A stretch of 32,538 nucleotides of DNA from Tepidibacillus decaturensis. Lineage in GTDB: Bacteria; Bacillota; Bacilli; Tepidibacillales; Tepidibacillaceae. The position numbers were made by a program, and so were the translations under genes. The first letter of the stretch is position 1. Each line of letters starts with the position of its first letter. The notes below the pieces were generated by a model, which did not search any database, was not told the DNA's origin, and saw only the letters and a list, made by a program, of their open reading frames with translations. Of the stretch, positions 1 through 32,538 are shown piece by piece. Where the stretch lies: NCBI RefSeq assembly GCF_001561915.1, contig NZ_LSKU01000001.1, positions 2,547,176 to 2,579,713 on the forward strand. Direction: 5' to 3'.

Positions 1-12
1 ACTTAAAAAAAG

Positions 13-41
13 GTTTGTATATTCCAACGGAATATACAAAC
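13..41 (-). terminator. Perfect 13-bp hairpin followed by T7; solo family A repeat
   Basis: GTTTGTATATTCC, a 3-base loop, then GGAATATACAAAC form a perfect stem. Read on the minus strand it is followed by C and seven Ts (positions 5-11), which fits an intrinsic terminator downstream of the chemotaxis gene. The arms are those of the family A repeat found elsewhere in the window, so this looks like an internally deleted copy that still works as a terminator. Confidence 0.7.
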
Positions 42-80
42 ACCTAAATGACAAGTGGAAGAAAGTTATACTTTCTTATT

Positions 81-111
81 TTAAAAAAGAGTGGGTTTAA
101 GCCCCTCTCTT
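81..111 (-). terminator. Intrinsic terminator of the chemotaxis receptor gene
   Basis: On the minus strand an imperfect stem, AAGAG-a-GGG paired with CCC-a-CTCTT around a 7-base loop, is followed by more Ts. It starts at the stop codon of the receptor gene. A smaller AAGAAAG/CTTTCTT hairpin lies at 58-76, so three hairpins stand in series here. Confidence 0.6.
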
Positions 112-1411
112 AGACACGAAACTTTTCTATTAATTCTTTTAAATGATATGCGGAATCTCTTAATTGTTGAACTGTTGCAGCGATTTCTTCCATTGCCGCC
201 GTTTGTTCTTCGGTTGTCGCTGCTACTTGCTGTGCTCCTGCCGAAGTTTCTTCTGCAACCGCTGCCATATTTTGAGCCTCTGACAATGTTTCCTGAATAT
301 GTTGGAATTGTTTTTCGATCAGTTTAGTAATCTCTTCAATAGAGAACACTACTTGGTTCACAGATTCACCAATGCTAGCAAGAGATTGTTTTGTTTTTTC
401 TCCCCGATTCGATTCTGAGGTTGCTAGCTCTACTTGTTCAGAGATTTTCCTTACCACGTTATGTACTTCTTGTTGCATTTGTCCAATAATAGAACTAATA
501 TTTTGAACTGCTTTTGTACTTTGGTCTGCTAGTTTCCTTACCTCATTGGCTACAACAGCAAATCCCCGTCCATGTTCACCGGCTCTTGCCGCTTCTATGG
601 AGGCATTTAAGGCTAACAGATTGGTTTGCTCCGCTATATTTCCTACCACTTCGGTAATGGTACTAATTTCTCCAGCGTTTTTTTCTAGCCTTTTTACTAA
701 ATCAATCGATTCTTGGTTGGCGTTTGCAATATGATGTAGTCCTTCTACTAATGAATGGACGACTTCAATGCTTTCTTTGATGACTTGTTCCATGTAGTGG
801 GAATGGTTTTTAGTTTGGTTGGCTTTTTGCTTGACTTCTTCTGATAAGCGATTGATTTGAGTCAATGATTCTACTGTCGCATTGGTTGCAATTGCTTGCC
901 GCTCTGCTCCTTTAGCAATCTCTTCAATCGTTCGAGAAATATTTTCTGCTGAGTTGGCCGATTGTTCAGATGCAAGGATTAATTCCTCTACGTTGTTATT
1001 GGTAAGTTCAAAATTTCCATTGATATCGCGTACCATCAATCGTAGATTTGTTAACATTTGGTTAAAGGCAATTCCCAATGCTCTTAATTCATCATCAGAT
1101 TTAACAACCTTCACATCTCTACTTAAATCACCTGTTGCTGCAATTCTTGCTGATTGTTCCAGTTCGATCAACGGTTTCGTTAGAATTCTAGAAGCGACAT
1201 AGCCAAAAAAGATTGTCCATGCTACACCTAAAATCAAAGTAAGAATAACAAAAAGTTCAAATGTTAAAAAAGGCATTCGATTAAGAATCGAGTCTTTTAA
1301 AACAATGATGAAAAATGCACTTGTCCCATATGTTATGAAAGATAGCATCGAAATGCCTGTAACAAATTTTTTGGTTAAACTAAATTTAAACTTATTTTCC
1401 CCTTTTTCCAT
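110..1411 (-). CDS. Methyl-accepting chemotaxis protein without a large sensor domain
   Basis: Transducer of about 433 residues. Two hydrophobic segments near the N-terminus flank only about a dozen outside residues, so there is no room for a periplasmic-type ligand domain. A HAMP region follows ([15 protein letters not shown]...), then a long coiled coil with the conserved CheA/CheW-contacting tip [21 protein letters not shown], which identifies the family. The protein ends in [20 protein letters not shown] with no CheR-docking pentapeptide. The start is uncertain: ATG at 1411 has GGTGAGG only two bases upstream, and an in-frame TTG at 1453 has no clear ribosome site. It follows ywlE by about 110 bases, a place held by rpiB in B. 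subtilis, so it is probably an insertion into the ancestral order. The signal it senses cannot be told. Confidence 0.9.
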
Positions 1412-1523
1412 TTCCTCACCAACCTTTTGATTAAAAGTCTTTTTTATTGCCAAATTCCACTAGCTAAGTAAGTATTCGCTAAGAAGGTGGCTACTCCTTC
1501 ATATTCCCTAATTTTTTTTGTGA

Positions 1524-1955
1524 TTATAGGATTTTTCTTCTATCCAAAAATGTTCGAATGGCTGCTTCAATCTCTTTGGCTGTTTCTCGGTAAACTTCCA
1601 AATCGTTCCCAAATGGATCGGAAATATCTCCGGATTCTTTAAGCATTTTTATTTTTTCGATAAACTCAGGGTATTGCTCTACTAATACCTGTTTATGTCC
1701 TTCTGTCATGGTAAACACAAGGTCTGCCCATTTTAATAATTTCCTTGTTACTTTTTTTGCACTGTGGTCGTCTTCTACACCATATTCCTGCATGACGGTT
1801 CTTGCATGCTCAGATGCAGGGAGATCTTCAATCGCCAAAATTCCAGCTGATTTTACAGCTAGTTCCAACCCTTCATCTGTAGCTATTTTTTTTAAAATTT
1901 TCTCTGCCATTGGGCTTCGACATGTGTTGCCTGTACATACAAATAATACATTCAT
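1524..1955 (-). CDS. ywlE: Protein-arginine phosphatase, low-molecular-weight PTP fold
   Basis: About 143 residues. The signature CTGNTCRSP (Cys7 to Arg13) is the LMW-PTP P-loop, and the DPFGND segment (Asp113) supplies the general acid. The residue after Asn in the loop is Thr11, which in B. subtilis YwlE favours phosphoarginine over phosphotyrosine; this supports the arginine phosphatase that opposes McsB in heat-shock and Clp control. ATG at 1955 is chosen because homologues begin MNxLFVCTGNTCRSP; upstream in-frame starts (TTG 1979, ATG 1967) would place the GAAGGA site inside the gene. It lies just downstream of the ZIP transporter gene in the ywlC-mntP-ywlE order. Confidence 0.9.
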   Translation of the reverse strand: MNVLFVCTGNTCRSPMAEKILKKIATDEGLELAVKSAGILAIEDLPASEHARTVMQEYGVEDDHSAKKVTRKLLKWADLVFTMTEGHKQVLVEQYPEFIEKIKMLKESGDISDPFGNDLEVYRETAKEIEAAIRTFLDRRKIL

Positions 1956-1975
1956 GACTAAAACCATCCTTCTCT

Positions 1976-2716
1976 TCAATGATTTAATTGATAAACGATA
2001 TACATAATGAGAATCCCGATCCCCATTCCAAATTGCCCCAATAAACGATGTAACTTCATGCTTTCTGGCCCTATATCTTTAACGACTAAATACCCCATTG
2101 CACCAGCAGCCACACTAAGTCCAATAGAAATCCAATAGGGTACCATCTCGCCGATGAGGATACTGATCCATGTACCTAAAGGAATAAATAAACCTGTTGA
2201 AAGTGGAATTAAAAAAATTGTCAATGAGCGAAGTTTACCTAACATCAGGGTTGAAGCTACTCCTAACCCTTCGGGAATATTGTGCAAAGCGATGACTAGG
2301 GCGACGCGAATGCCTAACTTTTCTTGTGTTTCAAATCCCGCCCCAATTGCTACACCTTCAGGTAAATTATGCAAAGCAATCGCAAGGGTGAAAAAAATGG
2401 CCAGCTGTCGATAATATCGTTCTTCTGCTATTTGATTTAGATGATTGGACAAGGGTAGAAATTTGGCAATAAACCAATCAACTAAAGACATAATAAGAAT
2501 GCCAATCAAAAGACCAATCCAGGTATATTTTATGTTCCCATAAGTGAATGAGGCTGGAAGTAAATCAACAAAAACAACCATTCCCATCATGCCGGTAGAA
2601 ATACCTAGATAAAATCCCAACACTCTTGAATCAGGACGTCCAAACCAAAGAACTATTAAACCACCTATTCCGGTGGCAAGACCTGACAATAGGCTAATCA
2701 AAATGATTTGTTCCAT
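1976..2716 (-). CDS. ZIP family divalent metal transporter
   Basis: 246 residues with about eight hydrophobic segments. Two metal-binding helices carry the ZIP signature: HNLPEGVAIG and HNIPEGLGVA. These supply the His/Asn/Glu ligands of the transport site. The family usually brings Zn, Fe or Mn into the cytosol, though some members work otherwise; the substrate cannot be read here. ATG at 2716 lies two bases after the mntP stop, with a weak GGTG site, which suggests translational coupling to mntP. B. subtilis has no gene between mntP and ywlE, so this is an extra gene in a conserved operon. The likely theme is paired uptake and efflux of one metal, by inference. Confidence 0.88.
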   Translation of the reverse strand: MEQIILISLLSGLATGIGGLIVLWFGRPDSRVLGFYLGISTGMMGMVVFVDLLPASFTYGNIKYTWIGLLIGILIMSLVDWFIAKFLPLSNHLNQIAEERYYRQLAIFFTLAIALHNLPEGVAIGAGFETQEKLGIRVALVIALHNIPEGLGVASTLMLGKLRSLTIFLIPLSTGLFIPLGTWISILIGEMVPYWISIGLSVAAGAMGYLVVKDIGPESMKLHRLLGQFGMGIGILIMYIVYQLNH

Positions 2717-2718
2717 GG

Positions 2719-3276
2719 CTACACCAAAAATTTAATGCCAAAGACGAGCAGAATGATACCACCAAGTGCTTCTCCATAATCCCCGAGCCAATCGCCAATC
2801 TTATCCCCTAATGTTAAGCCTAAGGCAGTCATTGCTCCACCTATGATACCAAACAATAAAACAACAAATAAAAAATCTGCAGAAAAAAGCCCTAAGGATA
2901 GACCGACAGATAAAGCATCAATACTAACACTAAAAGCGAGTAAAAATAACCCGATTCCTACTGTTTGGTCTAAAACATGCGCTTTATTGCTTAAAAATGA
3001 CGACCAAAGCATATTCGCACCAAGCATCACTAAAATGATTCCTCCAACCCAAGTAGCAATGTCCCCTATAAAGGTGGAAAGAAAGTGCCCGAACACCATT
3101 CCAATGAGTGGCATCAATATATGAAAAATACCTATGGTGATACTAATCTTGCTGATTTGAGCCCAAGATAATTTTTGCATTCCAATACCGATTCCTAAAG
3201 AAAAGGCATCCATTCCTAGAGCAATGCCTATCATAAGAAGTGCCATAATTTGCCCTAGGTTTGTCATCCATTCCAT
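2719..3276 (-). CDS. mntP: Manganese efflux pump MntP
   Basis: About 185 residues, six hydrophobic helices and two internal repeats with acidic motifs: GMDAFSLGIGIG in the first helix and SIDALSVGLSLG in the fourth. This is the MntP (DUF204, YwlD) family, which exports Mn(II). ATG at 3276 is preferred because GGAGGGG sits ten bases upstream and the length matches YwlD; the frame stays open to 3342, where it would overlap the ywlC end. No yybP-ykoY manganese riboswitch is recognisable before it, so control is probably from the upstream operon promoter. Confidence 0.92.
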   Translation of the reverse strand: MEWMTNLGQIMALLMIGIALGMDAFSLGIGIGMQKLSWAQISKISITIGIFHILMPLIGMVFGHFLSTFIGDIATWVGGIILVMLGANMLWSSFLSNKAHVLDQTVGIGLFLLAFSVSIDALSVGLSLGLFSADFLFVVLLFGIIGGAMTALGLTLGDKIGDWLGDYGEALGGIILLVFGIKFLV

Positions 3277-3331
3277 AGCAACATCCCCTCCATAACCTTG
3301 TCTATCCAACATTATGCAAGGGGTTGTCTCT

Positions 3332-4389
3332 TTATACGTCAATCATTTTTCCACCTGCTGCTTTTTTTATTCGATTCATAATAGCTAGACCAATTCCCGC
3401 TTCCCCCACACCCTCAACTAATATATAATCGATCTTTTGTTGATCAAATGTTCGCAACGCATCATATAGATGTACTGCTAAAGGGTGTAGATTATTTTTG
3501 GAACCATAACCTAAAACCAAGTCAGCTTTTAAAATCTCTTTTTCATGCTCGCGGAGCGTTAATACGCCTACTTTTTTCCCTTCATTAATCATTTGATTAG
3601 CCAGTTGATTGATTTTATCTATAACCGCTTGTTCCTTCCCACGAACGATCCACATCTCTCCTGTTGGAGCATAATGGGTATATTTCATTCCCGGTGATTT
3701 TGGTTTTTCTTCTTCTTTAATAAGTGCAGGGTCTAAGGACACAACACCAAGAACGGCTTCTAATTCTTCAATGGTTATACCACCAGGCCTTAAGACTGTT
3801 GGAATTTCCTCAGTTAGATCAATGACTGTAGATTCTAAGCCTACACCTGTTGCCCCACCATCGACAATTCCTTCGATTCTACCCTGTAAATCATGCCAAA
3901 CATGATCTGCAGTCGTCGGACTAGGTTTTCCAGAGCGATTAGCACTAGGCGCTGCAATCGGTAGATCTGCTGCCTTAATGACTGCAAGGGCTACAGGATG
4001 ATTAGGCATTCTAACCGCCACAGTGGGAAGTCCAGCTGTAACTAATGGGGATATTCCATCTTTTCGTTTGAAAATAATGGTTAAAGGTCCTGGCCAAAAC
4101 TGATCCATTAGTCTTTTGCTACGTTGATCCACATCTTCAACAAGCTGCTCTAGCTGTTTATAGCTGGCAATATGGACGATTAGTGGATTATCACTAGGAC
4201 GCCCTTTTGCTGCAAAGATTTTTTTACTGCTTCTGTATCTAAGGCATTTGCGCCAAGGCCATATACTGTTTCTGTAGGAAAAGCGATCACTTCTCCTTCC
4301 CTTAAACGCTTGGCTACTTCTATGATATCAGGATGACATTCATCCACAAGTTTATCCACATTCCAAATCTTCGTTTTTGTTCCTAGCAT
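3332..4389 (-). pseudogene. ywlC: Threonylcarbamoyl-AMP synthase (Sua5/YrdC type), frameshifted
   Basis: Makes L-threonylcarbamoyl-AMP from threonine, bicarbonate and ATP for the t6A37 modification of ANN-decoding tRNAs. The first frame (from ATG 4389, AGGAG eight bases upstream) gives EVIAFPTETVYGLGANALD, then breaks at a run of seven As (4219-4225). Adding one A restores AVKKIFAAKGRPSDNPLIVHI, including the K-x-R / S-x-N substrate motif, and joins the second frame, which runs to the stop at 3332. The joined product is about 352 residues with an N-terminal YrdC domain and a C-terminal Sua5 domain (linker PGMKYTHYAP), the normal length. Without frameshifting, the first product is 69 residues and dead. 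Sequencing error, true mutation and slippage at A AAA AAA are all possible. It overlaps the longest mntP frame. Confidence 0.88.
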
Positions 4390-4448
4390 CCTATTTGCTC
4401 CTAACCTGTTTCGTTTTAAAATGTAATTGTGACATAGATTCTCTTCTT

Positions 4449-4477
4449 ATTAAACAAAAAAATATTGCACCTGTCAA
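4449..4477 (-). promoter_or_regulatory. Putative sigma-A promoter of ywlC operon
   Basis: On the minus strand TTGACA (4472-4477) and TTTAAT (4449-4454) are 17 bases apart, about 60 bases before the ywlC start codon. The -35 box is half of an inverted repeat TGTCAA-N9-TTGACA (4472-4492). The DnaA-box cluster lies just upstream. Confidence 0.55.
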
Positions 4478-4494
4478 AATAATCTATTGACAAG

Positions 4495-4538
4495 TTATGC
4501 ACAGTTTGTGAATAACCTGTTAATAAGTATGTTAATAA
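4495..4538. promoter_or_regulatory. Helically phased DnaA-box cluster
   Basis: TTATGCACA at 4495 (plus) and TGTGAATAA at 4507 (minus strand TTATTCACA) both match TTATNCACA exactly. TGTTAATAA at 4518 and 4530 (minus strand TTATTAACA) each have one mismatch. Box starts are 12, 11 and 12 bases apart, close to one helix turn. The tract lies between the spoIIR terminator and the ywlC promoter. The ywlC upstream region is, to my knowledge, one of the few DnaA-bound clusters outside oriC in B. subtilis. Confidence 0.6.
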
Positions 4539-4573
4539 CTCTTCATAATGATGATAAATGGTTTATGATTTAG

Positions 4574-4609
4574 TAAAAAAGCTTCGAACAATGCTATTGC
4601 TCGAAGCTT
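4574..4609 (-). terminator. Intrinsic terminator of spoIIR
   Basis: Minus-strand stem AAGCTTCGA ... TCGAAGCTT (4579-4609) with further loop pairing CAAT/ATTG, followed by TTTTTT. It lies 12 bases after the spoIIR stop and separates spoIIR from ywlC. Confidence 0.85.
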
Positions 4610-4621
4610 GGAATAGATCTT

Positions 4622-5269
4622 TTAAAATATCGATTTGATAAAGGAAAAGAGTTTAAGTAGCATATCAAAGAGGAAAAATCTCACTTCTACTTCTTCAGGA
4701 TCATTTAATTGGACAATAGATTGCTGTGTCTTGTCTACTGTTGTATTTTTAACCACATCAACAGCATCCCCTGTGGATATGTCAACAAAACATAGTGGGG
4801 GGAATAAAACACACCACCAATTTTGCCCCTTACCAGCACCTAGAGTAATTCGGAGTGCCTCATACTCACCAGCAGGATAAACGGTTTGACCATACATTTT
4901 TGTAGGAAATGGAACGATACCAAGCTCAACCTTTGGTGGTTCTGAATAACTAAATCCATTGTCCTTTATCGTCTTTTCTACCAATTCTTGAAATGCTGGT
5001 AAATGCTCCTTGATGACTGCTCTTGCTTCTTCAATTGTTTTAACCTTTGTCGCATAAGGATCTAGTTGTGCAACAATTTCATCCCTGATTTTCCGTTTTA
5101 ACCATTGGTCTTCAGGCGAATCACTGTTTGCAATGATCCGTAAACGAATGGCTTGATCAGGTATAGTGGCTGATTCCTGTGGTGCAGCAATTGCCATCTC
5201 TTGTTTTTGTATATCCCAACTCATCAAAAGAACAGAAAATATAAAAATAAAATATAATAGCTTTTTCAT
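4622..5269 (-). CDS. spoIIR: Stage II sporulation protein R
   Basis: Secreted forespore signal that triggers SpoIIGA to process pro-sigma-E in the mother cell. About 215 residues: an N-terminal signal segment (MKKLLYFIFIFSVLLMSWDI) and then the conserved body RLRIIANSDSPEDQWLKRKI and the family core AGEYEALRITLGAGKGQNWW, followed by CVLFPPLCF. ATG 5269 is chosen over GTG 5272 because GAGGGG lies seven bases upstream. As in B. subtilis it sits between prmC and ywlC; ywlB is missing. A sigma-F-like pair, GTTTA (5327-5331) and GTCCATAAT (5303-5311) 15 bases apart on the minus strand, lies upstream; it fits forespore expression but is only suggestive. Confidence 0.93.
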   Translation of the reverse strand: MKKLLYFIFIFSVLLMSWDIQKQEMAIAAPQESATIPDQAIRLRIIANSDSPEDQWLKRKIRDEIVAQLDPYATKVKTIEEARAVIKEHLPAFQELVEKTIKDNGFSYSEPPKVELGIVPFPTKMYGQTVYPAGEYEALRITLGAGKGQNWWCVLFPPLCFVDISTGDAVDVVKNTTVDKTQQSIVQLNDPEEVEVRFFLFDMLLKLFSFIKSIF

Positions 5270-5337
5270 CACGTTTCCCCTCTCGTCTCTCTATTTATCC
5301 TCATTATGGACAGAATAGGGAAAGGTTAAACGTGTAA

Positions 5338-5392
5338 GTTTCTATATTCCAACGTGCTCCGTTGTTCGCGGTTTTCCATGATTAAAAAAGGT
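5338..5392 (-). repeat. Half copy of family A repeat
   Basis: GTTTCTATATTCC and the bases after it match the reverse complement of the right half of the full copy at 8891-8993 (shared CGTTGTTCGCGGTTTTCCAT) with few differences, then stop. It lies directly after the prmC stop codon. Confidence 0.75.
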
Positions 5393-5397
5393 TTATT

Positions 5398-6279
5398 TTA
5401 GGTAATCTTAGCGATGATGATCCTAGGAATACCTTGAAAATCAGGGATTACCTTTATATGTTCTATTTGTAGCTTCCATTTTGAGTCTTTTTGCTGAAGC
5501 AATTCAACGATTGGTTCTGATTGATCAATTCCAATTTCAAATGCAATCAAACCTGGTCGATGCAATACTTTTTCGGCTTGTTGAAGGATTTGACGATAAA
5601 ATTGTAGGCCATCTTCTCCACCATCTAAGGCTAACATTGGCTCATTATTCTTCACTTCTGGCATTAAATCATCAAGATCCTTCGTAGGAATATAAGGCGG
5701 ATTTGATACGATTAAATCTACCTTCATTTTCGATTCTAAGATTGGATTTAGCAAATCTCCATGATGAAAGGTTACTTGGGCTTCCAACTTTATGGCATTT
5801 TTCTTTGCCGTTTTTAAAGCGGCGTTAGAAATATCTACTGTATGAACATGCCAATTTGGCTTTTCCAGTGCTAATGTAATCGCAATTGCCCCACTGCCTG
5901 TACCTACATCTACTACGGTAATCGGCTGATCTTGCCATATTTGATCTGCTTCATGGATAAGATGTTCAAGCAACAGTTCTGTTTCAGGACGAGGAATCAG
6001 TACATTGGGATTAACCGAAAAAGGTCTACCATAAAATTCTTGCTCACCTACGATATATTGCAGTGGAATATGGTGGATTCTCTGATCAAGCCATTGCTTT
6101 AATGGTTCCCATTTCTCGATTGGGAAGGGTTGATTCCATTGGAGAAACAGTTGGCTTCGATTCCATTGAAACAAGTTTCTAATCAAAACCTCTGCTTCTA
6201 AAGGGGCTTGATCGATATGATGTTGTCTTAAAAAGGAGGAAGCCCAAGAATGGGCTTCCTTTATTGTCATGTTTCTCAT
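5398..6279 (-). CDS. prmC: Release-factor glutamine methyltransferase
   Basis: Methylates the Gln of the GGQ motif in RF1 and RF2 using S-adenosylmethionine. 293 residues: a helical N-terminal substrate-binding domain (to about residue 95), then a Rossmann methyltransferase with SAM motif [16 protein letters not shown] and the catalytic NPPYIP motif that binds the glutamine amide. ATG 6279 overlaps the prfA stop as ATGA, so the enzyme is translationally coupled to its substrate's gene; a second ATG at 6270 is possible. Confidence 0.95.
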
Positions 6280-7352
6280 TCTGATTGCTCCGTATGTTTT
6301 AATAAGTCCGCTTGCGCTTGTACGTGAAGCGCTGAGATAATTTCCTCCAAATCACCATCAAGTACGCTATCTAATTTGTGCAAAGTAAGGCCGATACGAT
6401 GATCTGTTACACGACTTTGGGGGAAGTTATAGGTTCGAATCCGTTCACTTCGATCCCCTGTTCCTACAGCACTTTTTCTTGTTTCAGCTAGTTTAGCCTG
6501 TTCTTCCTCTAATTGTTTTTCATAAATTCTAGCTCTTAACACTTTCATCGCTTTTTCCTTATTTTTAATTTGGGATTTTTCATCCTGCATGGATACCACG
6601 ATTCCAGTGGGGATATGGGTTAAGCGAACCGCTGATTGAGTGGTATTTACGCTTTGTCCACCAGGACCACTTGAACAGAAGACATCGACGCGAATATCTT
6701 TTTCATGAATCTCTACTTCTACATCTTCTGCCTCAGGTAATACAGCAACTGTTGCGGTAGAAGTATGGATACGTCCACCTGATTCTGTTTCAGGTACACG
6801 TTGCACACGGTGGGCACCACTTTCATATTTTAATTTACTATAAGCACCTTTTCCAGTAATCATAAAAATAACTTCTTTGAACCCACCAATCCCTGTATAA
6901 TTGGCATCCATTACTTCTGTTTTCCATCCTTGTCTTTCTGCAAAGCGTGTATACATGCGGAAAAGATCACCAGCAAATAAGGCAGCCTCATCACCACCAG
7001 CAGCCCCTCTAATTTCTACAATAACGTTTTTCTCATCATTAGGATCTTTTGGAAGGAGAAGAATTCTTAGCTGTTCTTCTAGCGCTTTCTTTTTTTCCTC
7101 TAATTCATCTAATTCCATTTTGACCATTTCACGCATCTCTGCATCAAGTTTTTCTTCTAACATCGCTTTTGCATCTTGATGTTCTTTAACGACTTGTTTA
7201 TATTCTTTATATGCTTGAACCGTTTCTTCTAATCCGGATTGTTCCTTTGAATATTCTCTTAGTTTTTTGGGATCATTAAGGACTTCCGGGTCCATTAACA
7301 ATTCCGTCAATTGATTATAACGGTCTTCTAATTCTTGTAACCGTCCGAACAT
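6276..7352 (-). CDS. prfA: Peptide chain release factor 1
   Basis: Recognises UAA and UAG in the ribosomal A site and triggers peptide release. 358 residues: helical domain 1, the stop-codon reading tripeptide region (VPETES, residues 187-189 in the PxT position), and the universal GGQ at 231-233 in [15 protein letters not shown] 7352 is chosen with GGGGTGA about five bases upstream; the in-frame GTG at 7361 lies inside that ribosome site. It heads the prfA-prmC operon. Confidence 0.96.
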
Positions 7353-7397
7353 TTCACTCACCCCAATTTGGAATAAAAACTAATGTATAACGTTAAA

Positions 7398-7426
7398 ATT
7401 ATATCGGAATTGCTCGTTATAAGCAA
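7398..7426 (-). promoter_or_regulatory. Putative sigma-A promoter of prfA-prmC
   Basis: Minus strand TTGCTT (7421-7426) and a perfect TATAAT (7398-7403), 17 bases apart, about 45 bases before the prfA start. Confidence 0.65.
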
Positions 7427-7431
7427 GAAAT

Positions 7432-7471
7432 AAAGAACACCCTTTTAGCCTAAGCTAAAAAGGTGTTCTTT
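7432..7471 (-). terminator. Intrinsic terminator of the spore lipoprotein gene
   Basis: Long stem AAAGAACACC...GCTAAAAGGGTGTTCTTT with a short loop, just after the stop at 7485. The bases after the stem on the minus strand are TTATTTC, a weak U tract. Confidence 0.75.
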
Positions 7472-7484
7472 GAAACGAGGCGTA

Positions 7485-8111
7485 CTATCTTCTGTAGGTT
7501 CTAAAACGGTTGTCAAAATCACGAAAGTCTGTTTGGAAACGATCAACGGCAGTCCCACCTCTAATGCCATCGCCTATGTCACGTAGTCGCCCAAATAGAT
7601 CAGCATCAGAAGTAATACGGATGTTATAACGGGGGTATAATCTCTTTAGAGCATTATACACATTTCGTTCGACACGGTTAGCTTCGGTAGATTGAATTCG
7701 ATCTTCTAAATCCAATCCTACATAGGCATTCCCGCCAGCAATAACAACCGTTGCATCTTCAACTCCATTAACTCTTGCTGCCGTTTCCGCCATTCTGTCT
7801 GCATCATCGTTTGCATTGTTACGGAACTGGTTAGCACGGAAGCCGTAAGGGCCAACATTGTTAGGACCGTATGGATTGTAATTATAAGCACCATAAGTAC
7901 CATCATAACGGTTATATGGAGTGACGTTTCGATAAGGTGTAATGCCATCATAAGTATATGGATTCACCTTACGACCATCATTTCCATCTAACATATTCGG
8001 CTGATTGTAACCTCTCGTTAATGGTCTATTATCATTATCTACATTACATGCCGTTAATCCTAACACTAAAAGGCTGGCTAATACCAATAGCTTGAATTTT
8101 TTTGTACGCAA
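7485..8111 (-). CDS. YhcN/YlaJ family sporulation lipoprotein
   Basis: About 208 residues. A lipoprotein signal peptide (KLLVLASLLVLGLTAC) has a good lipobox, with Cys the likely lipid-bearing first residue. A linker rich in Asn, Tyr, Pro and Gly follows, then the YhcN/YlaJ domain DRMAETAARVNGVEDATVVIAGGNAYVGLDL. Family members are found in the spore inner membrane or coat fractions and their biochemical role is poorly known. The start is TTG at 8111: GAGGAGG is eight bases upstream and the in-frame GTG (8120) is part of that site. It is inserted between prfA and tdk, which are neighbours in B. subtilis. It has its own terminator. Confidence 0.85.
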   Translation of the reverse strand: MRTKKFKLLVLASLLVLGLTACNVDNDNRPLTRGYNQPNMLDGNDGRKVNPYTYDGITPYRNVTPYNRYDGTYGAYNYNPYGPNNVGPYGFRANQFRNNANDDADRMAETAARVNGVEDATVVIAGGNAYVGLDLEDRIQSTEANRVERNVYNALKRLYPRYNIRITSDADLFGRLRDIGDGIRGGTAVDRFQTDFRDFDNRFRTYRR

Positions 8112-8169
8112 ATGCGTCACCTCCTCAGGAATTATATTTCCCGATATGAGGCAAAAACATTTTGCTTAA

Positions 8170-8760
8170 TTATTCCAAATACTCATCTTTTTCTAGCGGC
8201 GGATGGTAATAATGTCTGCGACAAACACTGCGATATGTTTCATTTCCACCAATTTCAATGGCTTCGCCGGAATAAACAGGTTGTCCATCTTTAAATTTTA
8301 GGATGTGAGTTGCTTTTTTATTACAATAAACACAAACGGTTTTAATTTCTTCAATTTTATCCGCTTCACAAAGCAATTGTTGGCTACCTTCAAATAATTC
8401 ATTTTTAAAATTTTTTAACAAACCATAAACAATCACAGGTATGTTTAATTGATCCACAATATGGGTTAGTTGAGTGACGTGATAAGGTTTGAGAAATTGC
8501 CCTTCGTCTACCAATACACAGTCTGGTTTTATTTCTTCGTTATCCACCATTTTGAAGATATCGGTATCATCGTAAACAGGAACAGCCTCTCTGCTGATAC
8601 CTACTCTTGAGGTAACTTTCCCCACTCCATATCGATCATCAATCGCTGGAGTAAAAACCGTTGCTTTTTTCCCAGATTGTTCGTAATTGTGAGCAACGGT
8701 TAAGAGCTGAATCGTTTTTGAAGCATTCATTGCCCCATATCTAAAAAAAAGTTGCGCCAT
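8170..8760 (-). CDS. tdk: Thymidine kinase, E. coli-like subclass
   Basis: Phosphorylates thymidine with ATP for dTTP salvage. About 196 residues. The sequence follows the E. coli type (MAQLFFRYGAMN..., IDDRYGVGKVTSRVGIS, IGGNETYRSVCRRHYY) and not the B. subtilis MFSGKS type, although the locus is the same. The nucleotide loop reads GAMNASKT, with Ser where Gly is usual before Lys. The lid domain keeps zinc ligands CVYC and CRRH. DEGQF supplies the active-site acid. ATG 8760 has GGGAG four to five bases upstream. It stands alone between the rpmE terminator and the lipoprotein gene. Confidence 0.93.
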   Translation of the reverse strand: MAQLFFRYGAMNASKTIQLLTVAHNYEQSGKKATVFTPAIDDRYGVGKVTSRVGISREAVPVYDDTDIFKMVDNEEIKPDCVLVDEGQFLKPYHVTQLTHIVDQLNIPVIVYGLLKNFKNELFEGSQQLLCEADKIEEIKTVCVYCNKKATHILKFKDGQPVYSGEAIEIGGNETYRSVCRRHYYHPPLEKDEYLE

Positions 8761-8810
8761 GTTTCTCCCTCCCCCCAAGCTATTACAAATATGAAATGTA
8801 TATTATTAGA

Positions 8811-8840
8811 GAAAAACAGGCAAGCGATCGCCTGCCTGTT
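8811..8840 (-). terminator. Intrinsic terminator between rpmE and tdk
   Basis: Nearly perfect palindrome AACAGGCaaGCGATCGCctGCCTGTT (8815-8840) followed on the minus strand by TTTTTC. It would end transcripts from rpmE before tdk. Confidence 0.75.
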
Positions 8841-8890
8841 TATTTTTAATATTAAGGAAAGTGTAACTTTCCTCCCCCTTATCATTAGGG

Positions 8891-8993
8891 GTTTGTATAT
8901 TCCAAAAGCAACGACTTTTGAGAGCGAGTTTTCCCTCGTTCTTCTTTAATCATGGAAAACCGCGAACAACGGAGCGCGTTGGAATATACAAAC
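8891..8993 (+). repeat. Full-length family A palindromic repeat
   Basis: 103 bp bounded by perfect 15-bp inverted ends GTTTGTATATTCCAA and TTGGAATATACAAAC. Inside are a left hairpin (CAAAAG/CTTTTG), a central stem (GTTTTCC/GGAAAAC) and a right hairpin (CAACG/CGTTG). It has no coding content. It begins five bases after the rpmE stop. Related copies are at 15452-15553 (opposite orientation) and, shortened, at 13, 5338, 9304 and 19543. Confidence 0.85.
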
Positions 8994-8998
8994 TTAAT

Positions 8999-9199
8999 TT
9001 ATTTAATGTTGTATTTCTTCTTAAATTTATCTACACGACCACCCGCATCAACAAATTTTTGTTTTCCAGTGAAAAATGGATGGCATTCAGAACAAATCTC
9101 AACGCGTAGATTTTCTTTAACTGATCCAGTTTCAAAAGTATTACCACATGCACATGTTACTTTTGTAATTTTGTAATCTGGATGAATTCCTTGTTTCAT
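8999..9199 (-). CDS. rpmE: Ribosomal protein L31, zinc-binding form
   Basis: Large-subunit protein at the interface with the 30S head. 66 residues: MKQGIHPDY..., then the Zn ligands in TCACGNTF and [12 protein letters not shown], the C+ form that is replaced by the zinc-free RpmE2/YtiA under zinc starvation in B. subtilis. ATG 9199 is chosen with GAGGTG upstream; the frame's GTG at 9208 is inside that site. It has its own promoter and a structured leader. Confidence 0.95.
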
Positions 9200-9219
9200 T
9201 ACGTTCACCTCTTTCTGCC

Positions 9220-9239
9220 CTGATTCATTTGCGAATCAG
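9220..9239 (-). ncRNA. Hairpin in rpmE leader, candidate autoregulatory element
   Basis: CTGATTC and GAATCAG pair around a six-base loop in the 5' leader, about 20 bases before the rpmE start and followed by GGGCAG. Leaders of L31 genes in several phyla are proposed r-protein binding sites. Whether this hairpin fits that motif needs a covariance search. Confidence 0.35.
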
Positions 9240-9260
9240 AGTTATCACACACATAGAAAA

Positions 9261-9290
9261 ATTATAACATAAGTAAAAATAAAGATGCAA
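9261..9290 (-). promoter_or_regulatory. Putative sigma-A promoter of rpmE
   Basis: Minus strand TTGCAT (9285-9290) and a perfect TATAAT (9261-9266), 18 bases apart, giving a leader of about 55 bases. Confidence 0.65.
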
Positions 9291-9303
9291 GGTTTAAGTT
9301 TGC

Positions 9304-9348
9304 GCAGAAATACACTCCCAAAAGTCGCTGCTTTTGGAATATACAAAC
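9304..9348 (-). repeat. Half copy of family A repeat
   Basis: Reverse complement of the first third of the full copy at 8891: the arm GTTTGTATATTCCAA and the CAAAAG/CTTTTG hairpin, about 32 of 34 bases alike, then unrelated sequence. It lies about 30 bases after the rho stop. Confidence 0.7.
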
Positions 9349-9376
9349 TACCGGTTCATAGAGGAAAGAGGTGGGA

Positions 9377-10630
9377 TTATAGACCTTTTTTCGGATCAAT
9401 AGAAGCGATAAATTCTTGATTTGTCTTACTTTCCTTTAATTTTTTCAGGAATAACTCAACAAATTCTTGACCCTCTGTCATTGATTTTCGAATTAACCAT
9501 AGCTTTTCTAACTCTTCTTTTGTCAAAAGTAAATCTTCTCTTCTTGTTCCTGAACGGGTAATGTCGATGGCAGGAAAAATTCTTCGATTAGCTAATTTGC
9601 GGTCCAAATGAAGTTCCATATTTCCAGTTCCCTTAAATTCTTCATAAATCACGTCATCCATTCTAGAACCTGTCTCCACTAATGCTGTAGCAAGGATGGT
9701 CAAGCTACCGCCTTCTTCAATGTTTCTCGCTGCTCCAAAAAAACGTTTTGGCCTATGGAAAGCTGATGGGTCTATACCTCCTGATAATGTCCGGCCACTT
9801 GGTGGAATGACTAAGTTATAAGCCCTTGCTAACCTTGTAATACTGTCCATTAGAATTACGACGTCCTTTTTTGCTTCAACTAACCTCTGTGCTCGTTCTA
9901 AAACTAGTTCTGCAACCTTAATATGATTTTCTGGTAATTCATCAAATGTTGAGCTAATAATTTCTCCTTTCACTGATCTTTCCATATCAGTCACTTCTTC
10001 AGGTCTTTCATCTATGAGTAATACCATCAAATGGATATCAGGATAGTTTTCACTAATCGAATTAGCAATCTCTTTTAAAAGGACGGTTTTACCTGCCTTT
10101 GGTGGGGCTACGATCAATCCCCGTTGACCTAATCCAACTGGAGTGAATAAATCCATGATTCGAGTAGAGAGATTGCTTGGAGCAGTTTCCAAGACAATTT
10201 TTTTCTGAGGGAAAATAGGTGTGAGAGAAGCAAAATGTAATCGTTCAGAAGCAATTTCAGGATCCATTCCGTTTACCGCTTCTACATACAATAAACCAAA
10301 ATATCTTTCATTTTCCTTTGGCGGTCTAGCCTTACCAGAGACTAAATCCCCTGTTCGCAAATCAAACCTGCGAATTTGTGAAGCGGAAATATAAATATCT
10401 TCGTCACTAGGTAAATAATTGACAGGTCTTAGAAAGCCATATCCATCTGGTAGAATTTCCAATACACCTTCCATAAACATGAGTCCTGCTTTTTCTGCCT
10501 GCGCTTTTAAAATGGAAAAAATAAGTTCGTTTTTTTTCATTTTCCCATAATAAGGAATTTGAAACTCTTTTGCTAACTTATAAAGCTCTGTTAGCTTCAT
10601 CGTTTCTAACATTGATATATTTAAATCCAT
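9377..10630 (-). CDS. rho: Transcription termination factor Rho
   Basis: Hexameric RNA-dependent ATPase that ends transcription. About 417 residues: N-terminal helix bundle, cold-shock-type RNA-binding domain ([10 protein letters not shown], residues 60-69), Walker [10 protein letters not shown] (174-182), Walker [17 protein letters not shown], and the secondary RNA-binding loops. ATG 10630 is preferred, with AAGGTG nine bases upstream; the in-frame GTG at 10642 is part of that site. The order glpX-rho-rpmE matches B. subtilis. A run of eight As near the N-terminus is read without any frame problem. Confidence 0.96.
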
Positions 10631-10672
10631 TCCGTTGAACACCTTCTTTATCTATTGTATTAAAATGAAAAC

Positions 10673-10678
10673 ATTATA
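10673..10678 (-). promoter_or_regulatory. Possible -10 element of a rho promoter
   Basis: A perfect TATAAT on the minus strand 43 bases before the rho start. No good -35 is found at 16-18 bases; TTGAAA lies 14 bases upstream. It would give rho its own transcript inside the glpX-rho gap. Confidence 0.35.
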
Positions 10679-10714
10679 TTATTTTTCTCCAATTTCAATT
10701 GTTTATACATTGCT

Positions 10715-11677
10715 TTATTTAATCAGTAAGTTTGGTTTTTTCTCAAGTCGATGGGTTCCATCAATAATTCTTACTGTTCCTGTCTTCGCCCGCATGACAA
10801 TCGATTGGGTTGTAGCGATACTTCCATGAAAACGAACTCCCTTTAAAAGTTCACCATCCGTTACACCTGTAGCTGCAAAAATGGCGTCATCACCTTTTAC
10901 TAGATCTTCCATTTTTAGGATATGATTTGGATCGATCCTCATTTCCTTACATCGCTCCCTTTCTTGCTCATTTTGCGGGAGTAACTTACCTTGAATCTCT
11001 CCTCCTAAACATTTTAGGGCCACAGCTGCTAATACCCCTTCTGGTGCTCCACCAGAACCTAATAGGATATCCACACCTGTATCTTCAAAAGCTGTATTGA
11101 TTGCCGCTGCTACATCACCATCACTTATCAATTTGATCCTTGCTCCAGCAGAGCGGATTTGTTGGATTAATTCTTGGTGGCGTTCTCGATCCAACACCAC
11201 GGCTGTTACTTCAGAGATATCTTTGTTTAGTTCTCTCGCTACAATTTCTAGGTTCTCTTTCACACTTGCATTTATATTGATTTTTCCCGCTACTCTAGGA
11301 CCAACAGCAATCTTCTCCATATACATATCTGGTGCATGTAAAAGGTTGCCTTTATCAGCGATCGCGACTACTGCTAAAGCATTCCATAACCCTCTTGCAA
11401 CAATATTGGTTCCTTCAATCGGATCAACAGCTACATCTACTTCAGGGCCATATCCTGTTCCTAATTTTTCACCAATGTAGAGCATTGGCGCCTCATCCAT
11501 TTCCCCCTCACCAATCACAACGGTTCCTTGCATTGGTACGGTATCAAAGACCCTTCTCATTGCCGATGTTCCGGCATCATCCACCTCATTTTTTAACCCT
11601 TGCCCCATCCACCTTGCAGCAGCCAATGCAGCTGCTTCAGTCACCCGAACTAATTCTAATGTTAAACTCCTCTCCAT
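10715..11677 (-). CDS. glpX: Class II fructose-1,6-bisphosphatase
   Basis: Hydrolyses fructose 1,6-bisphosphate for gluconeogenesis. About 320 residues of the GlpX family, with metal-binding segments [11 protein letters not shown] and VDPIEGTN and the GSGGAPEG loop. ATG 11677 is chosen: GGGGGAG lies upstream and homologues start [23 protein letters not shown]. The frame runs open to 11758, but the extra 27 residues are encoded by a family B repeat and are not real. It sits between murA and rho. Confidence 0.94.
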
Positions 11678-11698
11678 AATTCTTCTCCCCCTAATTGT

Positions 11699-11757
11699 AG
11701 CCCACAAAAGTGAAGAGTTTCTTCGTAGCGTACTCCGATTACTTTTGCGGGGTCCCA
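11699..11757 (+). repeat. Family B palindromic repeat
   Basis: Begins AGCCCACAAAAGTGA and ends CCGATTACTTTTGCGGGG. The ends pair as CCCaCAAAAGT with ACTTTTGcGGG (one mismatch). Same layout at 13067, 15397 and 31434. It fills the murA-glpX gap. Confidence 0.8.
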
Positions 11758-11766
11758 TTTCTTTTC

Positions 11767-13029
11767 TTAGAACAGCTCATCCTTGACTCTCCAAATATTT
11801 GCTCCTAAAGCATGTAACTTTTCTACTAGCTTTTCATACCCTCGATCAATATGATATACATCACTTATCTCTGTAATCCCTTCAGCCATTAGCCCTGCAA
11901 TCACTAAGGAGGCCCCTGCTCTTAGGTCTGTCGCTTTTACTTTTGTTCCTTGAAGATCATTGACCCCTTTTACTACTGCTGTTCTACCTTCAACCTTAAT
12001 ATCTGCTCCCATTCTAATCAGTTCATCGACATGGCGAAATCTTGAAGTATAAATATTGTCAGTGACCACACTTGTTCCTTCTGCCCGTGTTAGTAAAGAG
12101 GTAACAGGTTGTTGCAAATCAGTAGGGAATCCAGGATAGGGAAGGGTTTTAATGTCTACGGGTCGGTAATAGGATTGACCTAAAACACGAATGGAATCGT
12201 CCTTTTCTTGAACAATGGCTCCCATTTCTTTTAGCTTTGCTGTTAATGCTTCTAAATGTTTTGGAATCACATTGTCTACCGTAATATCTCCCGCTGTCGC
12301 CGCAGCGATAATCATATAGGTACCTGCTTCGATTCGATCAGGTATAATTGAGTGCCTACACCCTTTTAATTCTTCAACACCTTGGATTTTTATAATATCT
12401 GTTCCTACACCAGTGATTTTTGCACCCATCGAGGTTAGAATGGTAGCGATATCGATGATCTCTGGCTCTTTGGCAGCATTTTCAATAATGGTTTGCCCTT
12501 TTGCCCTAGACGCCGCTAGCATAATATTAATCGTTGCACCTACACTTACCACGTCTAAGAAGATTCGGTTTCCAACTAATGAGTCCGCTTTCAAATATAA
12601 AGACCCAGATTCTTGAATCACCTTCGCTCCTAAACTTTCAAAGCCTTTTATATGCTGATCAATCGGTCTTGGGCCTAAATGACAGCCCCCAGGCAAACCA
12701 ATCGTTGCTTCACCAAACTTTCCTAATAGGGCACCCATTAAATAATATGAGGCTCTTAGTTCCTTTATCTTACCATTTGGCATTGGTTTAGGCTTCATTT
12801 GAGTAGGGTCGATTCTCATTGTCCCATGATGATATTCTATCATTGCACCAAGTTCAGACAGGATTTGCATAAGAATATGTATATCGCGAATATCTGGTAG
12901 GTTTTCAATCGTCACTGGGGAATTTGCTAAAATGGCAGCTGGAATTAAAGCAACAGCACTATTTTTTGCGCCACTAATCGTTACTGTCCCTGATAAATGG
13001 TCTCCCCCTTTAATCATCAATGTTTCCAA
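11767..13029 (-). CDS. murA: UDP-N-acetylglucosamine 1-carboxyvinyltransferase (MurZ type)
   Basis: Transfers enolpyruvate from PEP to UDP-GlcNAc, the first committed step of peptidoglycan synthesis. 420 residues of the EPSP-synthase fold, with Lys22-Asn23 in ISGAKNS and the catalytic Cys116 in [11 protein letters not shown], the residue hit by fosfomycin. The position between tal and glpX matches the second MurA (murZ/murAB) of B. subtilis. The start is TTG 13029, with GGGGAG seven bases upstream; TTG 13020 and ATG 13017 are in frame but would cut into the conserved start. Confidence 0.95.
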
Positions 13030-13066
13030 AAGTTTTCTCCCCTAACGTAAAAGAAGTCGATAAGAT

Positions 13067-13125
13067 AGCCCACAAAAGTGACGACTTCCAACGAAGCATA
13101 TTCCGATTACTTTTGCGGGGTTCCA
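13067..13125 (+). repeat. Family B palindromic repeat
   Basis: AGCCCACAAAAGTGA ... CCGATTACTTTTGCGGGG, same orientation as the copy at 11699 and closely alike at the ends, with a divergent middle. It lies between the tal terminator and the murA start. Confidence 0.8.
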
Positions 13126-13135
13126 CTATAATATT

Positions 13136-13176
13136 AAAATTAAAGCTTGTATTTTACAACAGGGTAAAATACAAGC
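13136..13176 (-). terminator. Intrinsic terminator of tal
   Basis: Perfect 11-bp stem GCTTGTATTTT / AAAATACAAGC around a ten-base loop, then TTTAATTTT on the minus strand. It lies 14 bases after the tal stop. Confidence 0.85.
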
Positions 13177-13189
13177 CCATATCGATTTG

Positions 13190-13834
13190 CTATTTTTGAG
13201 CCTTATTCCAATCTGCGAGGAATTTTTCAATCCCGATATCTGTTAAGGGATGCTTGATCATTTGCTCTAGCACTTTATATGGAACAGTTGCGATATCAGA
13301 ACCTGCTTTTGCAGATTGAGTTACATGCATAGGGTGTCGAATACTTGCAGCAATAATCTCTGTCTCAATCCCATGATAAGCAAAAATTTGATGAATATCC
13401 TCAATCAGCGAGATTCCATCATAACCAATATCATCTAATCTACCTGCAAAAGGAGAAACATAACTTGCTCCTGCTCTTGCTGCCATTAAAGCTTGGTTTG
13501 CAGAGAAAATCAACGTTACATTCGTCTTGATATTTTTTTGTTTTAAAGCGTGTACTGCTTTAAGGCCTTCAACAGTCATCGGAATTTTAATTACAATATT
13601 CTTATGTAAAGAAGCGAGCTGTTCTCCTTCTTTCACCATTTCATCAGTTTTTAGCCCAATCACTTCAGCGCTGATAGGCCCATCAACAATGGAGGTAATC
13701 TCTTTGATAACTTCAATAAAATCTCTTCCTTCTTTAGCAATTAAAGAAGGGTTTGTTGTTACACCAGATAGAATACCCCACTCACTTGCTTTACGAATCT
13801 CCTCAATATTGGCTGTATCTATAAAAAATTTCAT
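13190..13834 (-). CDS. tal: Transaldolase, TalC/fructose-6-phosphate aldolase family
   Basis: 214 residues, the short single-domain type (YwjH in B. subtilis). The Schiff-base lysine is Lys83 in [25 protein letters not shown] is the family start, and TTNPSL and the DDIGYDG segment match the barrel's active-site strands. The reaction is transfer of a dihydroxyacetone unit between sugar phosphates in the pentose phosphate pathway; some relatives cleave fructose 6-phosphate instead and sequence alone does not decide. It is 25 bases downstream of fba and probably co-transcribed. Confidence 0.93.
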
Positions 13835-13859
13835 AATGGTGCCAACCCCTTTTTATCGT

Positions 13860-14714
13860 TTAGGCTTTACCATTGCTTCCAAATAAACGAATCTTTCCGC
13901 GAACGACTTCCTTCATTGCTTCGCGGCCTGGTCCTAAATATTTACGTGGATCATATACCTTAGCATCTTTTGCAAAGATTTCTCTAATGGTATTAGTTAA
14001 AGCAACTTGGTTTTCTGTATTCACGTTAATTTTACCAATTCCTGCAGCAATGGCTTTCGTAATATCCTCATCAGGAATACCTGATCCTCCATGAAGTACA
14101 AGCGGTATATCAATTTGCTTGCTTACAGCTTCAATAATATCGTGGTGGATTTTAGGTACGCCTTTATACATGCCGTGAGCACTACCTACAGCAATCGCAA
14201 GCGCATCTACACCTGTCTGTTTATAAAACTCGATTGCTTCTTCAGGCTTAGCTAGTTTTGCATCTTCTTCTTCAACAGAAAGGTCGTCTTCAACCCCGCC
14301 AATGGTTCCAAGTTCACCTTCAACAGATACTCCCATTGCATGGGCTGCTTCTACTACTTTCTTTGTTAAAGTAATATTCTCTTCAAATGGATGATGGGAT
14401 CCATCAAACATCACAGAGGAAAATCCAGCACGAATGAACTTCATAGCTACTTCAAAACTGCTACCATGATCTAAATGTAAAGCAATTGGAATATTCGCAG
14501 TTTCAGCAGCAGCCTTTGCCATCGCTACTGTATATTCCAACCCCATATAGCGAGCAGCCCCTTCACTCACGCCTAAGATTACAGGAGAGTTTTCTTCTAC
14601 TGCTGCTTCAATAATTGCCTGAGTAAATTCCAGGTTATTCATGTTAAATTGGCCAACGGCATATTTGCCAGCCTTTGCTTTCTGTAACATTTCTGTCATT
14701 GATACTAATGGCAT
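13860..14714 (-). CDS. fbaA: Class II fructose-bisphosphate aldolase
   Basis: Zinc enzyme that splits fructose 1,6-bisphosphate in glycolysis. 284 residues, starting MPLVSMTEMLQKAKAG. Zinc and substrate ligands are visible in ALHLDHGSSFE, VGSAHGMYKG and LVLHGGSGIPDEDI. ATG 14714 is chosen with AAAGGAG upstream; the frame is open 75 bases further but without a ribosome site. An extended -10 promoter with an operator-like palindrome lies before it. Confidence 0.95.
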   Translation of the reverse strand: MPLVSMTEMLQKAKAGKYAVGQFNMNNLEFTQAIIEAAVEENSPVILGVSEGAARYMGLEYTVAMAKAAAETANIPIALHLDHGSSFEVAMKFIRAGFSSVMFDGSHHPFEENITLTKKVVEAAHAMGVSVEGELGTIGGVEDDLSVEEEDAKLAKPEEAIEFYKQTGVDALAIAVGSAHGMYKGVPKIHHDIIEAVSKQIDIPLVLHGGSGIPDEDITKAIAAGIGKINVNTENQVALTNTIREIFAKDAKVYDPRKYLGPGREAMKEVVRGKIRLFGSNGKA

Positions 14715-14783
14715 AACTAGTCTCCTTTCAAAAACAATAATTAGATATGTATATTCTTTAGAATACCTATTTACTACCAAGAT

Positions 14784-14815
14784 ATTCAATACAATATCAT
14801 TGAATCATTATACCA
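14784..14815 (-). promoter_or_regulatory. Extended -10 promoter and palindrome before fbaA
   Basis: Minus strand TGG-TATAAT (14807-14815) is an extended -10; no clear -35 was seen. One base beyond it begins ATTCAAT-N8-ATTGAAT (14784-14805), a perfect 7-bp inverted repeat covering the expected start site, as an operator would. Confidence 0.5.
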
Positions 14816-14867
14816 TAAATCAAAAAGAAATTGATGAGCGAAAAAGTTTTTGAACGCATTAAAAACG

Positions 14868-15263
14868 TTAAATCGTTGCATGGTTCGATTCGACCTTATC
14901 TTCAAAAAGAATCGTCCTTACCGTCTCCCTTAATTCATCAATATCAAACGGTTTGGTAAAATGAGTAATAATTCCATGTTTTTTGGCTTCCTTAATCATA
15001 TCCAGTTCACCATATGCGGTCATCATAATGACGTTCATGCTTTGATCAATCTTTTTGATATGCCTGAGAATTTCTAAACCATCCATTCCAGGAATCTTCA
15101 TGTCTAGCAAAACAATATCAGGAGACTCTTTTTGAACAATTTCTAGTGCCGCTTTACCATTTGCTGCTTGAAACGTTTGATAACCTTCCTTACCAAAAAC
15201 CTCGTACAAAAGCACTCTGATTCCATATTGATCATCCACAATAAGAATCTTTTTGTCTCTCAT
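14868..15263 (-). CDS. spo0F: Sporulation phosphorelay response regulator Spo0F
   Basis: Single receiver domain of about 131 residues that takes phosphate from sporulation kinases and passes it to Spo0B. Acidic pocket Asp10-Asp11, phospho-acceptor Asp54 in [12 protein letters not shown], Thr82 and Lys104 are all present. [11 protein letters not shown] and [10 protein letters not shown] match B. subtilis Spo0F, including residues used for kinase and Spo0B contact. ATG 15263 is chosen with GGGGGAG just upstream. It lies between pyrG and fba as in B. subtilis. A sigma-H-like promoter is upstream. Confidence 0.96.
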
Positions 15264-15323
15264 ATTCTCCCCCCTGTATTTCACCAGATTTTTCCGAATA
15301 TTTACTAAATATCAATCTATATC

Positions 15324-15351
15324 TTTCTCTATAAAGGTTAATTTTTCCTTC
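15324..15351 (-). promoter_or_regulatory. Candidate sigma-H promoter of spo0F
   Basis: Minus strand GAAGGAAAA (15343-15351) fits RNAGGAWWW and AGAGAAA (15324-15330) fits RNNGAAT with one mismatch, 12 bases apart. B. subtilis spo0F has a sigma-H promoter in the same place. Confidence 0.5.
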
Positions 15352-15396
15352 TGCCTTCATTGTTTTTTCATCACTTATTATTTTTTTTAAAGAAAA

Positions 15397-15442
15397 TCCA
15401 CAAAAGTGATGACATACACCGATTACTTTTGTAGGGACCCAA
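15397..15442 (+). repeat. Family B repeat with a short middle
   Basis: CCACAAAAGTGA ... CCGATTACTTTTG, with about 10 bases missing from the middle against the copies at 11699 and 13067. It lies 9 bases from a full family A copy. The 314 bases between spo0F and pyrG hold only the spo0F promoter and these two repeats. Confidence 0.7.
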
Positions 15443-15451
15443 TAAGAAAAG

Positions 15452-15553
15452 GTTTGTATATTCCATCGCGCTCCGTCATCCGTGCCCTTCTATGAATAAA
15501 GATTACGGAGAGAAGGGCACTTCTGAAGGTCGCAGCTTATGGAATATACAAAC
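15452..15553 (-). repeat. Full-length family A palindromic repeat
   Basis: 102 bp with perfect 15-bp ends GTTTGTATATTCCAT / ATGGAATATACAAAC and an inner 10-bp stem GTGCCCTTCT / AGAAGGGCAC. It aligns end to end with the reverse complement of the copy at 8891, sharing for example CGCGCTCCGT, but its inner stem is different in sequence and still pairs. It lies 24 bases after the pyrG stop. Confidence 0.85.
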
Positions 15554-15577
15554 CCTTAAATGACAAGTGGAAGAAGG

Positions 15578-17206
<1,629 letters not shown>

Positions 17207-17248
17207 TTAACTCTGGTATAGTTTAACCATCTTTTACCGTAAGGAAAC

Positions 17249-17294
17249 AAAAAAACAAAAGTGACAGCTTCCCTAAGATAGGGGCACTTTTGTT
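17249..17294 (-). promoter_or_regulatory. pyrG leader attenuator terminator
   Basis: Minus-strand stem AACAAAAGTG ... CACTTTTGTT with an inner CCCT/AGGG pairing, followed by TTTTTTT. It lies between the pyrG promoter and start codon. The 5' strand holds GCCCCTATCTT, which G-runs added at the 5' end of the transcript could pair with. It can also end transcripts coming from rpoE, which has no other terminator. Confidence 0.8.
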
Positions 17295-17348
17295 TTTATC
17301 CCATAAAATATTTTGTTGTTTATTTCGTTCGTTATGGAAAATCTTAAG

Positions 17349-17387
17349 CCCAAAAAGTAGTTTACTCGTTGTCGTCTACAATGTCAA
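17349..17387 (-). promoter_or_regulatory. pyrG promoter with GGGC start site
   Basis: Minus strand TTGACA (17382-17387), 17 bases, TAAACT (17359-17364), then seven bases and GGGC (17351-17348). The -35 box begins six bases after the rpoE stop. GGGC at the start site is what B. subtilis pyrG uses for CTP-sensitive addition of extra Gs. Confidence 0.75.
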
Positions 17388-17392
17388 GAAAT

Positions 17393-17962
17393 TTAATCAT
17401 CTTCTTCTAGATCATCGTCTTCTTCTGAATCATCATTTTCATCTAAATCAACATAATCGTTTTGATCGTCTAATTCCTCATCAGTATCATCTTCAAAAAG
17501 ATCTCCATCCTCTGTATCTTCTTCTAAATCAATGTCTTCGCTATCTTCTTCATCTTCATCATCTGCATATAATTCATCTTCTTCAATTAAGCCCTCTTCA
17601 TCTTCATCAAGAAGACCTTCTTCATCTAGTTCCTCGTCATCATAAACGGTATAATCGTCTTCTTCATCGTCGTCGTGACTATAGTGTAAAGCATCTGCTT
17701 GATCAACAGGATACCATTGCTTTAATCCCCATTCATTTTGGCCGACATGAGCAAATCTGCCATCAATATTGATTTCTGTATACAACTGTGCGATGTTTTC
17801 AATGATTTCCTCTTCAGTCATTCCTTTTAATTGAGCGATTTCTTTAACTAAATCCTGATAAAAATATGTTTTCTTTGTTTGCTTTAAAATTTCATAAGCT
17901 ATATCTACCATGGGTAGTTCTTTTAAACGTCTTTCTTCAATTTTTAAAACGATATCACTCAA
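17393..17962 (-). CDS. rpoE: RNA polymerase delta subunit
   Basis: Gram-positive RNA polymerase subunit that speeds recycling and lowers non-specific binding. About 189 residues: a folded N-terminal domain (ELPMVDIAYEILKQTKKTYF, then the LYTEINIDGRF and WGLKQWYPVDQ motifs) followed by about 90 residues that are nearly all Asp and Glu, the disordered nucleic-acid-mimicking tail. The start is uncertain: TTG 17962 has AAGGAG eleven bases upstream; ATG 17992 opens the frame but has no ribosome site. Confidence 0.92.
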   Translation of the reverse strand: MSDIVLKIEERRLKELPMVDIAYEILKQTKKTYFYQDLVKEIAQLKGMTEEEIIENIAQLYTEINIDGRFAHVGQNEWGLKQWYPVDQADALHYSHDDDEEDDYTVYDDEELDEEGLLDEDEEGLIEEDELYADDEDEEDSEDIDLEEDTEDGDLFEDDTDEELDDQNDYVDLDENDDSEEDDDLEEDD

Positions 17963-18051
17963 GTCCCGGCACACTCCTTCTTTAGTTACCATTTACTTTA
18001 TGAAAACCATTTTTGTTTACCATGATCTCAAATCTAACGAATGCAAACAAT

Positions 18052-18079
18052 ATTTTATCCAATTTTCCTCAGATGTCAA
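18052..18079 (-). promoter_or_regulatory. Putative sigma-A promoter of rpoE
   Basis: Minus strand TTGACA (18074-18079), 16 bases, TAAAAT (18052-18057). It starts just inside the 3' end of the MeaB gene and lies about 90 bases before the rpoE start. Confidence 0.6.
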
Positions 18080-18094
18080 ATATTTTATACTCCA

Positions 18095-19042
18095 TTATGA
18101 TTTCATAGGACATATTTTCTCAAACATGATTCGCGCAATTTCTTCAGGACTTCTTTCTTTATTTACTAATTGATCTAATTCCTTATTAAAAAATTGGGTG
18201 TAGATGGCAACATCTATCTTTTGTTGAAATAAGTGGTGCAAAAGCTCGACTACTTCTCTCTTTAAAAAGGAGGTTCTTTGCTTTTGAAGTACTCCTCGTT
18301 CGATTAAATATTGTTGGTGGTTTTGTAATGCCGCCCATAGTTCTTCCAATCCTACTTGATTTGTACTAATGGTTTTGATGATAGGTGGCTTCCAATTCGC
18401 ATTTATTTTTGTCATCTCGATTAACATTTCAATCTCATGGATTAATTTCTCTACACCCGGTAAATCGCTTTTATTGATTACAAATAAATCGGCTATTTCC
18501 ATCAGTCCTGCCTTGAACGCTTGGATCGTATCTCCCCCACCTGGATGGAGGACTACCATTATAGTGTCTGCAACGTTTATGATTTCTAATTCCGATTGCC
18601 CTACACCTACGGTTTCAATCAGAATATAATCATTCCCCATCGAATCTAATACTCTAACGACTTCCCTCGTCGTCTTTGCAAGACCTCCTAATGTTCCTCT
18701 ACTTCCCATACTTCGAATAAAAACATTTGGATCTAAGGCATGTTTTTGCATTCTTATCCGATCCCCTAAAATGGCACCACCTGTAAATGGACTTGTTGGG
18801 TCTACCGCTATCACCCCAACCTTTGCTCCAGTTTGGCGAATGACTTGAATGATGGCATCTACCAATGTACTTTTCCCAGCACCGGGAGGTCCTGTTATTC
18901 CAATCACTTTGGCATGGCCTGTATAAGGATATAATTGATTAAGAAGTTCCACTTTCTCTGGTAAATCATTTTCAATGATCGAGATGGCTTTCCCAACACT
19001 ACGTTTATTCCCCTCTAGGATCTGTTTTAACAGGTTCTCCAT
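18095..19042 (-). CDS. meaB: MeaB/ArgK-type G3E GTPase
   Basis: 315 residues. GTPase of the G3E class that guards adenosylcobalamin loading of methylmalonyl-CoA mutase or related mutases. P-loop GPPGAGKST (51-59), VDPTSPFTGGAILGDRIRM (Mg and switch region), ETVGVGQSE, and the base-reading NKSD are all present, and the C-terminal dimerisation helix region follows. ATG 19042 has GAGGGG seven bases upstream. No mutase gene is in the window, so the partner must be elsewhere; isobutyryl-CoA mutase is another possible client. Confidence 0.9.
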   Translation of the reverse strand: MENLLKQILEGNKRSVGKAISIIENDLPEKVELLNQLYPYTGHAKVIGITGPPGAGKSTLVDAIIQVIRQTGAKVGVIAVDPTSPFTGGAILGDRIRMQKHALDPNVFIRSMGSRGTLGGLAKTTREVVRVLDSMGNDYILIETVGVGQSELEIINVADTIMVVLHPGGGDTIQAFKAGLMEIADLFVINKSDLPGVEKLIHEIEMLIEMTKINANWKPPIIKTISTNQVGLEELWAALQNHQQYLIERGVLQKQRTSFLKREVVELLHHLFQQKIDVAIYTQFFNKELDQLVNKERSPEEIARIMFEKICPMKS

Positions 19043-19085
19043 GATTTATCCCCTCAACCTAAACTGAATATTCAGATATTTATTG

Positions 19086-19121
19086 GTAAAAAATAAGGAT
19101 TGAATCTTTCACTTCAATCCT
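19086..19121 (-). terminator. Intrinsic terminator of the LapA-like gene
   Basis: Perfect 9-bp stem AGGATTGAA / TTCAATCCT with an eight-base loop, then TATTTTTT on the minus strand, 17 bases after the stop. Confidence 0.85.
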
Positions 19122-19138
19122 ATGTCATCGAATGATTC

Positions 19139-19465
19139 TTATGCCTGCTCGCCTTCAGTCTTAACCTCTGTTTCCTTATGAACCGTTTCTGTCTCCGTTT
19201 GTTTTTTTATCTCCTGTAGCTCTTGTTTTAATTGGCTGTTTTCCTTTTCTAACGTTTTCATTTTTCTTGTCGTTTGAATTTGTTTCATCGATGAAAGGAT
19301 AAACATAAACAGTGCTCCAATCAGAATCGAAAAAATAATCATCAATATCAATGGGACATCTGCTTGTGTAAAATAAAAGTCGATGACTACAGGTTGTATA
19401 TTCATAACAGCAAAAACGACGACAATAAGGGTAAAGAATAATAAAATAATTAATCTTGCCTGCAT
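19139..19465 (-). CDS. LapA/DUF1049 domain membrane protein
   Basis: 108 residues: two transmembrane helices (LIILLFFTLIVVVFAVMNI and VPLILMIIFSILIGALFMFIL) joined by the short strand VVIDFYFTQADV, then a cytoplasmic coiled coil ending in a Glu/Lys/Thr-rich tail. This is the LapA_dom (DUF1049) family, named for lipopolysaccharide assembly in Gram-negatives; its job in Bacillota, which have no LPS, is not known. ATG 19465 with a GGTGAT site. Confidence 0.8.
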   Translation of the reverse strand: MQARLIILLFFTLIVVVFAVMNIQPVVIDFYFTQADVPLILMIIFSILIGALFMFILSSMKQIQTTRKMKTLEKENSQLKQELQEIKKQTETETVHKETEVKTEGEQA

Positions 19466-19520
19466 ACGATCACCATCCTAGTTATCCTATTCGCTATCAA
19501 ATGGTCTTTTCCTGCTAAGA

Positions 19521-19537
19521 TAGCCCACAAAAGTGAA
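19521..19537 (+). repeat. Left end of a family B repeat
   Basis: TAGCCCACAAAAGTGA matches the left end of the copies at 11699 and 13067, then runs into a decayed family A copy. No right end is seen. Confidence 0.55.
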
Positions 19538-19542
19538 ATAGA

Positions 19543-19592
19543 GATGTATATTACAACGAGCAAAGTCATCCATGCCTCTTTGAAGAAATAAC
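19543..19592 (-). repeat. Decayed half copy of family A repeat
   Basis: GATGTATATTACAACGAGC and the following GTCATCCATGCC resemble the left end of the 15452 copy as read on the plus strand, with many changes and no right end. It abuts the stop of the XapX gene. Confidence 0.5.
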
Positions 19593-19747
19593 TAGAATAA
19601 CCAATCAAATAGTTTGAATCCCAAAAATATCCCTATAATCCCCATAATTCCAGGTAATGCGGGTGGTGCGGGAATAGGTAGTTTGAAGAACGCAAAAAGG
19701 AATCCAACCACCCCACCAGTTAGCAATGATAATAAAATTTCCTTCAA
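19592..19747 (-). CDS. XapX domain small membrane protein
   Basis: 51 residues with two hydrophobic stretches around a proline-rich turn: (M)KEILLSLLTGGVVGFLFA, then LPIPAPPALPGIMGIIGIF and GFKLFDWLF. This pattern is the XapX (DUF1427) family of small membrane proteins, function unknown. The start is TTG 19747, with GAGGG eight bases upstream; it overlaps the stop of the upstream gene as TTGA, so the two are probably coupled. It is easily missed because it is short and has a TTG start. Confidence 0.8.
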   Translation of the reverse strand: MKEILLSLLTGGVVGFLFAFFKLPIPAPPALPGIMGIIGIFLGFKLFDWLF

Positions 19748-20193
19748 TGTAAGATCCCTCTTTCCTCTTGATATTCTATTTCAACTTGATAATGTCCAAT
19801 TTTTTGTTGGTCAATGTATACATCATAACTTAAATAAATTTTTCCTTTTAGCCATTCCTTCTCGATTTTGACCTGATGTGTTATCATCTCTAATTCTAAT
19901 CTGCCATAAGGACTTAAATAGGCGTTTGACCATGTTTTCCCTTTTTCAAAAACTTGTTTCATACTCACATCGCCTTGACGAATAATCGTTACAACCGGTG
20001 AATCCTTTTCAGCCTCTTTCCACTGAACAATCGTCGCTGTTTTTCCTAAGTCCTCTAACTGTTCTTCATAGCGCAAATAAACTGACTCATCTTTAAGATA
20101 TAATTTGCCCTTCCCCTGAAACGTCATTCTATCCTCTTCACCATAAGGATGACGAATATAAGTGATGACTTGTAATGTTACATCTTGTTCCAT
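19744..20193 (-). CDS. ywiB: DUF1934 (YwiB-like) beta-barrel protein
   Basis: 149 residues, almost all beta strand, matching DUF1934/YwiB, a calycin-like barrel of unknown role found beside argS and speB genes in Bacillales. Typical segments are RMTFQGKGKLYLKDESVYLRY and the late LELEMITHQVKI and KGKIYLSYDVYI strands. ATG 20193 is chosen; the frame's GTG at 20202 is part of the AAGGTGAG site. The usual downstream argS is missing and the XapX gene is there instead. Confidence 0.85.
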   Translation of the reverse strand: MEQDVTLQVITYIRHPYGEEDRMTFQGKGKLYLKDESVYLRYEEQLEDLGKTATIVQWKEAEKDSPVVTIIRQGDVSMKQVFEKGKTWSNAYLSPYGRLELEMITHQVKIEKEWLKGKIYLSYDVYIDQQKIGHYQVEIEYQEERGILH

Positions 20194-20236
20194 TTTTCTC
20201 ACCTTGTTTTATGTACAGATATTTCCAACGGTAGAA

Positions 20237-20277
20237 AAGCTTCTATCCTAGCTTTCCGATGCATTGGATAGAAGCTT
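20237..20277 (-). terminator. Intrinsic terminator of speB
   Basis: Perfect 12-bp stem AAGCTTCTATCC / GGATAGAAGCTT that starts within the speB stop codon. The T tract after it is poor (TTCTACC). Confidence 0.7.
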
Positions 20278-21146
20278 TATCTAATAAATCCCAAAAGGAT
20301 TTCTCTTACTAATTTAGAAGCAAGGATTGATGTCTGATCAGAAGAATCAAGAACAGGTGCAACTTCTACTATGTCAGTTCCTACGATTTGAAGTCTTGAA
20401 CGAGCCATTTCATGAATCGCTGATAGCAATTCTTTTGGGGAAGTACCTCCAGAATCAAGAGTTCCTGTTCCAGGAGCAGCACTTGGATCGATCACATCAA
20501 TATCAATCGTAAGGTAGACAGGGCGATCCTTTATCGTGGGTATCACCTTTTTCAATGGTTCAAGTACTTCAAAGGGATAAAAGTTCAAATTTTGTCTTGC
20601 AAATGCAAATTCTTCTTTGGTTCCAGAACGGATACCAAATTGATAAACGTTCCCTCCCCCGATCAATTCTACTGCTTTACGAATAGGGGTTGCATGGGAA
20701 TAGAGTTCACCCTCATAATCTGTTCTTAGATCGGCATGGGCATCAATATGAATTAAAACCATATTAGGATATTTTTTATAAACCTCGCGAATGACTGGCC
20801 ATGTGACTAAGTGTTCTCCACCTAAGCCTAAAGGAAATTTACCATCCTTTAGAATTTTTGCAACATATTCCCCAATCATATTAACGCTTTTTTCTGGATT
20901 ACCAAAAGGAAGGGGAATATCACCAGCATCAAAATACTTTACTTCCGTTAATTCTCGATCTAAATAAGGACTGTATTCTTCTAAAAGAATCGATACTTCT
21001 CTTATACTTTTCGGGCCAAACCTTGAACCGGGACGAAAACTAACGGTAAAATCCATTGGCATGCCATAAATAACGACTTGAGCATCCTCATAAGTAGGAT
21101 GGGCTGCAATAAAGACATTTCCAGAATAGGCCTCATCAAATCTCAT
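20277..21146 (-). CDS. speB: Agmatinase
   Basis: Hydrolyses agmatine to putrescine and urea with a two-manganese centre. 289 residues. The ureohydrolase metal motifs are all present: GGEHLVTWP, HIDAHADLR and LTIDIDVIDPSAAPGTGTLDSGG. It follows speE by six bases, so putrescine made here feeds spermidine synthase in one operon. ATG 21146. Confidence 0.95.
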   Translation of the reverse strand: MRFDEAYSGNVFIAAHPTYEDAQVVIYGMPMDFTVSFRPGSRFGPKSIREVSILLEEYSPYLDRELTEVKYFDAGDIPLPFGNPEKSVNMIGEYVAKILKDGKFPLGLGGEHLVTWPVIREVYKKYPNMVLIHIDAHADLRTDYEGELYSHATPIRKAVELIGGGNVYQFGIRSGTKEEFAFARQNLNFYPFEVLEPLKKVIPTIKDRPVYLTIDIDVIDPSAAPGTGTLDSGGTSPKELLSAIHEMARSRLQIVGTDIVEVAPVLDSSDQTSILASKLVREILLGFIR

Positions 21147-21152
21147 TAAACC

Positions 21153-22010
21153 TTACTCCTTTACTAAGTCTTCAACAAATTTAGGTAATTGAAAAACAGA
21201 CTTGTGAATACTTGGTGAATAGTACTTGGTATCTAAATCTTTTAACTCTGATTCATTCACTTTTAATGGGTCATATTTTTTCGAACCCATCGTAAAGCTC
21301 CATAATCCGCTTGGGTATGTCGGAATACTAACGGTATAGAGTCTGGTAATAGGGAATATGGAACGGATATCCTTAAACACTCGACGAATTAAATCTTGGT
21401 TAAACCATGGAGATTCAGTTTGAGCAACAAGAATTCCATCTTCTTTTAAGCAATCATAAATTCCTTGATAAAAGCCTTTTTCAAATAATCCGACTGCAGG
21501 ACCCACTGGTTCTGTCGAATCGACCATAATCACATCAAATTCATTTTTATGATCGTGAATATATTGAATTCCATCTACGACCTGAACATCTACACGTGGG
21601 TCATCAAGTGCCCCCGCAATTTCAGGTAAGTATTGTTTTGAAGTTTCAATCACTCTACCATCAATTTCAGCTAATACTGCTTTTTCTACACTAGGATGTT
21701 TAATGATCTCACGAATGGCTCCACCATCTCCTCCACCGACAACTAAAACTTTTTTAGGATTTGGATGTGTATTTAAGGCCACATGGGTGATCATCTCATG
21801 ATAAACAAATTCGTCTTTAATTGTGGTCATTACCATACCATCTAAAACAAGCATCCGACCAAATTGATTCGTATCAATAATATCTAGTTGTTGGAAGTCT
21901 GTTTTTTCACTATGTATGGTTTTAGAAATCTTCGTCGTTATCCCATGATTAGGGGTTTGTTTTTCTGTGTACCATAATTCCATTAATCCCATCAATGCTT
22001 CATTATTCAT
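21153..22010 (-). CDS. speE: Spermidine synthase
   Basis: Transfers an aminopropyl group from decarboxylated S-adenosylmethionine to putrescine. 285 residues with the N-terminal strand domain ([18 protein letters not shown]), the nucleotide loop [19 protein letters not shown] and the catalytic [12 protein letters not shown] 22010 has GAAGG eight bases upstream; homologues often begin near the later ATGs at 21992 or 21983. It is transcribed away from the PBP gene. Confidence 0.95.
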
Positions 22011-22118
22011 CTTTCCAGCCTTCTTTCTATCTTCATTTTCTTTTCATCTTTTCTATTCACATTTCTTCCTTAGATTTACCCTTTTTGCTTATTTTCATCA
22101 CGATGTACAACAAATTGT

Positions 22119-22146
22119 ATTATATTAAAAACGAACAAAAATGCAA
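22119..22146 (-). promoter_or_regulatory. Putative sigma-A promoter of speE-speB
   Basis: Minus strand TTGCAT (22141-22146), 16 bases, perfect TATAAT (22119-22124). A TACAA/TTGTA palindrome lies just downstream. It stands back to back with the PBP promoter, the two -35 boxes seven bases apart. Confidence 0.65.
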
Positions 22147-22153
22147 GAAAAAA

Positions 22154-22182
22154 TTGACTTTGCCTTCTGCCTCAAGTATAAG
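22154..22182 (+). promoter_or_regulatory. Putative sigma-A promoter of the PBP gene
   Basis: TTGACT (22154-22159), 17 bases, TATAAG (22177-22182). A TTTACC/GGTAAA hairpin (22193-22210) follows in the leader. Confidence 0.65.
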
Positions 22183-22239
22183 CTTTTCTATTTTTACCCA
22201 TAATGGTAAATAAAGATTTTGCTTGGAGAGGAGGCAAAT

Positions 22240-24294
22240 GTGTTGAGTAAATATGATCCATTAAATGAAATGATGTTATACCGAGTTTTAAAAAAGATTA
22301 AAAAAATTTTGCTTGTATTACTCTCATTGTTTTTTATTTTTAGTAGTTTATTGTTATTTTTTATTCTCTATTTACAAGCAAAACCTCTTCCTAAGACAAC
22401 GATTGAGCAAACTTCTTTTATTTACTCGATGGATGGAGAAGTGATTGATGACCTTTATTCTGGAGTGAATCGTGAATATATTCCTCTTTCTAAGATTCCA
22501 AAGTCATTGATTGAAGCAACAATAGCAATTGAAGACCGAAAATTTTATAGCCATTTTGGCCTTGACTTGATTCGGATTGGTGGGGCGGTAATTGAAGACA
22601 TCAAACAGATGGCTAAAGTACAAGGGGCTAGCACAATTACTCAACAGCTTGCAAGAAATCTCTATTTAACACTAGATAAAACATGGAAAAGAAAAGTGAA
22701 TGAGGCTTTATTAGCCGTTCAATTAGAGTTTCAATATTCGAAGGATGAAATCCTTGAAATGTATTTAAACCAAATCTACTATGGCCATTCTGCAAATGGG
22801 ATTCAAATGGCTGCAAAAACTTATTTTAATAAAGATGCTGCTGACTTAGATTTAGCAGAAAGTGCAATGTTGGCTGGAATCCCAAAAGGTCCATCTGTTT
22901 ATTCTCCATTTAAAAATCTGGAGAAAGCAAAAAGAAGACAAAAACAAGTTTTAACTTCTATGGTTGCAGTAGGTTATATTACACAGGAAGAAGCAAACAA
23001 GGCATATCAAGAAAAACTTATTTTTAAAAATCCAAATGAAAAAGTAAATTTAGCAAGTGCACCTTATTTTCGCGATTACATTGTTTCCCTCGTTAAAAAT
23101 GAATATGGAATTGAAGAGGAACAGCTTTATCAAGGTGGCTTAAAAATCTATACCACGTTAGATTCAAAGATGCAAAAGGCCGCAGAGGAGACATTGGCCA
23201 ACCGACTTCCTAAGGATCGACTTTTGCAGGGTGCTTTAATTAGTATCGATCCAACTAATGGTTTTATTAAAGCAATGGTGGGTGGAAGAGATTACCAAAA
23301 GAGTCAATATAACCGAGTATTTGCAGAAAGGCAACCAGGGTCTTCCTTTAAACCTATTTTATATTTAGCAGCCTTAGAAAATGGGTTTACACCTGTTAGC
23401 AAGTTTAAGAGCGAGCCTACTGTTTTTACATTCGGACAAAATCAAACCTATCAGCCTACCAATTTTGGAAACCGTTATCCAAACCGAGAAATCGACTTGA
23501 GATATGCTTTAACCCATTCTGATAATATTTATGCGGTAAAAACCCATATGGAAATTGGAATGGAAAAGTTAGTAGAAATGAGTATGAAGCTTGGAATCGA
23601 TAAGGATCTAAAACCCTACCCATCCTTAGCATTGGGTAGTCAAGAGGTAACTCCGTTTGAAATGGCCAAGGCATACGCAACCATTGCTAATCAGGGGAAA
23701 AGAATTGAACCTACAGCGATTCTAAAAATTGAAGATGTGAATGGTAACGTCCTCTATGAGAAAAAGGAAATCATAGAAACTGAAGTAGTTTCTGCTGATT
23801 CAAGTTTTATTTTAACCTATCTGATGGAAGGGGTCTTTGAACAAGGGGGCACAGGTTATTCTGTTTCTGATCGCTTAAATCGCCCGATTGCTGGAAAGAC
23901 GGGTACAACGGATTATGATGCCTGGTTGATTGGCTACACTCCCCAGTTGGTTACTGCGCTTTGGGCAGGTTATGATCAAAATGAGAAATTGGTAGAAGGA
24001 GACTCAATGATCAGTAAGGAAATCTGGGCAGATTATATGAAAAAGGCTCATCAATCATTACCCTTACAGTTATTTACTGTACCTGAGGGTGTCATTAGCC
24101 TCTATATTGATCCTGAATCGGGAAAAATTGCAACAGAAGATTGTCCCAATCCTCGATTAGAAGCTTTTGTAAAAGGAACTGAACCGACTGAATATTGTGA
24201 CCTGCATCAAAATGAAGATAAGGAACCTAAGCCAATTGAACCACCCAAAAATGAATCTTTCTGGAGTAGATTAAAGTATTGGTGGAAACAATGA
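22240..24294 (+). CDS. pbpG: Class A penicillin-binding protein
   Basis: Bifunctional peptidoglycan enzyme of about 684 residues. One N-terminal membrane anchor (about 22-46), then a GT51 glycosyltransferase with catalytic Glu98 in IAIEDRKFYSHFG and the QGASTITQQLARN motif, then the transpeptidase with SSFK (Ser368), SDN and KTGT (Lys553). A short charged tail follows. GTG 22240 (AGGAGG five bases upstream) or TTG 22243 (eight bases) is the start; the upstream TTG 22219 lies before the ribosome site. The place opposite speE and before the tautomerase gene is that of B. subtilis pbpG (PBP2d), which acts in spore wall synthesis; the name rests on that context. The promoter looks sigma-A, not sigma-F. 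Confidence 0.92.
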   Translation: MLSKYDPLNEMMLYRVLKKIKKILLVLLSLFFIFSSLLLFFILYLQAKPLPKTTIEQTSFIYSMDGEVIDDLYSGVNREYIPLSKIPKSLIEATIAIEDRKFYSHFGLDLIRIGGAVIEDIKQMAKVQGASTITQQLARNLYLTLDKTWKRKVNEALLAVQLEFQYSKDEILEMYLNQIYYGHSANGIQMAAKTYFNKDAADLDLAESAMLAGIPKGPSVYSPFKNLEKAKRRQKQVLTSMVAVGYITQEEANKAYQEKLIFKNPNEKVNLASAPYFRDYIVSLVKNEYGIEEEQLYQGGLKIYTTLDSKMQKAAEETLANRLPKDRLLQGALISIDPTNGFIKAMVGGRDYQKSQYNRVFAERQPGSSFKPILYLAALENGFTPVSKFKSEPTVFTFGQNQTYQPTNFGNRYPNREIDLRYALTHSDNIYAVKTHMEIGMEKLVEMSMKLGIDKDLKPYPSLALGSQEVTPFEMAKAYATIANQGKRIEPTAILKIEDVNGNVLYEKKEIIETEVVSADSSFILTYLMEGVFEQGGTGYSVSDRLNRPIAGKTGTTDYDAWLIGYTPQLVTALWAGYDQNEKLVEGDSMISKEIWADYMKKAHQSLPLQLFTVPEGVISLYIDPESGKIATEDCPNPRLEAFVKGTEPTEYCDLHQNEDKEPKPIEPPKNESFWSRLKYWWKQ

Positions 24295-24311
24295 CCAATC
24301 GATACTATAAT
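24283..24311 (+). promoter_or_regulatory. Possible promoter of the tautomerase gene
   Basis: TGGAAA (24283-24288), 17 bases, perfect TATAAT (24306-24311). The -35 lies inside the end of the PBP gene. Confidence 0.45.
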
Positions 24312-24349
24312 AGAAATGTATACAACTAATAGGACAAGGGGATGAGTTG

Positions 24350-24541
24350 ATGCCATTTGTTACAATTGAATTGATTGAAGGACGTTCACCTGAACAAAAA
24401 AGAGAACTCGTAGAAAAAATTACAAAGGTTGTTACTGAAACAGTCAATGTTCCTGCAGAAAGTGTTTATGTTTTTATTGAAGATTTAAAGAAAGACCATT
24501 TTGCCCGTAATGGGAAATTAGTGATCGATGAGCAAAAATAA
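24350..24541 (+). CDS. ywhB: 4-oxalocrotonate tautomerase family enzyme
   Basis: 63 residues before Met removal, giving the catalytic N-terminal Pro in PFVTIELIEGRSPEQKRELV. Family members shift double bonds in 2-hydroxymuconate-like enols; the natural substrate of the Bacillus YwhB group is not known. ATG 24350 has AAGGGG eight bases upstream, and starting at Pro1 is needed for activity, which rules out the in-frame TTG at 24347. It follows the PBP gene as in B. subtilis. Confidence 0.9.
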   Translation: MPFVTIELIEGRSPEQKRELVEKITKVVTETVNVPAESVYVFIEDLKKDHFARNGKLVIDEQK

Positions 24542-24546
24542 TAAAT

Positions 24547-24573
24547 CGCGCCTAAGGCGCGTTTTATTATTTT
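24547..24573 (+). terminator. Intrinsic terminator of the tautomerase gene
   Basis: CGCGCC-TAA-GGCGCG followed by TTTTATTATTTT. The kinase gene runs towards it from the other side and stops at its edge, so it may serve both. Confidence 0.85.
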
Positions 24574-25294
24574 AATATTCCTCTACCCTTTGTTTTGGCA
24601 GTGAAATCGTAAAAGTTGTTCCTACTCCTATCTCACTAGTGACCTGAATTTCCCCTTGATTTTCTTTCACAATCCGATAACAGATAGGAAGCCCCAATCC
24701 TGTTCCCTCTTCTTTTGTGGTATAGAATGGTTCAAAAATCTGTTTCAGCTTATCCTTTGGAATCCCCTGGCCATTATCTTCGATACAAATATGGATATGA
24801 TCCAGATCATCCCTGCAATAAATCTTTACCGTTCCCCCTTCTTTAGGTAACGCATCTAGGGCATTTTGAATTATATTAATAAATACTTGTTGAAATTGCT
24901 GTTTGTCAACATAAATTGGATACTTACAATCAAGAGTTTCTACCTGAATCTCATGCCCAAGTAAAAGAGCTTTTGTTTGTAATAATATGATCACATCCTC
25001 CAAAACTTGCTGTACCAACCACTCCTTTTTAGCTACAGGACGGTTTTGAGCAAGATGTAAAAAATCGTTTACCAATTGATTCACTCGATCTAATTCAGCG
25101 ACAATGATATTCTCCCACTGTTTTAAACTTTCGCTTTCTTTGGCAGATAACTGTATAAATCCTCGTACAGCAGTTAACGGATTGCGAATCTCATGAGCCA
25201 ATCCAGCAGCCAATTGACCAATCACTGATAGGCCTTCCATCCTTTTTTTCATATCTTCTTGTTGGTTTTTATATTGTTGTTTATCAAGAGCCAA
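24572..25294 (-). CDS. Histidine kinase catalytic part, sporulation-kinase-like
   Basis: HisKA and HATPase_c domains only: H box GLAHEIRNPLTAVRGFIQL, N box QNALDA, G1 DNGQGIP, F box FEPFYTTKEEG and G2 TGLGLP. The H-box region resembles the KinA-KinE group that feeds Spo0F. As a separate frame it has no sensor. It overlaps the GGDEF-like frame by 46 bases in the -1 frame. Its in-frame residues ALDKQQYKNQQEDMKKRMEG look like the helix that joins a sensor to a kinase, so the two are probably one 534-residue protein broken at an A7 run (25296-25302). Alternatively, translation starts at ATG 25252, which overlaps the upstream stop as ATGA. Confidence 0.85.
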   Translation of the reverse strand: MALDKQQYKNQQEDMKKRMEGLSVIGQLAAGLAHEIRNPLTAVRGFIQLSAKESESLKQWENIIVAELDRVNQLVNDFLHLAQNRPVAKKEWLVQQVLEDVIILLQTKALLLGHEIQVETLDCKYPIYVDKQQFQQVFINIIQNALDALPKEGGTVKIYCRDDLDHIHICIEDNGQGIPKDKLKQIFEPFYTTKEEGTGLGLPICYRIVKENQGEIQVTSEIGVGTTFTISLPKQRVEEY

Positions 25295-26175
25295 TTTTTT
25301 TGTGCAACCCAGACCAATTTCTCGGGTTCTGTTGCCTCCTCAGGATAAGAAGCCGTTGCAATCGAATATTTTAGCGGCATCGCTTCTGTATGACTAAATG
25401 AAATCTCCTGTAAAATCATTTCAATTTGTTGATATATGTCTTTTAGATCTCCATCGACGCCTATAACGAAACAATCGCCCTCATAACGGGAAAGTAAGGT
25501 CTGCTTAGGAAGGAGATTCCGCAATTCATTGGCTAATAACTTCAGAAATTGATCTCCCTCTTCCTCGCCATGCAAAAGATTGATTCTTTTAAAATCATTA
25601 AAATCGATAAAAATAATATGATAAGCGGTCGGTTTATTCTGCCAAACATGATGTAATTGATGTTGAAACCCCTTAAAATTATAGAGCCCTGTTAAATAAT
25701 CCTGGTGAGATTGACTTTCGCTTTGTCGGTAAATCCGAACAAAATAATAGGCAAAATAGGAAATGAAAAAAATGACAGTTACATCATAAAGCGTAATCAT
25801 CAAATCTTTTAAGGTTAAGTTCGTAAATAGAATTTCGATAAAAGCGTGAATAAGCGAATAGAATAAGGTGGTAAGTAATAAGACTTTTCGAGAGTTAATT
25901 TCGGTTGCTAAATAAATGACCACAGAATAATACAAGACATGAACAAATTGGGATACATCCAAAAAATGAATCATTCCGATATCTAAGACTAGAAAAGCAA
26001 GGATATAGTTGTTTGAAAGGTGATGGCGAAAAATTTTTAGGTTAAAAGTAAAAAGATTAAGTAATCCAAGAAGAATAAGAAGCCATAACAATTGTAATTG
26101 GAAACCAAGAAGGAGGGCGTTAATCATTCCGGTCATGATTGAAAACATGACAATAAACCAGCGAAAATTTCCCAT
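25249..26175 (-). CDS. Six-TM protein with degenerate GGDEF domain, kinase sensor part
   Basis: 308 residues in this frame. About six hydrophobic helices fill residues 5-147, then a GGDEF-like domain begins DYLTGLYN (159-166). The signature is RYEGDCF (230-236) in place of RYGGDEF, so both the second Gly and the catalytic Glu are changed and cyclase activity is unlikely. The frame ends VAQKNWLLINNNIKTNKKI, which is not domain-like; in the -1 frame it continues into the histidine kinase. ATG 26175 has GGGGGG six bases upstream. Six TM helices before a HisKA domain recall KinB. The promoter is sigma-H type with a Spo0A box. Confidence 0.8.
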   Translation of the reverse strand: MGNFRWFIVMFSIMTGMINALLLGFQLQLLWLLILLGLLNLFTFNLKIFRHHLSNNYILAFLVLDIGMIHFLDVSQFVHVLYYSVVIYLATEINSRKVLLLTTLFYSLIHAFIEILFTNLTLKDLMITLYDVTVIFFISYFAYYFVRIYRQSESQSHQDYLTGLYNFKGFQHQLHHVWQNKPTAYHIIFIDFNDFKRINLLHGEEEGDQFLKLLANELRNLLPKQTLLSRYEGDCFVIGVDGDLKDIYQQIEMILQEISFSHTEAMPLKYSIATASYPEEATEPEKLVWVAQKNWLLINNNIKTNKKI

Positions 26176-26192
26176 GGATTACCCCCCTATTC

Positions 26193-26228
26193 TCTCCAGA
26201 CTATCGTTTCTCTCTAGACTATCGTTCA
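26193..26228. repeat. Two tandem 18-bp repeats in the kinase leader
   Basis: TCTCCAGACTATCGTTTC (26193) is followed directly by TCTCTAGACTATCGTTCA (26211), with 16 of 18 bases alike. They fall between the sigma-H promoter and the ribosome site, so they are in the leader RNA. Confidence 0.6.
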
Positions 26229-26236
26229 ATATATTT

Positions 26237-26263
26237 ATTCGACAAAATTTACTAATTTCCTTC
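26237..26263 (-). promoter_or_regulatory. Sigma-H promoter with overlapping Spo0A box
   Basis: Minus strand GAAGGAAAT (26255-26263), 11 bases, GTCGAAT (26237-26243) match the sigma-H consensus RNAGGAWWW-N11/12-RNNGAAT at every fixed base. TTTGTCGAA (26238-26246), a perfect 0A box, overlaps the -10. The arrangement predicts expression at sporulation onset and control by Spo0A. Confidence 0.7.
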
Positions 26264-26294
26264 ACAACTTTTACAACTATTTAATATAACCTAC

Positions 26295-26324
26295 AAAAAA
26301 CCTACTAGAATTTTTTCTAGTAGG
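26295..26324 (-). terminator. Intrinsic terminator of the ClC gene
   Basis: CCTACTAGAA / TTCTAGTAGG with a four-base loop (26301-26324), then TTTTTT on the minus strand, six bases after the stop. Confidence 0.9.
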
Positions 26325-26329
26325 AAACT

Positions 26330-27676
26330 TTAATTGTCTTTTTCTTTCTGATTATGAAGAAGAACATGCATTTTATTACTTAATCTTAATTTTTGAATTT
26401 GTCGAATTTCACAATTGATATCTGTGTCGATTGAAGGTGATTTAGACATCGAAAGAATTTGACTTGGATATACACTACGATGGCCAACCACAAGATAGCT
26501 TATAACACTTACGATCGAAGCATAGGTGGCAACTTTTACGCCAAATAATTCCATGGCCATTATAATCGCCGCTAATGGTGTATTGGCACTTGCAGCCAAA
26601 AATGAAACCATCCCTATCGCTGAATACATAGCTAAATCACCATGGATAAGCTGCGCCCATGCATTTCCTAAAGTAGACCCTATATAGAAAACAGGAGTTA
26701 ATATTCCTCCACTTCCACCTGAGCCTAACGTTACAGATGTTGTGAAAATCTTAATAAAAAAAGAAAGTGAATCTACCTTATGCCCTGCTAAGGCCTGATC
26801 AATCACATAGGTTCCTAGTCCAATATAGTCCTTGCTATGGGTTAATAAGACGATAAATATCAAAATAAAGCCACCAATGAATCCTTTTAGAGGTTTATAG
26901 ATTTTAAGGGAATACTGAAAATATGCCTCAATGATGTGTAAAGCTTTGATTAACAATAAAGAGATTAATCCAATTAGAATACCGAACAAAATAAGATAGA
27001 AAAACATTGATATTTCGCTTTTCGCTGGAACTTGTATGGCATATTTAAAATGCTTTACTCCCAAGTATTCATTGATATGAAAGCTGACATAAGCAGAAAT
27101 TAAAGAGGGTAATAGAACACGATAAGAAAATTTACCTATAAATAAAACCTCTGCTGCAAAAATAGCCCCTGCAATCGGAGTGCCAAAAACCCCTGCAAAT
27201 CCAGCACTAATTCCACATATTACAAATCTTCTCCGATCATCTTCGTTAAAGCGAAAAAGGTCAGAAAAGGCTGAAGCAATTCCTGCCCCAATTTGGGCAC
27301 TTGGGCCTTCTTTCCCAGCAGACCCACCAGATATAAGGGTGACTAATGTAGCAAAAACCTTAATCGGTACAACTTTTACATCGATCTTGCCATTTTTTTT
27401 ATGAATGGATTCAATTACTTTTTCTGTTCCATGACCTGCTGCATCTGGTGCAAATCGTAATACCATCCAACTACTTAAAAAGAATGCAATCGGCATAAAA
27501 AGATAATAATAAGGCCATTCAGCTGCCTTTTCCGTACCATAAGCAAGCGTATTTAAAAATAAAGCAGTCACTCCTCCTACCACGGTTCCTACAAAGATAG
27601 ATAAAAAAATCCATTTGATTGTGCTCAATAGTAGGATGGATTCCTCCAGAACCTCCTGATTGATCTCTTTTTTCAT
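26330..27676 (-). CDS. ClC family chloride channel or H+/Cl- antiporter
   Basis: 448 residues with ten or more membrane helices. ClC motifs are present: GGSAGKEGPSAQIG with the gating Glu in GKEGP (121-125), and GSGGSGGILTPVFYIG. The first selectivity segment reads AGHGTEKVI instead of the common GSGIP, so anion preference is open. The gating Glu suggests proton-coupled exchange. No CBS domains follow. ATG 27676 has GGAGG ten bases upstream; the frame is open to 27727 but without a site. Confidence 0.9.
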   Translation of the reverse strand: MKKEINQEVLEESILLLSTIKWIFLSIFVGTVVGGVTALFLNTLAYGTEKAAEWPYYYLFMPIAFFLSSWMVLRFAPDAAGHGTEKVIESIHKKNGKIDVKVVPIKVFATLVTLISGGSAGKEGPSAQIGAGIASAFSDLFRFNEDDRRRFVICGISAGFAGVFGTPIAGAIFAAEVLFIGKFSYRVLLPSLISAYVSFHINEYLGVKHFKYAIQVPAKSEISMFFYLILFGILIGLISLLLIKALHIIEAYFQYSLKIYKPLKGFIGGFILIFIVLLTHSKDYIGLGTYVIDQALAGHKVDSLSFFIKIFTTSVTLGSGGSGGILTPVFYIGSTLGNAWAQLIHGDLAMYSAIGMVSFLAASANTPLAAIIMAMELFGVKVATYASIVSVISYLVVGHRSVYPSQILSMSKSPSIDTDINCEIRQIQKLRLSNKMHVLLHNQKEKDN

Positions 27677-27698
27677 CAAAAACCGCCTCCAAACTTTA

Positions 27699-27727
27699 AT
27701 TTTAGCACTGTAGTTAATTGAAGACAA
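27699..27727 (-). promoter_or_regulatory. Putative sigma-A promoter of the ClC gene
   Basis: Minus strand TTGTCT (27722-27727), 17 bases, TAAAAT (27699-27704), with the start codon about 22 bases further. It lies just after the glcF stop. Confidence 0.55.
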
Positions 27728-27752
27728 TAGAATAGAGACGGCCTTTTAGAAT

Positions 27753-29054
27753 CTAGTTTAGATTTTTCACGCCAGCTGCTTCAGCTAAAAGATCTGCAAT
27801 ATGAACAGCTCTTACTTTACCTTCTAACCCTGCTCTTTGAATACCGATCCTCATTTGCAATAAACAGCCCGGATTAGCGGTGACAACTATAGAAGCATTT
27901 GTATCGATTACATTTACCATTTTTGCATCTAAAATCTGCATTGAATGGTCGTGGTGAACCATATTGTAGGTTCCGGCAGAACCGCAACAAGTTCCAGCAC
28001 CCTTCATTTCCACATATTCAATACCAGGAATCGCTTGAATCAGTTTTCTTGGTTGTAAAGTAACCCCTTGAACATTGGCTAAATGGCATGAATCCTGATA
28101 AGTCACACGGACATTCATCGGTTTTAGCGGTGGTAGTTCATCAATTTCAGCCAGTATCTCGTTAATATCCTTCACTTTTTTGACAAATAATTTCGCTCGA
28201 TCACTCCATACAGGATCATCCGCGAGAAGCTTATCATATTCTTTTAACATTGCCCCACAACCACCTTGGTTATTGACCAAATAGGTTGCCCCAATTTCTT
28301 CCATCATTTTAATATTCTTTTTCGCCAATTCTTTGGCTAGATCTATTTCACCTGCATGAGCATGAACGGCTCCACAACAAGTTTGACTTTCTGGATGAAT
28401 GACAGGGAAACCACTTTCTTTTAATAATGCCATTGTAGATTGGTTTATTTCGTGAAAAATAGCGTCTTGAATACAACCACTAAAAAAAGCAACTGTTGGT
28501 TTATTTGTTTTTCTTTCAGGTTCAACTCGTTTTGGCAGCATCGATTTTAAAGAAGATACTTCTGGAAGGACCCTTTCAAACGTTTCCATATGCCAAGGAA
28601 GTACTTTAAGTACACCGCTTTTTCTGACGACTTTTTGAAGACCTGATTTTTGATAGATTCGAATTCCACCTCTTACCCATTTCATTCTCTTAGGATAGGG
28701 TAATAGTTTTCTTAAAAATAACCATCGAACCGCCTTCACCGTCGGTGAAAAGTTGGTTTGTTTCGTAATGACCTCTTTTGCATGCTCTAGCATTTGGCCA
28801 TATTGTACCCCTGAAGGACAGGCAATTTCACAAGCTCGACAACCCAAACATAAATCTAGTGAATCCATAATATCATTGGTGACAAGAGCACCATCCTGTA
28901 CCGATTTCATTAAGGCAATTCTGCCCCTTGGAGTCGCAGTTTCTTTTGGTATGATTTTGTATGTCGGACATACAGAAAGGCAAAAACCACACTGCATACA
29001 ATTTAATAGATCATCCTCTGAAATTCCTAAAGCTAATGAAAGATTACCGCTCAT
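27753..29054 (-). CDS. glcF: Glycolate oxidase iron-sulfur subunit
   Basis: 433 residues. Two 4Fe-4S motifs near the N-terminus (CMQCGFCLSVCP and CLGCRACEIACP), then two CCG domains (ending TCCGAVHAHAG and TCCGSAGTYN) of the heterodisulfide-reductase-like type. It takes electrons from GlcD and passes them to the quinone pool. ATG 29054 lies inside the end of glcD (11-base overlap), so the two are coupled. Lactate is an alternative substrate for such pairs. Confidence 0.92.
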   Translation of the reverse strand: MSGNLSLALGISEDDLLNCMQCGFCLSVCPTYKIIPKETATPRGRIALMKSVQDGALVTNDIMDSLDLCLGCRACEIACPSGVQYGQMLEHAKEVITKQTNFSPTVKAVRWLFLRKLLPYPKRMKWVRGGIRIYQKSGLQKVVRKSGVLKVLPWHMETFERVLPEVSSLKSMLPKRVEPERKTNKPTVAFFSGCIQDAIFHEINQSTMALLKESGFPVIHPESQTCCGAVHAHAGEIDLAKELAKKNIKMMEEIGATYLVNNQGGCGAMLKEYDKLLADDPVWSDRAKLFVKKVKDINEILAEIDELPPLKPMNVRVTYQDSCHLANVQGVTLQPRKLIQAIPGIEYVEMKGAGTCCGSAGTYNMVHHDHSMQILDAKMVNVIDTNASIVVTANPGCLLQMRIGIQRAGLEGKVRAVHIADLLAEAAGVKNLN

Positions 29055-30462
29055 GCTGGATCACAACTCGCTTTCTTGCTTGTTCTACGAATAGTTTCCC
29101 AGGGTTTAAAATCCCTTTTGGATCAAAAGCTTTCTTTATGCCCTTCATTACTTCAACCCCAGATTCACCAATTTTCCACTCCAAATAACTTGCTTTTGCA
29201 ATCCCTACTCCATGTTCCCCTGTAATGGTTCCTCCTAAATCAATCGTTTTTTCGTAGATTTCATCAAACGCTTTTTCTACATGCTCAATTTCATCTGTGT
29301 TGCGTACATCCGTTAAACAGGTTGGGTGAAGGTTTCCATCCCCTGCATGGCCAAATGTACAAATGTGCAAATCATATTTTTGAGCGACTTCCTTTATCTT
29401 ATCTACTAATGGTGCAATTTCTGAACGAGGAACCGTCGCATCTTCAAGAATCGTAGTAGGTTTAAGCCTTGCTAGAGCAGAAAGTGCCATTCTTCTAGCT
29501 GTCATTAACTGATTCGCTTCCTCTGTAGTTTGAGCCACTTCAACAGAAACGGCTCTTTCCCCTTTGCAAATCTCTGCCATCCGGGTAATATCTCGATCTA
29601 CTTGGTCTTTACTCCCATCTTGTTCCATTAACAGGATCGCTTCAACATCGCGAGGTAATCCTATTTTCACATAATCCTCAACTACATTAATCGTTGCATT
29701 ATCCATAAATTCTAGGGTAACAGGAATGATTTTATTGGCAATAATCTTAGATACAGCTTTTGCTGCATCTGTTAAATCCTTAAACATGGCTAACATCGTT
29801 CTTTTCGTTTCAGGCAATGGTAAGAGCTTTAAAGTAGCTTCTGTAATCACAGCTAAGGTTCCTTCAGATCCGATCAATAGCTTTGTTAAATCATACCCTG
29901 CAACATCCTTTGCTAGTTTTCCGCCTGTTTTTAGGATATCTCCGTTTGGCAAAACAGCTGTTAACGCAATGACATAATCCTTTGTTACACCATATTTTAA
30001 ACCACGTAATCCCCCAGCATTTTCAGCAATATTGCCGCCAATTGTTGAGATGCGTAAACTTCCTGGATCGGGTGGATAGAATAATCCTCTTGCCTCTACC
30101 GCTTGATGGATTTCGGCGGTAATCACACCAGGTTGAACGGTACAGGTTAAGTTTTCTTCATCGATCTCTAAAATTTGATTCATTCGATTTAACCCTAAAA
30201 CAAGCCCACCTTTAAGTGGAACCGTTCCACCACTTAAATTAGTTGCAGATCCTCTTGGTATAACTGGGAACGCAAAGTGATTGGCAATCTTTAGAATTTC
30301 TGAAACTTCTTCGGTTGTTTTTGGTAAAACAACGACATCAGGCAGTTGTTGGTACATCGGCGTTGAATCATAGGAGTAGGCAACCAATTCTTCAGGTTGA
30401 TCCATTACCCAATCTTTCCCCACCACATCAATCAATTGCTTTTTTATCGTTGGATCTAACAT
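29044..30462 (-). CDS. glcD: Glycolate oxidase FAD subunit
   Basis: 472 residues of the FAD_binding_4 / FAD-oxidase C family. The FAD segments PRGSATNLSGGTVPLKGG and PPDPGSLRISTIGGNIAENAGG are clear, and the C-terminal half has THICTFGHAGDGNLHP-like and GEHGVGIAK motifs that line the 2-hydroxyacid site. It oxidises glycolate to glyoxylate, or another 2-hydroxyacid; sequence alone does not separate these. ATG 30462 has GGGGGAGAGG upstream. It is divergent from a FadR-type regulator, with a cre box between. Confidence 0.92.
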   Translation of the reverse strand: MLDPTIKKQLIDVVGKDWVMDQPEELVAYSYDSTPMYQQLPDVVVLPKTTEEVSEILKIANHFAFPVIPRGSATNLSGGTVPLKGGLVLGLNRMNQILEIDEENLTCTVQPGVITAEIHQAVEARGLFYPPDPGSLRISTIGGNIAENAGGLRGLKYGVTKDYVIALTAVLPNGDILKTGGKLAKDVAGYDLTKLLIGSEGTLAVITEATLKLLPLPETKRTMLAMFKDLTDAAKAVSKIIANKIIPVTLEFMDNATINVVEDYVKIGLPRDVEAILLMEQDGSKDQVDRDITRMAEICKGERAVSVEVAQTTEEANQLMTARRMALSALARLKPTTILEDATVPRSEIAPLVDKIKEVAQKYDLHICTFGHAGDGNLHPTCLTDVRNTDEIEHVEKAFDEIYEKTIDLGGTITGEHGVGIAKASYLEWKIGESGVEVMKGIKKAFDPKGILNPGKLFVEQARKRVVIQHER

Positions 30463-30519
30463 CTTAAATCCTCTCCCCCAATAAACATAGTTCTATTTTT
30501 TTGATTATCTGATGACCTT

Positions 30520-30546
30520 ATCATACCATAAATGAAAGCGCTATTT
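30520..30546 (-). promoter_or_regulatory. glcDF promoter region with CcpA cre box
   Basis: TGAAAGCGCTATTT (30533-30546) matches the cre consensus TGWAARCGYTWNCW in 13 of 14 positions. On the minus strand an extended -10, TGG-TATGAT (30520-30528), follows four bases later, so the cre covers the place of the -35 region. CcpA bound there would block glcDF transcription when sugar is plentiful. Confidence 0.6.
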
Positions 30547-30576
30547 TTTATAAATTTTTATTTTTTTAGAATTTGT

Positions 30577-30599
30577 TTTGGTTAAATTTTGTTTGGTTA
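30577..30599. promoter_or_regulatory. Direct repeats TTTGGTTA, possible regulator sites
   Basis: TTTGGTTA occurs at 30577 and 30592, 15 bases apart, upstream of the FadR-type regulator gene. GntR-family proteins often use TGGT half-sites, but the usual inverted form is not seen. Confidence 0.3.
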
Positions 30600-30675
30600 T
30601 TTACACTGTTTCATTTAAAATATAAGTTGTACGATAATACGGATAGTGTGAATATCCCTTGAGGTGATTCATTTT

Positions 30676-31398
30676 ATGGAATTTCAACAAATAAAACCGC
30701 AAAAAATCTATGAACGTGTAGCAGAACAGTTAAAAGAAATGATTATAAATGGTGACTTAAAACCAGGAGAGCGTTTATTATCTGTTCGCGAATTGGCTGA
30801 ACAGTTACAAGTAGGACGAAGTGCCGTACGTGAGGCATTAACTGCCTTAAATGCAATGGGGTTAGTGGAAATTCGCCAGGGCGAAGGGACTTTTGTAAAA
30901 AAATATACAGAATCAGATCTGGTTTCCTTCGATATCTTTACCCTCCTCCTCGATTTTGAGCAAATTCAATCTTTGTTAGAGATTCGGAAAATTTTGGAGG
31001 TATCCGCTGCAGAATTAGCTGCGGAGCGTCGAACAAATGAAGACCTATTTCATTTAGAACAAGCGTTAAAGAAGATGGAAGTGGATTTAAGCAACCTAGA
31101 CGCAAATGAAGAGGCAGATTGGATGTTTCATTATGCTTTGTCTAAAGCGACTAAAAATAATATGCTTGTTTATATTATTGAAAATATCTCAGATGCCATT
31201 AAAAAGAGCTTGAGAACAAGTCGAAAGGTTCTTTTTTCGATGCCAAAAACTCCTGAGCGTTTACTTACGGAACACCAAAATATTTATCAAGCGATTGAAC
31301 AAAAGGATGCTGAATTAGCAGCTTCACTGATGTTTCAGCATTTAAAACAAGTAGAAAATACGTTAACTAAACTTTCAAAAGAAAAAGGGCAAAAGTGA
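30676..31398 (+). CDS. GntR family regulator, FadR subfamily
   Basis: 240 residues: N-terminal winged helix (IYERVAEQLKEMIINGDLKPGERL, then SVRELAEQLQVGRSAVREALTALNAMGLVEIRQGEGTFV) and a C-terminal FCD domain with metal-ligand pattern DWMFH, EHQNIY and FQHLKQ. Such regulators usually sense a carboxylic acid. Divergence from glcDF makes that operon the likely target (GlcC/LldR-like role), by inference. ATG 30676 has GAGGTG nine bases upstream; the frame's GTG 30664 is inside that site. Confidence 0.88.
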   Translation: MEFQQIKPQKIYERVAEQLKEMIINGDLKPGERLLSVRELAEQLQVGRSAVREALTALNAMGLVEIRQGEGTFVKKYTESDLVSFDIFTLLLDFEQIQSLLEIRKILEVSAAELAAERRTNEDLFHLEQALKKMEVDLSNLDANEEADWMFHYALSKATKNNMLVYIIENISDAIKKSLRTSRKVLFSMPKTPERLLTEHQNIYQAIEQKDAELAASLMFQHLKQVENTLTKLSKEKGQK

Positions 31399-31433
31399 AA
31401 CCTTTTGCTACAAATCGTCGTATATATCTTATA

Positions 31434-31487
31434 AACCCCCAAAAGTGACAGTTTCCTTCGAAACATATTCCAATTACTTTTGGAGTC
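31434..31487 (+). repeat. Family B palindromic repeat
   Basis: CCCCCAAAAGTGACAGTTTCC ends and CCAATTACTTTTGGAG give stem CCAAAAGT/ACTTTTGG. Same orientation on the plus strand as the copies at 11699, 13067 and 15397, although the genes here run the other way. Confidence 0.75.
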
Positions 31488-31500
31488 TCTATGAATAGGG

Positions 31501-31506
31501 TATAAT
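31501..31506 (+). promoter_or_regulatory. Probable -10 of the yugP promoter
   Basis: Perfect TATAAT 38 bases before the start codon. No good -35; TTGGAG at the end of the family B repeat is 15 bases upstream. Confidence 0.4.
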
Positions 31507-31543
31507 AAAATATGATCTTATCATGTTGGAGGGATGTTTTTCG

Positions 31544-32242
31544 ATGTTCTTCTTTAGTGGTTATCCATTGCTTGATCTCTCAATTTTGGCTGCTTTTGGT
31601 TTATCCATTTGGGCCCAATTTAAAGTACAAGGGAACTATAGAAAATGGTCAAAAGTTGCTGCTTCTTCGGGAATCACTGGTGCTCAAGCAGCACGTCATT
31701 TGTTAGATCGTAATGGGCTATATGATGTTCCAGTAGAACCTGTTAGAGGTACTTTATCAGACCATTATGATCCAATTCACCGTGTCGTTCGTTTATCTGA
31801 AAATGTTTATTACGGAAATTCCATTGCTTCGATTTCTGTTGCATCTCATGAAGTTGGACATGCGATCCAACATAAAGAACAATATAGCATGTTAGTCTTA
31901 CGCCATCGTATATTCCCTATTCTCAACTTTACTTCTGGTTTAGCTCCATTATTACTGATTGGCGGTTTTCTATTCCGCTGGGCTGAACTAATTGGTTTAG
32001 GGATTGTCTTTTTCGCAACCGTAGTTGCATTTCAATTGATTACATTACCAGTAGAATTTAATGCTTCCAGCCGGGCAAAAGATTTGATGGTTGCTGAAGG
32101 GTTTATTCGCAACACAGAGGAACACGGTGTGAATAAAGTATTAGGGGCAGCAGCACTTACCTATGTTGCAGCTGCATTGATGGCCGCATTGGAATTGTTA
32201 CGTTATGTATTCATTTTTATTGGGATGAGAAACGACGATTAA
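31544..32242 (+). CDS. yugP: YugP family zinc metallopeptidase
   Basis: 232 residues of the YugP family (PF04298). Zinc motif SHEVGHAIQH (His102-Glu103-His106), the preceding DHYDPIHRVVRLSENVYYGNSIAS signature, and three to four membrane helices, with an N-terminal anchor. Substrates are unknown; the family is thought to be a membrane-bound protease. ATG 31544 has GGAGGG ten bases upstream; the in-frame ATG 31523 lies before that site. Confidence 0.88.
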   Translation: MFFFSGYPLLDLSILAAFGLSIWAQFKVQGNYRKWSKVAASSGITGAQAARHLLDRNGLYDVPVEPVRGTLSDHYDPIHRVVRLSENVYYGNSIASISVASHEVGHAIQHKEQYSMLVLRHRIFPILNFTSGLAPLLLIGGFLFRWAELIGLGIVFFATVVAFQLITLPVEFNASSRAKDLMVAEGFIRNTEEHGVNKVLGAAALTYVAAALMAALELLRYVFIFIGMRNDD

Positions 32243-32247
32243 AAATG

Positions 32248-32285
32248 AAAGAACTGTCTCAGAATGTGAGACAGTTCTTTTTGTG
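32248..32285. terminator. Bidirectional terminator between yugP and tctA
   Basis: Perfect 13-bp stem AAAGAACTGTCTC / GAGACAGTTCTTT with a seven-base loop, TTTTT after it on the plus strand and TTCATTTTT after it on the minus strand. It serves the two convergent genes. Confidence 0.88.
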
Positions 32286-32289
32286 CTTT

Positions 32290-32538
32290 TTACTTCATAC
32301 CAATGATTTGATTTTCTGTTGTTGATGCTTTTCTTTTTTTGCCCCAGTCTTTTACAATAGGGAAAACGATTGAAATAATGGTTAAAGCAATTAAGACTAA
32401 TGATACAGTTGATTGGTAAAAAATATGAAAATCTCCGTTAGAAATCGTTAATGCTTGTCTAAAAGATTGTTCCATACTATTACCAACGATGACTGCTAAA
32501 ATAAGGGGTGCTGTTGGTTGGTATATCTGCCTTATTCA
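32290..32538 (-). pseudogene. C-terminal end of TctA-type tricarboxylate transporter permease, disrupted
   Basis: The frame ending at 32290 reads APLILAVIVG then MEQSFRQALTISNGD and two more hydrophobic stretches, typical of the C-terminus of the TctA permease of tripartite tricarboxylate transporters. That frame meets a stop (TGA, 32536-32538) 20 codons above the first Met. The upstream part NKADIPT lies in another frame that ends in SSHRW and a stop. Removing one CCAA from a tandem CCAACCAA (plus strand TTGGTTGG, 32514-32521) joins them as NKADIPTAPLILA. The rest of the gene is outside the window. Confidence 0.6.

Follow-up and report, generated by a model that had tools for sequence, protein, structure and literature searches.

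The pyrG leader of Bacillus subtilis has a sigma-70-type promoter, a transcript that starts at GGGC, a terminator ahead of the gene and a C/U tract, GCUCCC, in the 5' arm of that terminator. A CTP-sensitive reiterative-transcription attenuator at this gene was reportedly described by Meng, Turnbough and Switzer in PNAS in 2004. Regulation of B. subtilis pyrG by reiterative transcription with attenuation is stated, with citations, in three papers (PMC4448216, PMC6431027, PMC4403831). Two of these place reiterative transcription at the pyrG start site of Streptococcus agalactiae and S. pyogenes (PMC4448216, PMC6431027), and the second names G as the base reiterated at the streptococcal start. 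In pneumococcus, according to PMC6212727, pyrG served as a non-responding negative control when PyrR switches were assayed with a reporter, which counts against such regulation there, in an assay that was no test of CTP limitation. PyrR-dependent pyr attenuators likewise attenuate pyrimidine genes in Bacilli; they depend on a protein (PMC4403831), and the leader described here differs from them in having no Rfam match.

Here we compare with these systems the pyrG leader of Tepidibacillus decaturensis, which lies in a 32,538-nucleotide stretch of DNA that was analysed as a whole (the window). The features of the locus are as follows.

17393 to 17992, minus strand: acidic open reading frame upstream of pyrG, with its stop at 17393
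17382 to 17387, minus strand: -35 hexamer TTGACA of the pyrG promoter, full consensus
17359 to 17364, minus strand: -10 hexamer TAAACT of the pyrG promoter, 17-nt spacer to the -35
17348 to 17351, minus strand: predicted transcription start GGGC (slippery GGG and CTP-dependent fourth base), +1 at 17351
17192 to 17351, minus strand: pyrG 5' leader, 160 nt
17251 to 17297, minus strand: intrinsic terminator (attenuator) hairpin followed by a T-rich tail, predicted -16.2 kcal/mol
17280 to 17285, minus strand: GCCCCU in the terminator 5' arm, predicted partner of a 5' poly-G (with C)
15578 to 17191, minus strand: pyrG, CTP synthase (537 aa), ATG at 17191; TIGR00337 at 895.5 bits against a cut-off of 462.75

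The acidic frame is presumably rpoE, encoding the delta subunit of RNA polymerase; by eye, an acidic reading frame also lies directly ahead of pyrG in many relatives.

The promoter would set the start at exactly three Gs (17349-17351) followed by a C (17348), with 7 nt between the -10 and the first G. The initial annotation had placed GGGC eight bases past the -10, which agrees with our reading on the minus strand, the first G being the eighth base. Its description of a consensus -35 and -10 at 17-base spacing is half right, because the spacing and the -35 are as stated, but the -10 matches TATAAT at only 4/6 positions (10/12 for the two hexamers together). The pyrG promoter was the only promoter-like site in a minus-strand scan of 17150-17500. 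In the 2.96-Mb host genome, the pattern TTGACW N16-18 TANNNT N5-7 GGGC has a single match, at the pyrG leader, and its backward control has none in the same 2.96 Mb. The position of the promoter, conserved among relatives, points to 17351 as the probable +1.

As in the B. subtilis type, the leader adjoins pyrG, an intrinsic terminator lies between the predicted start and the gene, and the terminator 5' arm, AAAAACAAAAGUGCCCCUA, carries a C/U tract (CCCCU) with which poly-G can pair, its CCCC at 17284-17281. The GCCCCT that had been noted in the 5' strand of a terminator ahead of pyrG is thus at 17280-17285, within the 17297-17251 terminator and upstream of the ATG at 17191. GGGC start, terminator and 5'-arm C/U tract are all shared with B. 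subtilis pyrG. Unlike that leader, the window leader has GUGCCCCU and lacks a hairpin after GGG, and its templated C can join the poly-G pairing (GGGGGC with GCCCCU). Its tract also differs from that of two S. suis loci, which have a GGGCAC start, a CUCCC terminator and a 5-pair hairpin right after GGGC.

Four closed upstream open reading frames of 2 to 11 codons each lie within the 160-nt leader; two further frames, from +102 and +156, continue into pyrG, the latter starting five bases ahead of the pyrG ATG behind the same Shine-Dalgarno-like AGGAGG. The Rfam 15 covariance models gave no match at gathering score in the leader or nearby, and a PyrR binding loop, the mark of PyrR attenuators, was not found there. 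Elsewhere in the window, an L31-Firmicutes ribosomal protein leader at 9209-9241 on the minus strand (35 bits; gathering score 33.3) is the only Rfam match at gathering score; it probably precedes a short rpmE gene that is absent from the ORF list at 80 aa. The fold of the pyrG leader is not unusual against its shuffles (z = -1.05; 30/200 shuffles as stable); the case stands on arrangement and conservation.

From the arrangement we infer how a start site, slippage, CTP dependence and antitermination may be connected in T. decaturensis. Transcription would begin at GGGC. With ample CTP, the templated C would be added and the polymerase would leave the promoter; the leader would then form the 17297-17251 terminator, at which most transcripts would end. 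With low CTP, the polymerase would stall past GGG, slip and add extra Gs, and, while the 3' arm had still to be transcribed, the poly-G with the templated C could pair with GCCCCU of the 5' arm. Termination would then fail, and pyrG would be transcribed.

To place this arrangement among relatives, we examined 101 genomes, 100 of which have pyrG, as the initial annotation had proposed in suggesting that pyrG leaders be compared across related genera. The leaders scanned numbered 180, from the upstream DNA of 100 related genomes and from 80 named records; the scan sought a run of at least two Gs with C or T as the next base, behind a promoter with a score of at least 8. It was matched by 112/180 leaders, 99 with exactly three Gs and 13 with two; not one of the 112 has four or more Gs at the start. 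From the 99 we dropped one leader that has no terminator (L143) and three with folds of -5.1 to -8.6 kcal/mol, weaker than -9 (L154, L156, G008), which left 95; L115, named in the same filter, was already below the promoter score. Kept among the 95 are L120, despite a picked tract of UUU, and G087, despite tied C and G runs. By this pipeline, the GGGC start with a terminator is found in 71/100 related genomes, representing 28/35 families and 51 genera, and the other 24 of the 95 kept leaders come from named records. Four more genomes (G030, G076, G046, G096), read by eye, have GGGC with a C-run terminator, raising the count to 75/100; the pipeline missed two of them by its 420-base limit, one by picking another promoter and one through a weak -35. 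The arrangement is absent in 24/100 relatives, and in G003 the leader is cut by the contig end. Among the named records, 27 were taken to be Bacilli from their titles and names, and the 24 kept leaders all belong to these presumed Bacilli; of the other 53, three passed the GGG filter (L143, L154, L156), all three were removed, and none was kept. In one record titled as an Alistipes sp. MAG (L133), possibly a mis-binned contig, PyrG shares 68% identity with the Bacilli query.

The start itself is strongly constrained. The base after GGG is C in 95/95 kept leaders, with T permitted by the scan, and the base after GGGC varies (T 83, A 9, C 2, G 1); the -10 is separated from the first G by 7 nt in 78 leaders and by 6 in 17. 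As a guard against circularity, promoters were also picked blind to the start and GGGC was sought 5-8 bases past the -10: a promoter scoring at least 9 was found in 84/100, with GGGC in 62/84 and GGGA in 3. In the start-blind controls, GGG with any other base occurred in 1/16 for reversed sequence, 0/7 for the reverse complement and 0.6 of 18.6 for each shuffle.

The arrangement is also tied to pyrG. Across the 101 genomes, TTGACW N16-18 TANNNT N6-7 GGGCTY has 63 matches, of which 54 lie ahead of pyrG and 9 elsewhere, as judged by comparing the matches by hand with the pyrG locations. We considered other genes under the same switch and rejected them: the 9 matches away from pyrG are at background (12 in the backward control for the GGGCTY pattern in the same genomes), and they give no sign of further targets for the pattern searched.

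Some relatives depart from the arrangement. By eye, leaders of three families (f13: L031, L033, L036, L046; f28: L026; f21: L048, L069, L074, L088) retain a promoter and a hairpin resembling a terminator but lack GGGC and a C tract, and these are either plain terminators or attenuators that use another signal. One further leader (L094, genome G074) has a promoter and a CCCCC terminator ahead of pyrG with the start GGCC, two Gs only.

The terminator 5' arm is biased towards C. Its longest C run exceeds its longest G run in 93/95 leaders; in control terminators from the same loci, the C run is longer in 93/205, the G run in 65, and the two are equal in 47. C runs of three or more occur in the 5' arm of 87/95 leaders, and runs of four or more in 61/95 compared with 15/205 controls. 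C/U tracts that span five or more positions and include three Cs are also present in 39/205 control terminators, so the tract by itself is not rare. Pairs below the tract show compensatory variation (for the pair two positions ahead of the tract, CG 33, TA 25, TG 10, AT 10, GC 4, GT 1, unpaired 12), and at tract positions three and four a C is paired to G in 88/95 and 86/95 leaders. Six of the 95 leaders, namely five of the six from f22 and one from f25, have two or more tract Cs unpaired in the terminator. This hints weakly that the terminator may not be the only reason for keeping the Cs.

We then modelled the proposed switch by adding k extra Gs to the 5' end of the transcript and folding it as far as a point shortly beyond the tract, with the 3' arm yet to be made. 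For the window leader, the number of tract nucleotides paired to the 5' end is 2.97, 3.98, 4.56, 4.04 and 4.89 for zero to four extra Gs and about 4.9 thereafter. Across the 95 leaders, at least four tract nucleotides are paired in 0, 0, 78 and 85 at k = 0, 1, 2 and 3, and in 85 through k = 8. With four or eight Cs or Us added in place of Gs, 0/95 leaders pair to this extent, and with four or eight As 22/95 do, so that the folding test is not perfectly G-specific. Pairing in the window leader rises with added Gs, does not rise with Cs or Us, and rises little with As (2.97 to 3.18). At full-length equilibrium, the mean terminator pair probability falls from 0.93 with no added G to 0.53 with eight in the window, and from 0.93 to 0.78 over the 95 leaders. 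Because the complete terminator mostly wins at equilibrium, the mechanism must act during transcription.

The layout of the elements, the conservation of their positions and their pairing in the model are shown by the analysis, and they can be set against three other explanations. In one, the hairpin is the terminator of the upstream gene, and a constitutive pyrG promoter lies nearby with no regulation by slippage. The hairpin does sit between two genes, and the relatives in f13, f28 and f21 have the promoter and such a hairpin but neither GGGC nor a C tract. However, the promoter is upstream of the hairpin, with no second minus-strand site in 17150-17500, so pyrG's own transcript must cross it, and a plain terminator does not need a conserved GGGC or 5'-arm C; we regard this explanation as improbable. 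It is also conceivable that the leader is an attenuator controlled by a ligand or protein, that is, by a riboswitch, PyrR or a translated upstream frame, as a leader with an intrinsic terminator ahead of a pyrimidine gene might suggest; PMC11109978 gives the "pyrG motif" as a case in which predicting the mechanism is not trivial. Such control is very improbable given that the window's sole Rfam match at gathering score is the L31 leader elsewhere, that the sequence from GGGC to the terminator differs widely among families, and that the closed upstream frames are so short (2 to 11 codons).

GTP or CTP might instead act at GGGC through start-site or abortive effects alone, with no antitermination by poly-G. 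This would suit the GGGC start being the most conserved part of the leader, but it leaves unexplained why C runs exceed G runs in the 5' arm of 93/95 leaders and, a weaker point, why 6/95 keep two or more tract Cs that are unpaired in the terminator; we consider it extremely improbable. We conclude that the pyrG leader is very probably controlled by CTP-sensitive reiterative transcription with attenuation, of the B. subtilis type. The claim of the initial annotation that every element of this mechanism is visible is supported as to the sequence elements: GGG, the C after it and the C/U tract in the terminator 5' arm are present, and their position is kept in most sampled Bacilli.

Many leaders have a further element, a small hairpin after GGG. 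Of the 95 leaders, 45 have a perfect stem of at least four pairs that begins at +4, +5 or +6. The shuffled mean is 10.4 (sd 2.8, maximum 20; 300 shuffles), and six sets of three start points further downstream gave 9-17 of the 95 leaders each. Stem sequences are not the same from family to family (for example L135, L141, L107, L016), and the window's own leader has no hairpin after GGG. The hairpin might protect the 5' end or part the poly-G from the remaining leader; both are guesses. Pairing of the hairpin 3' strand (GGAG) with CUCC of the terminator was considered and rejected, as it fails for f22 hairpins (CUUC/GAAG).

Counted by family unit, the hairpin accompanies a YUCCC tract in 17/24 units and a GCCC tract in 4/23 (Fisher p = 0.00036), excluding five units whose tract is of neither type. 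On a PyrG tree of 49 rows, tract class changes three times and the hairpin ten times; the tree holds 49/51 kept leaders with long loci, since no usable reading frame was found for the other two (L002 and L021, from the window's family). Tract class follows descent, so the association of hairpin and tract is confounded with descent, with too few independent pairs for a test. The window leader carries the GCCC type of its clade. A doubtful proposal is that the switch has two builds with different CTP thresholds: one with a GCCC tract in which the templated C takes part in the antiterminator, and one with a YUCCC tract that uses poly-G alone together with the hairpin. If so, in the GCCC build of the window and its clade, one or two slips may suffice, because the templated C would join the antiterminator and the templated GGGC would already form part of it; in the YUCCC build, the hairpin starting at +4 to +6 would keep the poly-G apart from what follows in the leader.

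Since reiterative transcription with attenuation has already been described for B. subtilis pyrG, the T. decaturensis leader is another instance and not a new mechanism; it is a good but ordinary case of a switch found in most relatives examined. What the comparison adds is its breadth, the tie to pyrG (54/63 promoter matches) and the two types of tract. The pyrG slippage switch is recognisable from sequence in most Bacilli sampled, and the searched pattern of GGGCTY starts shows no excess away from pyrG. The G count, with no run of four Gs and with C as the next base, accords with what a B. subtilis paper on the number of Gs announces in its title, and it gives testable predictions on the CTP threshold across lineages.

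Follow-up and report, generated by a model that had tools for sequence, protein, structure and literature searches.

The motif at positions 26237 to 26263 on the minus strand of the window, meaning the whole 32,538-nucleotide stretch of the Tepidibacillus decaturensis genome analyzed here, is probably (at roughly 75%) the promoter from which sigma-H transcribes the gene of a membrane-bound orphan sporulation kinase, whose phosphoryl acceptor is most likely Spo0F and whose family appears to be under shared Spo0A/sigma-H control. A sporulation kinase under sigma-H is ordinary in kind; what is unusual is the input domain and the strength of the conserved control region, and the caveat is the integrity of the copy in the window. 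Variable sensor parts and a lack of conserved gene neighborhoods make sporulation kinases hard to recognize (PMC6136694). The present family, in several families of Bacilli, combines a recurring neighborhood with a conserved Spo0A/sigma-H control region and an input domain that is both uniform and unusual.

In the mechanism proposed here, transcription of the kinase gene would be started by sigma-H as sporulation begins. The product would combine five to six membrane helices, a GGDEF domain that is no longer catalytic and retains a nucleotide pocket, and a HisKA-HATPase core like that of KinA and KinB; the kinase activity would be set by whatever the pseudo-GGDEF domain binds, most plausibly GTP, and the phosphoryl group would be passed to Spo0F. 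Positive feedback by Spo0A~P would be added through a Spo0A box that most relatives have about 17 nt before the sigma-H -35 element; in the lineage of the window genome this putative box coincides with the -10 element.

The Sigma-H Promoter

The features of the window that bear on the promoter are as follows.

26237..26263, minus strand: GAAGGAAAT-N11-GTCGAAT, the sigma-H promoter ahead of the kinase gene, an exact motif that is also found at the syntenic gene of G001
26301..26324, minus strand: intrinsic terminator of the ClC channel gene (z -3.45)
26190..26226, minus strand: a tandem pair of 18-bp repeats (94% matches), downstream of the sigma-H promoter and ahead of the kinase start codon
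19489-19515: another exact sigma-H match, 23 nt upstream of a gene for a LapA-domain protein

An initial sequence-only reading had held that the motif fits sigma-H at all fixed positions, and this is correct, coordinates included. The pattern searched was RNAGGAWWW-N11-RNNGAAT, and a site was counted as a promoter when the spacer was N11 or N12 and the distance to a start codon was plausible; the kinase ATG lies 61 nt downstream of the exact match, at such a distance. The pattern occurs twice in the window against 0.18 expected from dinucleotide shuffles; the second occurrence, that at 19489-19515, has no counterpart before the LapA-like gene of G001. Genome-wide pattern searches returned 42 exact matches versus 14 for the reversed control, and these precede spo0A, ftsA, dnaG, an Hpf/YvyD-like gene, a gene for a CtpB-like protease, and a Noc/ParB-like gene (all names after spo0A being our reading of the protein sequences). 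Several genes of this set are sigma-H targets in B. subtilis. The match at spo0A in the window genome reads GAAGGAAAA-N11-GTCGAAT and is closely preceded by TTCGACA, a 0A box in reverse orientation. The region upstream of dnaG (G000:C1:734101-734426) contains a cluster of two TTTTGTCGAA boxes and two sigma-H sites.

The intrinsic terminator sits between the upstream ClC gene and the kinase promoter and isolates the latter. In G001, a genome of the same GTDB family but a different genus, the syntenic kinase gene is preceded by ATAGGAAAA-N11-GTCGAAT, the only exact match in 16 kb of G001, while the alignment of the two intergenic regions scored 40 versus a shuffled maximum of 56, i.e., nothing above chance, with the motif alone in common. 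This conservation amid unalignable flanks is the strongest single piece of sequence evidence for a real promoter; together with the genome-wide enrichment and the presence of the same motif at spo0A, it supports the promoter assignment.

The Kinase Family and Its Neighborhood

Searched with a family profile, 398 genomes of the class yielded 37 relatives (G001 counted in), each a single open reading frame with the domain order TM-GGDEF-HisKA-HATPase, in seven GTDB families (f1, f6, f17, f30, f31, f39, and f50); no full-length match was found in three of the five genomes of the window's own GTDB family. The G001 protein is 39% identical to that of the window over the sensor half and 57% over the kinase half, and the two pair in a kinase-domain tree (99/93), in which the main family, the window kinase, and that of G001 stand apart from a Paenibacillus-type outgroup and from the paralogous kinases of the genome (98/94). 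The placement of L070, a member on a very long branch, is unsure. The best PDB match by sequence is the sporulation kinase KinB (3d36, 5.6e-41). No NCBIfam equivalog scored above its cut-off, and the KinD and AtoS models matched below cut-off through the catalytic core only; a search of genome contigs with the GGDEF half as query returned other GGDEF proteins only.

The window and G001 share a pbpG/speE/speB neighborhood. Among the loci viewed at 12-16 kb, four lie near ywhD and pbpG, and often near speE/speB, and L146 is beside ywhD only (neighbor names again being our reading of the sequences). The neighbors of the window kinase are genes for ClC and a PBP and a ywhB-like gene, with no response regulator or other two-component gene adjoining, so that the kinase is an orphan; a yycFG-like pair occurs a few genes away in L142, L143, and L146 and is not adjacent. 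Spo0A is found in the kinase-bearing genomes, but, because it is found in 317 of the 398 genomes of the class anyway, this co-occurrence says little. No GGDEF sporulation kinase was found described in the open-licence literature, and the family appears to be a little-noticed one that is spread across many spore-formers.

The Predicted Spo0A Box

Two perfect boxes are present in the window.

26238..26246, minus strand: predicted Spo0A box TTTGTCGAA with core TGTCGAA, a perfect match overlapping the sigma-H -10 element
26398..26406, plus strand: second perfect TTTGTCGAA, inside the ClC (chloride-channel) gene and in the opposite orientation

The perfect 0A box that had been noticed over the -10 element is thus present. 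An upstream TGTCGAA core is taken as the mark of a Spo0A target (PMC3485338); such a core lies upstream of the window kinase, where it coincides with the -10 element, and is a separate element in relatives. Two occurrences of TTTGTCGAA in the window against 0.55 expected mean that the box by itself is not significant there, and the function of the second, about 150 bp from the first and absent from G001, is doubtful. Enrichment of TTTTGTCGAA in its own genome was considered as support for a Spo0A site and rejected, as its 21 genome-wide occurrences compare with 24 for the reversed control.

The relatives present a different geometry. The typical upstream region reads TCgaaaTTTGAtAg-TTTTGTCGAA, then, about 17 nt on, GaAGGAaattt, followed by a TGGAA -10-like element, whereas in the window and in G001 AGGA lies upstream and GTCGAAT serves as both -10 element and box. 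Among 38 upstream regions, TTWTGTCGAA occurs in 28 (0.05 in shuffles) and a 0A box followed by AGGAWW in 25 (0.03 in shuffles), neither count being phylogenetically independent; a perfect TGTCGAA is absent upstream in about nine of the 38 family members. Exact sigma-H matches, found in eight of 38 against 0.23, are rarer than 0A boxes because many of the -10 elements read TGGAAG or TGGAAA. Half-boxes spaced by 10 bp suggest tandem Spo0A binding.

The reading that survives best beside our own, at a little under even odds, accepts sigma-H control as real and regards TTTGTCGAA as a -10 element only (an extended TGTMGAAT) to which Spo0A does not bind. Six of the 42 sigma-H sites of the window genome end in TGTCGAAT and four in TGTAGAAT; since TTTTGTCGAA is in addition not enriched, the overlap at 26238-26246 may be a -10 element alone, and within the window genome the candidate box is indistinguishable from the local -10 preference for TGTCGAAT. 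The departure of the window geometry from that of the relatives points the same way. Against this stand the 25 relatives in which the box is separate from, and upstream of, a sigma-H-like promoter, and which make it likely that Spo0A control of the family is old. The predicted Spo0A control therefore holds up in its conserved placement upstream of many relatives and is confounded with the sigma-H -10 preference in the window genome, so that the evidence for it comes from comparison with relatives rather than from the window genome. Were Spo0A to bind at the window position, we infer that it would more likely act as a repressor than as an activator.

In two members from f17, L082 and L083, the open frame is shorter than in the rest (486 and 463 aa, respectively) and no 0A box lies upstream; their sensors are possibly shortened. 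In the Paenibacillus-type loci L087-L097, a conserved TTAATCGACAACATCAGC...TATAAT upstream of the kinase start resembles, in sequence, a Spo0A-activated sigma-A promoter.

Two Halves and a Frame Break

The window kinase gene consists of the following parts.

25249..26175, minus strand: first half of the kinase, with five to six TM segments and the pseudo-GGDEF domain (EGDCF)
25468..25488, minus strand: RYEGDCF, the degenerate GGDEF motif
25295..25301, minus strand: A7 run (T7 on the plus strand), site of the -1 frame break
25249..25252, minus strand: ATGA overlap, in which the TGA stop of the GGDEF frame (25251-25249) lies over an ATG in the kinase frame
24572..25294, minus strand: second half, HisKA and HATPase_c, with the H-box HEIRNPLTAVRGFIQL starting at 25195 and TAGFQL

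Six membrane segments had been predicted, which is approximately right, as five hydrophobic stretches of the sensor half are clear and a sixth is weak. An N-terminal PAS domain is frequent in phosphorelay kinases, though not universal, and a Pfam scan of the kinase found none. In a published table, PAS is also missing from KinB and KinD (PMC6136694).

The kinase frame is -1 relative to the GGDEF frame, and the break, which the initial sequence-only reading had missed, falls at A7. The relatives run through in one frame, whereas the window copy is split, and as sequenced it would therefore yield no single-polypeptide kinase. The break probably reflects a sequencing error or a recent mutation. 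The conserved window genes that were scanned for domains gave full-length matches, so errors are not rampant. Programmed frameshifting at A7 was considered as a family feature and rejected, since the gene is fused in the relatives and G001 lacks an A-run at this place.

Because two open frames are present as sequenced, the gene is possibly dead in this strain. A decaying pseudogene, in which a real A7 frameshift has left a relic promoter and relic domains and no kinase, is on the whole unlikely and would be compatible with the explanation given for the family. The intact relatives, the three other phosphorelay-type kinases of the genome, which could substitute, and the absence of a full-length match from three of the five GTDB-family genomes speak for decay; but apart from the break the kinase half is an intact stretch of 240 codons with complete domains, the promoter is perfect, the ATGA stop-start overlap could allow coupled translation, and sequencing errors, too, commonly take the form of a single-base indel in a homopolymer. 

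It is a good deal less probable that the split is functional, with a membrane-bound pseudo-GGDEF protein and a soluble kinase core made either by coupling at ATGA or by -1 slippage on A AAA AAT. The overlap lies exactly at the end of the GGDEF frame, where translational coupling could produce the kinase core separately, and the heptamer is slippery-like; however, no good Shine-Dalgarno sequence precedes the ATG, A AAA AAT is a weak slippery site in bacteria, the G001 gene is fused and without the A-run, and the split is not conserved in the family. 

The Presumed Phosphorelay Partner

The promoter-bearing kinase is best explained as a phosphorelay kinase, and the window itself contains its presumed acceptor.

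14868..15284, minus strand: spo0F, presumed phosphoryl acceptor (Response_reg, 111 bits)
15324..15351, minus strand: sigma-H-like promoter of spo0F, GAAGGAAAA-N12-AGAGAAA, with one -10 mismatch

The Response_reg match agrees with the earlier placement of the Spo0F gene at 14868. The window genome also has spo0A and a Spo0B-like candidate (an SPOB_a match in a 216-aa frame), so that Spo0F, Spo0B-like, and Spo0A genes are all present. We mapped the positions that Davidson et al. (PMC6136694) give for specificity to H+7, +8, +11, +12, +14, and +15. At these positions the window kinase has TAGFQL, identical to KinA and KinE, a stronger likeness than the resemblance of its H box to KinA-KinE that had been claimed; the main family has TSGFQI, as does KinC, and the KinB chain 3d36 shows HEIRNPLTAARGFIQL. 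The type T-x-G-[FL]-Q-[LIV] is kept in all 51 loci examined. Within the window genome, phosphorelay-type residues occur in four of the 16 kinases examined and not in the other 12, and each of the three besides the window kinase has an upstream sigma-H-like site or 0A box. Two of these three, L150 and L151 (C1:1107800-1111200 and C1:2724000-2727000), show upstream either CTTGTCGAAG as a 0A box or GAAGGATTT-N12-GTCGAAT as a sigma-H-like site.

The promoter, the specificity residues, the phosphorelay genes, and the Spo0A box upstream of many relatives thus partly support the proposal of a probable sporulation kinase, with the frame broken at A7 counting against it, and phosphotransfer to Spo0F would follow from this assignment. 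It seems improbable that the product acts instead in stationary phase, under sigma-H, on a target other than Spo0F (in biofilm, motility, or envelope): orphan status by itself leaves the partner unfixed, but the identity of the specificity residues with those of KinA and KinE, and in the main family with those of KinC, argues for Spo0F, as does their type across every locus examined. A meaningless chance match of the promoter motif can be dismissed as very improbable, since, although the consensus is short and degenerate and about a third of the genome matches (14 of 42) could be chance, the motif is kept at the same place in G001 and is placed between a terminator and a start codon.

The Pseudo-GGDEF Input Domain

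The GGDEF domain had been called degenerate, and rightly so, as GG[DE]EF is absent from the whole family, with DGDQF in most members and EGDCF in the window and G001; the window domain thus lacks the signature of an active diguanylate cyclase. No RxxD I-site is visible in the family alignment. Residues D191, N199, D208, and D234 are nevertheless kept in the window and in 37, 37, 35, and 37 of the 37 relatives, respectively; they correspond to PleD D327, N335, D344, and the third motif residue. These PleD-type residues bind metal and guanine in active cyclases. The retention of the metal and guanine ligands despite the non-canonical motif, likewise missed by the initial reading, suggests that the domain is a GTP-sensing pseudo-enzyme, although replacement of the first glycine of the motif could weaken phosphate binding.

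There is precedent for inactive GGDEF domains that gate a partner domain and bind GTP (PMC9061725), and sporulation is triggered by a drop in GTP, the mechanism being given as not known (PMC3084206). Taken with the kept ligands, these precedents make it reasonable to propose, speculatively and with the odds well against it, that the family is a direct GTP gauge, in which GTP on the dead GGDEF domain would hold the kinase off and the fall of GTP in starvation would release phosphorylation of Spo0F. If this were true, it would provide, in these lineages, a direct molecular link for the classical GTP-drop trigger of sporulation; if the domain binds GTP at all, the family would allow a direct test of the route of the GTP pool to the phosphorelay.

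Comparison with Known Systems

The Paenibacillus-type TM-GGDEF-HisKA kinases (L087-L097) have the domain order and the TAGFQL residues of the window kinase. They differ in their motif, RYAGDRF, and in the D191/N199/D208 pocket, which is largely lost; no perfect forward 0A box was found near their starts, with one distant TGGCGAA in L093.

The B. subtilis kinases KinA-KinE are, like the family, orphans with sigma-H and Spo0A signals (the latter predicted in the family) in a setting where Spo0F, Spo0B-like, and Spo0A proteins are present, and they share their specificity residues with the window (KinA and KinE) or with the main family (KinC). Their inputs are PAS or other known sensors, unlike the membrane bundle and pseudo-GGDEF domain of the family, known here from sequence, so that the description of the latter as an unusual input for the phosphorelay is apt. 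KinB, with six TM segments, DHp, and CA, has a multi-TM N-terminus without an extracellular domain (PMC6011975). In this N-terminus it resembles the family, for which 3d36 is the closest solved structure; it differs in its specificity residues, TVGFQL, and has no described GGDEF domain.

The closest parallels to the input domain are CC3396, PdeB, RbdA, and RmcA, in which an enzymatically inactive GGDEF domain keeps its GTP pocket and confers GTP-gated allostery (PMC9061725). As in the family, catalysis is lost or absent and the pocket residues are kept, although the family motifs (DGDQF/EGDCF) have other residues in place of the first glycine and the catalytic Glu. Whereas those proteins gate EAL phosphodiesterases, the partner of the pseudo-GGDEF domain in the present family is a histidine kinase.
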